Positions 1 through 64,000 of a stretch of DNA of 64,000 nt are shown here, piece after piece. Where the stretch lies: positions 124,001-188,000 of the forward strand of contig FUZM01000004.1 in the NCBI GenBank assembly GCA_900167925.1, written 5' to 3'. Made by a program: the position numbers and the translations under genes. The stretch is from Bacteroidales bacterium WCE2008 (GTDB lineage Bacteria > Bacteroidota > Bacteroidia > Bacteroidales > UBA932). Positions within the stretch are counted from its first letter, which is position 1. Each line of letters begins with the position of its first letter. The notes beneath the pieces are model-generated. The model was not told the DNA's origin. It saw only the letters and a list, made by a program, of their open reading frames with translations, and did not search any database.

Positions 1-598
1 TGTTTACCTTTGGCAGATTCAGCGTCAGGATGGTCAGGAAAGCCGGTGTTGTCAGGCAGAATGCCGTGGCCGTATTATTGGTGAAGAAATGTAACGGATT
101 CAAGTCCGGCTGGCCCTGATGCGTGAACGGGCACCAATAGGCAAATAGCGCAAGGACAATCATCCAGGCATGTTTCCACTTGAAGCCGCTGAAATTATAG
201 TTGTTTTCCGGATGCAAAGTCTCCCGAATCCAGACATACGCCACAAACAGGAACATCACCAGATTCACAGTCACTACGCTGAATCCATACTGCTCTGTCA
301 CCGCCATATTCTGGATGAAAGCGAATGTCAGATAAGACACAGACACATAAGCATTGAACAGTGTTCGCACCCTGTTCTTGAAAACAAAGAGCAGGATGAA
401 CATAAGCAGTGAAAGCGATTGAAACACAATGTTGAGATTTCCCAGATGACCCTGAGGCGCATTCCCCAGAGTGACAATCACCATCCGGTCTATGTCCTGC
501 GGTTCAAAGTTGCGACTCACAATGGGCATCAGCACAGATTGAGCCAACAACAGGGCGAAGAACCACCATTTTTTTGTGTATCCTTTCAGTTTTTCCAT
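1..598 (-). CDS. Polytopic membrane protein, C-terminus cut by window edge
   Basis: An open frame runs leftward from an ATG at 596-598 and is still open at base 1, giving 199 codons. The visible protein starts MEKLKGYTKKWWFFALLL and has several long hydrophobic stretches (about residues 10-28, 57-72, 83-98, 110-125, 142-155, 175-195), so it is an integral inner-membrane protein with at least five or six helices. I do not recognise the family. A good promoter (TTTG, 20 bases, TATGTTTG) lies just upstream, which supports the start and shows that the gene is transcribed on its own. The divergent neighbour is a SanA-like gene. Confidence 0.75.
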   Translation of the reverse strand, partial: MEKLKGYTKKWWFFALLLAQSVLMPIVSRNFEPQDIDRMVIVTLGNAPQGHLGNLNIVFQSLSLLMFILLFVFKNRVRTLFNAYVSVSYLTFAFIQNMAVTEQYGFSVVTVNLVMFLFVAYVWIRETLHPENNYNFSGFKWKHAWMIVLALFAYWCPFTHQGQPDLNPLHFFTNNTATAFCLTTPAFLTILTLNLPKVN

Positions 599-618
599 TA
601 AATTCCGATTTATCTGAA

Positions 619-650
619 CAAACATACATATTTTATGACACATTATCAAA
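619..650 (-). promoter_or_regulatory. Bacteroidales-type promoter of the leftward membrane protein
   Basis: On the minus strand a TTTG element (647-650) is followed after 20 bases by TATGTTTG (619-626). This matches the Bacteroidota primary sigma factor pattern TTTG-N19/20-TAnnTTTG and leaves a leader of about 15 bases before the ATG at 598. Confidence 0.7.
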
Positions 651-722
651 CCAGGAGCTATTGACGTATACAAGCAGATTCGCGAGGGTGATGGCTATAG
701 GATACATATCGGGAAGAATGAT

Positions 723-730
723 TATCTTTG
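723..730 (+). promoter_or_regulatory. -7 box of the SanA-like gene
   Basis: TATCTTTG matches TAnnTTTG and ends 22 bases before the ATG at 753. No convincing -33 TTTG is visible at the expected distance. Confidence 0.5.
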
Positions 731-752
731 TATTATACCAGACATTCATGAT

Positions 753-1421
753 ATGGCACATAAAGGGACGAAGAAAGGATGGAAATCCTATATGAAATGG
801 CTGCTGGGGATAGTCCTGGCGTTGCTTGGATTCATTCTCTACTGCAACATCAGGATTGACAGGTATGCCGGGGAAAGGCTGTACGATAAAGTAGCCGACG
901 TTCCCCACTACCACACGGCATTAGTACTGGGTACATCTCCAATAGGCAGGAACGGAATGCCTAACGTTTATTTCATCTCACGGATAGAAGCAACCGCCAG
1001 ATTATATAAGGCAGGAAAGATAGACCGCATAATAGTGAGCGGAGACAACAGGAAGAAGGATTACAATGAACCAGAAGAAATGAAGCAGGCTCTTGTCGCC
1101 AAAGGCATCCCGGTGGAGATTATTTTCCCGGATTATGCCGGATTCAGGACTTTCGATTCAGTAGTAAGGGCCAAGGAAGTATTCGGACAGACGGAATTCA
1201 TCGTCGTCAGCCAGCGATTCCATAACGAAAGAGCCATATTTATTGCCGGAAAGAAAGGAATTGACGCCGTCGGATACAACGCCTCCGACGTAAGCGCTTA
1301 CTACGGTTTTCTCACTAAAATAAGAGAATACGGAGCAAGGTGCAAAGTCTTCCTTGACATGATGTTCAGAAAGAAACCTCATTTCCTTGGCGATCCCATA
1401 GATATAGAAAATGTAAAATAA
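753..1421 (+). CDS. SanA/YdcF-like DUF218 envelope protein
   Basis: The 222-aa protein has one N-terminal membrane anchor (about residues 16-33, WLLGIVLALLGFILY) followed by a DUF218 domain. Recognisable blocks are TALVLGTSP, the RIIVSGDN segment that contains the family's conserved acidic patch, and FIVVSQRFHNERAIF, which corresponds to the VTQxFH..RA signature of SanA. SanA of enterobacteria is an inner-membrane protein needed for the barrier to vancomycin at high temperature; its chemistry is unknown. Start: ATG 753 lies 22 bases after a TATCTTTG box; an in-frame ATG at 792 just before the membrane helix is an alternative. Family call firm, function only by analogy. Confidence 0.85.
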   Translation: MAHKGTKKGWKSYMKWLLGIVLALLGFILYCNIRIDRYAGERLYDKVADVPHYHTALVLGTSPIGRNGMPNVYFISRIEATARLYKAGKIDRIIVSGDNRKKDYNEPEEMKQALVAKGIPVEIIFPDYAGFRTFDSVVRAKEVFGQTEFIVVSQRFHNERAIFIAGKKGIDAVGYNASDVSAYYGFLTKIREYGARCKVFLDMMFRKKPHFLGDPIDIENVK

Positions 1422-1490
1422 ACTTGACATATTGGAAAATTATCTTTACATTCGCATCGAAAAAGCATAATTAATAAACCAATATGTGAT

Positions 1491-1937
1491 ATGAAACCTA
1501 AGAATTACCTCCTCCCCTATTCCTGCAAGAAAGTCGGAATGTGGATGTTTCTTCCTTTTGCAACAATATGTATCTGTGCGTTGCTAGGCGTCAAATTACC
1601 GGAAATAGAAATCCCTTGGATAGGTATCGGCGACAATTTCTTTTACCACGGAAAGGCCGACCTCGTAGCTGAGATAAGCATGTCAGGTTTTCTGGTCTCG
1701 CTCAGCTTGATAGCACTGTCACGGGAGAAAGACGAGGACGAGATGACCGGACATATAAGGATGCAATCCTTCGTATGGAGCCTGTGGTTCACATCCTTCG
1801 TACTTGCCTTCGGTATCCTGTTCATCATGGGCCTGCTCTTCCTTGATTTCGCATTGGCTGCAATCTATCTTTTCTACATCGTCTACATCCTCAAGTTCAA
1901 CCTTACAATGAGAAGAGTAAGGAGGCAACTGAAATGA
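1491..1937 (+). CDS. Four-helix membrane protein paired with XRE regulator
   Basis: The 148-aa protein has hydrophobic segments near residues 17-33, 62-77, 95-115 and 117-135, with a basic C-terminus (RRVRRQLK), so a small inner-membrane protein. It overlaps the following HTH gene by four bases (ATGA), so the two are translationally coupled. Pairs of a small multi-helix membrane protein and a short XRE-type regulator are common in Firmicutes and Bacteroidota; the membrane partner is thought to sense or sequester, but this is not established for this family. No domain name can be given. Confidence 0.75.
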   Translation: MKPKNYLLPYSCKKVGMWMFLPFATICICALLGVKLPEIEIPWIGIGDNFFYHGKADLVAEISMSGFLVSLSLIALSREKDEDEMTGHIRMQSFVWSLWFTSFVLAFGILFIMGLLFLDFALAAIYLFYIVYILKFNLTMRRVRRQLK

Positions 1938-2134
1938 AAAACACTATCAAAATAGAACGCGCGGTCAAGGACATCACCCAGCAGGACCTTGCAGCCGCCG
2001 TGGGCGTCAGCCGCCAGACAATCAATTCCATAGAAGCCGGAAGATATGTTCCGTCCGCCGTGCTCGCGATGAAGATTGCCAGATACTTCGGAAAACCTAC
2101 AGAATCCATCTTCGAACTTGAAGAAAACGACTAA
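1934..2134 (+). CDS. Short XRE-family HTH transcriptional regulator
   Basis: The 66-aa protein is almost entirely a Cro/CI-type helix-turn-helix (QQDLAAAVGVSRQTINSIEAGRYVPSAVLAMKIA) ending in the FELEEND type acidic tail seen in YgzD-like stand-alone regulators. It binds DNA as a dimer and probably controls its own operon. It starts inside the last codons of the upstream membrane protein gene (ATGA overlap), so the two are one unit. The downstream lipoprotein gene has its own promoter inside the 3' end of this region. Confidence 0.88.
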   Translation: MKNTIKIERAVKDITQQDLAAAVGVSRQTINSIEAGRYVPSAVLAMKIARYFGKPTESIFELEEND

Positions 2135-2148
2135 AATAACTATCTTTA
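2118..2148 (+). promoter_or_regulatory. Promoter of the 189-aa lipoprotein gene
   Basis: TTG (2118-2120) is followed after 20 bases by TATCTTTA (2141-2148), a one-base variant of TAnnTTTG. The ATG at 2160 follows 11 bases later. The position supports 2160 rather than any earlier in-frame start. Confidence 0.5.
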
Positions 2149-2159
2149 CTTTCAAAAAA

Positions 2160-2729
2160 ATGAAACGCTTATTCTTTTGCATCGGCGTGTTGCTCATGAT
2201 ACTCTCATGCGGGCAACCTAAGGAAGACCTTTCCGGGAAGGTCCTCGAATTGTGTCAGTTCATCCCGGACCACGGTCTGAGAGCCGGGGCCGCGGAATAT
2301 CTCACCCCTGAATTCTATAACGCATACGCAGAAGCATTCGATGCTCCGGTTGCCGATTATGGCGAGATCGGAGAGAACGAATGGCTATGGTACTTCGTCG
2401 GCGGAAACGGCGACTATGAGCTGGCGTATAAAGTCCAGTCCGTAAAGAGGATTTCCAAAGACCTGGCTTCAGCCATCGTATCCACCCATGAGAATGCACC
2501 CGAAGGCGAAGGCCATGTGGTCATGATAAAGAAAGTCGACGGCAAATGGCTGCTCGACGACATCGACGGAAAGAAAGACGAATGTATCAGCTACATCAAG
2601 AAAATGAGGGGAAAATACCAGACAGGAGAAATCGTCGAATATCTCCAGTCCGATGAATACCTTAAAGAATTCGTGCCGGATTTCAACAAGAGAGTGAAGG
2701 AATTCTACGAGAAATACGGAACCGAATAA
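2160..2729 (+). CDS. Small lipoprotein of unknown function
   Basis: The 189-aa protein begins MKRLFFCIGVLLMILSCGQ: a short signal peptide with a lipobox ending at Cys17, so it should be anchored in the periplasm or on the outer membrane. The mature part is a compact alpha/beta domain with a segment reading VVMIKKVDGKWLLDDIDG, typical of NTF2-like or DUF4878-like lipoprotein domains in which a conserved Trp-Leu-Asp stretch ends a sheet. I would not assign a function. Start chosen at 2160 because the signal peptide begins there and a promoter lies immediately before it. Confidence 0.75.
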   Translation: MKRLFFCIGVLLMILSCGQPKEDLSGKVLELCQFIPDHGLRAGAAEYLTPEFYNAYAEAFDAPVADYGEIGENEWLWYFVGGNGDYELAYKVQSVKRISKDLASAIVSTHENAPEGEGHVVMIKKVDGKWLLDDIDGKKDECISYIKKMRGKYQTGEIVEYLQSDEYLKEFVPDFNKRVKEFYEKYGTE

Positions 2730-2765
2730 ACATATTCCATGAAACAATAACCAAAATAATTTGAG

Positions 2766-3773
2766 ATGAAACATCTATTCAAGAGATCCCTTTCTCTAGC
2801 CGTCATCGCTCTCGGCACCCTTCTTCCGTCTGTATCTTCTCATGCACAGATGCCTTCAGATTCACTGGTTCAACTGGTAGCATATTGGGAACTAGGAGAC
2901 AAGTTCAGCTACAATACATCTACCACGAAGTCTCAGATAGTGGGAAAAGACACGACTGTCGTAGAACATGAAACGGACATTACGACATATGAAGTCGTAG
3001 CGGCTGACGACAAGATGTACAGGCTGAGATATACCACGTCAAACGAGAGCAACAACAATCCTATAGTCTCGCTGGTCAATGACGTCATCCATAAGCTGAC
3101 AGCCACGTCGCCTATAGAGTTTGAAACCGACGAATTGGGCTCGTTTCAGCGTATGCTGCCTATAGAATGGGACAAGATGGCCGATGCCATTATCGAAGAG
3201 GTCATTAACGAGACATTCGAAAAGAATGAATCCTTGAAAGAAGGAAAAGAAGAATTATCAGACATAATCCGTTCTCTCATCCAGCCAGGCACGATACAGA
3301 TGTCGTATCAGAGCGCCTTTGAAGGGATGTTGATGTTCCATGGCTTAGAATACAAGATCGGCGAAGACTATTCCTATCAGTATGAATCTCCAAATCTCTT
3401 TGTTCCGGACGGAAACACTATCACGATGAACTGTGTATATTGGATTGACGAGGATGACACAGATGAAGATTTTCTGACGATAAGATCATATCAGGAAGCA
3501 GACCAGGATGATTTCAAGGAGACAGTAAAAACTATGCTCCAAAACGTGATCGGCTCTATCGGAGAGGATTTTACGGAAAATATGAGAACAGAACTTGAGA
3601 ATGCGCTGGATTCGATGGACGTAAGTATCACCACGAACGGAGTGTTCCGGTTTCATCTGGGAAGTGGATGGCCCGTATATAGCTACCAGATTAAGGAAGT
3701 GCTCATCAATCTGAATGGTGCCGAATACAGACACGAGCTTACAGAAAATGAGAGCGAGATAATCCTGGATTAA
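2766..3773 (+). CDS. Exported protein of unknown function
   Basis: The 335-aa protein has a classical signal peptide (MKHLFKRSLSLAVIALGTLLPSVSSHAQ..., cleavage after HAQ about residue 28). The mature part is acidic and beta-rich, with no cysteine cluster, metal motif or membrane segment visible. It is probably a periplasmic or surface protein. It lies 36 bases after the preceding lipoprotein gene in the same direction and may be co-transcribed with it. No family is recognised. Confidence 0.7.
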   Translation: MKHLFKRSLSLAVIALGTLLPSVSSHAQMPSDSLVQLVAYWELGDKFSYNTSTTKSQIVGKDTTVVEHETDITTYEVVAADDKMYRLRYTTSNESNNNPIVSLVNDVIHKLTATSPIEFETDELGSFQRMLPIEWDKMADAIIEEVINETFEKNESLKEGKEELSDIIRSLIQPGTIQMSYQSAFEGMLMFHGLEYKIGEDYSYQYESPNLFVPDGNTITMNCVYWIDEDDTDEDFLTIRSYQEADQDDFKETVKTMLQNVIGSIGEDFTENMRTELENALDSMDVSITTNGVFRFHLGSGWPVYSYQIKEVLINLNGAEYRHELTENESEIILD

Positions 3774-3886
3774 TCTACATTATCACGTCAGGCGTGTTTA
3801 TACCTGATCCAATAATATAGTCCGGAAAGCCTAAAAGGTCGATTGTTTATTTTTGAAAAAGCACGCAATGTATCGGCATTTTATGC

Positions 3887-3894
3887 TATCTTTG
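3887..3894 (+). promoter_or_regulatory. -7 box directly before the fucosidase gene
   Basis: TATCTTTG is a perfect TAnnTTTG match but ends only four bases before the ATG at 3899. If it is used, the transcript would be leaderless or nearly so. Confidence 0.45.
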
Positions 3895-3898
3895 AACT

Positions 3899-5245
3899 AT
3901 GAAAACATTGCAAGCCTTTTCTCTAGTGGCCGTTGTACTTTGCGCATCCTGTTCGAAGGATGCCTGCGGCCCGACTCCCAGCCACGAACAACTTGAGTGG
4001 CAACAAATGGAATACAACATGTTCGTACACTTCGGACCCAACACTTTCAGCGGTCTGGAATGGGGACAAGGTACTGAAACGGAAGACCTCTTCAACCCAA
4101 CCGGCCTGGATTGCAGGCAGTGGGCTGCAACCGCCAAAGCGGCCGGCATGAAGGGAATCATCTTCACAGCCAAACACCATGACGGATTCTGCCTCTGGCC
4201 AAGCAAAACCACCACTCATACCGTCGCGCAGAGCAGCTGGCGCGATGGCAAGGGGGATGTACTTGCAGAGATTTCGGAGGCCTGCCGGGAGTACGGCCTG
4301 AAGTTCGGAGTTTACATATCTCCCTGGGACCGAAACCACCCAGCCTACGGCACACCTGAATATAACAATGTATATGTGCAGGCTCTCGAAGAGGTTCACT
4401 CGAACTATGGCCCGATGTTCGAGCATTGGTTCGACGGGGCCTGCGGCGAGGGGCCGAACGGAAAGAAACAGGTATATGACTGGGATACTTTCCGAGCCAC
4501 CGTGCGCAGGCTGAGCCCTGAGGCCGTGATGTTCAGCGACATCGGCCCTGGCTGCCGATGGGTTGGCAACGAGCGCGGACAGGCCTGCGAGACCAACTGG
4601 AGCACCCTGGACACCGAGGGCTTCACTCCCGGTGCCGGCGCACCCCCGATAGACACCCTCCAGCAGGGCAACGTTTATGGCGCGCACTGGGTACCTGCCG
4701 AAGTCGACGTCTCCATCCGCCCAGGCTGGTTCTGGAGGGAATCCGAGAACGACAAGGTAAAGAGCGTAGAAGCGCTGATGAAGATTTGGGTCGAGAGCGT
4801 GGGGCGCAATTCGCTGCTGCTGCTAAACGTGCCGCCGGACACCAACGGACGCATCTGCAAGGTGGATTCGCTGCGATTGATGGAGTTCCGGGATGCCCGC
4901 GAAGCTGTTTTCGGGACGGACCTTGCCGCCGGAGCCAAAATACGCAAGCGCCATGGAGGGAAGGTTTGGGAGATAACACTCCCGGAGTATCGCAGTTTCG
5001 ATTATGTACAGCTGCAGGAGGACATACGCTTCGGGCAGAGAGTCAGCAGTTTCCGGGTTGATATCCAGGATTTTGATGTCGCTGTCGAAAATGGAGGATG
5101 GCTGACAATCGCCGAAGGCACTACCATAGGCTACAAGCGCATTATCCCCACAAAACCATGCACGACAAAACGGTTGCGCGTGGTGATCACCGGCTCCCAC
5201 GACCGCCCTATACTAGAGAGCATCTCGCTTTTTAGTCATAAATAG
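3899..5245 (+). CDS. GH29 alpha-L-fucosidase, probable lipoprotein
   Basis: The 448-aa protein has a lipoprotein-like signal peptide (Cys15/Cys18) and then the GH29 barrel: FVHFGPNTFSGLEWG near residue 43, the AKHHDGFCLW signature at 91-100, and EHWFDGACGEG at 175-185, in which Asp179 is the expected catalytic nucleophile. The last 110 residues form a beta-sandwich. Family members cleave terminal L-fucose from glycoproteins, mucins and milk oligosaccharides in the periplasm or at the cell surface; which linkage is cleaved (GH29 subfamily) cannot be decided here. It stands alone between an unrelated exported protein and a hairpin terminator, not in a SusCD locus. Confidence 0.93.
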   Translation: MKTLQAFSLVAVVLCASCSKDACGPTPSHEQLEWQQMEYNMFVHFGPNTFSGLEWGQGTETEDLFNPTGLDCRQWAATAKAAGMKGIIFTAKHHDGFCLWPSKTTTHTVAQSSWRDGKGDVLAEISEACREYGLKFGVYISPWDRNHPAYGTPEYNNVYVQALEEVHSNYGPMFEHWFDGACGEGPNGKKQVYDWDTFRATVRRLSPEAVMFSDIGPGCRWVGNERGQACETNWSTLDTEGFTPGAGAPPIDTLQQGNVYGAHWVPAEVDVSIRPGWFWRESENDKVKSVEALMKIWVESVGRNSLLLLNVPPDTNGRICKVDSLRLMEFRDAREAVFGTDLAAGAKIRKRHGGKVWEITLPEYRSFDYVQLQEDIRFGQRVSSFRVDIQDFDVAVENGGWLTIAEGTTIGYKRIIPTKPCTTKRLRVVITGSHDRPILESISLFSHK

Positions 5246-5279
5246 AATAAACCATTTATTTTCTACCAAGCATTTAACG

Positions 5280-5304
5280 AAGCGCTTCCTCCGGGAGCGC
5301 TTTT
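5280..5304 (+). terminator. Rho-independent terminator after the fucosidase gene
   Basis: AAGCGCT (5280-5286) and AGCGCTT (5296-5302) form a stem with a nine-base loop, followed by TTTT. It lies 35 bases after the GH29 stop codon. Confidence 0.7.
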
Positions 5305-5340
5305 GTCATATCCGGTACAGTCCTGGATTAATCTCAGTTC

Positions 5341-6375
5341 CTACAAATTCGGATAGATGTAGTCCCAGACGCCCTTGAAGACCTCCGGAGTATTGGTAGA
5401 ATGCTCAAGGATCACCACGACAGCATTCTTCTCAGGGATTATTATGGCATACTGGCCCCAGGCACCGTCCAGACGGTAAGCCCCGTGGGTACAGCACCAC
5501 ATCTGGTAGCCATAACCCTGGTTTCCTTCTCCGGAGCCTTTCTTCTCCTTGTTCTTATACTGCATTATCTGAGGAGACATCGCCTCGTCGAACCATGCGG
5601 CATCGAGAAGGCGTTCTCCGTTCCACACGCCCCTCTGGAGCATGAACTGTCCCATCTTGGCGAGCGACTCGGCGGAGATGAACAGGCCCCATCCTCCCGC
5701 GGCATAATCCTGAGGGGAAATCTCCCACCACCAGTCGCTGATGCCCAGAGGCTCGAAGAGCTTATGCTCAAGATATTTGTCCAGCCTCTCTCCCGTCACC
5801 CTCGAGACGATGACGGACAGGAGATATGACTCCATGCTGTTGTACTGGAAATAGTCCCCCGGCCTGAAATGCATCGGGGCTGCAAGAATCTCACGGGCCC
5901 AGTCCTTCAGCTTACCGCGCCTGCAGTGCTGGCTGGAATTCTCCCCGGCGATGCCGGCGCTCATGGTCAGGAGATGCCACACAGTAATCTCATCCATCCA
6001 TTCAGGCCTGTCCTGCGGGCACAAGTCGCCGATTATGTCGACCATCCTGTCGGTAGTCCTGAGCAAGCCGTCCTGCACGGCAAAGCCGACCGCTGTAGCG
6101 GTGAAAGTCTTCGAAGCAGACCACAGCACATGCTTCTCGTCAATGGTATGCGCCGGATCGGTCTCCTCATAGATGACTTTCCCGTCCTTGAGCACCATCA
6201 GGGCATGGAGTTCATCTGTCCCATGGCCCCAGACCAGAGGAAACATCTTATGGAATTCAGCCTTCTGAGCCTCAGTAGCCTCTGCCCTCGGCAGCTTGCC
6301 GGTCTCCTGGGCGATGGCGACGTCCAATGCCATCACGACGGCCATGACTGCAAAAATAAGTCGTCTCATAATCAT
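5341..6375 (-). CDS. Exported serine hydrolase, class C beta-lactamase fold
   Basis: The 344-aa protein has a signal peptide (cleavage near residue 23) and the penicillin-binding-protein/EstB fold: the nucleophile motif SASK (Ser86, Lys89), the second-motif region FQYNSMESYLL, and a C-terminal HGAYRLDGAWGQYAII strand in place of the KTG/HxG box. Members are esterases, D-aminopeptidases or carboxypeptidases in the periplasm; true beta-lactam hydrolysis cannot be inferred. An in-frame ATG two codons in (6369) is an equal start. Its TATATTTG box (6388-6395) sits back-to-back with the promoter of the rightward acyltransferase gene. Confidence 0.88.
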   Translation of the reverse strand: MIMRRLIFAVMAVVMALDVAIAQETGKLPRAEATEAQKAEFHKMFPLVWGHGTDELHALMVLKDGKVIYEETDPAHTIDEKHVLWSASKTFTATAVGFAVQDGLLRTTDRMVDIIGDLCPQDRPEWMDEITVWHLLTMSAGIAGENSSQHCRRGKLKDWAREILAAPMHFRPGDYFQYNSMESYLLSVIVSRVTGERLDKYLEHKLFEPLGISDWWWEISPQDYAAGGWGLFISAESLAKMGQFMLQRGVWNGERLLDAAWFDEAMSPQIMQYKNKEKKGSGEGNQGYGYQMWCCTHGAYRLDGAWGQYAIIIPEKNAVVVILEHSTNTPEVFKGVWDYIYPNL

Positions 6376-6387
6376 AACTCTTTACGG

Positions 6388-6425
6388 CAAATATATGTTT
6401 ATTGAACGAAAAACACGTATCTTTG
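6388..6425. promoter_or_regulatory. Back-to-back -7 boxes of divergent genes
   Basis: Minus strand TATATTTG occupies 6388-6395 (for the serine hydrolase); plus strand TATCTTTG occupies 6418-6425 (for the acyltransferase). The plus-strand box lies downstream of an in-frame ATG at 6402, which rules that ATG out as the start of the acyltransferase. Confidence 0.65.
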
Positions 6426-6467
6426 ACAACAAATCATACCACATTCCACAAAAAGTATAATTCTTAT

Positions 6468-7640
6468 ATGATCGAAAAGAATCCTAATCGCGAAATCTGG
6501 ATTGACTGGCTTCGCGTCACCGCATGTTTCATGGTCATGATGACCCACGCCAGCGAACCATTCTACCTTGGAGGAGAGGGCTCCCTTATACTTACCAAGA
6601 CCGATGCCCTTTGGGTTTCCCTGCTGGACGTGCTTCCACGTGCCTGCGTCGCCCTCTTCATCATGGCATCCAGCTATCTCCAGTTCCCGCTGCACTACAC
6701 CACAAAAGAGTTTTTCCGCAGAAGAGCGGGACGCATTCTGATTCCATTCGCGTTCTGGACGATAGTCTATGCCCTTGTATGGGGCGAGCCCGTGCAGAAC
6801 TTCAAGGACCTTCTGCTCAACTTCAACTACGCCGCCGGGCACCTGTGGTATGTATATATGATGATAGGAATATATCTCCTGATGCCTCTTCTCTCCCCTT
6901 GGGCGGAGAAAGTCGGCAAGAGGGAGCTTCAAGTATATCTCGGAATCTGGCTGTTCACAACGCTCATCCCGCTGATACGCCAATGGGCCGGAGGCTCTGC
7001 GCCAGTGATATATGGGCCTTCAGGCATTCCTAACGCCGCAAAATACCCGCTCTGGGGAGAAGCCAGCTGGAACACCTACGGACTGTTCTATTACTTCAGC
7101 GGCTTCATCGGCTACCTGCTCCTGGGCCTGTATTTCCGCAAGTTCGTAGGCAGCCTGTCATGGAAAAAGACCCTCGGGATCTCGGTCCCTGTATTCCTTG
7201 CCGGTCTCTCAATCTGCACCCTCGGCTTCCTCTCAAGGGTATGGAACGACTGTGGCGGAGCTTTCCCGATCGAAGGTCCGGTAGGCCTTGCCGCCCTATG
7301 GGAAGGTCCATGGCTCAACGACACTGTCGGCGTGGCCCTGATGAGCATCGGCTGGGTACTGCTGTTCCGCAAGATCACTTCCGGAGGATGTTTCTACGAG
7401 AAAGTGCTGCTTCCGGTATCGAAAGCCAGCTATGGAATGTACCTCTGCCACATGCTGCTGCTCGGAATCATCTCCGCTTGGCTTCGCAGCCAGCTCGGGC
7501 TCGGCGAAGCCGGAATTCTGGGCATCTGGACGACTCCGGTACAGATTCTCCTTACCGCCGCCCTCTCATTCGCGGGCGTCGCCCTGTTCTGCGTACTCGT
7601 GCAGAGAATCCCGAAAATCGGGAAATGGATCATCGGCTAA
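6468..7640 (+). CDS. Acyltransferase 3 family membrane protein
   Basis: The 390-aa protein begins MIEKNPNREIWIDWLRVTACFMVMMTHA: the opening helix with Arg and the conserved His of the acyltransferase 3 (OafA/NodX-like) family, followed by about ten membrane helices. Family members transfer acetyl, succinyl or other acyl groups to polysaccharides or lipids across the inner membrane. The substrate is unknown; no polysaccharide genes adjoin it. The start at 6468 is chosen because the promoter box at 6418-6425 lies downstream of the earlier in-frame ATG (6402) and because the family motif begins here. Confidence 0.9.
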   Translation: MIEKNPNREIWIDWLRVTACFMVMMTHASEPFYLGGEGSLILTKTDALWVSLLDVLPRACVALFIMASSYLQFPLHYTTKEFFRRRAGRILIPFAFWTIVYALVWGEPVQNFKDLLLNFNYAAGHLWYVYMMIGIYLLMPLLSPWAEKVGKRELQVYLGIWLFTTLIPLIRQWAGGSAPVIYGPSGIPNAAKYPLWGEASWNTYGLFYYFSGFIGYLLLGLYFRKFVGSLSWKKTLGISVPVFLAGLSICTLGFLSRVWNDCGGAFPIEGPVGLAALWEGPWLNDTVGVALMSIGWVLLFRKITSGGCFYEKVLLPVSKASYGMYLCHMLLLGIISAWLRSQLGLGEAGILGIWTTPVQILLTAALSFAGVALFCVLVQRIPKIGKWIIG

Positions 7641-7672
7641 ATCTCTGTCTTTTAGATTTTTTTAGATTTTTT

Positions 7673-7703
7673 TTTGGAGAATCGCAAAAATGTTATACCT
7701 TTG
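7673..7703 (+). promoter_or_regulatory. Canonical promoter of the outer-membrane barrel gene
   Basis: TTTG (7673-7676), 19 bases, TACCTTTG (7696-7703): a full match to the Bacteroidota consensus. It places the transcript start near 7710 and so fixes the translation start at 7750, not at the in-frame ATG 7690 that lies inside the promoter. Confidence 0.8.
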
Positions 7704-7749
7704 TAGTGTATTATTGAACTATTACAGTAATAAAGGTAACATTTGCAAT

Positions 7750-10134
7750 ATGAAAAGATTTCTAGCAATTCTCGCAGGATGCCTTTTGTTTTGCGCATCC
7801 ATGTCTGCCGCCAGACAAAACAACGTTACGCTCCGGGGCACTGTTGAAGAAGTCTCCGGTACGCCGGCAGCATTTGCCACAGCGTTCTTGAGCAAAGACG
7901 ATGGTACTGTCGTTTCCGGAGTATCCGTCAAGGAAGACGGCACATTCGAACTCTCCGCCCCCGCAGGAGATTACATCCTTACAGTTTCTCTCGTAGGTTT
8001 TAAGGAAGTCACCCGCAACATTTCCCTCAAGGGGACCCAGATGACTCTTCCTGTCATTGTATTGAGTGAAGATTCCGAACTTATTGGAGAAGCAGTAGTC
8101 CAGGCCGTAATGCCAAAGACAAAACTGACCGGCGAAGGCCTTCAGACCTCAGTCCGCGGTTCCGTGCTGGAGAATATCGGTACTGCAAACGATGTTCTTG
8201 CAAGAGTTCCGGGCATCATCAAAAGCGACAAGGGACTGGAGGTGATCGGCAAAGGAGCTCCTCTTATATATATTAACGGTAAGAAAGTGACTGATTCCAG
8301 CGAACTTTACCGCCTTCAAAGCCATGAAATCCAGAGTGTAGAAGTAATCAGCAATCCGGGAGCACAGTACGATGCCACGGTACGCTCTGTAGTACGTATC
8401 CGCACTATCCGCCGCAAGGGCGAAGGCTTCGGCTTCGATGCCGGCATTACCGACTCTCAATCAACGCGAAAGAAAGACAACAACGACATAAGCTCATACC
8501 TGAAGACAAACTACCGCAAAGGAGGAGTGGATATCTTCGCAGGAGCAGACTACTCCGAGGTCAGCGGATTACAGGAAAGTGACCTCTGGCGCGAGACCTT
8601 CGGCTCCCCTGTCCTGAGACAGGATGGAACTGTCGATGCCGATTATGAAACGAAGGACCTTACTCTCAATACCGGATTCAACTGGCAGATTGCCAACAAC
8701 CACTTCACCGGAGTCAAGATAGACTGGAAATCAAGTCTCGATCTCGACCAGAAAAGCATTCTCGATGACGACATAAAGATGGACGGAGTACTCAAGGAGC
8801 ATCTGCACTCAGTGACAAACGACTTCTATACCGGCAAAAAACCTTATCAGACAAACGTGAATGCCTATTATAACGGCTCGTTCGGCAAGCTCAGCATCGA
8901 CGTCAACCTCGATTATTTCGCATCGGGCAACACCCGCGGCTCCCACAGCAACGAGACCAGCACGACAAACGACGACGCAGTCATAAATGCCGCCTCAAAA
9001 GCAAAATCAAGGCTCTACGCCGGCAAAGTAGTACTGTCTTATCCGATGGGCCCGGGAATGCTCCAGTTCGGTACTGAAGAGACATTCTCCCGCAGTTCGA
9101 ATGATTATACGCTCTCCGGCGCCGCCATTCCAGCATCTTCTTCAGAAGTAAAGGAGGACAACATCGCAGGATTCGCCAGCTATGGCTTTGTATTGGGCGG
9201 AAGAGCCCAGGTAAACGCAGGACTCCGTTACGAGCACGTCGAGTACAGATTCGACGACCTTCTCGGGAAAAACGACCTGACCCGCAAATATGACAGTTTC
9301 TTCCCGTCTCTTTCTATCGCCGGAGTTCTGGGAAAGGTTCAAGGTTCCCTCAGCTATAGCGTAAGGACGTCACGCCCGAGCTTCTCACAGCTTGACGATG
9401 CCATCCGCTACAACGACAGATTCACTCTCCAGGGCGGCAACGCCAGACTCCAGCCGCAGATAATGCACTCCATTTCGGCTGCCGCCATGTATGGATTTTT
9501 CGCTCTCCAGGCGAACTACAGCCATACCGACGACGCAATCTCGACCTGGTCAAGGCCATACAACTCCGAGGGAGTCATAATCTCATTGCCAACGAACCTT
9601 GACAAGCCGTTAAGAGAGTATTCAGCCTACGTCACCGCAACTCCTACCATAGGAGCATGGCACTTGACAGGTCTTGTCGGCCTGCAGGGACAGTGGCTCA
9701 AACTGGATGTCGAAGACCCTTCCCAGGCAAGCAAAAAAAGGACTATCTCTTATGGAGGTGATCCTATCTGGTTCGCCCAGCTCAACAATACCTTCACCTT
9801 CAAGAAAGGATGGCAGCTGGAACTGGGTGGATCGTTCCGTTCGAAAGGCCGCGCAAGTATCGTTTCCCTCTGCGACAACTCCTTACAGACTTCCGCAGCT
9901 ATCCAGAAGACTCTTCTGAAAGACGGCTCGCTGGTGATCCGCCTTTCCGGAAGTGACTTCTTCAGACTTGAGAACAACAATATCACTGCCGACTTCGGCG
10001 CTTACCAGATCTACCAGTCCAATGTATTTGATACCCAGAGAGTTGTATTGTCGGTACGCTACCGCTTCAACTCAGTCAAGAGCAAATACAAAGGCACCGG
10101 CGCCGGAAATGATGCCCGAGACAGAATGAAATAG
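7750..10134 (+). CDS. TonB-linked outer-membrane beta-barrel protein
   Basis: The 794-aa protein has a signal peptide (MKRFLAILAGCLLFCASMSAAR), a carboxypeptidase regulatory-like domain (about 25-105; DYILTVSLVGFKEVTRNI), a plug domain (about 125-215; NDVLARVPGIIK, IYINGKKV, VEVISNPGAQYD) and a long barrel ending in SVRYRFN. This is the architecture of the outer-membrane beta-barrel family (OMP_b-brl_3) rather than of a SusC protein: no SusD gene follows and no SusC plug signature is visible. Such proteins are TonB-dependent receptors of unknown cargo. The gene is single, with its own strong promoter, and converges on the NahK-like gene four bases away. Confidence 0.88.
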   Translation: MKRFLAILAGCLLFCASMSAARQNNVTLRGTVEEVSGTPAAFATAFLSKDDGTVVSGVSVKEDGTFELSAPAGDYILTVSLVGFKEVTRNISLKGTQMTLPVIVLSEDSELIGEAVVQAVMPKTKLTGEGLQTSVRGSVLENIGTANDVLARVPGIIKSDKGLEVIGKGAPLIYINGKKVTDSSELYRLQSHEIQSVEVISNPGAQYDATVRSVVRIRTIRRKGEGFGFDAGITDSQSTRKKDNNDISSYLKTNYRKGGVDIFAGADYSEVSGLQESDLWRETFGSPVLRQDGTVDADYETKDLTLNTGFNWQIANNHFTGVKIDWKSSLDLDQKSILDDDIKMDGVLKEHLHSVTNDFYTGKKPYQTNVNAYYNGSFGKLSIDVNLDYFASGNTRGSHSNETSTTNDDAVINAASKAKSRLYAGKVVLSYPMGPGMLQFGTEETFSRSSNDYTLSGAAIPASSSEVKEDNIAGFASYGFVLGGRAQVNAGLRYEHVEYRFDDLLGKNDLTRKYDSFFPSLSIAGVLGKVQGSLSYSVRTSRPSFSQLDDAIRYNDRFTLQGGNARLQPQIMHSISAAAMYGFFALQANYSHTDDAISTWSRPYNSEGVIISLPTNLDKPLREYSAYVTATPTIGAWHLTGLVGLQGQWLKLDVEDPSQASKKRTISYGGDPIWFAQLNNTFTFKKGWQLELGGSFRSKGRASIVSLCDNSLQTSAAIQKTLLKDGSLVIRLSGSDFFRLENNNITADFGAYQIYQSNVFDTQRVVLSVRYRFNSVKSKYKGTGAGNDARDRMK

Positions 10135-10137
10135 AAG

Positions 10138-10171
10138 ACTAGGCGAGAAGCCTGCGCATCTCGTCTAGTTT
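10138..10171 (+). terminator. Possible hairpin terminator at convergent gene ends
   Basis: ACTAGGCGAGA (10138-10148) can pair with TCTCGTCTAGT (10159-10169) with one G-U pair, followed by a short T run. It lies four bases past the barrel gene and inside the 3' end of the opposite gene. The T run is weak, so the call is tentative. Confidence 0.35.
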
Positions 10172-11218
10172 GGAAAGTGCCGACCGGAAGAGGGCCAACT
10201 GGTTGCGGGTACGCACCAGGTTATGCTCCGGATACTTTATCTTATAATACACATCGCCGTTTATATAATCAGCGAAGAAACGGACAGCCTGCATATACGG
10301 GAACAGCAATGCACCGTATGGCAGGTTTTCCTTTTCTACCGCGGTAAGGAAGCACGATGCGGATTCGAGATAACCCTTCGAAAAAGCCTCGAAGATATCC
10401 ATACGGAAATCCACTTTCTCCACTGCAGGATCATCCTCGGCGACGGTATTCGCCGCAGTGCGCAGGAAATCCCCGAAATCAGAGAACACGAAGCTCGGCA
10501 TCACCGTGTCCAGATCGATGACGCAAAGCACATTGCCATCCTTATCGAACATCATATTGTTGACCTTGGTATCGCAATGGCAGATCCTCTTCGGAAGGAC
10601 GCCCTCACGATACATACGCTCAGCCTTGCACATCTCGAAATCATGCTCGGCAATCTCCGCAGCGATAGCCTGGACCTCAGGATCAGCCATCCTGCCGACA
10701 GGATCGGCGGCGATGGCTTCCTTAAGCTGGCGCGAGCGCAGCTCCATGTTATGGAAATCCGGGATAGTCTCCCCAAGCTTCACAGGGATGTCCGCAAGCA
10801 TGGCCTCGAAATTACCGAAAGCCTTACCGGCATAGTATGAATACTCCGGATTGACGGTCTCGAAAGTCTGGGCGTCATTGATGAACACGGAGACTCTCCA
10901 GTACTTCTCCCCGTCGAAGAAATATGTCTTAGGGCTGTCCTTGAGAGGCACGAAACGGAGGACCTTGCGGTCGATATCCTTCTCCCCTGCCGCCTCAAGC
11001 TTGGCGCGGATATGCGAAGTAACGGCCTCGATATTGGACTGGAGCAGATCCACATCCTTGAATATCGAATGGTTGATGCACTGCAGCACATAATCAGGGC
11101 CGGGACCTTCGGTCACGACCTTATATGTATCATTGATGAGACCGTTCCCGAGCGGACGTATCTCCTTGATCTCGCCTTCGATTGCGAATTTGAGAACGCG
11201 TTCCTTGACGGCTTCCAT
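10139..11218 (-). CDS. APH-fold sugar kinase, NahK-like
   Basis: The 359-aa protein is an aminoglycoside-phosphotransferase-fold kinase: an N-terminal lobe with GNGLINDTYKV, the catalytic loop HCDTKVNN (Asp216, Asn221) and the metal-binding segment VIDLDTVMP. Homologues beside galE are annotated as N-acetylhexosamine 1-kinase (NahK), which phosphorylates GlcNAc/GalNAc at C1 in salvage of lacto-N-biose and galacto-N-biose. It starts at 11218, two bases after the galE stop, so the genes are coupled; an earlier in-frame ATG (11248) lies inside galE. Context strongly supports hexosamine salvage, but the substrate is inferred. Confidence 0.85.
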   Translation of the reverse strand: MEAVKERVLKFAIEGEIKEIRPLGNGLINDTYKVVTEGPGPDYVLQCINHSIFKDVDLLQSNIEAVTSHIRAKLEAAGEKDIDRKVLRFVPLKDSPKTYFFDGEKYWRVSVFINDAQTFETVNPEYSYYAGKAFGNFEAMLADIPVKLGETIPDFHNMELRSRQLKEAIAADPVGRMADPEVQAIAAEIAEHDFEMCKAERMYREGVLPKRICHCDTKVNNMMFDKDGNVLCVIDLDTVMPSFVFSDFGDFLRTAANTVAEDDPAVEKVDFRMDIFEAFSKGYLESASCFLTAVEKENLPYGALLFPYMQAVRFFADYINGDVYYKIKYPEHNLVRTRNQLALFRSALSKLDEMRRLLA

Positions 11219-11220
11219 GA

Positions 11221-12258
11221 TTACTTGCCGGCAAGATGTTTCTCCCATGCCCAGGCGGCGGCAAGAGTCTCCTCGATAGGACGCTCAGCCTTCCAGCCCA
11301 TCTCAGTATTCGCAAGAGTAGGATCGGCCCAGATAGCCATGACATCTCCCGGCCTGCGCGGCACGAACTTATAGTTCAGCTTCAGGCCGTTAGCCTTCTC
11401 GAAAGCATTCACAAGCTCCATCACTGAAAGAGGACGGCCGGTGCCGATATTGAAGACCTCGCAGTCCTGCTTCATCTTGCCGTCGATCATCCTTGAGACA
11501 GCGCACACATGAGCCTTGGCAAGGTCGACGATGTCGATGAAGTCACGCTGGCATGTACCGTCAGGAGTAGGATAATCATTGCCGAAGATGCTCAGGCACT
11601 CCCTCCTGCCGATGGCAGTCTGGGTGATGAACGGCACGAGATTGTTAGGCACGCCGCGCGGAAGCTCTCCGATGAGAGCTGACGGATGGGCGCCGATAGG
11701 GTTGAAATATCTGAGAAGGATACCCTTGAGCTCACACTCGGAGCCCTTGGAAGCACGGATAGTATCCTGGAGTATATCCTCGCAAATCTGCTTGGTGTTT
11801 CCGTAAGGAGAAGTTGCCGGCTTGCGCGGAGACTTCTCGGTTACAGGAACCTTGTCCGGCTCGCCATAGACGGTAGCCGAAGAAGAGAAAAGAATATTGT
11901 GGCAGCCGTGATGTCCGGCAGCCTCAAGCACGTTCAGGAACGAATCGAGGTTGTTCCTGTAATACATCACAGGCTTCTCGACTGACTCACCTACGGCCTT
12001 GAACGCCGCGAAATGGATTACCGCGTCAATCTTGTAATCAGTGAAAAGCTTCTCCACGGCCGGAAGGTCGCAGAAATCGACTTTCTCAAAAGGGAGATCC
12101 TCACGTCCGGTGATCTTCTTAACTCCCTCATAGCCGGACATGTCGCAATTGGAGAGATTGTCCGCTACTACTACATCATAGCCGGCCTCAATGAGTTCTA
12201 CGCTCACATGAGAACCGATAAATCCGGCGCCGCCGGATACCAAAACTGTCTTCTTCAT
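11221..12258 (-). CDS. galE: UDP-glucose/UDP-GlcNAc 4-epimerase
   Basis: The 345-aa extended short-chain dehydrogenase has the NAD motif GGAGFIGSH at residues 9-17, the catalytic SSSATVYG block and the YxxxK pair Tyr152/Lys156 (PYGNTKQ). It interconverts UDP-galactose and UDP-glucose, and many members also use UDP-GalNAc/UDP-GlcNAc. It is the middle gene of a leftward operon with a CBM9-like protein upstream (15-base gap) and a NahK-like kinase downstream (two-base gap). Kinase plus epimerase supply what is needed to feed hexosamine phosphates into nucleotide sugars once a pyrophosphorylase is available elsewhere. Confidence 0.95.
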   Translation of the reverse strand: MKKTVLVSGGAGFIGSHVSVELIEAGYDVVVADNLSNCDMSGYEGVKKITGREDLPFEKVDFCDLPAVEKLFTDYKIDAVIHFAAFKAVGESVEKPVMYYRNNLDSFLNVLEAAGHHGCHNILFSSSATVYGEPDKVPVTEKSPRKPATSPYGNTKQICEDILQDTIRASKGSECELKGILLRYFNPIGAHPSALIGELPRGVPNNLVPFITQTAIGRRECLSIFGNDYPTPDGTCQRDFIDIVDLAKAHVCAVSRMIDGKMKQDCEVFNIGTGRPLSVMELVNAFEKANGLKLNYKFVPRRPGDVMAIWADPTLANTEMGWKAERPIEETLAAAWAWEKHLAGK

Positions 12259-12273
12259 TTATTCGTGTAAGTG

Positions 12274-12921
12274 TTATTGTTCAAATTCAATGGCATCAAA
12301 GAACTGCGGGCAATGGAACATCGGCTTCGGAAGGTCGATCGGAGCCCACGAAAGGAAATGCGGATGAGGCAGCAAATCGCCACACTTATAGAAATTTCCC
12401 TTCATCGAAAGGCCGTCCAAAGACTTTATATCATGCCGGAACAGCGCTGAGGCAGGGATTATCTCGACGAGGTCCCACTCGCGGACTTCCTCATGAGCCT
12501 CAAAAGCCCCGGTCCCCAGCGAACTCCATCTTCTTACGGAATCATAGACTCGCGCAGGAGCAGACGGGCGCTCTCCCCCGGCGGGACCGCCATGAAGCAG
12601 CAACGTCCCTATGCAATTGCATTCGAAATTATAATAGAAATCATTTCCGTCCGGCGACACGAAGAATTCGACGCAGGAATCTTCCCAGACTCGGCCGTCA
12701 TCCGCAGTCTCGACTGCGCGCAGCTCGTTGTCGGATACATGGAAATGCAATATGATGTTCTCTGAATCATGGGCGATGCGGACTTTCACCTCAGGATTGC
12801 GGTCCGACCAGTTCCAGTTGTCGCACGCGACCGGGACGAACCCGACTCCGGCGGCATCAAGCAAGGCCGGGACTCCGGCAAGGCTGCAGTCTTCAGAAAC
12901 AGTTATCTTCTTAATAATCAT
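12274..12921 (-). CDS. CBM9-like carbohydrate-binding protein
   Basis: The 215-aa protein has no signal peptide. It shows the DOMON-like family 9 pattern: a Trp-rich N-terminal strand (CDNWNWSDRNPEV), VRIAHDSENIILHFHVSD, the VWEDSCVEFFVSP block and a C-terminal WAPIDLPKPMFHCPQFFDAIEF. Stand-alone members are frequent in Bacteroidota, often near glycan genes; their role is unclear. It is the first gene of the operon with galE and the NahK-like kinase, which suggests it acts on or senses the same sugar inside the cell. Its TATATTTG box lies at 12955-12962. Confidence 0.8.
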   Translation of the reverse strand: MIIKKITVSEDCSLAGVPALLDAAGVGFVPVACDNWNWSDRNPEVKVRIAHDSENIILHFHVSDNELRAVETADDGRVWEDSCVEFFVSPDGNDFYYNFECNCIGTLLLHGGPAGGERPSAPARVYDSVRRWSSLGTGAFEAHEEVREWDLVEIIPASALFRHDIKSLDGLSMKGNFYKCGDLLPHPHFLSWAPIDLPKPMFHCPQFFDAIEFEQ

Positions 12922-12954
12922 AGAAAATGTGGTTTTCCGTCAAGTTAAATCTTA

Positions 12955-13017
12955 CAAATATACATTTAATTACTGATTAATCCAACGAGGGGTAATCAGC
13001 CATTTTTCTTATATTTG
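12955..13017. promoter_or_regulatory. Divergent promoters, galE operon and TPR regulator
   Basis: Minus strand TATATTTG at 12955-12962 serves the CBM9-like/galE operon. Plus strand TATATTTG at 13010-13017 serves the TPR regulator. The second box ends three bases before ATG 13020, so the later ATG at 13038 is the more likely start. Confidence 0.65.
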
Positions 13018-13037
13018 TAATGATAAACAGAAACCAT

Positions 13038-14681
13038 ATGAAATATACTCGTTTAATATATTCTATAGCTTTCTCTGCAGCCTTGCTCTCATGCTCCGGG
13101 CAGAGCATCACTGACCGCATGGACAAAGCAGAAAAGATCATGCACGAATGTCCGGACAGCGCTCTATCGATTCTCAGTGACATAGACAGGAATTCCATTC
13201 CCGGCAAACGCCTCAAGGCGAGATATGCCCTCCTATATAGCATGGTGCTGGACAAGAACTACATCGATACGACCGATGTCTCCGTAATAATGCCGGCCGT
13301 AGAATACTACTCGAAGCGGAACAACCGGGAATACAGGTCCAAATCAAGATATTATCTCGGCAGGATATATGCCAACCGCAACGAAATAGACAATGCGATG
13401 GTGCACTACATGGAAGCGCTGGAAGACACCGCCGGGGTTTCCGACATCCGGTATAAAGAGCTTCTCAATTCGGCGGTTTCAGACATATTCTCCATGAGCC
13501 AGAACAGTCTCCAGGAGTATAAGTACGCCCACGATGCCCTCCGCTACGGCAAGCAATGCGGAGACAAGCGCGGGATATGGGCCCTCACCGGCCACCTTGC
13601 CACATGCAGCGCCAACATTCTGAAATGGAAAGAATCCGACAGCCTGTTCACGGAATTCTTCTCCATGCCTGTGATAGATACGGCATCTTACATCAACAGG
13701 GCGGTCTCATACTCCAAGATCAATCTGCTGAAGCCGGAGCCGGAGCCGCAGAAGAGCATAGACATGATCGTAGAGCTCCAGCGCAGATTCAGGAAGCCGC
13801 TCAGCATGGAGACATATTGCATATACGCTTATGCGGAAGAAATCATGGGCAGGCCAGCCAGGGCGGACGCCATCATGGACCAGCTCCGGGCGACCGGAAT
13901 CAGTCCGGATATACTGGAACGCTGGAACTACCGTATATATAAGCATCAGGGAAAGAATGACAAGGCCATCAAACTTCTCGAGAAATCCATAGAAGTCCAG
14001 GATTCGACGATACTGACCCTGCTGGACCAGTCTTTGGTCTCCACGCAGAGGAATTATTACTCCTCGCAGGCGGAATTGCTCAAGAAGGAGCATACGATGC
14101 AGGTCCAGAGACTCATGCTCATAAGCGCCGTCCTGATAATCTGCCTGCTGGTAATGCTGTTCCTGTTCTTCTCTGTCAGGATGAGGCTGACCAGAAAGAT
14201 CGAGGAGATCTCAACCCTCCATCTCGAGGTCAAGAAGATGCTGGATTCCCAGAAGCAGGAGAACTCCAAGGTCAGGAAGCAGTTCATGGATACCTACAAG
14301 AACCAGTTCCATCTGCTCAACGATCTGTGCGCAGCATACTGGAGCCCGGTCAAAAAGGACAAGAGGGACTATATCTACGAGCAGGTGATGGACATTCTCC
14401 GGGTAATAGACACCGACGTGGAAAGCCAGAGCAAATTCGAGAATGACATAAACAACAGTCTCGACAACATAATGGTAAAACTGCGCGCCGACCTGCCTAA
14501 CCACAAGGAGGCGGACTTCCGTTTCATCCAGTATATAATAGCCGGATTCGAGGCGAAAACCATTGCGAACATAATGGGTTATTCGGTCGCTTCAGTCTAC
14601 ACAAAAAAGAACAGAATCAAGAGCGAAATCAGCAAAATCGAGTCGCCGAATAAGATTCTGTATGAGACGTTCATATCCTAA
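13038..14681 (+). CDS. TPR lipoprotein-like membrane regulator with C-terminal HTH
   Basis: The 547-aa protein begins with a lipoprotein-type signal (MKYTRLIYSIAFSAALLSC, Cys19). Tetratricopeptide-like helices fill about residues 25-330, one membrane helix lies near 359-380 (LMLISAVLIICLLVMLFLFF), a coiled coil follows, and the cytoplasmic C-terminus has a LuxR-like helix-turn-helix (AGFEAKTIANIMGYSVASVYTKKNRIK). This is the known Bacteroidales design of one-piece transmembrane regulators with periplasmic TPR sensor and cytoplasmic DNA-binding domain. It precedes a DUF3244 gene, a frequent partner, and probably controls it. Earlier ATG 13020 is excluded by the promoter position. Signal recognised at the HTH is unknown. 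Confidence 0.85.
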   Translation: MKYTRLIYSIAFSAALLSCSGQSITDRMDKAEKIMHECPDSALSILSDIDRNSIPGKRLKARYALLYSMVLDKNYIDTTDVSVIMPAVEYYSKRNNREYRSKSRYYLGRIYANRNEIDNAMVHYMEALEDTAGVSDIRYKELLNSAVSDIFSMSQNSLQEYKYAHDALRYGKQCGDKRGIWALTGHLATCSANILKWKESDSLFTEFFSMPVIDTASYINRAVSYSKINLLKPEPEPQKSIDMIVELQRRFRKPLSMETYCIYAYAEEIMGRPARADAIMDQLRATGISPDILERWNYRIYKHQGKNDKAIKLLEKSIEVQDSTILTLLDQSLVSTQRNYYSSQAELLKKEHTMQVQRLMLISAVLIICLLVMLFLFFSVRMRLTRKIEEISTLHLEVKKMLDSQKQENSKVRKQFMDTYKNQFHLLNDLCAAYWSPVKKDKRDYIYEQVMDILRVIDTDVESQSKFENDINNSLDNIMVKLRADLPNHKEADFRFIQYIIAGFEAKTIANIMGYSVASVYTKKNRIKSEISKIESPNKILYETFIS

Positions 14682-14896
14682 AGCATTATAAATCAACCAA
14701 TTAAGTAGATACTAACCGAAAGGATATTTATAACACATTGATTTCCAATACTTTACAAGCCTTGTTTAGATTAAATCCAGGAATATTTAGTCTAACTCGT
14801 TGATTTTCAACACGTTTCATATAAGACGCGTTTAGACCGCGTTTTATGTATTTCTCAGTATTTAGCAGTAACTTGCAACATATAAAAATTAGCGAC

Positions 14897-15307
14897 ATGA
14901 AGTACTTATCTCTATTAATTGCTCTTTTATTGATACCTCTCAGCGTGGCAAGAGCCGACGGAGACAACGGAAACGGTAACGGTAACGGTAAAAACGACGA
15001 CCATCCTGTCGTATTTGTTTTGCTGGACGCCACCTTCTTGCCATGTGACCTTCGCGCTCCAAGAATGGAGTCCAAGGTCGAAGCCCGCTACTTAGACGAT
15101 ATGCACGAACTTGCTTTCGATGTATATGGTGACCTAGGCTTTGCAACTATAACTACAATCAATCTATGGAACGGCCGGAAAAGAAGTTATGATGTCATCG
15201 CCAACGGCAGTTTCTCTATTCCTTTTAGAGAAAAAAGAGGCGATTACCTCATTTTCATCTATCCGGAAGACGGTTCGGTCTACTCCGGACAGCTGACGTT
15301 AATGTAA
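14897..15307 (+). CDS. DUF3244-type exported small protein
   Basis: The 136-aa protein has a signal peptide (MKYLSLLIALLLIPLSVARA), an Asn-Gly repeat (DGDNGNGNGNGK) right after cleavage, and a single beta-sandwich domain ending GDYLIFIYPEDGSVYSGQLTL, the DUF3244 pattern. Such proteins are secreted or periplasmic, of unknown function, and commonly sit next to a TPR/HTH membrane regulator, as here. The 215-base gap to that regulator has no clear TAnnTTTG box, so control by a different factor or by the regulator is likely. Start 14897 is set by the signal peptide. Confidence 0.75.
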   Translation: MKYLSLLIALLLIPLSVARADGDNGNGNGNGKNDDHPVVFVLLDATFLPCDLRAPRMESKVEARYLDDMHELAFDVYGDLGFATITTINLWNGRKRSYDVIANGSFSIPFREKRGDYLIFIYPEDGSVYSGQLTLM

Positions 15308-15352
15308 CAAACGAATTGCAACTACAGTTACAATACCATAAGCAATACGTAG

Positions 15353-15433
15353 GTATCCTTTTTAGGATACACGATCAATGTATCAAACACTACCGTCAAT
15401 TCTGACATAAAACTTAACGCGTAGTTCAGAATT
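15353..15433 (+). other. Two stem-loops in the DUF3244 3' region
   Basis: GTATCCT (15353-15359) pairs with AGGATAC (15364-15370), and AATTCTGA (15398-15405) pairs with TCAGAATT (15426-15433), the latter followed by AATTTT. They lie between the DUF3244 stop and a strong terminator, so the transcript has a structured 3' region of about 200 bases. It may be only a 3' UTR, or it may hold a small RNA. Confidence 0.45.
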
Positions 15434-15471
15434 AATTTTCATGACTGATGTTCTACGATCTCTTTTCACGT

Positions 15472-15510
15472 GAATACCGGGACGGCGTGACGCTGTCCCG
15501 GTATTCTTTT
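15472..15510 (+). terminator. Strong rho-independent terminator
   Basis: GAATACCGGGAC (15472-15483) pairs perfectly with GTCCCGGTATTC (15495-15506), with further GCG/CGC pairing inside, and is followed by TTTT. The T run is on the plus strand only, so it ends the DUF3244 transcript. Confidence 0.88.
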
Positions 15511-15542
15511 TAATTCTCCCTAAACGAAATGACAGTAAGAAA

Positions 15543-16475
15543 TTATAGCGGATAATCTTCAAATGCGTAGAGCACGGTGGACAGATATCGCTCTCCGGTA
15601 TCAGGGAGAAGGGCTACTATGGTTTTTCCTTGGTTTTCGTCTTTTCTGGCTAGAGAAATGGCAGCGGATATCGCTGCGCCGGATGAAATTCCGACGAGGA
15701 GTCCTAGCTTCGCAGCTACATCCCTGCTCGCCTTTATGGCATCATTATCTTCGACGGTCAACACCTGGTCCACTATCGAGGCGTTGTATGTCTGCGGTAC
15801 GAATCCGGCGCCGATACCCTGGATCTTATGCTTTCCTGGAACTCCAGTTGAGATCACAGCCGAAGATGCCGGTTCTACGGCGAATACCTTGACGGCTGGA
15901 TTATGTTTCTTAAGAGTCTTGCCGGTGCCGCTGACGGTTCCGCCGGTACCGACTCCGGCCACGAAGATATCGACCTTGCCTTCGGTATCTCTCCAGATTT
16001 CCTCTCCTGTAGTACGTTCATGGGCGAGAGGGTTGGCCGGGTTGACGAACTGGCCGAGAATCACCGATCCCGGGATTTCGTTCCTGAGGGCCTCCGCCTT
16101 GGCGATAGCGCCTTTCATTCCGTCTGCGCCCGGTGTAAGCTCGAGTCTGGCTCCGAGAGCCTTGAGCAGGCTGCGGCGCTCCTGGCTCATGGTCTCAGGC
16201 ATCGTAAGTATGGCCTTATATCCTTTGCTGGCTGCGACCCATGCGAGTCCCACGCCGGTGTTGCCGCTGGTAGGCTCGATAATCGTTGCTCCAGGTTTGA
16301 GTATGCCCTTGGCCTCGGCATCCTCGACCATTGCGAGGGCGATCCTGTCTTTGACGCTGCCCCCCGGGTTGAAGTATTCTATTTTCAGTATGACATCAGC
16401 CTTAAGTCCATCGAATCCTGACAGACGGAGAAGCGGCGTATTGCCGACAAGCTGGGTAAGATTTGAGTAAATCAT
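15543..16475 (-). CDS. cysK: Cysteine synthase (O-acetylserine sulfhydrylase)
   Basis: The 310-aa PLP enzyme has PGGSVKDR with Lys42 as the Schiff-base lysine, the substrate loop [12 protein letters not shown], the phosphate-binding [13 protein letters not shown] and the C-terminal [10 protein letters not shown]. It makes cysteine from O-acetylserine and sulfide in the cytoplasm. Start 16475 follows the metY stop by 19 bases; an earlier in-frame ATG lies inside metY. The two genes form a leftward operon with a promoter in front of metY and an Lrp-type gene divergent to it. Confidence 0.95.
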
Positions 16476-16494
16476 GGTTCTTGTACTTTTTCTG

Positions 16495-17775
16495 TTAAAC
16501 ATACTCTAAAGCCTGCGAAAGATCTTCTATAAGGTCTTCGACGTTCTCTGTACCGATGGAGAGCCGGATGGTGCTCTGGTATATGCCCTGGTCGCTGAGC
16601 TCCGCATCGGTAAGCTGAGAGTGCGTCGTAGATGCAGGGTGGATGACGAGCGACTTGACATCTGCTACATTGGCAAGGAGCGAGAAGATCTTGAGATTAT
16701 CAATAAAACGGAAAGCCTCTGCTTTTCCACCCTTAATTTCAAACGTGAATATGGAACCACCTCCATTAGGGAAGTATTTATTGTACAGTTCGTGGTCAGG
16801 ATGGGTCGGGAGCGAAGGATGGTTGACCTTGTTGACCTTCGGGTGCTCCGAGAGCCATTTTACGATCTTCAGGGCGTTTGACACATGTCTCTCGACGCGG
16901 AGCGAGAGAGTCTCGAGTCCCTGGAGGAAGATGAATGCGCTGATCGGGCTGAGGGTAGAACCGGTATCCCTGAGGAGGATAGCCCTGGCGCGGGTGATAT
17001 AGGCTGCAGGACCGACGGCGTCAGCGAATACAATGCCGTGGTAGCTCTGCTCCGGCTCGGTCAGCTGAGGGAACTTGCCCGAAGCCTTCCAGTCGAATTT
17101 GCCGGAATCGATGATGACTCCTCCGATTGTCGTACCATGTCCTCCGATGAACTTGGTGGCAGAATGAACGACAATGTCTGCTCCATGTTCGATCGGACGG
17201 ATCAGGTACGGCGTACCGAAGGTATTGTCGATGATCAGAGGAATACCGTGACGGTGCGCAATCGCTGCGACTCCGTCGATATCTGTGACATTGCTGTTGG
17301 GATTTCCAAAGGTCTCGATGAAGAGAGCTTTTGTGGATGGAGTGATGGCCTTTTCAAAATTGGCAATGTCCCCCGGATCGACAAAGGTGGTGGTAATGCC
17401 GTAAGGCACAAGAGTATGCTGAAGGAGGTCGAACGTTCCTCCGTAGATAGTCTTGGCTGCGACGACATTATCCCCGGCCCGTGTTATATTAAGAATTGAG
17501 TAAGTGATGGCTGCTGCTCCGGACGCTGTCGCAAGTGCACCGACGCCACCTTCAAGAGCTGCGATTCTCTTCTCGAATACGTCCTGGGTGGTGTTGGTAA
17601 GACGTCCGTAGATATTTCCGGCATCGGTCAGTCCAAAACGGGCTGCGGCATGCTCGGAATTGTGGAAAACATATGAAGTCGTCTGGTAAATCGGAACGGC
17701 TCTTGAATCGGTAACCGGATCCGCCTGCTCCTGGCCGGCGTGGATCTGTAATGTCTCAAAATGCAACTTGCTCAT
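16495..17775 (-). CDS. metY: O-acetylhomoserine sulfhydrylase
   Basis: The 426-aa protein belongs to the Cys/Met PLP family: [13 protein letters not shown] at the N-terminus, [10 protein letters not shown], and the PLP lysine in [13 protein letters not shown] (Lys208). The length and the opening motif favour O-acetylhomoserine aminocarboxypropyltransferase (MetY), which makes homocysteine from O-acetylhomoserine and sulfide, over cystathionine enzymes, which are shorter. Together with cysK it covers direct sulfide assimilation. Start 17775 is fixed by the promoter at 17800-17831; an in-frame ATG at 17826 lies within that promoter. Confidence 0.94.
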
Positions 17776-17799
17776 GTCTTTTTTGTTTTTGTTCACTGG

Positions 17800-17831
17800 C
17801 AAAGTTATGTAAAGCAGATTTTTCACCCAAA
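17800..17831 (-). promoter_or_regulatory. Promoter of metY-cysK
   Basis: On the minus strand TTTG (17828-17831), 20 bases, TAACTTTG (17800-17807): a full consensus match. The ATG of metY follows 24 bases later. Confidence 0.8.
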
Positions 17832-17935
17832 TAATCGCAATAATTAAGAATTTTTTACTACATTAGCCGAAAATCAATCGCAGATTTTCTAAAACGGAAT
17901 TCATTAAAATATTTTAAAAAGAAAAATCCACTGCC

Positions 17936-18400
17936 ATGACCTCGAAACTTGATGAAACTGACGTCAAAATCCTCCGCATTCTGAGGAAAAACGCACGTAT
18001 CACGACTAAAGAGATAGCCGCCAGAGTCAATCTTTCTACCACTCCTGTTTTCGAGAGGATAAAACGGCTGGAATCCGAAGGCTACATAGAAAGATATACT
18101 GCCATCCTCAATCCTGAGAAACTGGACATGGGCTTCATTGTCTTCTGCTGCGTAAAACTCAAGAGGATGAGCCGGGATATCGCGGTGGAGTTCGTCGAAA
18201 AGGTCAAGACAATCCCGGAGGTCTCCGAGTGCTATAACATATCGGGCGAATTTGACTATCTCCTGAAGATAAACGCGCCTGACATGAAGTACTACAACAA
18301 GTTCCTGCTGGACGTACTTGGCTCTATCGAAAGTCTCGGTTCCGTCCAGAGTATTTTTGCCATGAAAGAGATAAAGCAGAATTACGGAATCAGCCTCTGA
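17936..18400 (+). CDS. Lrp/AsnC-family regulator
   Basis: The 154-aa protein has the Lrp design: N-terminal HTH (ILRKNARITTKEIAARVNLSTTPVFERIKRLESEGYI, about 15-50) and a C-terminal RAM ligand-binding domain (VSECYNISGEFDYLLKI). It is transcribed away from metY-cysK across a 160-base AT-rich gap. Lrp-type regulators usually bind an amino acid and act on adjacent divergent genes, so control of sulfur amino acid synthesis is the simplest reading, but the ligand is not deducible. A weak TACATTAG box lies in the gap. Confidence 0.9.
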   Translation: MTSKLDETDVKILRILRKNARITTKEIAARVNLSTTPVFERIKRLESEGYIERYTAILNPEKLDMGFIVFCCVKLKRMSRDIAVEFVEKVKTIPEVSECYNISGEFDYLLKINAPDMKYYNKFLLDVLGSIESLGSVQSIFAMKEIKQNYGISL

Positions 18401-18479
18401 TTCTCAGGTATTTTTACTATATTAGCATCCCGTAAGTTTTAAGACACTGTATAGTAATAACTAAATATTTTTCTGCTTT

Positions 18480-18638
18480 ATGAGAAAACAATTTTCTGAC
18501 GTCGCATCGGCGCCTTATGAGGCTCCTTTGTGCGAAATTTTTGACGTCCATTCCGAAGGCGTCATATGTGGAAGCGGTTATGGCGACCCGGGCGCTCCGG
18601 CACAGCCGCTCAACCCTCTTGATTTCGGTACTTTCTAA
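18480..18638 (+). CDS. 52-aa peptide upstream of surface lipoprotein
   Basis: A complete frame ATG 18480 to TAA 18636-18638 codes for 52 residues starting MRKQFSDVASAPYEAP and containing CEIFDVHSEGVICGSG, then a Gly/Pro-rich tail PGAPAQPLNPLDFGTF. It has two cysteines, no signal peptide and no membrane helix. The pattern YEAPxCE...EGVxCxSG resembles short peptides that Bacteroidales encode in front of large surface lipoprotein or fimbria-like genes; I recall the pattern, not a function. It lies 13 bases before the lipoprotein start, so the two are probably co-transcribed. The codon choice and clean start and stop make a chance frame unlikely. Confidence 0.65.
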   Translation: MRKQFSDVASAPYEAPLCEIFDVHSEGVICGSGYGDPGAPAQPLNPLDFGTF

Positions 18639-18651
18639 ACCATCAGTCATC

Positions 18652-21492
18652 ATGAAAAAGTTTTTTTACATTCTTGCAGCTGCGGCCGCAGTTTCTACGG
18701 TTTCCTGCCAGAAGGCAGAGACCGAAGTGTCCGAAGTGACTGAAATGGTGCACATGGAAGTCATTTCTCCAAGTACCAAGACTCACCTCGATACCGACGG
18801 AGCTACTTCTCTCTGGGATGCCACCGGAGAAAAAATCATGGTTCTCCAGACGGCCGGGACAAGAACTACCTATACCGAATCAGCAGAAGGAACCACCGGC
18901 GACGGAGGACATACCATGTCTTTCGGCGTAGATCTCGAAGCATCCGACGCCACCTCCTTCAGCTACTATTCGATCTATCCTTCAGCCAACTATGTCATCG
19001 GTTCTAATCTGAACGTAGAAGCTCTCAAGGTCATTACACCTACAGCCCAGAAGCCTTCGGCAACCTGCTTCGACCCTAAAGCCGACCTTCTCATCTCATC
19101 TAAGGTCGAGTCGGCGACCCAGCCTGCTACCCTTTCTATGAGTTATGCAAGAAAGGTCGCTCTCGGAGTAATGAAGATCTCGAACCTCAACACTACCGAG
19201 AATGTTGTTTCTGTCAAATTCGAGTCTGAAGGCAAGTCTGTCACCGGACGCAGCAGAATCAATCTCAACAACGGTCATGTCGATGAATACGGATATTCCG
19301 GAAGCAGCTTCGACAACGTGACCATGGATTACTCCGGACAGACAATCGCCGCCAACGGCATGACTGCGTACTTCTTCTGCATGCCTTTCAGTCTTGCTGA
19401 AGGAGACTCCTTCAAGGTTACCGTCAGGACAGAATCGCTGCAGTTCACCAGGGTTGTCACCCTTGCCGGTGCCCAGCAGCTTCAGTTCAAGGCTGGAGAC
19501 AAGTCTTCTTTCAACGTCGATTTCTCAGGCATCGAAGGCGTAGTCGTAGCCCACGATATCCGCTATGCCGTTCTTTCCGCAAGCGAGGTAAGCAGCCTTT
19601 CATACTCCTACACAAGCGCCGGCGACTATGTTCAGCCGAATGGCGCCAACTGGAGTATCGCCGCAACGAAGAACTCCTCGAACATCCAGCTCGGAGACGC
19701 CACTTCAAATAAGAATGCAGGCAAAAGCTACATCAAGCTTCCTGATTTCGTGAAGGATATCAGGAAAGTTATCGTTACTCTGGAGGGTCCTGTCAGCGAC
19801 AAGACTCTCGCCCTTGTTCCGGACAAAGAGACCAAGCCGGCCGATGACGAGAAGATCGCTTCCATAACGACGGACAACACTCTTACCCAGACCATCGATC
19901 TCGAGTCCCAGGACATAACAGGAATCAAGACCGCATATCTGCGTGGCGATGCAACCTTCAGAATCACCAAGATCGAGGTTTACGCCGGTCCGGACAACAG
20001 GACAGCCCTTGCCGCTCCGTCAAACGTCCAGGCAACCGTAGATGCAAGCACGCCTAACAAGATCAATGTCAGCTGGGAAGCAGTCACAGGAGCCGAAAGC
20101 TATGTAGTTACCGCCACCCCTGCTTCCGGCGAGCCTGTTGAAGAGAATGTAACTACGACGAGCGTATCGTTCTCCGGTCTCCAGTATAGCACCCAATACG
20201 CCGTAACGGTTCTCGCCAAGGCCGCAGATATTTCTGTCAATATCGACTCCCCTGCTTCTGCAGCTGTCAACGTCACAACCGGTTCTGCCGCCACCTCCAA
20301 GATTTCCTATAATCTGGTATCAGATGTAGCAAATCTTACGGCCGGCAAGTATCTTATCGCTACAAACAACAAGAGCGCACTCTATAACGGTCGTGTAAGC
20401 AGCGGCCATCTTCAGACTGTAGAAACAGGTTCAGCCCTCGGAAGCACCGTACTTCCAGCCGATGTACCTGCGACTGCCCGGGAAGTGGATTTCACCGCTG
20501 TAACAGGCGTTGAAAATGCTTATTATCTGTCAGTTGACGGCAAGTATATCTATCTTTCAGCTACAGGTTCCGGCAAATTCAAGATTGACGGGACTGAGGC
20601 TTTCCAGTGGAACTTCTCCAATGTTTCAGGAGCAGGTCTTGACGCTGTCGGCGCGACAATCGCTTCCCATATCTGCTCTTATAACAACGGTTCGTTCAGA
20701 TCATACGGTTCCATGGGCAACGGACAGTCAATCTATCTCTACAAGCTTGTAGACAACAGGGATGCTCTTGCCGCTCCTACCGGAATGACTGCTACTCTCG
20801 ACGATACTGACAACACCAAGATCAATGTTACCTGGAATGCTGTCGCCAATGCTGGCGGATATGTCCTCAAAGCAACTCCGGCAGAGGGCCAGACAGTAGT
20901 CGATACCGTCAAGGTTGGCTCGGCGACTTCCGGAAGCCTTACCGGACTCGCATACGAGAAGGCTTACACAGTATCTATGTACGCCATCCCGTCCGACGTT
21001 AACAACTACAAGAATTCCGCAGTCGTAACATATCCTACCGCTGTAACTACAGGAGCAAACACAAGCAACGTAGTAGTCCTCGACCAGGCCGCAATCACCG
21101 CTGCTCATACATCGAACTGGACATACACAAGCGGCGACAAGGCTATCACGGCCGCTGACGGTTCCGTATGGCATGCATACAACACCTTCGGTAACGCCAA
21201 CCAGACAACCCTGCAGATGAACAGGGGCAAGAGCGCTTACCTGCTTTCTCCGGTTGTCAGCGGATCAATCAGAAGAATTACCGTGGTGCAGGCTTCCAGC
21301 AACGCAGGAAACAATACCAACGGTACAAGAGTGATGGATGTACTGACTCCGGACGGCACAGGTACAATCGTATCCTCAAGTACTCTCAATGGCGTTTCAA
21401 TCTCCGGCACTCACAATCAGGTCAGGATAATCGCCAACGAGACTTCCGGCGGAGCTACCTATATTGTATCTGTCACTATTGAATATGAGTGA
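18652..21492 (+). CDS. Fimbrillin-like surface lipoprotein with FnIII domains
   Basis: The 946-aa protein starts MKKFFYILAAAAAVSTVSCQ (lipobox Cys19). Residues about 25-295 are a fimbrillin-like domain (KTHLDTDGATSLW..., the usual opening). Then a beta domain, a fibronectin III module (about 460-550; NVQATVDASTPNKINVSWEAV), a 150-residue beta domain (SKISYNLVSDVANLTAGKYL...), a second FnIII module (TATLDDTDNTKINVTWNAV) and a final beta-sandwich follow. It is presumably surface-anchored and binds glycan or protein. The frame stops at TGA 21490-21492, but the same frame continues coding into the NUC1 nuclease, so the original gene was probably longer. Start set by the signal peptide. Confidence 0.85.
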   Translation: MKKFFYILAAAAAVSTVSCQKAETEVSEVTEMVHMEVISPSTKTHLDTDGATSLWDATGEKIMVLQTAGTRTTYTESAEGTTGDGGHTMSFGVDLEASDATSFSYYSIYPSANYVIGSNLNVEALKVITPTAQKPSATCFDPKADLLISSKVESATQPATLSMSYARKVALGVMKISNLNTTENVVSVKFESEGKSVTGRSRINLNNGHVDEYGYSGSSFDNVTMDYSGQTIAANGMTAYFFCMPFSLAEGDSFKVTVRTESLQFTRVVTLAGAQQLQFKAGDKSSFNVDFSGIEGVVVAHDIRYAVLSASEVSSLSYSYTSAGDYVQPNGANWSIAATKNSSNIQLGDATSNKNAGKSYIKLPDFVKDIRKVIVTLEGPVSDKTLALVPDKETKPADDEKIASITTDNTLTQTIDLESQDITGIKTAYLRGDATFRITKIEVYAGPDNRTALAAPSNVQATVDASTPNKINVSWEAVTGAESYVVTATPASGEPVEENVTTTSVSFSGLQYSTQYAVTVLAKAADISVNIDSPASAAVNVTTGSAATSKISYNLVSDVANLTAGKYLIATNNKSALYNGRVSSGHLQTVETGSALGSTVLPADVPATAREVDFTAVTGVENAYYLSVDGKYIYLSATGSGKFKIDGTEAFQWNFSNVSGAGLDAVGATIASHICSYNNGSFRSYGSMGNGQSIYLYKLVDNRDALAAPTGMTATLDDTDNTKINVTWNAVANAGGYVLKATPAEGQTVVDTVKVGSATSGSLTGLAYEKAYTVSMYAIPSDVNNYKNSAVVTYPTAVTTGANTSNVVVLDQAAITAAHTSNWTYTSGDKAITAADGSVWHAYNTFGNANQTTLQMNRGKSAYLLSPVVSGSIRRITVVQASSNAGNNTNGTRVMDVLTPDGTGTIVSSSTLNGVSISGTHNQVRIIANETSGGATYIVSVTIEYE

Positions 21493-21561
21493 AGGGATTC
21501 CGGAGACGGTATCACAGTAACTACAGGCGCAGCAACGGATATCCAGCCGTCAAGGGCAACC

Positions 21562-22605
21562 ATGACGGCTCAATATTCGGGCGTGACGGGGACGATATAC
21601 GACGCCTACTTCCAATACGGTACTTCGAGAGGGAACCTGGATCAGACGGCTTACCTGTCCAGCAACATGCCTACAGGCGCTTCCGGTTCGTTCTCATGTA
21701 CCGCCTATAGCCTGCAGCCTAACACGACCTACTACTATAGGGCCGTGATGCAGGTCGATGACGAAGATATCATGGGTGAGATCCGCTCGTTCACGACAGG
21801 ATCGACGACACCGACCCCGGGATCCGGGCCTCGCTACCTCGAGATGCCTCTTCCGGTTTCAGGAAGCGACTATTTCTCCGAGACGCTGAAAATAAGCGGC
21901 GAGAGAAACTATAGCTACCTCTACGACCTGACAAAGTATGCCGCCCTCTGGGTCGCATACCCTCTTACTGCGACGCATATAAGCGGCAGTGCAAGCTCCA
22001 GCTGGAGTTTCAACCCGAATATTTCCCAGCAGTATCAGGTCCATATAACCGGCAGCAGCTATCCGAGCAACTACAACAATGCGACGAAGTACGCCAGGGG
22101 TCACCAGATTCCGAACGCTGACAGGAAGTGCAGCAGCGAGATGAACAGGCAGACCTACTACGCGACCAACCAGACTCCACAGCTTCAGGACAAGTTCAAC
22201 GGCTCGATCTGGGAGAATCTGGAGAGCGCAGTAAGAGGTCTTACCAGCTCGACCGATACCGTCTACGTCGTCACGGGAGCATGCTTCCAGACAGTAGGCG
22301 GTTCTGAGACGATCCACTACCTCTCAAGCAAAGGCAGTGCAACGCCTCAGCAGGTACCGATCCCGAACTACTACTGGAAGGTTCTGCTCAAGGTCCGTCG
22401 CTCTGGAAGCACCATCACGGCCGCCTCCACCGTCGGAATCTGGATGGAACACAAGGAGTACGACAACCAGGACTGGTCCGGCTGCGTGGTCAGTGTCGAC
22501 GAAATCGAGACCCTCACCGGCTTCGACTTCTTCCACAACCTCCCGTCCTCCATCGGCGCCTCAGCGGAAACCAACTCCAACTGGAACACCTTCCGCAACT
22601 TCTGA
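21562..22605 (+). CDS. NUC1-type DNA/RNA non-specific endonuclease (3' part of split gene)
   Basis: The 347-aa frame opens inside a fibronectin-like module (residues 1-75, ending GEIRSFTTG), then a linker and the DNA/RNA non-specific endonuclease domain with the catalytic ARGHQIPNADR (His in RGH) and the metal-ligand region YYATNQTPQLQDKFN. It ends with the TGFDFFHNLP block typical of the family. There is no signal peptide here. The codons between the TGA at 21490 and this ATG (21493-21561) are in the same frame, open, and read as linker plus the start of the FnIII module. So this is most likely the C-terminal part of the preceding lipoprotein, separated by a nonsense mutation, readthrough site or sequence error. 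Confidence 0.8.
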   Translation: MTAQYSGVTGTIYDAYFQYGTSRGNLDQTAYLSSNMPTGASGSFSCTAYSLQPNTTYYYRAVMQVDDEDIMGEIRSFTTGSTTPTPGSGPRYLEMPLPVSGSDYFSETLKISGERNYSYLYDLTKYAALWVAYPLTATHISGSASSSWSFNPNISQQYQVHITGSSYPSNYNNATKYARGHQIPNADRKCSSEMNRQTYYATNQTPQLQDKFNGSIWENLESAVRGLTSSTDTVYVVTGACFQTVGGSETIHYLSSKGSATPQQVPIPNYYWKVLLKVRRSGSTITAASTVGIWMEHKEYDNQDWSGCVVSVDEIETLTGFDFFHNLPSSIGASAETNSNWNTFRNF

Positions 22606-22723
22606 CGCACCTTCCCGTCATCCCCGGCCTGACCGCGGATGACCGGCCATCCTAAATCGCCAGACACCGACGGCAGCGCCAAGACACCAACGTAACGGCC
22701 GACCCGATCGGCCACCCTTATAG

Positions 22724-22755
22724 AAAAACCGGCAGGGCAATCCCCGCCGGTTTTT
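22724..22755 (+). terminator. Rho-independent terminator after nuclease gene
   Basis: AAAAACCGGC (22724-22733) pairs perfectly with GCCGGTTTTT (22746-22755), with GGG/CCC pairing inside the loop. The ends have A and T runs, so it can work in both directions. It closes the lipoprotein-nuclease transcript before the repeat array. Confidence 0.85.
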
Positions 22756-22836
22756 CCTTTATCCCCGTCCCAGCATTTTTCTCCATCCCCTGCCGTTTTT
22801 CTCCATCCCGGCCCGATCGGGGGATCATATAATCTG

Positions 22837-23353
22837 CTGAGGGGGCAAGCATATGCCGCAGAACACGCTGCAAGGCACTTCCCTGCACCCTCAACCACTG
22901 TTTTCGCACGCTGAGGGGGCAAGCACATGCCGCAGAACACGCTGCAAGCCACTTCCCTGCACCCTCAACCACCATTTTCGCCAGCTGAGGGGGCAAGCAC
23001 ATGCCACAGAACACGCTGCAAGCCACTTCCCTGCACCCTCAACCACCATTTTCGCCTGCTGAGGGGGCAAGCACATGCCGCAGAACACACTGCAAGCCAC
23101 TTCCCTGCACCCTCAACCCTGTATTTCGGCCGTGAGGGGGCAAGAACATGCCACAGAACACACTGCAGACCACACTCCTGCACCCTCAACCACTGTATTT
23201 TCCTGCTGAGGGGGCAAGCATATGCCGCAGAACACGCTGCAGGCCACACTCCTGCACCCTCAACCACTGTTTTCGCCAGCTGAGGGGGCAAGAACATGCC
23301 GCAGAACACGCTGCAAGCCACTTTCCTGCACCCTCAACCCAGTATTTCGGCCG
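22837..23353. repeat. 74-bp tandem repeat array 1, seven units
   Basis: Units begin at 22837, 22911, 22985, 23059, 23132, 23206 and 23280; the period is 74 bases, once 73. Each unit opens with TGAGGGGGCAAG and closes with CCTGCACCCTCA, which are near inverted repeats, so each unit can fold into a long hairpin. A 17-18 base spacer of ACCACYRTTTTCGCC or ACCCWGTATTTCGGCCG type follows. It lies between the nuclease terminator and the aldo/keto reductase promoter. Open frames across it in several phases exist only because the period keeps phases free of stops. A G/A-rich stretch (23354-23495) with repeated CGGAGTGAG follows. Confidence 0.92.
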
Positions 23354-23513
23354 GAAGGAGGACGGGCGGTCCGAGCCAAAACGGGAGGACGGGCGATTCG
23401 GGATAAAGACAGAGGCCCCCGGAAAAAGACGGGAACGTCAGAGTGAAGACGCGAGTTTCGGAGTGAGAACAGACGGTTCGGAGTGAGCGGTAGATAGTTC
23501 AGAAATAATTACT

Positions 23514-23521
23514 TATATTTG
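23514..23521 (+). promoter_or_regulatory. -7 box of the aldo/keto reductase gene
   Basis: TATATTTG lies 16 bases before the ATG at 23538. A matching -33 element is not evident. Confidence 0.55.
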
Positions 23522-23537
23522 TAGCAAACTTAAAATT

Positions 23538-24350
23538 ATGATACTTGAAGAAACCACTCGACTAAACAACGGAGTCATGATTCCGAGACTCGGTTTCGGC
23601 ACATGGCTGATTGATGACAGCATTGCAGAAAAGGCGGTGCGCACGGCACTGGACGCCGGATACAGACATATCGACACGGCCCAGGCGTATGGCAACGAAG
23701 AGGGCGTCGGCAAAGGACTCAGGGCGTCAGGACTGAGACGAAGCGAAGTGTTCCTTACGACGAAAGTAGCCGCCGAAATCAAAGATTACCATAAGGCCAG
23801 GAAATCGATCGACGAATCCCTTCGCCGGCTTAACATGGAACATGCCGACCTGATACTGATCCACTGCCCGCAGCCGTGGACAGAATATCGCAGCGCCAAA
23901 CGCTATCTGGAAGAGAATCTCGAAGTATGGCGCGCCCTGGAAGAAGCCTACAAAGAAGGCAAGACCAGAAGTATCGGCATCTCAAACTTCATCGAAATCG
24001 ACATACTGAACATCCTGGAAGGCTGCTCCATCCGCCCGATGGTCAACCAGATCGAAATCCATATCGGAGAGACCCCGACGGCCCTGATCGAATACTGCCG
24101 CAAAGAGGACATCGCCATAGAGGCCTACTCGCCGATCGCCCATGGACGAGCTCTGCGCAGCCCCGAAATCGTCGCGATGGCGGAATCATACGGAGTCACC
24201 CCGGCTCAGCTCTGCATCCGCTACACCCTCCAGCTCGGCACGATCGCCCTGCCGAAATCCGCCGACCCGCAACACATCGCCGACAATACGAAACTGGACT
24301 TCCACATCTCCGACAGAGACATGAAAGTCCTTGAAACCCTCGAATTCTGA
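23538..24350 (+). CDS. Aldo/keto reductase
   Basis: The 270-aa protein has the complete catalytic tetrad Asp46 and Tyr51 (HIDTAQAYGNE), Lys76 (FLTTKV) and His109 (LILIHCPQP), plus the NADPH-binding end IALPKSADPQHIADN. It is the short AKR5-like form that reduces 2,5-diketo-gluconate, methylglyoxal or other small carbonyls in the cytoplasm; the substrate cannot be read from sequence. Single gene with its own promoter and a bidirectional terminator shared with the opposing tRNA genes. Confidence 0.93.
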   Translation: MILEETTRLNNGVMIPRLGFGTWLIDDSIAEKAVRTALDAGYRHIDTAQAYGNEEGVGKGLRASGLRRSEVFLTTKVAAEIKDYHKARKSIDESLRRLNMEHADLILIHCPQPWTEYRSAKRYLEENLEVWRALEEAYKEGKTRSIGISNFIEIDILNILEGCSIRPMVNQIEIHIGETPTALIEYCRKEDIAIEAYSPIAHGRALRSPEIVAMAESYGVTPAQLCIRYTLQLGTIALPKSADPQHIADNTKLDFHISDRDMKVLETLEF

Positions 24351-24366
24351 GACATCCTATATAACA

Positions 24367-24402
24367 AAAAAGAGAAACAACCGGAAGATTGTTTCTCTTT
24401 TT
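24367..24402. terminator. Bidirectional terminator between AKR gene and tRNA-Lys genes
   Basis: AAAAAGAGAAACAA (24367-24380) pairs perfectly with TTGTTTCTCTTTTT (24389-24402) around an eight-base loop. A runs on the left and T runs on the right let it stop transcripts from both sides. Confidence 0.88.
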
Positions 24403-24403
24403 G

Positions 24404-24476
24404 TGCTCCCTCAGGGGCTCGAACCCTGGACCCCGGCATTAAGAGTGCTGTGCTCTACCAACTGAGCTAAGGAAGC
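24404..24476 (-). tRNA. tRNA-Lys (anticodon CTT)
   Basis: The minus strand folds as a cloverleaf: acceptor GCTTCCT/AGGGAGC, D arm GCTC-AGTTGGTA-GAGC, anticodon loop CTCTTAA (CTT at its centre), T arm CAGGG-TTCGAGC-CCCTG, discriminator A. The anticodon stem CAGCA/TGCCG has one A-C mismatch. No CCA is encoded. Confidence 0.92.
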
Positions 24477-24488
24477 ATTATTTTTTTG

Positions 24489-24561
24489 TGACCCGTTCGG
24501 GGCTCGAACCCGAGACCCCCACATTAAAAGTGTGATGCTCTACCAACTGAGCTAACGAGTC
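24489..24561 (-). tRNA. tRNA-Lys (anticodon TTT)
   Basis: The minus strand folds as a cloverleaf: acceptor GACTCGT/ACGGGTC, D arm GCTC-AGTTGGTA-GAGC, anticodon loop CTTTTAA with TTT, T arm TCGGG-TTCGAGC-CCCGA. It lies 12 bases upstream of the other tRNA-Lys, so the two are one transcript. Confidence 0.95.
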
Positions 24562-24702
24562 TTACCATCATTTCCCGTCCGGATCTCCAAATCGGGATTG
24601 CAAAGGTAGCCACTTTTTCTGAACTTGCAAACATTTTTTTACTTTTTTTTGCAATATTTCCGTAACTTCGCCCCGGTTAGAAAAAATAGACCTAAAAACA
24701 CC

Positions 24703-25611
24703 ATGTGGCTATATCTGGCATTCACTTCAGCCGCGTTGCTCGGACTATACGACACAGCTAAAAAGAAGTCCCTGAAAGACAACGCCGTAATCCCCGTCTT
24801 GCTCATCAATACGGCGATCTGCTCCCTCATATTCCTCCCCTTCATCATACTATCCTCCACCGGAACAATGGTCCGGGGAGACTTCTTCTATGTCCCGTCG
24901 GGAAGCTGGAGCGAGCACCGCGCAGTCATCATAAAGAGCGCCCTTGTGCTGTCATCATGGATATGCGGCTACTTCGGGATTAAACGGCTGCCGCTGACAA
25001 TCGTCGGCCCGATCAACGCCACCAGACCGGTACTCGTACTGCTCGGAGCGATGCTGATTTTCGGAGAAAGGCTCAATTTATGGCAATGGGGAGGCGTACT
25101 GCTCGCAGTGCTGTCCTTCTTCATGCTCAGTCTCAGCGGCCGCAAAGAAGGCATAGATTTCAAGGCCAACCGCTGGATCCATCTCATAATACTCGCAGCG
25201 CTCTTCGGCGCAGCCAGCGGCCTCTACGACCGCTACATCCTCTCCCCTACAGGACTCGGACTCGACAGAATGTTCGTACAGAGCTGGTACAACATCTACC
25301 AATGCGCGATAATGTCAATCATCCTGGTGACCCTATGGTATCCGAACCATAAGCACACGACCCCATTCCACTGGGACTGGGCCATCATCCTGATCAGCAT
25401 CTTCCTCTCCTCCGCCGACTTCGTCTACTACTACGCACTGACGGACGAGGACGCAATGATCTCGATCGTATCCATGATACGTCGCGGAAGCGTCATCATC
25501 TCCTTCCTTGCAGGCGCAGTCTTCTTCCGGGAAAAGAATCTCCGTTCGAAAGCACTCGACCTGCTTCTCGTTCTGATTGGAATGGTTTTCCTCTATATAG
25601 GATCCCGCTAG
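24703..25611 (+). CDS. DMT-superfamily (EamA-like) transporter
   Basis: The 302-aa protein has ten hydrophobic helices in two related halves, with RLPLTIVGPINATRPVLVLLGAMLIFGE near the end of the first half and SMIRRGSVIISFLAGAVFFREKNLRSKALDLLLVLIGMVFL at the end of the second, the classic EamA drug/metabolite transporter hallmark. It sits in the inner membrane and exports or imports an unknown small metabolite. Start 24703 begins directly at the first helix; earlier in-frame codons fall in an AT-rich leader. Its stop TAG overlaps the asnA stop on the other strand (shared CTAG at 25608-25611). Confidence 0.88.
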   Translation: MWLYLAFTSAALLGLYDTAKKKSLKDNAVIPVLLINTAICSLIFLPFIILSSTGTMVRGDFFYVPSGSWSEHRAVIIKSALVLSSWICGYFGIKRLPLTIVGPINATRPVLVLLGAMLIFGERLNLWQWGGVLLAVLSFFMLSLSGRKEGIDFKANRWIHLIILAALFGAASGLYDRYILSPTGLGLDRMFVQSWYNIYQCAIMSIILVTLWYPNHKHTTPFHWDWAIILISIFLSSADFVYYYALTDEDAMISIVSMIRRGSVIISFLAGAVFFREKNLRSKALDLLLVLIGMVFLYIGSR

Positions 25612-26645
25612 ATAAGGCAGATATTGGCCTCAAGACACTTCTGTCGCATCTCGTCAGGCCAGATACAGCTCTGGATCTCCCCGACATGAGCCTTACGCAG
25701 AAGGAACATGCAGAGTCGCGACTGGCCGATACCTCCGCCGATAGTATAAGGCAGCTCAGAAGCAAGCAGCCTCTTATGGAAATACAAGTCCTTCTTCCAC
25801 TCCTGGCCGCGCTCGGCAAGCTGGCGGAGCATAGCCTCCTCGTCCACGCGGATACCCATGCTGGATACCTCGAAAGCGCAACCCAGAATCCTGTTCCAGA
25901 GAAGAATGTCTCCATTCAGGCCGAAATAGCCGTCAGAGTTAGGAGTACTCCAGTCATCATAGTCCGCGGCCCTGCCGTCATGGATGCTGCCGTCGGACAG
26001 CTTGCCGCCGATGCCCATTACAAAGACAGCCCCATATTTCTCGGCGATGGCATTCTCCCTCTCTTTCGGAGTCAAGTCCGGATACATCTTCAGAAGCTCC
26101 TCGGAATGGACAAAAAATATATCCTCGGGAAGCTCAGGAACAAGCTGCGGAAACTCCACATATAGTTTGTTCTCTGTAACCTTTATGGCCTCATAGATGC
26201 GGCGGACAGTCTTTTTAAGAAAATCCAGGTTACGGTCCTCCTTACGGATGACCTTCTCCCAGTCCCACTGGTCCACATATATCGAATGGAGATTGTCGAG
26301 TTCCTCGTCCGGACGAAGCGCATTCATGTCGGTATAAAGTCCCCTGCCCGGCTCGATTCCGAGCTCGGCGAGCTTCAGCCTCTTCCACTTTGCAAGAGAA
26401 TGCACGACCTCCGCAGGACGGTCATCCATGTCCTTTATGGGGAAACGGACAGGACGCTCTACTCCGTTGAGATCATCATTGATACCGGTACCCGTCAGCA
26501 CGACCATGGGGGCGGTCACGCGCAGAAGCGCGAGCTGGGCGGAAAGGTTGATCTGGAACATGTCCTTTACGGACTTGATAGCCTTTTCGGTGTTCTCTAC
26601 AGAACCAAGGAGGTTCTTGTAGTTCTCGGGAAGAAAAAGTGACAT
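25608..26645 (-). CDS. asnA: Aspartate-ammonia ligase
   Basis: The 345-aa protein is the class II-tRNA-synthetase-like asparagine synthetase AsnA, which makes asparagine from aspartate, ammonia and ATP (AMP-forming) in the cytoplasm. Recognisable segments are VTAPMVVLTGTGINDDLNG, HSIYVDQWDWEKVI, the aspartate-binding NSDGYFGLNGDILLWN and the C-terminal GGGIGQSRLCMFLL motif 3. Length is close to the usual 330-345. It is preceded by a terminator for the upstream tRNA-Arg, so it must have its own promoter, which I cannot place with confidence. Confidence 0.95.
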   Translation of the reverse strand: MSLFLPENYKNLLGSVENTEKAIKSVKDMFQINLSAQLALLRVTAPMVVLTGTGINDDLNGVERPVRFPIKDMDDRPAEVVHSLAKWKRLKLAELGIEPGRGLYTDMNALRPDEELDNLHSIYVDQWDWEKVIRKEDRNLDFLKKTVRRIYEAIKVTENKLYVEFPQLVPELPEDIFFVHSEELLKMYPDLTPKERENAIAEKYGAVFVMGIGGKLSDGSIHDGRAADYDDWSTPNSDGYFGLNGDILLWNRILGCAFEVSSMGIRVDEEAMLRQLAERGQEWKKDLYFHKRLLASELPYTIGGGIGQSRLCMFLLRKAHVGEIQSCIWPDEMRQKCLEANICLI

Positions 26646-26667
26646 ATCTGTTAAATGTTAAGTTCGC

Positions 26668-26701
26668 AAAAACAGCAGACACCTTTTACTGATGCCTGCT
26701 G
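26668..26701 (-). terminator. Terminator of the rpmF/tRNA-Arg transcript
   Basis: On the minus strand CAGCAG (complement of 26696-26701) pairs with CTGCTG (complement of 26673-26678) across an imperfect stem, followed by TTTTT (26668-26672). It lies just past tRNA-Arg and 23 bases before the asnA start. Confidence 0.6.
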
Positions 26702-26706
26702 CTTTG

Positions 26707-26778
26707 TAGCCCGACGTGGAATCGAACCACGATTTAAGGTTTAGGAAACCTCCGTTCTATCCGTTGAACTATCGGGCC
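26707..26778 (-). tRNA. tRNA-Arg (anticodon CCT)
   Basis: The minus strand folds as a cloverleaf: acceptor GGCCCGA/TCGGGCT, D arm GTTC-AACGGATA-GAAC, anticodon stem GAGGT/ACCTT with loop TTCCTAA (CCT), T arm GTGGT-TCGATTC with its partner strand, discriminator A. It lies 36 bases after rpmF. Confidence 0.92.
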
Positions 26779-26814
26779 GTCCTCCGGACAAATGCCCGGT
26801 AATTCATTGAGGGA

Positions 26815-26997
26815 CTATTCCTCGCCCTTTACAATGATCTGACGTCCACGGTAATAACCGCACTCAGGGCATACTCTGTGGTAGATTACTGTTGCACCAC
26901 AGTTAGGGCAGGTTGCGAGTGTAGGAACTGCAGCGTGATCGTGAGTTCTCCTCTTATCCCTTCTCTGCTTTGAAAGTTTATGTTTCGGATGTGCCAT
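26815..26997 (-). CDS. rpmF: Ribosomal protein L32
   Basis: The 60-aa protein starts MAHPKHKLSKQRRDKRRTHD, the usual basic L32 opening, and carries two CxxC pairs (CPNCG, CPECG) that form a zinc ribbon; this is the zinc-binding form. It is part of the large ribosomal subunit. It follows the yceD gene by 24 bases, the standard yceD-rpmF pairing, and is followed by tRNA-Arg. Confidence 0.97.
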   Translation of the reverse strand: MAHPKHKLSKQRRDKRRTHDHAAVPTLATCPNCGATVIYHRVCPECGYYRGRQIIVKGEE

Positions 26998-27021
26998 TAT
27001 TAATAAATTTTAAATTATTAT

Positions 27022-27546
27022 CTAATTATCAAACAACCCCTTAAGTGCTGCGAAAGGGTTGTTGTCAGTCCCATGCTCCTGCGACTCTCCAGATTCCTGC
27101 GACAAATACTTCATCGCCTCGGGATTACAACTGCCGTCCTCATGGACATGGTGCATCGGGACGGCAAGACAAGCATAGTCATATACTGTCTGACTAAGGT
27201 CTATGCTTTCCGGCTCCCCCTGAAGATAGATTATCTCGCGGCCGTTCTCCGAGGACTCGGCCCCGTCCGGCTCATCTCCGAACTTCACCGTAAGCGGCAC
27301 AAGCTCATCGACTTCTATCTCAAGGTCTTCCAGGCATCTGTCGCACTGTACCGTAACGCTGCCTCCGAGTCTCAAGTCAACTCCGAGATACGTTCCGGAC
27401 TTCTCGACGATAGCTTCTACTGAAAGGTCGGCATCCAGAATATCTGAATTGTCAAATTCTGCAAAGAACTCTTTCCCCGCCTGCCAGGAAAAACGGGTTT
27501 TTCCGGCCGGCAATCCATTTAAGGGGATGATCATCATAGCGTTCAT
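27022..27546 (-). CDS. yceD: YceD/DUF177 family protein
   Basis: The 174-aa protein has the DUF177 core: VTVQCDRCLEDLEIEVDE with the CxxC pair, followed by the acidic DLSQTVYDYACLAVPMHHVH helix. DUF177 proteins are linked to 23S rRNA or large-subunit maturation and are almost always encoded directly upstream of rpmF, as here. Start 27546 (MNAMMII) is 26 bases after a TACCTTTG box; the Met two or three codons in would serve equally. Confidence 0.9.
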   Translation of the reverse strand: MNAMMIIPLNGLPAGKTRFSWQAGKEFFAEFDNSDILDADLSVEAIVEKSGTYLGVDLRLGGSVTVQCDRCLEDLEIEVDELVPLTVKFGDEPDGAESSENGREIIYLQGEPESIDLSQTVYDYACLAVPMHHVHEDGSCNPEAMKYLSQESGESQEHGTDNNPFAALKGLFDN

Positions 27547-27572
27547 GACCTATAAACAGATTAAAAGGGTTG

Positions 27573-27602
27573 CAAAGGTAAGAAAAATTTTTGTATTTTC
27601 AA
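27573..27602 (-). promoter_or_regulatory. Promoter of yceD-rpmF-tRNA-Arg
   Basis: On the minus strand TTG (27600-27602), 19 bases, TACCTTTG (27573-27580). Confidence 0.65.
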
Positions 27603-27616
27603 TCCTTCTGAAGAAA

Positions 27617-29422
27617 TTATGCGTCCTCGCTATCGCTTTTTTTCTTTCTATCAAGAGGATCGAGCAGTATTTTGCGGATTCTCATGAAGTGAGGAGTAAT
27701 CTCGACCATTTCATCCTCCTGGATATATTCAAGAGCTTCCTCGAGAGAGAACTTGATAGCCGGAGGAAGAATAATCTTCTCGTCGCTACCTGCAGCGCGG
27801 ACGTTGGTCAGCTTCTTGGTCTTGCAGATATTGACATTGAGGTCGCGCTCCCTGGTATGCTCTCCGACAACCATTCCGCCATAGATCTCCTCGCCCGGCT
27901 CTACAAAGAACTTACCCCTGTCGAGGAGCTTGTTCATAGAATAAGCGACAGCCTCGCCGGTCTCGAGAGAAACGAGGGAACCATTGTTCCTGCGCTCGAT
28001 CTCGCCCTTGTACGGCTGATACTCCTTGAAACGGTGCGCAATCACAGCCTCGCCCTGAGTGGCGGTAAGCATGTTACTACGCAGTCCCATCATACCGCGG
28101 GTCGGGATGTCGAACTCGAGAAGCGTCCTGTCGCCGCGCGGCTCCATGCGCAGAAGCGCGCCCTTGCGGCGGGTCGCGATCTCGATCGCAGTGCCCACGA
28201 ACGCCTCCGGAACCTCGATCGAGAGCTCCTCGATAGGCTCGCAGCGCTGGCCGTTGATAGTCTTGTCAAGGACCTTAGGCTGGCCGACCTGAAGCTCGAA
28301 GCCCTCGCGGCGCATTGTCTCGATGAGCACCGAGAGATGCAGCACGCCACGGCCATAGACGATGAACGAATCGGCATTCTGGCCCGGCTTGACGCGGAGA
28401 GCAAGGTTCTTCTCAAGCTCCTTGTCGAGACGGTCCTTTATATGTCTTGAAGTAACGAACTTTCCATCTCTTCCGAAGAACGGAGAGTTATTGATGGTAA
28501 AGAGCATGCTCATCGTAGGCTCGTCGATGGAGATTGGCGGAAGAGCCTCCGGATTCTCGAAATCAGCGATTGTATCACCGATCTCGAAACCCTCGACGCC
28601 GACTACGGCGCAGATATCTCCATTCTTGACCTCGTCGACATTCTTCTTTCCGAGACCGTCGAACACCATGAGCTGCTTGATCTTCTGCTTCTCCACAACA
28701 TCATACCTCTTGCAGAGGCTGATGCTCATGCCAGTCTTGAGGGTACCCCTGGTCACGCGGCCGACAGCGATACGGCCGACATAAGGAGAATACTCCAGAG
28801 AAGAGATAAGCATCTGAGGAGTACCGTCGTTCTCTGCCGGAGCAGGGATTACTTCAAGAATAGCATCGAGAAGGGCGGTGATATCGGTGGTAGGCTTCTT
28901 CCAGTCCTCGCTCATCCAGCCCTGCTTTGCACTTCCGTAGATCGTCTTGAAATCGAGCTGGTCCTCGGTAGCGTTAAGGGCGAACATGAGGTCGAACACC
29001 TCCTCCTGAACCTCGTCAGGACGGCAGTTCGGCTTGTCCACCTTATTGACTACGACGATAGGTTTCTTGCCCATCTCGATAGCTTTGTTGAGCACGAACC
29101 TGGTCTGAGGCATGCAGCCCTCGAATGCATCCACAAGGAGAAGCACACCGTCGGCCATATTGAGCACACGCTCGACCTCGCCTCCGAAGTCGCTATGCCC
29201 CGGAGTATCTATAATATTGATTTTTACACCTTTATATTCAACTGACACATTCTTTGCCAGGATGGTAATACCTCTTTCCCTTTCGAGGTCATTGTTGTCA
29301 AGGATGAGTTCGCCAAGGTTCTCCGGCTTACGCACCAGATTGGCCTGATATATCATCCTGTCCACGAGCGTCGTCTTGCCGTGGTCAACATGCGCGATGA
29401 TCGCAATGTTCCTTACTTCCAT
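27617..29422 (-). CDS. typA: Ribosome-associated GTPase TypA/BipA
   Basis: The 601-aa protein has the translational GTPase G domain ([11 protein letters not shown]-loop, ERERGITI switch [19 protein letters not shown]), then the EF-G-like beta barrel, and the TypA-specific C-terminal domain ([21 protein letters not shown]). TypA binds 70S ribosomes and aids large-subunit assembly under stress or cold. Length is as usual. It is divergent to guaA, and its TAATTTTG box lies at 29446-29453. Confidence 0.97.
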
Positions 29423-29445
29423 ACTACATTTTCTAAAATATCTGG

Positions 29446-29494
29446 CAAAATTACAGAATTCTCAAGATATTATGAACTTTTTGTTGTATTTTTG
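29446..29494. promoter_or_regulatory. Divergent -7 boxes of typA and guaA
   Basis: Minus strand TAATTTTG at 29446-29453 (24 bases from the typA ATG) and plus strand TATTTTTG at 29487-29494 (18 bases before the guaA ATG at 29513). No clear -33 elements. Confidence 0.55.
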
Positions 29495-29512
29495 CGTCTC
29501 AAACCAAATAAT

Positions 29513-31096
29513 ATGACAGAAAGAATTCTCATTCTTGATTCCGGTTCGCAGGTAACTCAGCTAATCGGCCGAAGGCTCAGAGAGCTCGGTGTCTACTGCG
29601 AAATCTACCCTTACAACAAGATCCCGTCTATTGACGGAACGGTCAAAGGAGTCATTCTCTCCGGCAGTCCATGTTCAGTCCGCGACGCAAACGCCCCGCA
29701 GCTGGAGCTCAGCGGCATCAAAGGCAAACTCCCGATCCTCGGCATCTGCTACGGCGCCCAGTATCTGGCCCATAAATTCGGCGGCCGCGTAGAAGGATCC
29801 ATCGCCAGGGAATACGGCCGCGCAATGCTCGACGTCGTCAAGCCGGACTCCCCTCTCCTCAAAGGAGTAGCCCTGCACTCGCAGGTATGGATGTCCCACG
29901 GCGACACGATCTCAGCCCTTCCTGACGGAGGCGAGGTCATCGCATCCACCGCCGACGTAGTCAACGCAGCCTTCCACATCGCAGGCGAGCAGACCTACGC
30001 AGTGCAGTTCCACCCGGAAGTCTTCCATACAGTCGAAGGCTCAAAGATTCTCGAGAACTTCTCGATCGGCATCTGCGGCTGCAAGGCCGACTGGACCCCG
30101 GCATCATTCATCGAGACCACGGTAGCAAGCCTTCGCGACCAGCTCGGAGACGACAAGGTCATCCTCGGACTCAGCGGCGGAGTCGATTCGACCGTCGCAG
30201 CAGTTCTGCTCAACAAGGCCATCGGCCACAACCTGACCTGTATCTTCGTCAACAACGGACTACTCAGAAAGAATGAATTCGAGGACGTCATGGCCTCATA
30301 CCAGGACATGGGTCTGAATGTCATCGGAGCCGACGCATCGGCCGAGTTCTTGAAAGAGCTCGCAGGAGTGACTGAGCCGGAGGCAAAGAGAAAGATCATA
30401 GGACGTCTCTTCGTGGAGACATTCGACAAATACGCAAAGACCATCGAAAACGCCCGCTGGCTTGCCCAGGGCACCATATATCCGGATGTCATCGAGTCCG
30501 CCGGCATCGCAGGCATCGCCTCCAAGATCAAGTCCCACCACAACGTGGGCGGTCTGCCGGAGAAGATGAACCTCAAGATCGTCGAGCCGCTCAAGATGCT
30601 CTTCAAGGACGAAGTCCGCAGAGTCGGCCGCGCCCTCGGCATCAAGGAAGAGCTCGTCGGCCGCCACCCGTTCCCGGGACCGTCACTCGCCATCAGGATC
30701 ATCGGAGACATCACCGAAGAGAAGCTCCGCATACTCCGCGAGGCTGACGACATCTACATCAAAGGCCTGCGCAACTACGACTGCAGCGCCCTCGATTTCC
30801 CTTCGGCATCCGATCCGAGAGTCAAGGCTACCAACCTCTACGATGCCATCTGGCAGGCAGGAGTCATACTTCTTCCGGTCAAGAGCGTAGGAGTCATGGG
30901 AGACGAAAGGACATATGAGAACCCTGTAGCCCTGCGCGCCGTCGTATCGACCGACGCGATGACCGCAGACTGGTTCCACTTCCCTTACGACTTCCTCGAA
31001 AAGGTAAGCAACGATATCATCAACAAGGTACGCGGCGTCAACAGAGTAGTCTACGACATCAGCTCCAAACCGCCTGCAACAATCGAGTGGGAGTAA
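29513..31096 (+). CDS. guaA: GMP synthase (glutamine-hydrolysing)
   Basis: The 527-aa protein has the class I glutamine amidotransferase half with nucleophile Cys79 (LGICYGAQ) and the His-Glu pair in [10 protein letters not shown], then the ATP pyrophosphatase half ([12 protein letters not shown]) and the GMP-synthase C-terminal dimerisation domain ending KPPATIEWE. It converts XMP to GMP in purine synthesis. Start 29513 is set by the promoter box; an upstream in-frame ATG would lie within typA. Confidence 0.97.
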
Positions 31097-31099
31097 TTC

Positions 31100-32026
31100 C
31101 TACCAGCCTTTGGAGATGTTGGCGGCGATGCCTTCCACAACACGGGCACGGGCCTCGGCGCTTCCCCAGCCGATATGCGGAGTAAAACGCAATCTCTCGG
31201 GATGCGAGACATGGAGATAAGGATGATCCTCCGGAAGAGGTTCCGTCACAAAGACATCGATAGCCGCACCAGCAATAGAGCCTTCGTCAACTGCATTGGC
31301 GAGGGCTTTTTCGTCCACGATACCCCCGCGGCCCATGTTCACCAGGAACGCCGTCGGCTTCATCTCCGCCAGCTCCGCCTTTCCGATCAACCCGGCAGTC
31401 TTCTCTGTCATGGGCGCATGGATGCTGACCACGTCGGAACGGCGCAGCAGCTCCTCCAATGATACAGGTTCATATTTACCCGCAGCCTTGCGGCCGGTAG
31501 TGGAATAATACAGCACCTTCATCTTGAAGGCCTCGGCAAGCTCGGCCACGCGGCCTCCGATCGCGCCCATCCCGATGATGCCGATGGTCTTTCCGGCCAT
31601 CTCGATAAACGGAGTGAACACATCCGTAAGCACCTTGCTGCGCGAATACGCCCCGGACTTGACGGCAGCATCGAAATATGGTGCATTCCCCATCAGGGAA
31701 AGAATATGCATGAACGTAGTCTGGGCGACGCTGTCGGTAGAATAGCCCACCACGTTGCGGACCTTGATGCCGCGTTCTTCGCAGGCCTTGATGTCGATAT
31801 TGTTCATGCCGGTCCCGGACTCGCAGACCAGCTTAAGGTTCGGAGCAACATCCAGGAGGGATGCCGGCACCTTCGTCTTGTTGACTATCAGGACGTCGCA
31901 GTCGCCGACTCTTTCGAGAGCTTCCTGCGGGGTCGAGTCACCATATGCGACAAATTCTCCGAGAGCCTCGATCGGGGCGAATGAACCTGCGCCTATGGTC
32001 AGCGCATCCAGAAATACTATTTTCAT
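31100..32026 (-). CDS. D-2-hydroxyacid dehydrogenase, copy B
   Basis: The 308-aa protein has the D-isomer-specific 2-hydroxyacid dehydrogenase fold: Rossmann motif GIIGMGAIGGRVAE near residue 150, catalytic Arg in NMGRGGIVDE, Glu in DVFVTEPLP and His in FTPHIGWGS. It reduces a 2-keto acid (or oxidises the D-hydroxy acid) with NAD(H); candidates are hydroxypyruvate, glycerate or lactate. It starts inside the stop of copy A (ATGA overlap at 32023-32026), and both copies have 308 residues and the same start, so they arose by tandem duplication. It converges on guaA with a three-base gap. Confidence 0.9.
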   Translation of the reverse strand: MKIVFLDALTIGAGSFAPIEALGEFVAYGDSTPQEALERVGDCDVLIVNKTKVPASLLDVAPNLKLVCESGTGMNNIDIKACEERGIKVRNVVGYSTDSVAQTTFMHILSLMGNAPYFDAAVKSGAYSRSKVLTDVFTPFIEMAGKTIGIIGMGAIGGRVAELAEAFKMKVLYYSTTGRKAAGKYEPVSLEELLRRSDVVSIHAPMTEKTAGLIGKAELAEMKPTAFLVNMGRGGIVDEKALANAVDEGSIAGAAIDVFVTEPLPEDHPYLHVSHPERLRFTPHIGWGSAEARARVVEGIAANISKGW

Positions 32027-32949
32027 AATCCTTTGGCGATATTATCGGCTATCATGTCCGCAAGTCTCTGGCGGGCCTCGATGCTGGCCCACGCAGTATG
32101 AGGAGTGAACCTGAGTTTCTCAGGATGGGCGGTATGCAGCAGCGGGCTGTCTGCCGGCAGCGGCTCCTTGACGAACACGTCCAGCGCAGCGCCGCCGATG
32201 GCATCCCGGTCGATCGCATCAGCCAGGTCGGCCTCATTCACTATGCCGCCGCGTCCCATGTTTATGATGACTGCAGTCTTTTTCATTCTGCTCAGCTCGG
32301 CGGCCCCGATCAGACCGTCGGTCCTCTCGTTGAGAGGCGCATGGACGCTGATCACGTCGGAGATGCTCATGAGCTCATCCAGCGGCAGCGAAGGATAGTC
32401 CTTGCAGTGGGATGTCCCCGAAGTGGAATAATAGACGACCTTCATGCCGAAGGCCTCGGCGATGCGGGCGACCTTTGTGCCTATGTTGCCCATGCCTACG
32501 ATGCCGATGGTCTTGCCGGCGATCTCGGCGAAATGGTCGGAAGGGTCGGTGAAGATCGGGAAAGCGGAATAGGCCCCAGACTTGACTACGTTGTCATAGT
32601 ACGGGCCGCCGCCGAGGAGCGAAAGCATGTGCATGAATGTAATCTGGACGACGCTGTCGGTGGAATATCCGGCGACATTCCTCACGGGGATTCCGCGCTC
32701 TTCGCAGGCTTTCAGGTCAATGTTGTTGACGCCCGTGGCCGCCTCGCAGACGAGCTTCAGCTTCGGCGCCGCCTCGATCAGTTCGCGGGTCACCTTTATC
32801 TTGTTGATGATCAGGACGTCGCAGTCTCCTACTCTTTCAAGGGCTTCCTCCGGGGTCGAGGTCGGGTAGCAGACCAATTCGCCCTGCCTTCTTATCTTTT
32901 CAAGGCTCACATTGCCCATCGTAGATGCATCCAGAAATACTATCTTCAT
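32023..32949 (-). CDS. D-2-hydroxyacid dehydrogenase, copy A
   Basis: The 308-aa protein is the upstream paralogue of copy B: Rossmann motif GIVGMGNIGTKVAR, catalytic Arg in NMGRGGIVNE, Glu in DVFVKEPLP, His in FTPHTAWAS. The two share most motifs but differ through the substrate-binding domain, so they are not a recent copy. It is the first gene of the pair; its upstream region is the 15-unit repeat array, with the first unit 100 bases from the ATG. No standard -7 box is obvious between them. Confidence 0.9.
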   Translation of the reverse strand: MKIVFLDASTMGNVSLEKIRRQGELVCYPTSTPEEALERVGDCDVLIINKIKVTRELIEAAPKLKLVCEAATGVNNIDLKACEERGIPVRNVAGYSTDSVVQITFMHMLSLLGGGPYYDNVVKSGAYSAFPIFTDPSDHFAEIAGKTIGIVGMGNIGTKVARIAEAFGMKVVYYSTSGTSHCKDYPSLPLDELMSISDVISVHAPLNERTDGLIGAAELSRMKKTAVIINMGRGGIVNEADLADAIDRDAIGGAALDVFVKEPLPADSPLLHTAHPEKLRFTPHTAWASIEARQRLADMIADNIAKGL

Positions 32950-33050
32950 ATTCTATCGGTTTAACCTCCGCTAAAATACACATTTTTTCCGACATACCCC
33001 GGGGCCGGCCTTTCCGGTTTTCCGGCTGCCGTCCCCGGCCCGGCCCCTTG

Positions 33051-34210
33051 CTGAGGGGGCAGCACAATGCCCTGCACGCATCTCTGTGGCACTTCCCTGC
33101 ACCCTCAGCAGCCGAAATACTGGGTTGAGGGGGCGGCACAATGCGCTGCACGCACTTCTGTGGCACTTCCCTGCACCCTCAGCGGCCGAAACACAGGGTT
33201 GAGGGGGCAACACATTGCCCTGCACGTACTTCTGTGGCACTTCCCTGCACCCTCAGCTGCCCAAATACCGGGTTGAGGGGGCAGCACAATGCTCTGCACG
33301 CATCTCTGTGGCACACTCCTGTACCCTCAGCACACCCACTCTCTTGCTTCCACAGCGGCCTAAATACTGGGTTGAGGGGGCAGCACAATGCCCTGCACGC
33401 ATCTCTGTGGCACTTCTCTGCACCCTCAGCTGCCGAAAAACCGGGTTGAGGGGGCGGCACAATGCCCTGCACGCATCTCTGTGGCACTTCCCTGCACCCT
33501 CAGCTGCCGAAACACTGGGTTGAGGGGGCAGCACAATGCCCTGCACGCACCTCTGTGGCACTTCTCTGCACCCTCAGCTGCCGAAATCCCAGGTTGAGGG
33601 GGCAACACATTGCCCTGCACGCATCTCTGCGGCACATCCCTGCACCATCAGCGGCCGAAAAACCGGGTTGAGGGGGCGGCACATAGCCCTGCACGCACCT
33701 CTGTGGCATTTCCCTGCACCCTCAGCGGCCGAAATACCAGGTTGAGGGGGCAGCACTATGCCATGCACGCATCTCTGCGGCACTTATCTGCACCATCAGC
33801 TGCCGAAATACTGGGTTGAGGGGGCAACACATTGCCCTGCACGCACCTCTGCGGCACTTCCCTGCACCCTCAGATCGCCCACTCTCTTGCTTCCACAGCT
33901 GCCGAAATACAGGGTTGAGGGGGCAGCACATTGCCCTGCACGCACCTCTGTGGCACACTCCTGCACCCTCAGCGGCCGAAATACTGGGTCGAGGGGGCAG
34001 CAACATGCCCTGCACGCACCTCTGTGGCACTTCCCTGCACCCTCAGCTGCCGAAATACAGGGTTGAGGGGGCAGCAACATGCCCTGCACGCACTTCTGTG
34101 GCACACTCCTGCACCCTCAGCTGCCCAAACACTGGGTTGAGGGGGCAGCAACATGCCCTGCACGTACTTCTGTGGCACACTCCTGCACCCTCAACCGTCG
34201 GAATAACGGA
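33051..34210. repeat. 74-bp tandem repeat array 2, fifteen units
   Basis: Unit starts are 33051, 33125, 33199, 33273, 33372, 33446, 33520, 33594, 33668, 33742, 33816, 33915, 33989, 34063 and 34137. The period is exactly 74 except for two 99-base units (from 33273 and 33816) that carry a 25-base insert CCCACTCTCTTGCTTCCACAG. Each unit is TTGAGGGGGCAGCA, a variable core, CACTTCCCTGCACCCTCA (or CACACTCC...), then a spacer of GCNGCCGAAATACTGGG type. Unit ends are inverted repeats. Unit frame and both ends match array 1, about 9.7 kb away, but the spacer is the reverse complement of array 1 spacers. Nothing suggests coding or CRISPR function. Confidence 0.93.
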
Positions 34211-34345
34211 TTATTGGGGAAGAAATAGGCGGAGGACGGAGGAGGAGGTATGAGGAAATGGAGGGGCAGGAATCGGGACAGGAATATGGGCAGGAAAGAG
34301 ATAGCGAAGGAAATAAGAGAAATAGAAGGAGGTAGTAGGAGGAGT

Positions 34346-34411
34346 GGGAAAGGGAAAGGGAAAGGGAAAGGGAAAGGGAAAGGGAAAGGGAAAGGGAAAG
34401 GGAAAGGGAAA
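34346..34411. repeat. (GGGAAA)11 microsatellite in a purine tract
   Basis: Eleven exact copies of GGGAAA. They lie within about 290 bases (34207-34500) in which the plus strand is almost only A and G, directly after array 2 and before the Hsp20 terminator. No gene is visible. Such tracts can form triplex (H-DNA) and are prone to slippage. Confidence 0.95.
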
Positions 34412-34489
34412 GAGATAGAGATAGAGAGGAACAGGAATAGGAGGAGGAAAGAAAAGTAGAGGGAAAGAGAAAGAGAGGGCTGAGGAAAG

Positions 34490-34521
34490 AAAAAAGAGGC
34501 GCACCGTTTGGGGTGCGTCTC
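34490..34521 (-). terminator. Terminator of the Hsp20 gene
   Basis: On the minus strand GAGACGCACC pairs with GGTGCGCCTC (34496-34505 and 34512-34521, one mismatch), followed by a run of Ts (34490-34495). It lies about 100 bases past the Hsp20 stop; the stretch between holds degenerate GACCGGCT repeats. Confidence 0.75.
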
Positions 34522-34625
34522 TGAAAATCCTAGGTGCCGACTGACCGGCTCACCGACCGGCTGACTGACTGGCTAACCGGATGACCGGATACCCGATCGG
34601 GCCGGGTAGGTCGGGCAAAAAATCC

Positions 34626-35057
34626 TTACTGAATATCGATGAGGCGGGTGTTGCGGGCGATCTCATCCTGGGTCAGTTTCGGGATGTTGATGTTCAAGAC
34701 ACCATTCTCGACTTTGGCAGTGATGTGCTCGGCGTCCGCATTTTCAGGCAAGGCAAGCATCTGCTGGAACTTCTCGTATGAGAATTCGCGGCGGAGGAAG
34801 CGCTCATGCTTCTTCTCATCTTTGGTCTCATGCTTCTTTTCCATAGTGATCACGAGGTTGCCATCCGGATCGAGGCTGACCTTGAAATCGTCCTTGGTCA
34901 GGCCAGGAGCTGCGAGTTCAACATCGTATTCTTTTTCATTTTCCTTTACATTGATGGCCGGAGCGGTAGAATTTGCTCTTTCCATCCAGCTGTTGTCGAA
35001 GAAATCATTGAAGATTTCCGGCAGCCAGCTCGCACTATTTCTTCTTACAGGTACCAT
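34626..35057 (-). CDS. Small heat-shock protein (Hsp20)
   Basis: The 143-aa protein begins MVPVRRNSASWLPEIFNDFF and holds an alpha-crystallin domain (about 40-130): YDVELAAPGLTKDDFKVSLD, the ENGVLNINIPK signature (A-x-x-x-n-G-v-L), and a short C-terminal tail. It is an ATP-independent cytoplasmic chaperone that holds unfolding proteins. Start 35057 matches family starts; earlier in-frame codons precede it without family support. A candidate sigma-54 promoter lies about 100 bases upstream (35158-35174), a known arrangement for Hsp20 genes in some bacteria, but here it is inference. Confidence 0.93.
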   Translation of the reverse strand: MVPVRRNSASWLPEIFNDFFDNSWMERANSTAPAINVKENEKEYDVELAAPGLTKDDFKVSLDPDGNLVITMEKKHETKDEKKHERFLRREFSYEKFQQMLALPENADAEHITAKVENGVLNINIPKLTQDEIARNTRLIDIQ

Positions 35058-35157
35058 GATTAAATCTCCTATGTTTAGTATTTCTTCCGGTCTTCCGGGG
35101 GCCGTTCCCGGTATCTCCTTCCGAGGTACGACTAAAAATGGGCAAAGGATGTACCAA

Positions 35158-35202
35158 TGCGGAAAGAGTGCCAAAAAGGCACCCGTTTAAGCCAAAAAGG
35201 CA
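35158..35202 (-). promoter_or_regulatory. Candidate sigma-54 promoter and paired repeats upstream of Hsp20
   Basis: On the minus strand TTGGCACTCTTTCCGCA (35158-35174) has GG-N10-GC, the sigma-54 -24/-12 spacing, with TTGGCAC matching the -24 element well and CCGC instead of TTGC at -12. Overlapping and above it, GCCAAAAAGGCA occurs at 35170-35181 and again at 35191-35202, start-to-start 21 bases (two helical turns). These could be activator sites. No TAnnTTTG box is seen. Confidence 0.45.
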
Positions 35203-35241
35203 TAGTAATCAGCCATTTAGGCAGGGAAGGCTGCCAATTTA

Positions 35242-36519
35242 TCAGGCTTTGAGAAAGTCCATGAAGGCGTCGCGGTTCTGGACGGGGGTTGTGGTAGGGC
35301 GGCCGAGGTCGGGGCGGTTGCCTTTTCGGACGATGACCTCCAGGAAGGCCGGCCCGGCAACAGAACCGGCAGAAGAACCGGCGCTCGCAGCGGCAGAAGA
35401 ACCAGCGCCAGAGCCGGCAACAGAATCGGCAGCACCCTCGGCAACGGAGCCAGCGCCAGATCCAGCAGGAGAGCCAGCCCCAGAAAGGAGTCCCGGGAGG
35501 GCGGAGCGGAGTTCGGCGGCGGTGCTGACGCGGAGGGCAGAGCGATAGCCGACGGCGCGGGCGACAGCGCAGAGATCGACGGCAAGACCGACAGTCGGCT
35601 GGCCGCCGACGGAGTCATGAACCCCATTGTTGAAGACTATATGGACATAATTCGACGCGCCGGACTGGCCGACGATGGCCATCGAGCCCATGTGCATGAG
35701 GACGGCGCCGTCTCCGTCGAAGCAGCAGACGCGCCGGTCGGGACGCTCGAGAGCAATCCCCAGAGCGATCTGGGATGCATGGCCCATGGACCCGACAGTC
35801 AGGAAATCATGGCCATGGCCCATGCCGGCAGAAGCCCTGTATTCGAAGAGCTCGCGGCTGATCATGCCGGTCGTCGAGACGACGATATCCTGCGGGCCGA
35901 GAGCGGCGGCGACAGCCTGGATGGCCGATTCCCGGGAAAGCTCCGGGACGTTCACGGCAGCGGAAGGCTGCGCGGCAGCAGAAGGATCGGCAGCAGGATC
36001 GGCCTCGGGAGCCGAGAAAGTGCCCTTGCGGACGACGAGGGCATAAACGCCCCCTGCATTAATGACGGCGAGGGCATCGGCGATCTGGTCGGAAGCGACG
36101 GACTCATCGTCAGAAAGCACCGAATAAGGGATGCCGAGACAATCCAGAAGACTCAAAGTAATCTTGCCCTGCTTAGCATGCTGAGGCTCATCCTTCACCC
36201 CGGGCTCCCCTCTCCAGCCGATGACCAGCAAAGCCGGAAGCCCATACACATCCCCATCCATAAGAGAAGCAAGCGGATTGACCGCATTCCCCTCCCCGGA
36301 ATTCTGCATATATACGCACGCCGGCCGCCCCGTAGCAAGATAATGCCCGGCAGCAAGGCCAATGGCGCCACCCTCATTGGCAGCGATAATATTATGCCTG
36401 CTATCCAGACGGGCAGACAAGACAGCGCAGAAATTCTTGAGAAGACTATCAGGGACACCGGCAAAAAAGTCGATGCCATAGCTTCCCAGCGTATCTATGA
36501 AAAATACAGGACGAATCAT
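35242..36519 (-). CDS. Phosphonopyruvate decarboxylase-like TPP enzyme
   Basis: The 425-aa protein is a thiamine-diphosphate enzyme of the phosphonopyruvate/sulfopyruvate decarboxylase family: FFAGVPDSLLKNF, the catalytic NEGGAIGLAAGHYLATGRP block, GWRGEPGVKDEPQH, the TPP-binding GDGAVLMHMGS...FNN segment and the C-terminal ADLGRPTTTP-like end. It makes phosphonoacetaldehyde from phosphonopyruvate in phosphonate synthesis. Two low-complexity stretches are unusual: an Ala/Pro-rich linker (about 170-192) and a 43-residue Gly/Ala/Ser insert (about 346-388) encoded by short DNA repeats, making it longer than the usual roughly 380 residues. No PEP mutase or 2-AEP aminotransferase gene lies in the window, so the pathway is not confirmed. 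Confidence 0.85.
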   Translation of the reverse strand: MIRPVFFIDTLGSYGIDFFAGVPDSLLKNFCAVLSARLDSRHNIIAANEGGAIGLAAGHYLATGRPACVYMQNSGEGNAVNPLASLMDGDVYGLPALLVIGWRGEPGVKDEPQHAKQGKITLSLLDCLGIPYSVLSDDESVASDQIADALAVINAGGVYALVVRKGTFSAPEADPAADPSAAAQPSAAVNVPELSRESAIQAVAAALGPQDIVVSTTGMISRELFEYRASAGMGHGHDFLTVGSMGHASQIALGIALERPDRRVCCFDGDGAVLMHMGSMAIVGQSGASNYVHIVFNNGVHDSVGGQPTVGLAVDLCAVARAVGYRSALRVSTAAELRSALPGLLSGAGSPAGSGAGSVAEGAADSVAGSGAGSSAAASAGSSAGSVAGPAFLEVIVRKGNRPDLGRPTTTPVQNRDAFMDFLKA

Positions 36520-36549
36520 ATCACAAAGATACGACTTTTAAGAAGAAAC

Positions 36550-37896
36550 CTAACGCTTGTCGATAGGAATATAAGCATTACGGTCAGACACGACGCGGTA
36601 GGCCGGACGGATGATCCTCTTGCCGTCGAAATTCAGCTCCTCGTTACGATGCGCGCACCAACCCACTATACGGGACATAGCGAAAAGCGGAGTATAGATC
36701 TCCTTCGGCAGCCCCAGCATCTGATACACGAACCCCGAATAGAAGTCCACATTGGCGCAGAGAATCTTCCCGCGCCCTTTGGCCTCATAGACAGCCTCGA
36801 TAGCAAGGCGCTCCAGACGGGTCATGAACTCATACTCGCGCATCCTGTCCTTCTCCGCAGCGAGTTTGCAGGCCATCTCCTTGAGAAGCACGGCACGCGG
36901 ATCCGAGAGAGTATAGACAGCATGGCCGATACCATAGATAAGGCCCGTGCGGTCATAGGCCTCCTTGCGGAGTATCTTGCGGAGATAATCCATGATCTCC
37001 TGCTCATCTTCCCAGTTCTTGACGTTGTCGCGGATATGACCGACCATATCGGCGACCTGGATATTCGCGCCGCCATGCTTCGGACCCTTGAGGGAGCCGA
37101 TGCCCGCAGCGATCGATGAATATGTATCCGTACCGGTCGACGAGGTCACGCGGACAGTGAAGGTCGAGTTGTTACCTCCTCCGTGCTCTGCATGCAGAAT
37201 CATCATGACATCGAGGGTCTGCGCCTCCAGCTTCGTGAATCCCGGGCCCTTAAGCATGTACAGGAAATTCTCGGCGAGGGAGTAGTTGTCCTGCGGGTTG
37301 CGGAGATGGAACGTACGGCCGAGATCCTGGTGCCGGAGCATATTGTATGCATACGCGATGATCGTCGGGAACTTGGAGATCAGCTCGACGCTCTGGCGCA
37401 TCAGGTTCTCCGGCGACAGGTCGTCCGGATTCTCGTCGAATGTGTACATCTCCAGCACGCTGCGGGCGAGAATGTTCATGATATCGTTGCCGCCCATCTC
37501 GATGATGTGCAGAATCGTCCTCTGCTCCAGGAACATGTTGTCCATCAGAGTGCGGCGGAACGACTCCAGCTCGTCCGCCTTCGGGAGACGGCCGGACAGG
37601 AGAAGGAAACACGCCTCCTCGTAGCCGAATCGGCCCTCGGCGACGGCTGCATGGATAATATCCCGGACATCATACTCCCGGAAGAAGAGCCGGCCTTCGG
37701 CAGGGACGATCCCCTCCGGGCGCTGGTCATAGCCGACGACGTTACCGACACGGGTAAGCCCCACAAGGACACCTGTGCCGTCTTCGTTTCGCAGACCGCG
37801 CTTTACATTGTACTTCTTGAAGAGATCGATATCAATCCTGGCACACTGTACCAGGTCCTTCGAAAGACTTCTGATAAGTTCGTTTCCGCTAACCAT
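36550..37896 (-). CDS. gltA: Citrate synthase
   Basis: The 448-aa protein is a citrate synthase with catalytic His in LHAEHGGGNNSTFTVR, second His in GIGHAVYTLSDPRA and Asp in CANVDFYSGFVY. It condenses oxaloacetate and acetyl-CoA. The long form with GLRNEDGTGVLVGLTRVGNVVGYD near the N-terminus is the Bacteroidota-type enzyme and begins the oxidative branch toward 2-oxoglutarate. Start 37896 was chosen since the Met ten codons earlier has no family support; a TATCTTTG box lies upstream at 37960-37967. The 30-base gap to the phosphonopyruvate decarboxylase-like gene allows co-transcription. Confidence 0.95.
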   Translation of the reverse strand: MVSGNELIRSLSKDLVQCARIDIDLFKKYNVKRGLRNEDGTGVLVGLTRVGNVVGYDQRPEGIVPAEGRLFFREYDVRDIIHAAVAEGRFGYEEACFLLLSGRLPKADELESFRRTLMDNMFLEQRTILHIIEMGGNDIMNILARSVLEMYTFDENPDDLSPENLMRQSVELISKFPTIIAYAYNMLRHQDLGRTFHLRNPQDNYSLAENFLYMLKGPGFTKLEAQTLDVMMILHAEHGGGNNSTFTVRVTSSTGTDTYSSIAAGIGSLKGPKHGGANIQVADMVGHIRDNVKNWEDEQEIMDYLRKILRKEAYDRTGLIYGIGHAVYTLSDPRAVLLKEMACKLAAEKDRMREYEFMTRLERLAIEAVYEAKGRGKILCANVDFYSGFVYQMLGLPKEIYTPLFAMSRIVGWCAHRNEELNFDGKRIIRPAYRVVSDRNAYIPIDKR

Positions 37897-37959
37897 TGTT
37901 GTATAATTTTTTTGCAGAAGCCTCATGGGGACTCGGCCACCGCCATCACACTACGGAAA

Positions 37960-37967
37960 CAAAGATA
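37960..37967 (-). promoter_or_regulatory. -7 box of gltA
   Basis: TATCTTTG on the minus strand, 63 bases upstream of the gltA ATG at 37896. The -33 region is weak. Confidence 0.5.
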
Positions 37968-38020
37968 ACAAATTAAATCATCGAAAGAAATTTTTTGCGG
38001 ATAAAATCAAGACAGAAGTT

Positions 38021-38461
38021 TCATTCTGACCTCAATACAAGCCGATAACAGTTCGTCTCGCGGCGCTCGAATCCCAGCGACTGATAGAGCTGGTTGGCGG
38101 CGACACGCTGCGGCCGCGAAGTCAGATGGAGATCGACATTCCGCAACTCTGCCCGCGCATAACCAATGACCGCCTCCAGCAGGCGCCGGCCCAGATGCCG
38201 TCCGCGATAAGCCTCCCCGACGACGACATCCTCGACACTCCCCTTCTGGCCTGTCGGGCTCATGAAAACGCAAAGCGACGCGCAGCCGACGACGCGGTCC
38301 CCATCTTCCACCGCCGCGAAAAACCGCGTTCCCGGCGCCTCAACCGTGGCCCGGACCATCTCCCCCGACACCTCAATCCCGGCATTAAGCTCATGCATAA
38401 GCCCCCGGACCTCCTCGACCTGCCGCTCCGAAAGCGACTCAAGCAAAACAATCTCTATCAT
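38021..38461 (-). CDS. GNAT-family N-acetyltransferase
   Basis: The 146-aa protein has the GNAT acetyl-CoA motif VEDVVVGEAYRGRHLGRRLLEAVI (R/Q-x-x-G-x-G/A class) and the C-terminal AANQLYQSLGFERRETNCYRL. It acetylates an amine of unknown identity in the cytoplasm. ATG 38461 is preferred; a GTG start at 38485, directly adjoining the stop of the upstream gene, would add eight residues. It is downstream of, and probably co-transcribed with, the 159-aa membrane protein gene. Confidence 0.88.
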   Translation of the reverse strand: MIEIVLLESLSERQVEEVRGLMHELNAGIEVSGEMVRATVEAPGTRFFAAVEDGDRVVGCASLCVFMSPTGQKGSVEDVVVGEAYRGRHLGRRLLEAVIGYARAELRNVDLHLTSRPQRVAANQLYQSLGFERRETNCYRLVLRSE

Positions 38462-38485
38462 TGACTTATAAATATTCGACAACAC

Positions 38486-38965
38486 CTAATTCAGCGACGA
38501 CCAGAGATAAACGATCGTGCAGACGACATCCGCCAGAAGCAGCGCTGACTCGATCCAATAGATCCGCCGCACCTTCAGGTTCTTCTTGTCAAAATCGCTC
38601 TGCAGCGCCTTACGGTCGAACGGAATCTTCAGGCTCACGAGATCGTTGATCTTATTCATCAGCGCCTCGCAATTCCGGACCGTCAGCCTCTGCGACATGA
38701 AATTGATCAGGATCACGACAACATAGACGAGCATGATCATGCAGCCGCGCCAGTCCAGCGAAAATCCCTTATCCATCCCCGCCAGAAACGTAAACGCCGC
38801 CATACACAACGACAACGCCCCCGCCGCGATCTGATACACCCTTTCCTCCCAACGCTGATCCGAGCTCCGGAAAACATCCCTCAACGATTCAACCGCACCC
38901 TGATAATTCGAAATATCATCCTTCGACAGTTCCTCCACCGGAGGAATATACTCGTACTGTTCCAT
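38486..38965 (-). CDS. Small membrane protein of unknown function
   Basis: The 159-aa protein has an acidic N-terminal helix (about 1-40), two adjacent hydrophobic helices (about 46-62 and 72-90), a cytoplasmic amphipathic stretch and a third helix near the C-terminus (IESALLLADVVCTIVYLW). Topology resembles SLATT-type or similar small membrane modules, but I cannot show homology. It is first in a two-gene unit with the GNAT gene, and its start is separated from the Fic gene by a divergent promoter region. Confidence 0.65.
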   Translation of the reverse strand: MEQYEYIPPVEELSKDDISNYQGAVESLRDVFRSSDQRWEERVYQIAAGALSLCMAAFTFLAGMDKGFSLDWRGCMIMLVYVVVILINFMSQRLTVRNCEALMNKINDLVSLKIPFDRKALQSDFDKKNLKVRRIYWIESALLLADVVCTIVYLWSSLN

Positions 38966-39050
38966 AACTAAACTTTTTAAATGATTATTAGTTTGCCGTA
39001 AAGTTAAACAAAAACCATTACATTTCCACCCAAGTCGAAGAGCTCAAAAC

Positions 39051-39116
39051 TTGCCGATATCGGCAAAAATAGCTATATTTGTATGCAAAATAAGCACGAA
39101 TTTGCCGATAGCGCAA
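39051..39116 (+). promoter_or_regulatory. Fic gene promoter with two palindromic operator-like sites
   Basis: TTG (39051-39053), 20 bases, TATATTTG (39074-39081) forms the promoter. The -33 element is the first half of a perfect 16-base palindrome TTGCCGATATCGGCAA (39051-39066). A second, imperfect copy TTGCCGATAGCGCAA lies at 39102-39116, just past the expected transcript start. Two like sites bracketing the -7 box are the layout of a repressor operator, most simply bound by the HTH of the Fic protein itself. Confidence 0.65.
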
Positions 39117-39134
39117 ACGAACACGCCTATAAAT

Positions 39135-40031
39135 ATGGAGTATATTTCAGTCACAGAATTCGCCGAAAGACACGACCTTTCCGAACGCACCATACGAAAC
39201 TGGTGCGCTGCCGGGAAGATTGAAGGGGCATTCCTCACCGGAAAGACTTGGAGCCTCCCCGCAGATGCCCAGATACCAGCACATGGCGGCAGTAAAAAGA
39301 AGCCCTCTCCCCTGCTGAAAAGACTACGCGAGGAGAAAGAGGGCAAAATCAGCGGCGGCATATACCATCGCACTCAAATAGACCTTACCTACAATTCGAA
39401 CCACATCGAAGGCAGCCGACTGACTCATGAGCAGACCAGGCACATCTATGAGACCAACACTATCGGACTCTCTGAAGGCAAGCACAATACCATCAAAATA
39501 GACGACATCGTTGAAACCGCAAATCACTTCCGCTGCATCGACTACATCATCGACCACGCAGAAGACAAACTGACGGAAGCAATGATCAAGGAAATCCATC
39601 GCATTCTCAAAACTGGGACCTCCGACAGCCAGAAAGATTGGTTCAATGTTGGCGATTACAAAAGCCTCCCAAACGAAGTGGGGGGCCACTCCACATGCCC
39701 GCCAGAGCAGGTACACACAAGAATGAAAGCCTTACTCAAGGCTTACAACGATAAAACAGCTAAAACACTTGAAGACATCATCAATCTCCACAGTCAATTC
39801 GAGCGCATCCACCCCTTCCAAGACGGTAATGGCCGAGTCGGCCGCCTGGTGATGTTTAAGGAATGCCTGGCTGCACACATTGTCCCGTTCATCATCACCG
39901 ATGAGCTGAAACTATTCTACTACCGAGGCCTAAACGAATGGGGACATGTCAATGGCTACCTCACTGATACTTGCTTAACCGGCCAGGACCAATACAAGGC
40001 ACTGCTGGACTACTTCAAGATCAAATACTGA
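39135..40031 (+). CDS. HTH-Fic domain protein (class II self-inhibited)
   Basis: The 298-aa protein has an N-terminal MerR/excisionase-like HTH (SVTEFAERHDLSERTIRNW, residues 5-23, with a GKTWSLPADA wing), a linker, then a Fic domain with the full catalytic motif HPFQDGNGRVGR (His226 to Arg237). The inhibitory helix motif SNHIEG (Ser88, Glu92, Gly93) lies N-terminal to the Fic core, which is the class II arrangement. Fic enzymes transfer AMP or other nucleotides to Ser/Thr/Tyr of targets. With the HTH and palindromic sites in its promoter it is probably autoregulated. It stands at the left border of the accessory island; target unknown. Start 39135 lies past the -7 box. Confidence 0.9.
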   Translation: MEYISVTEFAERHDLSERTIRNWCAAGKIEGAFLTGKTWSLPADAQIPAHGGSKKKPSPLLKRLREEKEGKISGGIYHRTQIDLTYNSNHIEGSRLTHEQTRHIYETNTIGLSEGKHNTIKIDDIVETANHFRCIDYIIDHAEDKLTEAMIKEIHRILKTGTSDSQKDWFNVGDYKSLPNEVGGHSTCPPEQVHTRMKALLKAYNDKTAKTLEDIINLHSQFERIHPFQDGNGRVGRLVMFKECLAAHIVPFIITDELKLFYYRGLNEWGHVNGYLTDTCLTGQDQYKALLDYFKIKY

Positions 40032-40063
40032 GCAACGACATGAGGCCAAGGAGAAACAAAAAT

Positions 40064-40087
40064 ACCATCATCGACGGGGATGATGGT
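40064..40087. terminator. Bidirectional hairpin between Fic gene and 224-aa gene
   Basis: ACCATCATC (40064-40072) pairs perfectly with GATGATGGT (40079-40087) around a six-base loop, with an A-rich left and a TTTGT right flank. It separates two convergent genes. Confidence 0.7.
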
Positions 40088-40095
40088 TTGTAAAT

Positions 40096-40770
40096 CTATT
40101 TGAAAGGCTCAGTGCTGTACGCACGTTTTCGAAGATCCGGTTTTTTCTTGTCCGTCTTTCCAGAAGAATCGTATTCAAACACATTGACTCGCCGGCCGGT
40201 GTACACATCCTCGTTGGTAACAGGAGTATCCACCCACTTGACACAGACATCAGTCAGAACCTGTTGCATGAAAAGATACTCATACAGATGAGTAGGATAA
40301 GCCTCGACAGTCGGCCTCGCCTTGTCCTTCGGTTTAGAGAACTCACGTTCGACCCATTCCCCTTCTTTCAGATCCTTTACCTTAAAACACCGGATCAAAG
40401 CAGATGCCCTATATGCCGGATCCGCCACATTCGAGTTATCCTCGAAAGTGATATCAATCCCGGACTGATGGGCATTCAACGTCCCGATCTTAAATGCCGG
40501 CTTCGGGTCTCTGCTATTGCGATTCCTATGGTAAACTATACAATCCTTGAATTCATCGACAGTCTCCTTCTCCTCATGGTAGTAAAACTCAATCGTGTGC
40601 AGATAAACCCTATACGGTTCCATACCAGTGCCCGACACCAGAAAATACCCGCCAAGCAGCATATGCTTGGCAATTTCCACAAATTGTTCTTCCAGATGGC
40701 ACACATCTCCCTTTGCGCCGTCGAAGGATTTCAAAACGTCAATCAACGACATAGTACTTTGATCATTCAT
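40096..40770 (-). CDS. Unknown 224-aa cytoplasmic protein
   Basis: The protein has no signal peptide or membrane helix. Visible blocks are AKHMLLGGYFLVSGTGMEPYR, LHTIEFYYHEE and FKIGTLNAHQSGIDITFED, with a regular alternation of strand and helix and many charged residues near the end. I recognise the His-Gln-Ser-Gly-Ile-Asp pattern as recurring in small Bacteroidota proteins but cannot name a family. It lies 138 bases after the membrane protein of the SIR2 operon in the same direction, so it may be part of that operon or a separate cargo gene of the island. Confidence 0.6.
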   Translation of the reverse strand: MNDQSTMSLIDVLKSFDGAKGDVCHLEEQFVEIAKHMLLGGYFLVSGTGMEPYRVYLHTIEFYYHEEKETVDEFKDCIVYHRNRNSRDPKPAFKIGTLNAHQSGIDITFEDNSNVADPAYRASALIRCFKVKDLKEGEWVEREFSKPKDKARPTVEAYPTHLYEYLFMQQVLTDVCVKWVDTPVTNEDVYTGRRVNVFEYDSSGKTDKKKPDLRKRAYSTEPFK

Positions 40771-40908
40771 ATTTGAGATTTATATTAATCACAATCATCA
40801 TTTTAACTAATTGCATAGATAAATGCCTCTTCATCAAAAGACCACGAGACATCAAGGATGTATTCTCCTCATCGATAGCATAATAAAAAAGTCAAATCTC
40901 TCTGGATC

Positions 40909-42261
40909 TTAATCGTCAGGAAAATCTTTTCCTTTTTCCTCTATATAATCATGTGTTGTCCACATACCCCACATCATCCCGAACAATACAGAGAAAGAGA
41001 AGGCGGTCCCAACACGTTTCTTCTTCATATTGGAGAAGGCAATAAAAACCAGGAATGACTCCAACACGGCTAAATCCCACCCATTGCCAAATAAAGGCAC
41101 TCCGTCTATCTGAAGTCGGTGAGTAGTTGAAACTACTAAGTACATGAAATACAGCAGGTGAATAACGAACTGTATATTTGATGGCTGGTACACATACTCA
41201 ACTATATCCTGAAAATACTTTTCATATCTATGTCCATTCGACGTCAGAATACGGGATAGCCAGCTGAAAAGGGGCTTAGAATAGTATGCCGAAATGATGG
41301 CACCAGCAGATAACGAGAAGAATAAAATGGTTTGAGGATTAATAACTGTCAATGCACATATAGCCCTCAGCGCAATAAAGACCATAGCAAATGGGAACAT
41401 TATGATGAACATGAATCCCACTAACAGTAGCAAAGCCGGAAAAATCAATTGCACCAATAGCCACGACATCCCCAAAACCCAGGATGCCACTAAAAAGACT
41501 GTACCGAAGAAAGATTTCTTCCCTTCAAAAGAGCTCAACGCCAACGAAAGCACTAATGATAGAACGAAGACTGCGGCCACAGCCCAGCCGACGCTCCTCA
41601 TCCACGCCATTGTTTCACTCAACCAGATAATAAGCCCGATGAATAACATCCCAAATACCAGAACACAAGCCGCAGCTATACTAAATTTCCTCTTCACCTT
41701 AGCTGCGCTATCTTCTTTTGTGAGCTTGCTCGTGTGTTTCTTAACCAGTTCAAGTTCTTGCTTATCCTCACATAAGGACGCATTCATATTCAGGACAAAT
41801 CCGTTTTTCTCCGCCGACTCAACTTCATATCTATACACCTTTCCATTAGACAAGACTACTAGCATAAAACGTTTGGTCTTAAGATATGCTTCATTAGGGG
41901 TTATGATGAAGTACTCGTCAGCAACCACCTTGGCTTCCTCATCGCCAGGAATCAATCCCGACAGTTGCGCCGCCACGATACTGGATTCAACAAACTTATC
42001 TTTATCTTCCTTATGCTTAAGTATTCGATACAGACAAAACAATATCAGCGGTATCGTTAAAACCTGCAAATAAAAAGTATGGTTAAGTAAGAGTTCTGCT
42101 ACTAGTGTCACTATCTCTACGATAAACATAATAGTTAGGGGCCATTTAGATCGCAAATAGGGTGCACGTTTGTAATTGAAGTACACCTTGTCTGACTCCA
42201 AGTTCTGGACAAACCATTTGGGCTGCAAAACCTCTTTACTGAAAATCTTTTTCCCACTCAT
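40909..42261 (-). CDS. Polytopic membrane protein of the SIR2 operon
   Basis: The 450-aa protein has a soluble N-terminal part, two helices at about 43-80, a cytoplasmic beta-rich domain (about 90-180; EYFIITPNEAYLKTKRFMLVVLSNGKVYRYEV) and then about eight closely spaced helices (about 192-440). No transporter signature is visible. It is the third gene of the operon, 12 bases after the DUF2971 gene. In known two- and three-component defence systems a multi-helix protein can be the membrane-disrupting effector; that role is only inferred here. No family recognised. Confidence 0.75.
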   Translation of the reverse strand: MSGKKIFSKEVLQPKWFVQNLESDKVYFNYKRAPYLRSKWPLTIMFIVEIVTLVAELLLNHTFYLQVLTIPLILFCLYRILKHKEDKDKFVESSIVAAQLSGLIPGDEEAKVVADEYFIITPNEAYLKTKRFMLVVLSNGKVYRYEVESAEKNGFVLNMNASLCEDKQELELVKKHTSKLTKEDSAAKVKRKFSIAAACVLVFGMLFIGLIIWLSETMAWMRSVGWAVAAVFVLSLVLSLALSSFEGKKSFFGTVFLVASWVLGMSWLLVQLIFPALLLLVGFMFIIMFPFAMVFIALRAICALTVINPQTILFFSLSAGAIISAYYSKPLFSWLSRILTSNGHRYEKYFQDIVEYVYQPSNIQFVIHLLYFMYLVVSTTHRLQIDGVPLFGNGWDLAVLESFLVFIAFSNMKKKRVGTAFSFSVLFGMMWGMWTTHDYIEEKGKDFPDD

Positions 42262-42273
42262 ACTGGCAAAAAA

Positions 42274-43146
42274 CTAAAGACTATACCCCATTTCATTCAG
42301 CCACATTTCATACTGAACATACCGATCATCCGACAGGTTAGCTTTTATAACCTGATTTATCTTGTTAGCAATCTCACCTGTGAAATAGCCGGACGTAGTA
42401 TAGCAAGACTCTGCAAAAGAATGTGGCACGAATTTATGATAGCAAGCCGAATCTGGATCAACAACCCTATCAAGAATCTGCTTTACTTTCGCACTATTCA
42501 TGGATAGTCGATGCCCCAAAACGATATACTTTATACATCCATCAATACTCAGTTTTCCGTCATACCCCATGATGAAAAGCCTATGCTCATCCTCATTTTC
42601 CCAATCTCTGTGTTTAAGAAAGAATAGCGATTTCCAGTTGTCCTTGATGAATTCTTGCACAGTATTAGCTTTGTAGTCTATCTTGCTCTCATTTGGCGTG
42701 TTAAATACGCTATACTCAACGTCCTCAAATTTATAAAAAAATGAGTCCAAGATCTCCCTATTTTTCTTTATAAATACTTCTTTATCAATAACTATGCAGA
42801 TTCCTTCGGCATTATCCGCATAGTATCCCCACATAGCAGGATGATTAGTCCCCTCCTGGCACACACCTTGTAAATCGTAGTTCTGCGAGAAACTAAGTAT
42901 ATGGCATTTTTCTTTAATGTACTCCTCTGCTTCACACATAACCATGAAGTTTTCATTCAGATTCATGTTATTCACATTTCCCTCATTTAAATCATTCAAC
43001 TTCTCGAATGAAGAAGGCAGCAAAGTCAAGTCTTCCAGTATGGTTAGGAAACTGCTAAATTTTGTATAATGAAACAAAGCGCCATCACCACGGTGGGGTT
43101 CTTCCTCGTTATGATACAAGTAAATCGGCAATTCTGTCAGCAGCAT
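42274..43146 (-). CDS. DUF2971 family protein
   Basis: The 290-aa protein shows the DUF2971 pattern: LFHYTKFSSFLTILEDLTLLPSSFEKLNDLNE near the start, CHILSFSQNYD, the MWGYYADNAEGICIVID block and a late DWENEDEHRLFI motif. The spaced His-Tyr, Trp-Gly-Tyr-Tyr and Glu-x-x-Glu-x-Arg elements recall the H-Y-E residues of ADP-ribosyltransferases, but I cannot show this from sequence. DUF2971 genes occur often in accessory regions of bacteria and archaea. The gene starts ten bases after the SIR2 stop and ends 12 bases before the membrane protein, so the three are co-expressed. Confidence 0.8.
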   Translation of the reverse strand: MLLTELPIYLYHNEEEPHRGDGALFHYTKFSSFLTILEDLTLLPSSFEKLNDLNEGNVNNMNLNENFMVMCEAEEYIKEKCHILSFSQNYDLQGVCQEGTNHPAMWGYYADNAEGICIVIDKEVFIKKNREILDSFFYKFEDVEYSVFNTPNESKIDYKANTVQEFIKDNWKSLFFLKHRDWENEDEHRLFIMGYDGKLSIDGCIKYIVLGHRLSMNSAKVKQILDRVVDPDSACYHKFVPHSFAESCYTTSGYFTGEIANKINQVIKANLSDDRYVQYEMWLNEMGYSL

Positions 43147-43156
43147 GGACGTCTTA

Positions 43157-46100
43157 TCAATTAAAATTCGTAAAGAACCTTTCCGATTTATTTAACTCAA
43201 TCCAGTACTTGATGCCTTTTGAATCATACCCCTTAAGAGAAAGAGCCTTTGCAATCTTAGACATATCTCTCGTGGTCATAATGAGTTCCATATTGCATTC
43301 CTGAGCGACATCTTTTGTAAACCTGTCTAATATCTGAACAAGTCCATCCAAGATATCCTCATCTTCCTTGCTAATTAGGCCCTCATTAAGATATAAACGC
43401 AGATAGGCGACACATGTATCCAGGCCATCGCTGTTTTTCATAAGGACGCGATTTATAACCGTATTGATATAGCGCACTAGGCCTCTATGAGTGATCGAAT
43501 CTCTATTATTGAAGATAAATCTAAGAGCCATTTTCATGTCGTCTTCAAACGGAGAGTGCAATCCATCTTGAACGGTAAAAATGCCACTAATTTCTTGATA
43601 ATAAGCTTTGACCTTATTACGGACCTCCAAAAAGTCCTCTTTACCCAAAAGCCTTTTCTCATAGTAATTCAAGAAAGAAAGCATCTCAGACAATAATCCA
43701 TCGATATCACCTAGCGCAGGTTTTGATTTATGCGTATCATAAAACGCAACCAGTTCATCGAGGCTGTCCTTCATCTTATTGTATAACCTAAGTAATGAAT
43801 CTTTATCAAAGTATATCCTGCGGACAAAGTTTGTAATGCTCAGGTACTCGAAAGGACGGTGAGCACGATTACTATCTATCACACCATTTTCCCACAATAA
43901 AGGACTATTACATACGGCTTCCACAAATACCCGCTTTCCCTCAACACTGCCTTTCATAAAGAACTGTGCGCTACGGAATACAACTTCATCTACATTCTGC
44001 CCCATGTGTGCATTTAGAATTTCAATACATTTAGAAGAAACCATCTCTATTTGATTTGGGGTCATAATATAATAAATGTTGCCAGCAATAGTAATCTCTT
44101 CTGGCATGCTCAGTTGGGATATGAAGTTATCAATCGCCCTTGACAATCTATCATCACCATTACGATCCTTCCTCACAACGTTAAGATAATACAAGCAATT
44201 AATAACAAAAGATGTATTTTTCTTAGAGTTCGTCAGCACATCACATATGATCCTTTGCCGCATGAGTTTGTTCCTTAAGCTATTCAACCCTTTGTTTATA
44301 AAAATATCCAGAACGTCGTTTCTTCGAGCATCAGTTTGATTGAAACGCGATGACAACACCTCTTTCTCCCAAACTTTCATATAAAGCGACTCCCATATAG
44401 ATGACGGAACTGCAACAAACATCTCTTTGGATATTTGAAGGATCCCTTCTTTTAAATACAACGGAGTGTCATCAGAAATAAATGCTTGGAGGAGGCTCAC
44501 CAAAATATCACCTAAACAAGAATCCGCCAGTTCATCTGAATAGGCATAATCCTGCCCTATTCTTGCTCGTACATTGTTATCAGAGCATTGAATACTATAA
44601 AACAAGGATGCTTTCGGATACGACTTGAAAAGATTCTTATGAATCGGATACCAGTTTTCCGGATTAATGAGAATAAAAAAATTACGGAAACTAACAAAGT
44701 ACGGAGCTTCAATCAAGAAGTTAAGGACAGCCATAGCCTCTTCCGTATTGTTCGGTTCGTATCCCACATAAGTAAATCTTTTATTCCGTCCCTCACCGTA
44801 ACGTCCAATTTTATCTTTCACTTCCTCTTCTTTTACTCTTTTTATATAGTTGGATATGACTTTATTATAGTCCTGCACGTTAGCATTTTCGAAACGGGCT
44901 AAAGATAGGTCGGTGGGGATGGTCCCTTCTACCAGATTCAAGAGCCTTGTGGCATAGTACCGTTCTTTCGCACTTGTCTCACTATCCAAGAAATCTACAA
45001 TCAATTCTTTACCTCCATCATCCATAAAGAATGATAATAGCATTGCTTTCTTCAAGACATCTACTCCTTCTGCAGACCACTCTTTTAGCAATCGTTTTGA
45101 CTCAGAGAAATCCAGAGAAAAGAGATGCCTGATTATCCCTTCATATGGCTCAACTGCCAGTTCATCACGCCGCCAAGATTGAGACAACGTTTCAGTTCTG
45201 TTAATGAGCTTCTTATACTGTATTAAGTCTTCGCCTCCAATTCCGGATTCAGGAATCAGCTTTGCCATTTTCTGACTTACCGTAATACCGGAATCTCTCA
45301 AGGCAAGTATTGCTAATTGTGCTTCTGGAACAGTCAGTTTGTCCTGGCGTTCGATGATTCCAAGATAAGTCTTCTGCTGGTCAGAATAGTTTACAAAACG
45401 ATTCCATATCTTTATTTGACGAAGCCTTGCCAACTCATCTTCATCCACCTCAATCGTCCGAACAAGTTGCGGTAGTTCCCCGCTTATTTTGGATTTATAC
45501 ACGCGATTCCAGAGATGCAGATATTCCGTTCTATCTTCATACCCATTTTCCTGAGGCTCCGCGCTCCTTTGTTTATTATTAACGGGTGCTTCACACCCAT
45601 TTTCCTGAGGCTCCGCGCTCCTTTGTTTATTATTAACGTGTGATTTTTCATGGGGAGATTCTGGATCCTCGAGATGGTCCATTTCTTTTCCGTCACCGGC
45701 AGGAGCCACCTCTCGTTCTTCTTCCGGCTTAAGATAATCGAACAAATGGACAAATAACTCTCGTGGCGAATCCTCGGCTTTAGCCTTTATTAGTGATATA
45801 ATCTCATCGTTCATGAGTGGAATATAGACAATCTTGTGATTGTCATAAAAGAGCTGCTTGTCTAACGGAGGCAGATCTTTAGAAAGAGCTATAAGAAATA
45901 TCTTCTTATCATACTGTTCTTCGCGATTCTTATCAGCCTTTACCAGAACATCCCGCACCCATTCTATCCAATTCACGAAGTTAGGGTCATCGCCTGAAAA
46001 TCCAATCAGGCAGAAGTACCCTTGTAACAATGAAATTCTCATCAATTGAGTGAATGCTTCGTGATCTTTTGGATAGTTTTTGTAGTCTTCTTCCGAAATA

Positions 46101-46789
46101 ATATATTGTTGATGACTATTCCCGTCAAAGCTAAAATCTCTTGGTGAATCACCCAGAGGGTTATACAAGTCTCCATGCAACTTGATGATTGTCGGGTCTT
46201 TGCAATCGACGGATAGGTCATGAGCCGCGGTTATGGTTTTTATTCTTATTGCGGGATCACTCGCATCCGCAGCATATTCCAACAGTTTGTCATAGTTTGT
46301 CGTATATATCCTTTCCCAGCCTTCACCTTTTAAAAGACCCACATGAGCCAAAAAAGAGTCGGGCTGGATACTAATAACCTTTTTTTCGTTCTTTCCAGAG
46401 AATCTAAACTGATTGTTTTCAGCATCAATGTATGGTACACGCTCTTCAATATAATGTTCTATCGATTCTCGAAATCCTTTTCTTTCGATATAGTCCGAAA
46501 CCACTCTCAAATATCCCTTTCGAGATAATAACCTTTCGACCTCCTCTTTCTGAAACTTATGGAATTCAGTAGAGATAGGAGGTGTCGACGGATTACAATT
46601 CAGATAGCGAAGCCAAGCTGTCTCTATTTCGTCTGGATACAGTTCCACTACCATATCATATAGGAGTTCATTCCAAGATGGATACTCCGAGCAGGCGTTC
46701 TTGGAAAAGCCGGCACCAACCAGAACAGACACTCGTTTATTCCGGTATAAGTCTTTAAGCTTAGATAAATGTTTTGATAATTCTTCCAT
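43157..46789 (-). CDS. SIR2-domain protein with large helical C-terminus
   Basis: The 1210-aa protein has an N-terminal SIR2 domain (about 15-345): GAGFSKN at 25-31, YTTNYDKLLE with Asn165, IIKLHGD with His205 and LIGFSGDDPNF at 261-271. Asn and His are the expected NAD-hydrolysing residues of defence SIR2 proteins. A charged linker (about 350-420) carries an 18-residue tandem duplication. The remaining 790 residues are helical with no P-loop, so it is not a STAND ATPase; they probably form a target-sensing scaffold. By family knowledge such proteins deplete NAD+ when a phage is sensed. First gene of a leftward operon with DUF2971 and membrane proteins. Codon use is AT-richer than in the housekeeping flanks, suggesting transfer. 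Confidence 0.88.
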   Translation of the reverse strand: MEELSKHLSKLKDLYRNKRVSVLVGAGFSKNACSEYPSWNELLYDMVVELYPDEIETAWLRYLNCNPSTPPISTEFHKFQKEEVERLLSRKGYLRVVSDYIERKGFRESIEHYIEERVPYIDAENNQFRFSGKNEKKVISIQPDSFLAHVGLLKGEGWERIYTTNYDKLLEYAADASDPAIRIKTITAAHDLSVDCKDPTIIKLHGDLYNPLGDSPRDFSFDGNSHQQYIISEEDYKNYPKDHEAFTQLMRISLLQGYFCLIGFSGDDPNFVNWIEWVRDVLVKADKNREEQYDKKIFLIALSKDLPPLDKQLFYDNHKIVYIPLMNDEIISLIKAKAEDSPRELFVHLFDYLKPEEEREVAPAGDGKEMDHLEDPESPHEKSHVNNKQRSAEPQENGCEAPVNNKQRSAEPQENGYEDRTEYLHLWNRVYKSKISGELPQLVRTIEVDEDELARLRQIKIWNRFVNYSDQQKTYLGIIERQDKLTVPEAQLAILALRDSGITVSQKMAKLIPESGIGGEDLIQYKKLINRTETLSQSWRRDELAVEPYEGIIRHLFSLDFSESKRLLKEWSAEGVDVLKKAMLLSFFMDDGGKELIVDFLDSETSAKERYYATRLLNLVEGTIPTDLSLARFENANVQDYNKVISNYIKRVKEEEVKDKIGRYGEGRNKRFTYVGYEPNNTEEAMAVLNFLIEAPYFVSFRNFFILINPENWYPIHKNLFKSYPKASLFYSIQCSDNNVRARIGQDYAYSDELADSCLGDILVSLLQAFISDDTPLYLKEGILQISKEMFVAVPSSIWESLYMKVWEKEVLSSRFNQTDARRNDVLDIFINKGLNSLRNKLMRQRIICDVLTNSKKNTSFVINCLYYLNVVRKDRNGDDRLSRAIDNFISQLSMPEEITIAGNIYYIMTPNQIEMVSSKCIEILNAHMGQNVDEVVFRSAQFFMKGSVEGKRVFVEAVCNSPLLWENGVIDSNRAHRPFEYLSITNFVRRIYFDKDSLLRLYNKMKDSLDELVAFYDTHKSKPALGDIDGLLSEMLSFLNYYEKRLLGKEDFLEVRNKVKAYYQEISGIFTVQDGLHSPFEDDMKMALRFIFNNRDSITHRGLVRYINTVINRVLMKNSDGLDTCVAYLRLYLNEGLISKEDEDILDGLVQILDRFTKDVAQECNMELIMTTRDMSKIAKALSLKGYDSKGIKYWIELNKSERFFTNFN
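45541..45638. repeat. 54-bp in-frame duplication in the SIR2 gene linker
   Basis: The stretch starting ACCCATTTTCCTGAGGCTCC at 45541 recurs at 45595 (period 54 bases, 18 codons; near identical over at least 44 bases). In protein it doubles the segment VNNKQRSAEPQENG in the linker after the SIR2 domain. Confidence 0.92.
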
Positions 46790-46891
46790 CTATTCTAGTT
46801 AATACAAATTCTGGACACAATTTTACTTAGCAGAGAAGATGTGGTACTTCCCAACGGCTACGACAATAAAGTTAGACACAATTAGTTAAAT

Positions 46892-46928
46892 AAAAAAGAT
46901 TCGCCGCCCGAAATTTGAGCAGCGAATC
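46892..46928 (-). terminator. Terminator of the small membrane protein genes
   Basis: On the minus strand GATTCGC (complement of 46922-46928) pairs with GCGAATC (complement of 46898-46904), with additional inner GC pairs, followed by a TTTTTTA run (46892-46897). It separates these genes from the SIR2 operon. The 100 bases after it contain the sequence GACACAATT twice and no clear -7 box for SIR2. Confidence 0.7.
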
Positions 46929-47004
46929 GATATTTCTCTAAACGTCCGACAAAAGGGACGAAAACGAAGGCCTAAACCAGGAAATCAAAAAAACAAAACT
47001 CCCC

Positions 47005-47250
47005 CTACCGATAAAGACTCCGGCGGATGGTTTCTTCCTCGATGATGCGGGCATGACGCTGAGCATCAGTCTCCCCGAGCAAAGCGACGAGAAGCGCGGC
47101 AATGAGCGGAGAAAAGAAAAACGCGAAAAGGAACCAGCCGAGCGAGCTGCGTCCTCGTTTCGAAGCCAGGTGCCCCACAAGCACGCAAAGCAAGACATAG
47201 CCTCCCATGAAGATGAGAAAGAAAACCAAAGTAATAGCAAAATATTCCAT
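47005..47250 (-). CDS. Small two-helix membrane protein
   Basis: The 81-aa protein has helix one at about 4-27 (AITLVFFLIFMGGYVLLCVLVG), a basic loop with the phrase ASKRGRSSLGWF, helix two at about 38-59 and a charged tail with ARIIEEETIRRSLYR. The GRS..GWF....SPL.A.L pattern is widespread in short inner-membrane proteins without known function. It starts 15 bases after a second small membrane protein gene, with a terminator behind it, so the two form a short operon. Confidence 0.65.
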   Translation of the reverse strand: MEYFAITLVFFLIFMGGYVLLCVLVGHLASKRGRSSLGWFLFAFFFSPLIAALLVALLGETDAQRHARIIEEETIRRSLYR

Positions 47251-47265
47251 AACGTCAAATGATCA

Positions 47266-47418
47266 TTACCCCTTAATCCTCTCACTGAGCTTGGGAAGGG
47301 AGCCGAGCGAGAGAAGGACGACGCCGACAATCTGCACCTTAAGAGAATCGCCCATCAGGCCGAGCAGAAACGCCAGCAGCCCTAAGACAAGAAAGAAAAC
47401 ACGAACACCTTTTTTCAT
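47266..47418 (-). CDS. 50-aa membrane peptide
   Basis: A complete frame from ATG (47416-47418) to TAA (47266-47268) codes for 50 residues, MKKGVRVFFLVLGLLAFLLG with a second hydrophobic stretch VGVVLLSLGS and a charged end LPKLSERIKG. It is likely a two-helix inner-membrane peptide. It lies 15 bases upstream of the 81-aa membrane protein gene in the same direction, and its start has no overlapping competitor. Function unknown. Confidence 0.55.
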   Translation of the reverse strand: MKKGVRVFFLVLGLLAFLLGLMGDSLKVQIVGVVLLSLGSLPKLSERIKG

Positions 47419-47640
47419 ATTAATAGTAGTTTAACGACATCGCAAAATAAAACGCCATCAACCTACCAGGCCAATTCGTGTCGGAAATATCAGAAAGACT
47501 CAGCCAGTGCCTCCAACTCAACAGCCACCAATTCTTTGCAATATAAGAATTTAAATCGTCAAATGCAAACGCCATCCCCGGCACCCCACTTCATCAGAAT
47601 GATCATCCATGAGAGCGACCAGAATAATGACTCGCCTCGC

Positions 47641-48021
47641 CTACAAAGCCGCGAATCTTTCCAAGATCTCCCCAATGAGAACACCAGTCAAAGTACAAAC
47701 CGGTATCATAAGATAAATGAAAAAGATATGGATCTTTCTGTTGCATGGAGAATTCCGAAATCGAGACAGGATTTTATCCTTCCGTTTTCTATAACTGAGA
47801 TACGACCACAAACAAACTATCACGCAAAGAATAACCGTAGTCCGTTCGCTAAAGTCTCCCCAAAAACGTCTATGTACAACAAGATACGCCGGTGTCAAAA
47901 GGCATCCCAGGCAAGTGGCGACAAAAAAAGAAGGGCCAAAGACTGAGAAAAACTCATCCTCACCCTTCTTCTTATAGAAAATGTATAGTCTGTAAAAAAG
48001 ATAATCAAAAAGACGCATCAT
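47641..48021 (-). CDS. Small membrane protein downstream of wbuC
   Basis: The 126-aa protein has three hydrophobic segments (about 28-48, 60-76, 100-117) and basic loops (SYRKRKDKILSRFRNSPCNRKIH), so an inner-membrane protein. It starts three bases after the wbuC stop (ATGATG at 48016-48021), so it is translated in the same operon. No family recognised. Between its end and the next leftward gene (47419-47640) I see no further gene. Confidence 0.6.
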   Translation of the reverse strand: MMRLFDYLFYRLYIFYKKKGEDEFFSVFGPSFFVATCLGCLLTPAYLVVHRRFWGDFSERTTVILCVIVCLWSYLSYRKRKDKILSRFRNSPCNRKIHIFFIYLMIPVCTLTGVLIGEILERFAAL

Positions 48022-48024
48022 AAC

Positions 48025-48417
48025 TCACCCCTCCCAAACATCCGCCTTCCCCATCGGAGCGAACTTGCCATCCTTGAACTCGACGATGACTGAAGGCTGG
48101 AGAGCCACCAGAGTGTGCCACTGACCGGCGGGAATCTGAAGGCCGAAGGTGCCGGCAGAAGGATCGAGACGGAAACGAGCGGTCTCATGGCCGGAATCAT
48201 CATAGAAGATCTCATCGACGCAGCCGCGAAGACACACAACCGTCTCCGACGTCGACCGATGCCGATGGACCGGAACAACCGACCCCGGCAGAATCGCATT
48301 CAGCATCCGCTGCGACTGGTCATCCGGCGAATTCCGAAGATCCATGTTCATACGCAGCCGCGGCGACGCCTTAGCCTGCTCCGTCATCTCGTCAAGGAGT
48401 TGTTGTGTGAGGTTCAT
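48025..48417 (-). CDS. wbuC: WbuC-family cupin metalloprotein
   Basis: The 130-aa protein has the WbuC cupin: N-terminal SPRLRMNMDLRNSPDDQSQRMLNAI, the metal-binding HRHRSTSETVVCLRG (two His plus Glu) and the later GQWHTLVAL His. WbuC genes are found in or beside O-antigen and capsule clusters; the reaction is unknown, sugar-nucleotide modification is supposed. Here it lies 366 bases beyond the end of the polysaccharide operon in the same direction. The intervening stretch has no clear promoter box. Confidence 0.88.
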   Translation of the reverse strand: MNLTQQLLDEMTEQAKASPRLRMNMDLRNSPDDQSQRMLNAILPGSVVPVHRHRSTSETVVCLRGCVDEIFYDDSGHETARFRLDPSAGTFGLQIPAGQWHTLVALQPSVIVEFKDGKFAPMGKADVWEG

Positions 48418-48783
48418 AAGAAAACACTAAAGTATAATTCTATAGTCAATCCTCCAAAGAAGGATCAGCCAACAAACACATAAAACTCTCCAATGTAAAT
48501 CTGCGATAGAACTTCATGAATGCCATATAAACAAAATATGATAAAAGGAGTACTTACATTATCATTCATGATATCCTAAATAATTTGATTGTTTCATTAG
48601 CGGCAAGGCCTTGGAGTCGCGACCACTTATCTCACTTGCGCATGTGATCTTATGATAACACATATTTGGAGTTGATGAAATAGTTAAACAGTTCTCTACA
48701 CTCCAATGGCTTCCCCTTCAAAGAATGCGATGACCGTATTAATGTGCTTTTACCAAAGAGCTGTAGTACTCTTTGATTATTCC
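48418..48783. other. 366-bp intergenic stretch with no supported gene
   Basis: AT-rich region between the last polysaccharide gene and wbuC. The minus strand has only short open pieces (for example 28 codons ending in NYFINSKYVLS and 26 codons ending in LADPSLED), which may be gene remnants but match nothing I know. A CAAGGCCTTG palindrome lies within it. No TAnnTTTG box and no clear terminator. Confidence 0.4.
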
Positions 48784-49296
48784 TCACTGATTTTTCGCCC
48801 TGTCACGAAGCGGTTTAGCTGGGACACCAGCCACTATCTCGCCTTTACCAACCGAACGATTTACAAGACTAGCAGCTCCTACTATAGCACCTTCACCTAT
48901 CGTCACGTCTTTAGGTGCAATAATCGACGCTCTCATGCCTATATAGGCACCATCCTCGATGATAATTCTGTTGTGGTCCTGCCTATGACCATGACATGCG
49001 AAGTATACCCCGTATGAAATAGTGACATTATCTCCAATCACAATCTTATCATAGCATAGATCATCCAGATAACAATGCATACCGATGAAGGTCCCCGAAC
49101 CAATCTTATAACCACATAATCTATAACAAGACACGCGTAGGTTTGAAAATGGGATCTTAGGACACACAACGGCCGAGAACCACTTCCGGACTACCTTCTT
49201 GAAAGCCATCCAAAATGATATTCTATACCGTTGTGGTATCTTGTCATCTGGCACATCCGGATGCCGGAGTTTATAATACAGTAAGATAACCCCCAT
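48784..49296 (-). CDS. Hexapeptide-repeat acyltransferase
   Basis: The 170-aa protein is a left-handed beta-helix acyltransferase: hexapeptide turns from IGSGTFIGMHCYL through IVIGDNVTISYGVYFACHGH (active-site His) to IGEGAIVGAASLV and the family ending GVPAKPLRDR. It O- or N-acetylates a sugar in the cytoplasm. It is the last gene of the polysaccharide operon, 14 bases after the aminotransferase gene, so it may acetylate the amino sugar that enzyme makes. It lacks the N-terminal Rossmann domain of PglD. Confidence 0.88.
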   Translation of the reverse strand: MGVILLYYKLRHPDVPDDKIPQRYRISFWMAFKKVVRKWFSAVVCPKIPFSNLRVSCYRLCGYKIGSGTFIGMHCYLDDLCYDKIVIGDNVTISYGVYFACHGHRQDHNRIIIEDGAYIGMRASIIAPKDVTIGEGAIVGAASLVNRSVGKGEIVAGVPAKPLRDRAKNQ

Positions 49297-49310
49297 GTCT
49301 ATTAGATTGA

Positions 49311-50594
49311 TTATTCTACAATTGCTTCTTTAATGCACTCAACAATATAATTCACATCCTCATCTGTCACAAACGGGCCAGCAGGAAGGCAAAAACCAAC
49401 TTTAAATAATTCTTCTTCTATTCCGTTTGTATAGACAGGAGCGTCTGCATATACAGGCTGCTTATGCATAGGTTTCCAAGTTGGTCGCGCCTCAATCTTT
49501 TTCCCGAGCATAAAAACACGGAGGGCTTCCACGTTATCGTTGGGTTGGCAGTCTGTCGTTGCCGACTCCACCTGATGGATTACGCCAGCAGCTCCCCCCA
49601 CAGCCGTTTTGATAACTTCTTTATATGCATTCTCTTGGCCATGAATCCGAATATTTGCATCAAGAGTAGCGGCACACAACCAATAATTTGAATCATATCG
49701 AGAATCAGAAGGTTGTTTGTGAATATGTACTCCAGGAACACCATCTAACAACACTTCATATAATGCCTGTACATGTTTATGATGAGCAATGTGATCATCA
49801 AGCACTTTCATTTGTCCCCGGCCAATGCCGGCACAAACATTACTCATCCTATAATTATATCCTATGGCAGAGTGTTGATAATACGGATATGCGTCACGTG
49901 CTTGCGTTGCATACCACATGATCTCATTAGCGTCCTCGGCATTTCGACATATAAGAGCACCTCCACCACTGGTTGTAATCATTTTGTTTCCATTAAATGA
50001 AAGCACACCATACTTACCAAAAGTCCCCAACACCTGTCCATCAAAACGCGACCCCATTCCTTCTGCGGCATCTTCGATGATTGTAATACCATACTTCTCT
50101 CCTATCATCATTATCTCGTCTATCTTGTACGGCATTCCATACAACGCTACAGGAACGATTGCTTTCGGATATTTGCCTGTTTTTCTCTTACGGTCTATGA
50201 TAGCCTTCTCCAACAAAACCGGGTCCATATTCCATGTTTCCCTCTCAGATCCCACAAAAATAGGCTTCGCCCCGAGATATGTTATTGGATGAGAAGATGC
50301 GCAGAATGTATAGCTCTGTACTAAAACTTCATCACCTGATTTAACCCCTGCAGCCAACAGTGCCAGATGAACTGCAGCTGTCCCTGCCGACAAGCAAACT
50401 ACCCTTCTATCCAAAGTATCTTTGACTTCTCTTTTGCTATTAACGAATGATTCTAAATCTTTTTCAAAAGCATTGACATTAGGGCCCATTGGTACTACCC
50501 AATTGGTATCAAAAGCTTCTTTAACATATTTCTGTTCCCACCCTTCCTCGCTCATGTGAGCCAAGCAGAGATAAATTGTTTTTCTTTCAGTCAT
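49311..50594 (-). CDS. DegT/DnrJ/EryC1 sugar aminotransferase
   Basis: The 427-aa PLP enzyme has CLSAGTAAVHLALLAAGV, the IIEDAAEGMGSRFDG block and the PLP lysine Lys204 in SFNGNKMITTSGGGA. It transfers an amino group from glutamate to a keto-sugar nucleotide, as PglE does for UDP-4-keto-GlcNAc-derived bacillosamine. With an acyltransferase behind it and a phosphoglycosyl transferase two genes before it, the set resembles the pglC/E/D group for a 4-amino sugar that starts the repeat unit. No dedicated PglF-type dehydratase is visible in the window. Confidence 0.92.
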   Translation of the reverse strand: MTERKTIYLCLAHMSEEGWEQKYVKEAFDTNWVVPMGPNVNAFEKDLESFVNSKREVKDTLDRRVVCLSAGTAAVHLALLAAGVKSGDEVLVQSYTFCASSHPITYLGAKPIFVGSERETWNMDPVLLEKAIIDRKRKTGKYPKAIVPVALYGMPYKIDEIMMIGEKYGITIIEDAAEGMGSRFDGQVLGTFGKYGVLSFNGNKMITTSGGGALICRNAEDANEIMWYATQARDAYPYYQHSAIGYNYRMSNVCAGIGRGQMKVLDDHIAHHKHVQALYEVLLDGVPGVHIHKQPSDSRYDSNYWLCAATLDANIRIHGQENAYKEVIKTAVGGAAGVIHQVESATTDCQPNDNVEALRVFMLGKKIEARPTWKPMHKQPVYADAPVYTNGIEEELFKVGFCLPAGPFVTDEDVNYIVECIKEAIVE

Positions 50595-50605
50595 AATATA
50601 ACTGT

Positions 50606-52213
50606 TTACTGTTGTTTTAAATTGTACACATTCGTCATTATTACTTTTCCACCTTTAATTGGCATATTGGTTCTCAAAATAGCATCATTAATCACTCCCT
50701 TAGTGACAATTCCCTTATGGGGCTGATTGACAACTACATTCTTCATCTGACAGGCAACGGCACTGTTAGTCTCCATCGTGATGTTAATCAGAGTGACCCC
50801 CTTTACCGGTTTATCCCCGTCAGAATTGACAGCTAACCCATCAATCGTAATATCAGATAAATAACCAATATTCGAGATCTTTTTACCTGACGAAGTACAT
50901 CTAAAGAGAATAAGGTCATCAGCTCCATCTCTCATATTAACGATCATGTTTTTGATTCTTACGTTGGGCAGACGTTTTTCAGCCAGTTCTTGTCGCATAT
51001 TTGAAGTCTTATTCAAATGCGATACACTAATGATATAGTTCTTTTTTGGCGTAACGTTAAAAACACAATTATTAAACACCAAGTCATGTGCCACATATGA
51101 ATAGTAAGATCCGCCGTTCTGCACTGGAACAAAATCCGTAAAAGAGCATCTGTCAAACAGGATTGTACCATAGACTGACGAATATTGATTATATAGATCA
51201 AAAAAATCAACATTTCTAAACGAAATGTCCCGACCATAGCAATGAATGTCAAAACGGTTAATCTGCGAATCCTCGATTATGGCCTTATTTATGTTGTTGT
51301 TTCCAAAGATTCCCCAGATGGCCTTTCCATACATTCTAATTGCTTTAAAGTTCCAAACATTATCGAGTGAAACGCCATAGCCAGAGCGAGTGGTTTGAGA
51401 ATAACTGCCTTCAATGCGAATATCTTTGAAAGTAACGTTCGTACACCCTCTTATCAAGATTCCCCTATCGTTTGCTAATTTAGAAGCAGGTGTATAAACA
51501 TTTACATTTGAGACTCTAACATCATCACACCCAACTATCATAGCAATATGTGTTAGGTATGAACAATCTGGAGACCTTTTAATTGTTACATTCTTAATTA
51601 TCAATGATTCTTGATCCAGGCGAATATACGAACATTTCGGTTTAGAGTATTCATTGTTATATGGCATCACAACTTTATTCTTTGCCACGCCATTCTCTAT
51701 CAGAAGAACATCCTTGCGCTGATGACCATATTCGTGGTCTATTCTGTTTCTGACCCAAGGAATATCGTCTTCTATCAAGAGTATGCGCCTCCCGTATCTT
51801 AAAGAATCCATCGCCCTAAAATCGCCCTTGTCAATAAGGACTTTATCAACCTCGATAGGCGTTCCCGGATTTTTTTTCTCAAAAAGGTAGACATCTTTAG
51901 AAGTATTCTTAACTATAAATACACAACCCTTAAAGTCGTTATTCTGAGTTAACGGAATACGCGAAGGTTTTCCTGGAATCTCGAGTTTGATGGTGTCAAT
52001 GTTTGAATAATCTACGTCAACCCCAGCAGCGATTGCTGCGAGGTGTGTTTTCAATAGAACCTGATATCTTTCGACACCATTTTTGGCGGCTGATAATCCG
52101 TAATCATATGGAGAGACATCTGGCCTCTTCTTTGATATACTATTGGCAATAGAACACGAAGGTGAGCTAATAATACTTATGATCAGAGGGAGTAGATACA
52201 TCAATCTTTTCAT
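50606..52213 (-). CDS. Exported right-handed beta-helix protein
   Basis: The 535-aa protein begins MKRLMYLLPLIISIISSPSCS, a lipoprotein-type signal (Cys20). From about residue 200 it has repeated short strands of parallel beta-helix type (LIIKNVTIKRS, VRVSNVNVYTP, VTFKDIRIEGS, ISFRNVDFFDL, LVFNNCVFNV), as in polysaccharide lyases and depolymerases. No lyase or hydrolase catalytic motif is evident. It starts in the stop of the phosphoglycosyl transferase gene (ATGA, 52210-52213), so it is an integral part of the operon. It may trim, bind or anchor the polysaccharide in the periplasm or at the surface. An earlier in-frame start (52258) inside the neighbour is rejected. Confidence 0.82.
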   Translation of the reverse strand: MKRLMYLLPLIISIISSPSCSIANSISKKRPDVSPYDYGLSAAKNGVERYQVLLKTHLAAIAAGVDVDYSNIDTIKLEIPGKPSRIPLTQNNDFKGCVFIVKNTSKDVYLFEKKNPGTPIEVDKVLIDKGDFRAMDSLRYGRRILLIEDDIPWVRNRIDHEYGHQRKDVLLIENGVAKNKVVMPYNNEYSKPKCSYIRLDQESLIIKNVTIKRSPDCSYLTHIAMIVGCDDVRVSNVNVYTPASKLANDRGILIRGCTNVTFKDIRIEGSYSQTTRSGYGVSLDNVWNFKAIRMYGKAIWGIFGNNNINKAIIEDSQINRFDIHCYGRDISFRNVDFFDLYNQYSSVYGTILFDRCSFTDFVPVQNGGSYYSYVAHDLVFNNCVFNVTPKKNYIISVSHLNKTSNMRQELAEKRLPNVRIKNMIVNMRDGADDLILFRCTSSGKKISNIGYLSDITIDGLAVNSDGDKPVKGVTLINITMETNSAVACQMKNVVVNQPHKGIVTKGVINDAILRTNMPIKGGKVIMTNVYNLKQQ

Positions 52214-52884
52214 ATTAACTCTCCAGCATATCTCATTTTTTTTCCAAGCACCGTACAAAAGATCATCTGTATGTCCTTAACGAAGGAATAGTGCCTATAA
52301 TAATAGCAGTTTAACCGAACCTTATCTGGATAAATCACATGATCATTATACCAGATAGCAAGATCTTGATCACGCATCGAGTCAATCTGCTCCTGAGGTA
52401 AACACCTGCTTTCTTCCACTTTCATTCTAACGTTAGCCAACATCTCATCTTCTAACCGATATTTAAGGGTGGCTGGTCCTGTAATACCAGGCCTAAGTTT
52501 TAAGACATCCCTATCATCCCCTACAAGTTTATCTGCATATCCGGGGACATCTGGCCTAGGCCCCACAAAACTCATACTCCCCCTCAACACATCCCATAGA
52601 CCAGGGAGCTCATCTAATTTATAATGTCTTAACCTGGCACCCAAAGGAGTAATTCGGCTATCTCCTGCCACGGATATCGTACCTCCGCCATGATTCATCG
52701 TCATAGTACGGAATTTATGACACTTAAATACTTTTCCTCCCTTCCCGACTCTATTCTGCACGAAAAAAACAGGACCTCCAGGCATCTTTATCCTCACGAG
52801 TATTGCAACGACCAATAATACAGGCCAAAGAAGCAATAAACCCAATAACGCCACAATGCGGTCAAATATAAATTTTAATAACAT
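52210..52884 (-). CDS. Initiating phosphoglycosyl transferase (PglC/WcaJ-type)
   Basis: The 224-aa protein is the short monotopic phosphoglycosyl transferase: N-terminal re-entrant membrane helix (LLKFIFDRIVALLGLLLLWPV), VFFVQNRVGKGGKVFKCHKFRTM, the catalytic LDELPGLWDVLRG Asp-Glu pair and FVGPRPDVPGY. It transfers a sugar phosphate from a UDP-sugar to undecaprenyl phosphate at the inner face of the membrane, starting the repeat unit. The PglC-sized form often takes diNAc-bacillosamine or a related amino sugar, in line with the aminotransferase further along. Confidence 0.94.
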   Translation of the reverse strand: MLLKFIFDRIVALLGLLLLWPVLLVVAILVRIKMPGGPVFFVQNRVGKGGKVFKCHKFRTMTMNHGGGTISVAGDSRITPLGARLRHYKLDELPGLWDVLRGSMSFVGPRPDVPGYADKLVGDDRDVLKLRPGITGPATLKYRLEDEMLANVRMKVEESRCLPQEQIDSMRDQDLAIWYNDHVIYPDKVRLNCYYYRHYSFVKDIQMIFCTVLGKKMRYAGELI

Positions 52885-52891
52885 ACAGAAA

Positions 52892-53890
52892 CTATCTTTT
52901 TAAAAAAGGAAGGGATAACAGTCCTATCAATGCCCCCCAACCATATGAAGTATGAAGAATAATAAAGCTTTGCATTAACCTTAAGAAACTCAATTTTTTT
53001 TCTTTTGCAAGCTTGTAACTAACAGTCCCTATAACTATACAATAAGCAAGAAGACTGGCTCCGGCAACCAGAAATACAGGATGCAAAAATATAGCCACAA
53101 ATAGAGGAATTAACAAAGAAAGAATAAATACTAATGGCACAAAGTGCCTAGGTGATAAAGAATTAACTTCACCGGTATAGAATACCGTGAGAATGATCCA
53201 CTTTCCATTTCCATAATTGTTCTGGGCGAGAGCTTTGAAAGACTCTCGCGCATAGTATGTACAAAAAGTATCTGGGATAATGAAAATCTTACCACCACCA
53301 CGAATGATGCGCTTACTCAGTTCAATATCCTGATTTCGAACTAATCGAACATCATACTTACCATACTTATCAAACACCTCCCGCCGCCAACATCCAAATG
53401 GTACGGTATCCACCTGCTGCACTTCTGAAACGCCCGTACGGAATACAGAGTTCCCGACCCCAAACTTATTGCTAAGCACTTCTCGAATAGCCAAGGTTTT
53501 TGGAGTCTTGTTCAGCACCTCCGTCTTGCATACAGAGCCTACATCATCTCCATTTAATTCATACAAACTCCTCACCAACGCAGAAAAGTAATTAGGCTCA
53601 TAACTCGTATGAGCATCTATCCTTATGATCACGTCTCCTTTTGTATGTTCAATGCCCTTATTCATTGCATACGGAACAATCTTCATAGGGTTATCAATCA
53701 ATCGGATATACGGATAAATTACAGCCTGCTCTTCAATTATAGAACGAGTAGCGTCCGTACTCATACCATCCACGAACAGGACCTCAAGAGATTCTTTTGG
53801 ATAATCTTGAAGCGCAATAGACTGAATACAGTTCAATATATACTTCTCTTCGTTGTAAACCGGACAAATAACTGATAAAAAAACGTCCAT
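52892..53890 (-). CDS. GT2 glycosyltransferase, ExoA-like
   Basis: The 332-aa protein has a GT-A domain (LSVICPVYNEEKYILNCIQSI, VLFVDGMSTDATRSI, the IRIDAHTSYEP metal-binding D-x-D-like strand, RRxxD-like RLVRNQDIELSKRI) and two or three C-terminal membrane helices (about 250-305), as in succinoglycan ExoA. It adds a sugar to the lipid-linked repeat unit at the membrane. Seven bases separate it from the phosphoglycosyl transferase gene. Confidence 0.9.
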   Translation of the reverse strand: MDVFLSVICPVYNEEKYILNCIQSIALQDYPKESLEVLFVDGMSTDATRSIIEEQAVIYPYIRLIDNPMKIVPYAMNKGIEHTKGDVIIRIDAHTSYEPNYFSALVRSLYELNGDDVGSVCKTEVLNKTPKTLAIREVLSNKFGVGNSVFRTGVSEVQQVDTVPFGCWRREVFDKYGKYDVRLVRNQDIELSKRIIRGGGKIFIIPDTFCTYYARESFKALAQNNYGNGKWIILTVFYTGEVNSLSPRHFVPLVFILSLLIPLFVAIFLHPVFLVAGASLLAYCIVIGTVSYKLAKEKKLSFLRLMQSFIILHTSYGWGALIGLLSLPFLKR

Positions 53891-53900
53891 ATGCCTTCAA

Positions 53901-55013
53901 TTATTCGTTAATAGCCCTATTCAGATAATCAACCGACACAAATTTTAATGCATCTATCCGTTGATTTACGGATTCCCAGTCTATAGGTGCCTCGATATCA
54001 GCAACCGTCATATTTGGGTTTAAGATTCTGTCTTCTAAATGAAGGGCTCGTAGAATATTTAAAGGGCGCTCATCCTTTCCTTTGTCTCCCGTAAGTATAG
54101 CCACGAAAGGTCGATTCATAACTATAGCCATAGCTAAGCAATGAAACGACGCTGAAACCACTAGATCTGCATTAACAATCACCGCAACGAACTCCTGCGG
54201 AGACATGCAGTATTTCACACGCACCGCTCTATTCACAAAGTCTTGAGGACGAGTATATCTGGACAACACATAATGCTTTCTACCATCTAGCTTGTAGCCA
54301 GTTTTAAAGAAGTCAGAAATTTGGCAATCGCGGTTGGTATAACTGAAAATATACTTCTCCTTCTTCTTACGTATAGGGAGCATCTTTTCCCACTGTGATT
54401 TTGTTAGGAGCATCACAGGATCAAGTACAAGTTGAGCATCTCTTCCTGTCAATTCTTTCACAATCTCACAACCAAGCTGTTCGCGTACTGCTAAAGCATG
54501 AAATGAAGAAAGGTTATCTCGGAAAACTACCCGGTGTCGGTCATCTATTGCGGCTACGCCAAAACTGGAGGAATATGAAATTTTAAGTTTGTTATTCCTC
54601 ACAAAGTCAAGAAGATATGCAGCATCATCTCCATTACAAGCAGGATTCCATACCTGATCACTACCTACTATAAACCGGTCGTATCTGCCATTTAATGTAG
54701 CCGCATCCAACGATGAACGATAAACCTGTTCAGTCACCTTTAAATACTTCCTATAAAACTTATTGAATCGTGTTTTACGAAGAAATAGGAACGGACTTCC
54801 CAGAAAGTATGCTACCGCAGATTTCAATTGCCCATTAGCAAGTGAATGGAAAATATGATAAAGCATACTATACTCATGTGCGCGAGAAGCATTTACATAA
54901 TTAATATATTCACAGTCATATCCCTCATCTGAAAGATATCTTTGAAAAGCATATGCCTGTAGTGCCGCCCCGTAGTTAGCAGCATTATGAAATGTTAAGA
55001 GTGCTAGTTTCAT
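53901..55013 (-). CDS. Polysaccharide pyruvyl transferase family protein
   Basis: The 370-aa protein opens with MKLALLTFHNAANYGAALQAYAFQRYL, the signature start of the polysaccharide pyruvyl transferase family, followed by FIVGSDQVWNP, KISYSSSFG and the C-terminal ADLVVSASFHCLAMAIVMNRPFVAI. True members add a ketal-linked pyruvate from phosphoenolpyruvate to a sugar in the repeat unit, giving a negative charge; some act as glycosyltransferases. It overlaps the upstream GT4 gene by four bases. Confidence 0.9.
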   Translation of the reverse strand: MKLALLTFHNAANYGAALQAYAFQRYLSDEGYDCEYINYVNASRAHEYSMLYHIFHSLANGQLKSAVAYFLGSPFLFLRKTRFNKFYRKYLKVTEQVYRSSLDAATLNGRYDRFIVGSDQVWNPACNGDDAAYLLDFVRNNKLKISYSSSFGVAAIDDRHRVVFRDNLSSFHALAVREQLGCEIVKELTGRDAQLVLDPVMLLTKSQWEKMLPIRKKKEKYIFSYTNRDCQISDFFKTGYKLDGRKHYVLSRYTRPQDFVNRAVRVKYCMSPQEFVAVIVNADLVVSASFHCLAMAIVMNRPFVAILTGDKGKDERPLNILRALHLEDRILNPNMTVADIEAPIDWESVNQRIDALKFVSVDYLNRAINE

Positions 55014-56170
55014 TTTTCAGCATTTTGATAAATCCTCAAATATTGTTCTGCAATCCGTGCCCAGTCAAAGATGCTATTTAAGTCAATTCTTGAAATGTTC
55101 TCGCTCATCTTGGCATAATTGTCTATTATTCTTTTAAGCTTGTCGGCTATATCATCTACATTCCCGGCCTTCGCTGGATATCCGACAAAGCCATCAGGAT
55201 AAAACCCGTCAAAACCCTGATTCTGAGCATAAAGGATAGGAACATTCTGAGACAAAGCCTCCACATACACTAGTCCAAAAGTTTCAGGAGCAGAAGGCAT
55301 GGCAAAAATATCTGTCTGTCTTAGGACTTCACGTAGCTCTACAGGGGCTTTAAAATCTTCCAATGACAGCCATTGTTTCCCAAGAGCTTTCTTCTCAACG
55401 GCTGCAAGATAAGCAGGATCGTCCCCTCTATTCGGCAGCCCCCTACCAATGGCACGAAATTGAATCTCAATTCCCTTATTTCTTAGAGCGCCGATTGCAT
55501 CGATAAGTTCCAATAATCCTTTACCTCGTTTAAAAGAAGATATAAAAGCCACCCTTACCGGCGTTTTCAATGTCCGAGGAGTCTTTTGTTGATGAGCCAG
55601 AAAATCCCCCCCCACGCCATTTGGAATTACCTCTATCTTTTCAGAAATGCGTGTAGCAACGCTACACGGAATTGTGTTTGCGACAAAGTTTTCCCTATAC
55701 TTAGGAGAGATAAAAATGATTTTATTTGCCTCTTCTAATATCTGTGAGAAATAAGGTTTACGCCATACGAACACCTTATAATAGTTGTTGACATCCGTAT
55801 TGCGGACAGCAACTATATAGGGTATTCCATAACGTTTATTGAGTTCATATGCGATAGCCCCATCCACACACTGAGTAGAGGCATGAATCAGGTTAATGTT
55901 ATTGATATTAACTCTAGACAGAATCTCTTTTAAGGCACATTTTATCTTTGCCTTATATAAAAAGCGATGATATTTCTTTAGTGCGGTAGAATATATAATG
56001 CTGGAGCCATCTGTTTGAAAATCAATCATCTGGTTTCCAATGCGCTTATGATTGTTAGCATTTAACGGAACAAATACAGTTTGCCGAACACCTAGTTTGT
56101 CAAGTTCATTATAAAGATTCCGATATACAGATGTCCCACCGTAGCTATTTGAGATATGTAATATATGCAT
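55010..56170 (-). CDS. GT4 glycosyltransferase
   Basis: The 386-aa protein has the GT-B fold of family 4: MHILHISNSYGGTSVYRNLYNEL, VAFISSFKRGKGLLELIDAI, and the donor-site SAPETFGLVYVEALSQNVPI motif (E-x7-E). It transfers a sugar from a nucleotide donor to the growing repeat unit. Start 56170 is set by the family motif and lies four bases after the MurB-like stop; an earlier in-frame start would overlap that gene by 71 bases. Confidence 0.93.
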   Translation of the reverse strand: MHILHISNSYGGTSVYRNLYNELDKLGVRQTVFVPLNANNHKRIGNQMIDFQTDGSSIIYSTALKKYHRFLYKAKIKCALKEILSRVNINNINLIHASTQCVDGAIAYELNKRYGIPYIVAVRNTDVNNYYKVFVWRKPYFSQILEEANKIIFISPKYRENFVANTIPCSVATRISEKIEVIPNGVGGDFLAHQQKTPRTLKTPVRVAFISSFKRGKGLLELIDAIGALRNKGIEIQFRAIGRGLPNRGDDPAYLAAVEKKALGKQWLSLEDFKAPVELREVLRQTDIFAMPSAPETFGLVYVEALSQNVPILYAQNQGFDGFYPDGFVGYPAKAGNVDDIADKLKRIIDNYAKMSENISRIDLNSIFDWARIAEQYLRIYQNAEK

Positions 56171-56174
56171 GAAG

Positions 56175-57026
56175 TTAGGAAATAAAACGTATTTCAGACT
56201 TGCAGTTACTAAAGAAAAGTTTATGAAACTTCTTCCCTTTCTCAACCAGCGCTTTTACATCACTAGCTGTGGCATTTCCTATATTAGAAATCCAATCCGG
56301 CGTCTTCTTTGAATACATAGCGCCACCTACTTTTTTCCCCATAAGAAGACGATAAACAAAACGATTCCCTTCACAAAACACAGATCCACAACTTGGTTTA
56401 TCAGCTGAGAGATATTTTTTTGAATATTCAATTCTATCTTTTATCTTCTGTTCAGTAACATCCGGATTTTGTTCCGGGAAACGAAATATCGCGGAAATAA
56501 CGATAGATTCCATATTTTGGAATGGAGAATGACGATGGGAAAAATCCACGGGATTCTTTTTATAAATGCGTATCTTATTATCCGCCAAACTAAAGTATTC
56601 AACTTCCTCTAAATAATCAGAAATTGACAAACCTATAGTCTTGCCTCTTCCCGCATTCATGTATACCGCGCCACCTATGCTAGATGGTACAGAATAAAGG
56701 TACTCAATTCCGCCTAATCCATGCGCCTGCAGATCCTTAATTAACGCCTGGACCCTAACGGAGCACCCAGCCTTAACCCTTCCATCGGGTAGATGCTCAA
56801 TGGAAGAATCAACTGACATTAAATTTATGAGTGGCGTTTTCACTCTTTCCGAGAAAATCACATTGCTCCCAGCTGAGAAGACAGCAAACGAAACCGCTTC
56901 GCTTTTAAACTTAATGACTAAATTATCTAACTCCTCCCGATTTTCCGGGAAATATACAACATCAGCTACAGAGCGCAGCTTCATTGTATTATATGGATAC
57001 AAATCACAATCTTTCTGAACTCTCAT
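56175..57026 (-). CDS. MurB paralogue within the polysaccharide operon
   Basis: The 283-aa protein resembles UDP-N-acetylenolpyruvoylglucosamine reductase: an FAD-binding segment FAVFSAGSNVIFSER, VPSSIGGAVYMNAGRG, the catalytic-serine region KPSCGSVFCEG and the terminal Glu in KSEIRFIS. MurB reduces the enolpyruvyl group of UDP-GlcNAc-enolpyruvate to lactyl. The cell's true murB would be expected with peptidoglycan genes; this copy is shorter, diverged and embedded between glycosyltransferase genes. It may build a lactyl-bearing (muramic-acid-like) sugar of the polysaccharide, which would need a MurA-like partner outside the window. Confidence 0.85.
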   Translation of the reverse strand: MRVQKDCDLYPYNTMKLRSVADVVYFPENREELDNLVIKFKSEAVSFAVFSAGSNVIFSERVKTPLINLMSVDSSIEHLPDGRVKAGCSVRVQALIKDLQAHGLGGIEYLYSVPSSIGGAVYMNAGRGKTIGLSISDYLEEVEYFSLADNKIRIYKKNPVDFSHRHSPFQNMESIVISAIFRFPEQNPDVTEQKIKDRIEYSKKYLSADKPSCGSVFCEGNRFVYRLLMGKKVGGAMYSKKTPDWISNIGNATASDVKALVEKGKKFHKLFFSNCKSEIRFIS

Positions 57027-57087
57027 CTTCTTGAAATCTTAAGGATGTTGAACTAAGGACACGCATCGATCAAACATTTACAGCGCT

Positions 57088-57210
57088 TCACTGGACAACC
57101 TCAGCGACCACATTATCTTCAACAATATTCCAGTCGTCCAAGTAGTGACAATAATATTCGGGAAAGTCTGTCCAGAAAACCCATTCCCCACAGCTGGCGC
57201 GAAAAAAAAT
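57088..57210 (-). pseudogene. Possible 3' remnant of a lost gene
   Basis: Between the GT2 and MurB-like genes is a 184-base gap, larger than elsewhere in this operon. On the minus strand it holds about 41 open codons ending at TGA (57088-57090), reading FRASCGEWVFWTDFPEYY and CHYLDDWNIVEDNVV. The composition looks like a real protein C-terminus rather than chance, but there is no start codon. It lies in the same frame as the preceding GT2 gene, after its TAG stop. Either a deleted gene's tail or coincidence. Confidence 0.35.
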
Positions 57211-58509
57211 CTACTCAGAATCGATACTTGGCAATTTTTCGACTTTATAGTGACAACTTCTTAACAAGACCTTAATAGAATTACGTATCAGTTCAAAAAA
57301 CAGCTTACATGAAAATCTGTTATAACAATTGTATACAAAATTCACGGCTAGTGAAGCGTCATATATGTTTTTAATTCCGATCTGACTACCATCAAACCTG
57401 ATTGAATTGGTGATGACAAAGCCATATGGTTGTTCTTCTTTAACCACCCGCCTTCGGGTCTTCAGCGACAAGGAATTAAACAATGGCAATAAATCATGTT
57501 GGGTAGCAATCTCTTTCAAAATTTTTAACTCCCGGACTAGAACTTCTTCCTCAAAATAGCTCTTTTCCAAGAATTGAAAAGTTCTTCTTATTAAATTTTC
57601 GAAAGAAATCTCGTAACACTTACCTGGCCATCCTGGGAGATCAGCCGCAGTCAGTAAATAATCAGCAGTCATAAGTGTTACTAATGGAGAATATGGTTGT
57701 GATGCCAATTGATGATGCATTGTCCTTCTTAAGTTGTCGTTAAAAAACTGCTGAGCTTCTTCTCTCGACTTCTTATCAGTCCTTCTATAATTTCTTCCTT
57801 GAGACTTCGTTGTAGTTCCTCCAATTGATAAAGGTTCGTTCGTATAGGCATACTTCTCCACTTCACCAGCGAGAACTACTCCTGAGAACCCGTCTGGTGT
57901 TGGACAGTAATAAAAACAGTTATCAGGAGTTCTACTCTTCACTCGATCTACAATTTCAGTAGAGGCGACGCCCTTCATATAAAACATAGGACATTCATCG
58001 ATCTGATATCGAAAAGTATTCGCAATCTTCTTTAAGAAATCCTTTGAGTTTCTAATTTCGACGCCATTGAATCTTTTTCTTTTAACCATAAAGATATTGT
58101 GAACATCACACTCCTGTTTAGGATACATAAAATACGCGGTAGGCCATGTTAACAACTGCAATCCGGTTTCTTTAAGTATTTCATACATCCTGAAAATACA
58201 GCCCGGAACAAGGCCATCATCCCCTCCAAGAGCCATAACATATCCGGGAGACACTTGATTGAGAGCGAACTCGAAATTATCCCTCATTCCCAGATGTTTT
58301 TTATGCGCAAACAACTTAATACGCTTATCACTCCGCATCAACTCTTCCACAACAGAAACAGAGTCATCATCGCTACAATCATCAGAGACAATTATCTCAA
58401 AGTTAGGATAGTCCTGTATCATGCACGTTTTTAACGTCCATTTCAAGTACTCAGCACGGTTCTTTTGAGGAATTATCACCGTAAATCTTGGATATTTAAC
58501 ATCTACCAT
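57211..58509 (-). CDS. GT2 glycosyltransferase
   Basis: The 432-aa protein has an N-terminal GT-A domain (RFTVIIPQKNRAEYLKWTL, FEIIVSDDCSDDDSV, YVMALGGDDGLVPG with the D-x-D-type motif at about 93-97) and a long C-terminal extension of helices (residues 230-432) without known fold. It is a cytoplasmic or peripheral membrane glycosyltransferase of the repeat unit. Its first 14 bases overlap the end of the Wzy-like gene. Confidence 0.9.
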   Translation of the reverse strand: MVDVKYPRFTVIIPQKNRAEYLKWTLKTCMIQDYPNFEIIVSDDCSDDDSVSVVEELMRSDKRIKLFAHKKHLGMRDNFEFALNQVSPGYVMALGGDDGLVPGCIFRMYEILKETGLQLLTWPTAYFMYPKQECDVHNIFMVKRKRFNGVEIRNSKDFLKKIANTFRYQIDECPMFYMKGVASTEIVDRVKSRTPDNCFYYCPTPDGFSGVVLAGEVEKYAYTNEPLSIGGTTTKSQGRNYRRTDKKSREEAQQFFNDNLRRTMHHQLASQPYSPLVTLMTADYLLTAADLPGWPGKCYEISFENLIRRTFQFLEKSYFEEEVLVRELKILKEIATQHDLLPLFNSLSLKTRRRVVKEEQPYGFVITNSIRFDGSQIGIKNIYDASLAVNFVYNCYNRFSCKLFFELIRNSIKVLLRSCHYKVEKLPSIDSE

Positions 58510-59785
58510 ATGTTAATTGTCTTTGTTTTTTGTTGTCAATACTGAAATAGATAAACAACATAATGTATACAATAATTTTCAGTCCAGCGCCATCGGCAAA
58601 AGGAAAAAGTTTCATACCACCTTGCATGCCTAATAACATCAGAAAATGCAATATGATTAATTGTTGGAAATGAATGATTCCTCTTCTAGGCAGGGTCGCT
58701 AAATAGAACAATCTGGAAAAAAATATAAAAATGATAAGCGTAATAAACGGGCCAAAATCTAAACAAAAATCACCCACATATCCAATAAAAACCTCATCAT
58801 TAATCTTTAAATAAGGATATTTATCACGTCGTTCCCAAAAATTATGAGGAACATTTTTAAATCCTAACATTCTTTTGAATAACGGGAATGTTCTGTCACC
58901 GTAACGCAACCCATTATTATCAAAAGCATACTCAGCAAAATTGACATTCTCTTGTCCGAGATAATCAAGAAACGAAGACCCCACTCCACCATCACTTCTA
59001 TCGAACCTACTATATGTTATAGCCATAAAAGGAATAGAGAATGCTATAACAAAAGCAACTGCCCCTAATTCAATTTTTTTCTTAATAGACGCATCGACAT
59101 ATTGTCTTAAAGCAAAATAGGAGATAGCAAGTGAAAAAACAATCGATATGGCAGGGCCTCTCTGGGATGACGCCAAATGGCCAAATGGAATCGTAAGAAT
59201 TGCGAAAGACAGGGCTAAAATCATTTTTTTGTTCTTCTTTATAATGATATAATAAACAAGAACAAGACACATAAAATCTGAAAGTAAATTTGAGATTATA
59301 GCAGGAAGATTTGATATCGCACCGTCACCAAGAGAAGCCTGGCTGTTTTCCATACTTTCTTTATAAATGTCCAACCCGGCCGAACTATCCATAATTATAC
59401 TCGTTATTCCTGTTCGAATGTTCATAATGTCCGCCGGTAGTTTCAACACAGATGCTATAATAAAGATCCATGTAATCAGGTCCAAGGCCCTCGATGATGG
59501 GCCCAAAATTCCGCTAACTTTTTTTAAATCAAACTTTAGAACGGGAGACATCGACATCATTATCATCCCATAAAGAAACAAAAGAGGAAAAAGAGGAATA
59601 CTATATGATATATACCTAAAGCCACGACCTTCCGTGTCAAGGTACAGAAAGATCGAGAAAACAGAATAGACAAAGAATAAAAAAATTAATAAATTACCAG
59701 CATCAATTGTCCTCTTTTTCTTATAGAAATGAATAAGAGTAAACAACCACAAAAGCATGTAAATTATTAACGATAGAACGCCCAT
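58496..59785 (-). CDS. Wzy-type oligosaccharide repeat-unit polymerase
   Basis: The 429-aa protein has ten to twelve hydrophobic helices and a large periplasmic loop (about 255-330) with the SRFDRSDGGVGSSFLDYLGQENVNFAEY segment, in keeping with O-antigen polymerases. It would join lipid-linked repeats on the periplasmic side. Sequence identity within Wzy proteins is low, so the call rests on topology and its place next to a flippase gene. It is AT-rich compared with the housekeeping genes. Confidence 0.8.
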   Translation of the reverse strand: MGVLSLIIYMLLWLFTLIHFYKKKRTIDAGNLLIFLFFVYSVFSIFLYLDTEGRGFRYISYSIPLFPLLFLYGMIMMSMSPVLKFDLKKVSGILGPSSRALDLITWIFIIASVLKLPADIMNIRTGITSIIMDSSAGLDIYKESMENSQASLGDGAISNLPAIISNLLSDFMCLVLVYYIIIKKNKKMILALSFAILTIPFGHLASSQRGPAISIVFSLAISYFALRQYVDASIKKKIELGAVAFVIAFSIPFMAITYSRFDRSDGGVGSSFLDYLGQENVNFAEYAFDNNGLRYGDRTFPLFKRMLGFKNVPHNFWERRDKYPYLKINDEVFIGYVGDFCLDFGPFITLIIFIFFSRLFYLATLPRRGIIHFQQLIILHFLMLLGMQGGMKLFPFADGAGLKIIVYIMLFIYFSIDNKKQRQLTYGRC

Positions 59786-59822
59786 TGGATATTATTTAAT
59801 GTTTAAAATGCCATATAATACT

Positions 59823-61355
59823 CTATCCTCGAGGGAAAAACCGATTAAGCTTCAAAAGAGATATCAAAGCCTCACGTTCAAACTTACTAAACCCACCTAT
59901 AGAACATAAAATAATCATCGTAATGCCCCCCGCAACAAACATGGCTATCAAACGACATAAGATAACATGAATACACATATGAATAGCATATTCCACGAAA
60001 AACATCACGGATAAAACCCCTAAAGCAGGTAGTATAAAATCCACGACATATTCTTTGTATGAGAACAAAGAGAATAATCGTTTAAGACAGATAAGTCGAA
60101 TTACATGTGATGTCATAATGGCACCTATCATAACATAAAAAGCAGCCTCAGCAGGCTGGCCGATAGCATATAAAAGCCATGTTATAGGGAAACATAACAA
60201 TGTAGGTATCTCTACATAAGTACTATAGGCTCGTATGTTTCCTGTCGCTTGAACAATGATTGCTATCGGATTATTTAAAGAGAGAACTATCGCGTAGATC
60301 AGAATCAGTCGACAAAAAAGGACAGTTTGTTTGTCCGACACATCAAGCCAAACGCGCAAAACAGTCTCCATCTCCAAGTAAATAGGTAAAATAATGAGCA
60401 AAAAACTGTAGAATATTGTTTTATTACTGAAGTTAAAATACCTTTTCACTTTCTCATAATCGCCTTCAGCATACTGTTTAATCATAGGAGGACGAATAGC
60501 CATAATGATGTTTCCAGTAAATGAATTCATTGCACTATTCATCTGAAAAGCGATTGCTCGAGCAGCGTTAACGACAGGGCCAAAGAACACATTTGTAATC
60601 ATAGTTACAAGTTGAGATATTCCAACGCTGGCTGAAGAACTAAATAAGGTCCATCCAGAGAATGAGATTAACTGTTTATACAATGTTTTCTCCACTTTTC
60701 TTCGATAATGGAAAGTGCCACAACCATTTCTTGCAGTCACATAATACGCAAGGAAATGAATACTCTGAATTATCAAAAGCCCAAGACCGTAAAAAACTAG
60801 ATGATCACTTGGAATATAGATTAAGAAATACGCCAAGATAAACTTTAGAAGACACTCCCCCACACTAATAATGGAGAATACACCCATTCTCTCATACGCG
60901 AAGATTAGAGAGGAAAACGGGACCGTCATTAAGCCAATGACGAATGAGAAAATAGTCAGCTGATATACCCAGTTTGCCGCAGATACTCGATCAAGAGGGA
61001 TATCAGCCTGAGTATTAATAAACCATAATCCTACTGCTTCCCCTCCAATGAGAATTATTAGAGCGAGAAGAGCATAAATATTGCAACTCGCAGTAAAAAC
61101 ATCACTTACCTTAGATTCGTTTCCTTCCCCAATCGCATACGCATGAAAACGCAATGTAGCTGAAGACACAATGCTTCGCAAGCTAGCAAACATCGTCACA
61201 AGTCCAGCAACAACATTAAAAACGCCATAATCTACTACACCAAGTCCCTTAAGCACGTAACGAACGCTGAAAATATTAATCAGCATTATTACGAGCATTC
61301 TTATGTATAGGAACACTGAATTCTTTGCTATGCGCCTCGAACTAGAAACTGACAT
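59823..61355 (-). CDS. Wzx-type flippase
   Basis: The 510-aa protein has 12-14 membrane helices and the MATE/MOP-type opening RIAKNSVFLYIRMLVIMLINIFSVRYVLKGLGVVDYGVFNVVAGLV, characteristic of polysaccharide flippases. It moves the undecaprenyl-linked repeat unit across the inner membrane. It lies between the Wzy-like gene and the nucleotide-sugar genes, as usual in Wzx/Wzy-dependent clusters. Confidence 0.92.
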   Translation of the reverse strand: MSVSSSRRIAKNSVFLYIRMLVIMLINIFSVRYVLKGLGVVDYGVFNVVAGLVTMFASLRSIVSSATLRFHAYAIGEGNESKVSDVFTASCNIYALLALIILIGGEAVGLWFINTQADIPLDRVSAANWVYQLTIFSFVIGLMTVPFSSLIFAYERMGVFSIISVGECLLKFILAYFLIYIPSDHLVFYGLGLLIIQSIHFLAYYVTARNGCGTFHYRRKVEKTLYKQLISFSGWTLFSSSASVGISQLVTMITNVFFGPVVNAARAIAFQMNSAMNSFTGNIIMAIRPPMIKQYAEGDYEKVKRYFNFSNKTIFYSFLLIILPIYLEMETVLRVWLDVSDKQTVLFCRLILIYAIVLSLNNPIAIIVQATGNIRAYSTYVEIPTLLCFPITWLLYAIGQPAEAAFYVMIGAIMTSHVIRLICLKRLFSLFSYKEYVVDFILPALGVLSVMFFVEYAIHMCIHVILCRLIAMFVAGGITMIILCSIGGFSKFEREALISLLKLNRFFPRG

Positions 61356-61361
61356 TCTTGA

Positions 61362-62492
61362 TTAATTAATCTTTCTCCACACCATCTTATTGATAATACC
61401 CACATAGCTTTGAATCAGCTTAATAACCTTTGCTGAAACATTATCATCAACATATGCTGGTACATCACAAGCATCGTCACCATTACGGTGCATCTCGACA
61501 GCAAGATTTACGGCCTGAAGGACCTGTTCTGAGGTGATAGAGCCAATAGTAAAAACACCCTTATCCATTGCCTCCGGACGTTCAGTAGATGTCCTCACAC
61601 TAACTGCAGGAAAATGGAAGAAAGCACTTTCCTCAGGAACCGTACCACTGTCGCTTACTACACAGAATGCGTTTTGCTGAAGCTTATTATAGTCAAAGAA
61701 ACCTAGTGGCTTGTGCTGTATAACCTTATCATTAAACTTAAAACCTCGCTTTTCAATCATTTTCTGGCTGCGAGGATGACAACTGTAAAGTACCGGCATG
61801 TCGTAAGTCTCAGCCATAGTATTTACAGCGTTCATCAAAGAGAAGAAGTTCGACTCAATATCGATATTCTCTTCACGATGAGCAGAGAGGAGAATATATT
61901 TCCCAGGTTCTAGGTTAAGGTCCTTTAGAACCGTGCTCGCTTCGATCTGAGGGAGTACTTCTTTCAAAACCTCAGCCATCGGAGAACCGACGACATAGGT
62001 ATATTCTGGCTTGACGCCGCTATCAAGAATATAGCGACGAGCATGTTCGCTATAACAAAGATTAATATCGCTGGTAACATCAACGATTCTGCGGATGACT
62101 TCCTCAGGAAGGTTTTCGTCCTTACAACGATTGCCGGCTTCCATATGGAATACAGGTATCTTAAGTCGCTTGGCTGAGATAACACACAGACAACTGTTTG
62201 TATCGCCCAAAACAATGATCGCATCCGGTTTAACCTTTACCATCAACTCATAGCTCTTCGCAATGACGTTCCCCATCGTCTGGCCAAGATTCTCGCCTAC
62301 CACCCCAAGATAATAATCCGGCTCCCTCAATCCAAGATCCTTAAAAAAAACCTCATTGAGCGTGTAGTCATAGTTCTGACCTGTATGGACGATTATCTGC
62401 TCAAAATACTTGTCTGCCTTCTTAATGATGGCTGACATTTTTATTATTTCGGGGCGAGTGCCCACGATTGTCATCAACTTCAATTTTCCCAT
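61362..62492 (-). CDS. Non-hydrolysing UDP-GlcNAc 2-epimerase family (WecB/CapG/WbvD-like)
   Basis: The 376-aa protein has the family markers VGTRPEIIKMSAIIK, HTGQNYDYTLNEVFF, HMEAGNRCKDENLPEE, LSAHREENID and SDSGTVPEESAFF. Instead of plain WecB, the position after a CapE/WbjB-type dehydratase and an RmlD-like reductase marks it as the third enzyme of an L-sugar pathway: C2 epimerisation of a UDP-2-acetamido-2,6-dideoxy-L-hexose (giving L-FucNAc or L-QuiNAc). Gaps of four to six bases join it to its neighbours. Confidence 0.9.
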   Translation of the reverse strand: MGKLKLMTIVGTRPEIIKMSAIIKKADKYFEQIIVHTGQNYDYTLNEVFFKDLGLREPDYYLGVVGENLGQTMGNVIAKSYELMVKVKPDAIIVLGDTNSCLCVISAKRLKIPVFHMEAGNRCKDENLPEEVIRRIVDVTSDINLCYSEHARRYILDSGVKPEYTYVVGSPMAEVLKEVLPQIEASTVLKDLNLEPGKYILLSAHREENIDIESNFFSLMNAVNTMAETYDMPVLYSCHPRSQKMIEKRGFKFNDKVIQHKPLGFFDYNKLQQNAFCVVSDSGTVPEESAFFHFPAVSVRTSTERPEAMDKGVFTIGSITSEQVLQAVNLAVEMHRNGDDACDVPAYVDDNVSAKVIKLIQSYVGIINKMVWRKIN

Positions 62493-62496
62493 ATTA

Positions 62497-63363
62497 CTAT
62501 AAGTTATAATGAGGATACAGATCCTTATGTTTATAGATCCACTCTGCCATTTCAGCTACCATCTGCTCATAATCAGGAATACGATAATTGAAGTCCCAAT
62601 TAGTACGTTTCAGACTTTTATCAGCATTAACTCCCTCGACAGGATTAATCTGAACTCGCCCACCTCTCAGATACTTGTTAAACAGCTTCAGCAACTCGTA
62701 CTTGGAAATATCTGTATCAGGTACAGCATTCACGAGACCGTGAGCGCGCTCCTTTGCAGCTGCTTCCATTGTTTTTGCTAGCTGGTAGGTGCACTGACCA
62801 GTCCACATTGCCTTAGTATAACCATTGACCACGGGATGCTCCCCCGTAGTGTTATTCATAAACCAGTTTAAGAGACCTATACCCGTTGGATTGATATCGG
62901 CTCCGACAATTGAATTCCTCAAGGAAAGATTCTTATCATCTTCGAGTTCTCCCAGGGCTTTGCTCCGATCATAGAAGGTTTCACCGTCTCGCAGATCATG
63001 TTCGGTGTAAGATCCTTTCTTGCCAGAAAACACACAATCTGTAGTCATGTGGATAACCTGAGTATCCGTACCTTCAGTAATTTTGGCAAGGAAATGAGGA
63101 AAGTAGCTATTCAAAAATGCGGCGAGGGCATGATTGTTCTCAGCAAATTGATTAAGAACTCCAATACAGTTAATGACGGTGTCATAATTACCTTCCTTGA
63201 TAACTCTGGCGATCGTCTCAGTGTCAAAGGCATTCCCAGCAAAGCTCTTGATAAGAGCGCTTTCTCTTAGATCAAAGCCATAGACCTCATGTCCTTGCTC
63301 CTGAAGATACAGGGAGATGGTATGGCCAGCCATACCATTACATCCACAAACAAAAAATTTCAT
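62497..63363 (-). CDS. RmlD-like SDR reductase (WbvR-like)
   Basis: The 288-aa short-chain dehydrogenase begins MKFFVCGCNGMAGHTISLYL (NADPH site) and has the catalytic region HMTTDCVFSGKKG and a YDRSKALGE Tyr-x-x-x-Lys motif. Compared with CapF (about 370 residues with a C-terminal cupin) it lacks the cupin, so it resembles WbvR, the reductase of UDP-L-RhaNAc synthesis in Vibrio cholerae O37. It reduces the 4-keto group of the dehydratase product. One base separates it from the dehydratase gene. Confidence 0.87.
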   Translation of the reverse strand: MKFFVCGCNGMAGHTISLYLQEQGHEVYGFDLRESALIKSFAGNAFDTETIARVIKEGNYDTVINCIGVLNQFAENNHALAAFLNSYFPHFLAKITEGTDTQVIHMTTDCVFSGKKGSYTEHDLRDGETFYDRSKALGELEDDKNLSLRNSIVGADINPTGIGLLNWFMNNTTGEHPVVNGYTKAMWTGQCTYQLAKTMEAAAKERAHGLVNAVPDTDISKYELLKLFNKYLRGGRVQINPVEGVNADKSLKRTNWDFNYRIPDYEQMVAEMAEWIYKHKDLYPHYNL

Positions 63364-63364
63364 A

Positions 63365-64000
63365 TTATTTGGCTATATTTTCAACTCCTCTTAGTTCGTT
63401 CTGAATATACTGGAGAGAAAGTAATTTTTCCTTAACCTGTTCGATTGTCAGTCGTTCTGTATTATCCGAATTAAACTCCGTCAAAATATTTCTCTGAGCA
63501 TTTCCATCAGTGAAATACTTGTCGTAGTTTAAATCTCTGTTATCAGATGGAACACGATAAAATTTCCCCATATCAACGGCTTTAGCGCACTCCTCATTTG
63601 TCAAAAGTGTTTCATACAACTTTTCGCCATGTCGGATACCAATAATCTTTATATCCTCCTTCTTACCTCCGAATATCTCACACACAGCCTCTGCTTGCGT
63701 CTGTATAGTGCATGCCGGTGCTTTCTGAACTAGAATATCGCCATTCGTACCATGTTCAAATGCGAAAAGAACCAAATCTACAGCCTCATCTAAACTCATA
63801 ATAAAACGAGTCATTCTAGGCTCTGTAATGGTAATAGGGTTACCATGTCGGATCTGATCAATCCAAAGAGGAATCACTGAGCCACGACTGCACATAACAT
63901 TCCCGTATCTAGTACAGCATATCTTAGTATCTCCGGAGTAGCGACTCTTGGCTACGGCTACCTTTTCTTCGATAGCTTTTGTGGTTCCCATAGCATTGAT
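63365..64000 (-). CDS. UDP-GlcNAc 4,6-dehydratase/5-epimerase (CapE/WbjB-type), N-terminus outside window
   Basis: The frame is open to base 64000 and codes for the last 211 residues. It shows INAMGTTKAIEEKV (the MG-x-(S/T)K catalytic segment), RYGNVMCSRGSVIPLW, the PRMTRFIMSLDEAVDLVLFAFE stretch and RHGEKLYETLLTNEE, all typical of the CapE/WbjB family of soluble inverting dehydratases. The enzyme starts the L-sugar pathway from UDP-GlcNAc. The gene begins beyond the right edge, and so does the promoter of the whole operon. Confidence 0.9.
   Translation of the reverse strand: MNAMGTTKAIEEKVAVAKSRYSGDTKICCTRYGNVMCSRGSVIPLWIDQIRHGNPITITEPRMTRFIMSLDEAVDLVLFAFEHGTNGDILVQKAPACTIQTQAEAVCEIFGGKKEDIKIIGIRHGEKLYETLLTNEECAKAVDMGKFYRVPSDNRDLNYDKYFTDGNAQRNILTEFNSDNTERLTIEQVKEKLLSLQYIQNELRGVENIAK

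Follow-up and report, generated by a model that had tools for sequence, protein, structure and literature searches.

Within the 64,000-nucleotide stretch of DNA analysed here (the window; from Bacteroidales bacterium WCE2008), the frame of a surface lipoprotein ends at a TGA and then runs on into a nuclease. This raises the question of whether the stop marks a damaged gene, separates two genes or is read through. All features of the locus lie on the forward strand (+). The lipoprotein ORF (946 aa; 18652–21489) was taken from ORF reading and has the N-terminus MKKFFYILAAAAAVSTVSC, in which, by eye, a lipoprotein signal ends at Cys19 (codon 18706–18708). A profile search detected fibronectin type III sequence in this protein (fn3, PF00041, E 8.2e-14), the top-scoring of two stretches comprising residues 455–525 (20014–20226). 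Following the TGA at 21490–21492, the proposed readthrough codon, the same frame is open for 370 codons from 21493 to the TGA at 22603–22605 that closes the nuclease frame. A linker (21493–21597), whose first ATG is at 21562, leads into an FN3-like module (aa 36–102 after the stop; 21598–21798) and a DNA/RNA non-specific endonuclease domain (aa 131–352 after the stop; 21883–22548). The latter belongs to Endonuclease_NS (PF01223) by a profile match well above the cut-off (E 4.3e-42; 144.7 bits vs 23; profile positions 9–222 of 223) and by its RGH motif (22096–22104), which is invariant in 10 aligned homologues. Accordingly, the initial annotation was right that the lipoprotein stops here, that its frame continues into a complete nuclease with an intact motif and that, as judged by eye, the post-stop frame carries no signal peptide. 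Its “complete fibronectin-like module” held in part: FN3-like identity is plausible, but the match behind it, to Pur_ac_phosph_N (PF16656), stays below threshold (25.6 bits vs a cut-off of 30) and does not certify it.

The arrangement of lipoprotein, in-frame stop and nuclease recurs at 92 distinct loci, the window included. Most are from one genus, most likely Candidatus Cryptobacteroides; others are in Alistipes and Tidjanibacter records, and one (L300) lies in the genome of Alistipes sp. CHKCI003, which is recorded as an isolate. Set aside before counting were L319, a hairpin site with a second TGA four codons on, the chance hits L325–L328, and L194, which resembles a cassette with shifted frame. 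The same applies to two of 67 same-frame neighbours, L162 (TAG) and L182 (TAA), whose nucleases bring a signal or membrane segment of their own and which were treated as ordinary separate genes. L423 and L262 are the same locus and were counted once. Three incomplete loci were retained: L333, cut by a contig end 46 aa downstream with no nuclease visible; L276, with 107 aa upstream before a contig end; and L329, with an upstream frame of only 85 aa. No locus counted as split showed a homologue ending at this site next to a nuclease with its own signal peptide, the pattern that the initial annotation had named as speaking against its proposal.

The stop is TGA at 91 of the 92 loci and TAG at one (L276). 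Among regions chosen by their nuclease plus the window, TGA was found at 65/65 loci once L162 and L182 were set aside; further loci from the named scan had TGA in eight of nine cases and TAG in the ninth. Both groups were picked regardless of stop identity. For comparison, TGA is the rarest stop in a sample of the window's own genome (TAA 77, TAG 49, TGA 20), which comprises the 146 ORF-genes with 200 aa or more that a longest-ORF rule picked from 244 kb. Only two of these 20 TGA genes have a same-frame extension of at least 50 aa, namely the gene discussed here and a probable antisense shadow. Directly after the stop, T is scarce (2/65 cassette loci vs 48/146 background genes). As a U at this position (+4) is reported to lower read-through in E. 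coli (PMC5289835), we counted this scarcity in favour of readthrough.

Most copies carry an RNA hairpin seven bases 3’ of the stop, whose pairing is kept through compensatory changes. Among the 65 class-A loci with at least five Watson-Crick pairs, 58 have their stem start 7 nt past the stop, and a Watson-Crick stem of at least 6 bp stands at the fixed place in 63/76 class-A loci, as compared to 2.1% of synonymous recodings and 1–4/75 in four control windows. Thirteen of the 76 have fewer than six Watson-Crick pairs; with G·U pairs seven of these reach at least seven pairs, while the other six, the window included, stay below seven. The equivalent window contains a stem of at least 6 bp in 47/69 split loci vs 6/25 fused homologues. 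Three alignments, which hold 30, 14 and 12 loci, have 98.5%, 99.1% and 98.1% of their cells paired, and the covariation score was matched by 0, 0 and 1 of 500 shuffles, respectively, and by no slid control. Some other measures were equalled more often (further pair types in A5, 321/500; pairs changed on both sides in A4, 16/500). Alignments A4 and A5, sorted by loop size, took in 44 of 53 class-A loci; pair counts therefore lean towards structure, since the nine left out comprise the window and copies with other loops or weak stems. Over the first 48 nt, the folding energy is lowered only to a moderate degree (mean z -1.19; p ≤0.05 in 20/88 loci). A search by RNA alone (R2) gave 20 matches with E <3e-9, every one of them at a site with an in-frame nuclease. 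The model had been built from 11 of the 20, the other nine had no part in it, and three were new loci. Among 16 weaker matches (E 2.4e-5 to 0.009), nine are known split loci; of the other seven, one of them in G128, the six outside G128 were inspected and are not such sites. Hence, a conserved cis signal is present near the stop, and it is weak in the window's own copy. There, a degenerate hairpin (21496–21513) consists of GAT, a U·U mismatch, CCG, the loop GAGA, CGG and ATC. It has 3+3 pairs around the mismatch, and its inner CCG starts at the same distance from the stop (7 nt) as in the relatives. Folding gave -6.3 kcal/mol for a 39-nt and for a 48-nt window alike. Compared with synonymous recodings, the first 48 nt form a less stable fold (z +2.0), and neither the hairpin pattern nor R1 nor R2 gave a match in the own genome. 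This degeneracy weakens the readthrough claim for the copy in the window.

The sequence after the stop appears to be maintained as coding sequence. In 13 hand-picked close pairs of relatives, none including the window, dN/dS after the stop is 0.08–0.27, which indicates that this part is under purifying selection in these pairs; neither relaxed selection nor decay was seen in them, and a plain pseudogene was rejected on these grounds. For the window's copy, which has no partner close enough for such a pair, the judgement used only the uninterrupted frame and the preserved motif. Thus, an in-frame stop precedes the extension at 92 loci, with coding constraint measured in 13 pairs. The linker is Gly/Ser-rich in most copies, and all 81 upstream ORFs that are complete at their 5’ end begin with a lipoprotein-like signal, as scored by a permissive pattern. 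The initial annotation expected homologues to form one polypeptide, which was borne out for a portion of them: of the 154 nuclease domains placed in a tree, from a set enriched for splits, 44 belong to stop-free fusions, 88 are separated from the upstream part by an in-frame stop and 22 are stand-alone; as labels were assigned by length rules, a few stand-alone entries may be mis-typed.

We consider programmed UGA readthrough the best explanation of the cassette loci, with a probability of roughly 0.8 on the comparative sequence evidence; of the options named in the initial annotation, it is the one favoured by comparison with other loci. Most ribosomes would terminate at the UGA and release the complete surface lipoprotein. 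A minority would be held up by the hairpin about 7 nt past the stop, so that a near-cognate tRNA, most likely tRNA-Trp-CCA, may be accepted at the UGA, and translation would go on through the linker into the nuclease. The extended protein is proposed to use the lipoprotein's own signal, which would let the nuclease be exported and anchored in a fixed, low proportion. Together with the hairpin, the linker and the nuclease, the UGA would constitute one cassette on varying lipoproteins. It is likely, if less firmly held, that such a portable recoding cassette of UGA, covarying hairpin and nuclease sits at the stops of many Bacteroidales surface lipoproteins, forming a chromosomal family of RNA-structure-driven readthrough in which the host lipoprotein would be displayed mostly bare and partly nuclease-tipped.

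Several other explanations have to be weighed against readthrough. A nonsense mutation or wrong base call, both also offered by the initial annotation, or a pseudogene would account for a single isolated copy, and the weak hairpin of the window would fit with it. However, the same arrangement at 91 other loci, including that in the isolate-recorded genome, and the purifying selection measured in the 13 pairs stand against it; the recurrence refutes it as an explanation of the loci in general, and we regard it as hardly credible. Less improbable, albeit still unlikely, are two genes, the lipoprotein ending at the TGA and the nuclease being made by reinitiation with the hairpin aiding coupling. 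UGA terminates proteins normally here, RF2 is present, and an in-frame ATG, GTG or TTG lies between stop and nuclease core in 71/88 loci. Yet the remaining 17 have none of these codons before the core, and an ATG within 20 codons after the stop is absent from all 88. Moreover, the nuclease is in the frame of the lipoprotein at the counted loci, frame being partly a selection criterion for most, and apart from L194 no such cassette was found in another frame. Such a nuclease would have to work inside the cell or get out by some unknown route. By eye, no signal peptide follows the stop, while homologues in 16 genomes outside the genus seem, also by eye, to have their own N-terminal lipoprotein signal.

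Special decoding of the UGA, whether by selenocysteine insertion, through a suppressor tRNA or after editing of the stop codon, is very unlikely. The hairpin immediately behind the UGA is reminiscent of a bacterial SECIS, but neither tRNA-Sec nor selB scored above cut-off in any of 10 genomes, so selenocysteine was rejected. A suppressor tRNA was likewise dismissed, as no UCA, CUA or UUA anticodon occurs among 41 tRNA matches of the own genome, all with assigned anticodons. Reassignment of UGA as a sense codon is contradicted by RF2 above cut-off in 10/10 genomes, by the 20/146 genes ending in TGA and by the missing UCA anticodon. We give even less credit to a DNA-level switch, in which the nuclease cassette would be silent until recombination joins it to a stop-less lipoprotein. 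It would suit the sharp start of similarity between copies at the stop codon (12 hand-picked pairs), which gives TGA, hairpin and nuclease the look of a cassette placed on varying lipoproteins, as well as the two convergent cassettes on one contig in G288 and likewise in G187, and the at least 10 changes that the split label requires on the tree. Nevertheless, the hairpin covaries as pairing within coding sequence at a fixed spacing from the stop, and a silent cassette would not need an in-frame coding linker. Translational hopping of the T4 gene 60 type does not fit with the variable codon ahead of the stop and was set aside, as was an intrinsic terminator, since the hairpins, inspected by eye, lack a following T-run.

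A report of this arrangement was not found in the open-licence library searched, as judged by titles and abstract openings. To our knowledge, the known examples of programmed readthrough that involve a 3’ RNA structure come from viruses and eukaryotes; if our reading is true, a chromosomal bacterial gene family likewise sets protein ratios by readthrough. Routine gene calling would presumably list a lipoprotein next to an orphan nuclease, or else a pseudogene, so that a surface nuclease present in bacteria of the rumen and gut may go unnoticed. The cassette provides a ready natural experiment, with one recoding signal on many lipoproteins.

Among known systems, the coat/A1 gene of phage Q-beta employs UGA readthrough to produce a minority extended surface protein in bacteria, as proposed for the cassette, but within a phage RNA genome and without a cassette; we know of no comparable family of covarying hairpins there. 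In the bacterial SECIS, UGA is closely followed by a hairpin in coding sequence, as here; tRNA-Sec and SelB, in contrast, were not detected above cut-off in the 10 genomes. The nuclease itself resembles other PF01223 endonucleases in its complete domain and RGH motif and differs by sitting behind the in-frame stop of a surface lipoprotein. Murine leukemia virus gag-pol, a viral case in which programmed stop-codon readthrough goes along with RNA structure on the 3’ side (PMC5009743), resembles the cassette in that two domains are separated by an in-frame stop, RNA structure lies downstream of it and, presumably also for the cassette, short and extended products are made in a ratio. From gag-pol as described in that source, the cassette differs in that it comprises chromosomal bacterial genes, is portable on varying lipoproteins, has a simple covarying hairpin, and carries a nuclease behind the stop wherever the downstream part is visible.

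The lipoprotein ORF of the window gene (18652-21489, + strand) ends, as stated in the initial annotation, at a TGA (21490-21492), past which its frame continues uninterrupted to 22602. A profile match confirmed the nuclease proposed downstream of this TGA, identifying it as a complete Endonuclease_NS domain. The RGH motif is indeed intact and is invariant among 10 aligned homologues, and inspection by eye likewise revealed no signal peptide in the nuclease frame after the stop. Across 244 kb sampled from the same genome, fewer ORF-genes end in TGA (20 of 146) than in either of the other stops. A same-frame extension of at least 50 aa after TGA was detected in this sample only for the window gene and for what is probably an antisense shadow, an ORF that ends in TGA and is extended in frame by 282 aa (window 35616-37119). 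A 74-base unit in tandem (6.8 copies; window 22836-23339) lies a short way downstream of the nuclease gene.

The split arrangement, in which a lipoprotein ORF ends at an in-frame stop and the same frame reopens into a nuclease lacking its own signal, was found in 4 of the first 14 homologue regions. A nuclease alignment was searched against 400 genomes of the genus (match at E ≤1e-50 in 338), and 80 further regions were taken among the matches listed, mainly by the criterion of a short open frame; stop type played no part in the choice. The 94 regions and the window contained 99 nuclease frames, of which 67 follow an ORF of 150 aa or more in the same frame, 29 lack one and 3 run into a contig end. 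The stop was TGA in 65 of the 67. The remaining two (TAG, TAA) were rejected as split loci, as they represent neighbours whose nuclease carries a signal or membrane segment of its own. In the 29 frames without a long upstream frame, the preceding stop was TAA (13), TGA (11) or TAG (5). A scan of named genomes (best 80 of 311 relatives) provided nine more split loci (TGA 8, TAG 1). Regions picked with a degenerate sequence pattern of the post-stop element or with an RNA model thereof (R1) yielded 15 split loci from 20 fetched, and a further RNA model (R2) yielded 3 more; TGA in all of them (15/15 and 3/3) is not independent evidence, since the search signals themselves include TGA. Overall, 91 of 92 split loci carry TGA and one carries TAG, and the nuclease profile matches at 91, the exception being L333, where the contig end comes first. 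The sole TAG locus, L276 (Tidjanibacter, JAGBVY010000097.1), has an upstream frame of 107 aa. At L194 (contig G255:C9), a linker like that of the split loci is shifted in frame and TAA precedes the nuclease frame.

According to locus handles, the 65 loci lie in 61 genomes, while the 15 and 3 loci add 13 and 3 genomes, respectively, all of a single genus, most likely Cryptobacteroides. Records labelled Alistipes (L242, L282 and L300, of which L300 belongs to Alistipes sp. CHKCI003, an isolate according to its record) and Tidjanibacter (L267, L276) contain split loci as well. An order-wide search of 393 genomes gave 19 with a match at E ≤1e-45; the split arrangement was not found in the 16 matching genomes outside the genus, whose nucleases apparently possess their own N-terminal lipoprotein signal, as judged by eye.

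By post-stop sequence, the 65 loci fell into class A (53; short hairpin, some not clean) and class B (12; longer hairpin), and class A comprised 76 of the 89 loci known at a later stage. A Watson-Crick stem of at least 6 bp was present at the expected place in 63 of these 76, compared to 2.1% of synonymous recoding trials and to 4, 4, 2 and 1 of 75 in four control windows of the same genes. Of the 65 class-A loci with at least 5 pairs, 58 have a stem that starts 7 nt past the stop. Stem types include CCGGCG/CGCCGG, CCGTCG/CGACGG, CCGACG/CGTCGG, CCGCCG/CGGCGG and CCGGAGG/CCTCCGG; Alistipes has two very different G-rich 9-bp stems starting 10 nt after the stop. In the equivalent window, stems of at least 6 bp occur in 6 of 25 fused homologues without the stop and in 47 of 69 split loci. 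Compensatory changes were evident when pairs were counted in three alignments (30, 14 and 12 loci), which omit nine of the 53 class-A loci including the window. The covariation score was reached in 0, 0 and 1 of 500 shuffles, respectively. Some other covariation measures did not exceed the shuffles (further pair types in A5, a class-A alignment sorted by loop size: 321/500). The pattern matched 40 places in 37 of 400 genomes and, when reversed, 5 places. Among 30 fetched matches, 28 showed the in-frame arrangement (one cut by a contig end), one was a chance match and one, L319 (G031:C12), has a second in-frame TGA four codons past the first and is perhaps a decayed copy. The folding energy of the first 48 nt following the stop gave a weaker signal: mean z was -1.19 relative to synonymous recodings (p ≤0.05 in 20/88), as compared to -0.18 and -0.24 for two windows further downstream (5/87, 9/87) and +0.49 for one upstream (3/88). 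The window hairpin keeps its position but has just 3+3 pairs flanking a mismatch, the first 48 nt after its stop fold worse than synonymous variants (z +2.0), and neither the pattern nor R1 or R2 had a match in its own genome. For the window gene, homology and conserved position count for more than its own hairpin in arguing for readthrough.

No ATG lies in the first 20 codons after the stop in any of 88 split loci, and in 66 these codons include no GTG or TTG either. Ahead of the nuclease core, ATG is absent in 45 and all three codons are absent in 17 of 88. Downstream of the stop, dN/dS was 0.08-0.27 in 13 close pairs hand-picked from the tree, and in eight of these the upstream proteins are merely 23-27% identical. 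DNA identity in 12 hand-picked pairs rises from 0.25-0.36 between -48 and -7 to 0.57 over the six bases preceding the stop and ~0.9 from the stop onward. Single-linkage clustering at 30% identity and half coverage placed 72 of 89 upstream proteins in one group, while 50% identity gave 66 clusters. The upstream proteins thus form one broad modular group, and 'varying lipoproteins' is therefore a safer wording than 'unrelated lipoproteins'. A quick tree built from 154 nuclease domains requires 16 changes of the split state, and at least 10 as judged by well supported branches. Two contigs carry convergent pairs of the proposed cassette (UGA, hairpin, linker and nuclease), about 11 kb apart on G288:C59 (L133, L146) and about 1 kb apart on G187:C79 (L142); such pairs could swap upstream lipoproteins through recombination.

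Programmed UGA readthrough, which would add the nuclease to a fraction of the surface lipoprotein, explains the sequence data most simply; the extended protein is a prediction. RF2 exceeded the cut-off in 10 of 10 genomes, while tRNA-Sec and SelB did so in 0 of 10 (a set partly different from the RF2 ten). Among 41 tRNA hits in the window's own genome, no anticodon matches UGA, UAG or UAA, and there is one tRNA-Trp-CCA; we infer that tRNA-Trp decodes the UGA. T directly follows the stop in 2 of 65 split loci versus 48 of 146 sampled ORF-genes, and in E. coli a U at +4 lowers readthrough (PMC5289835).
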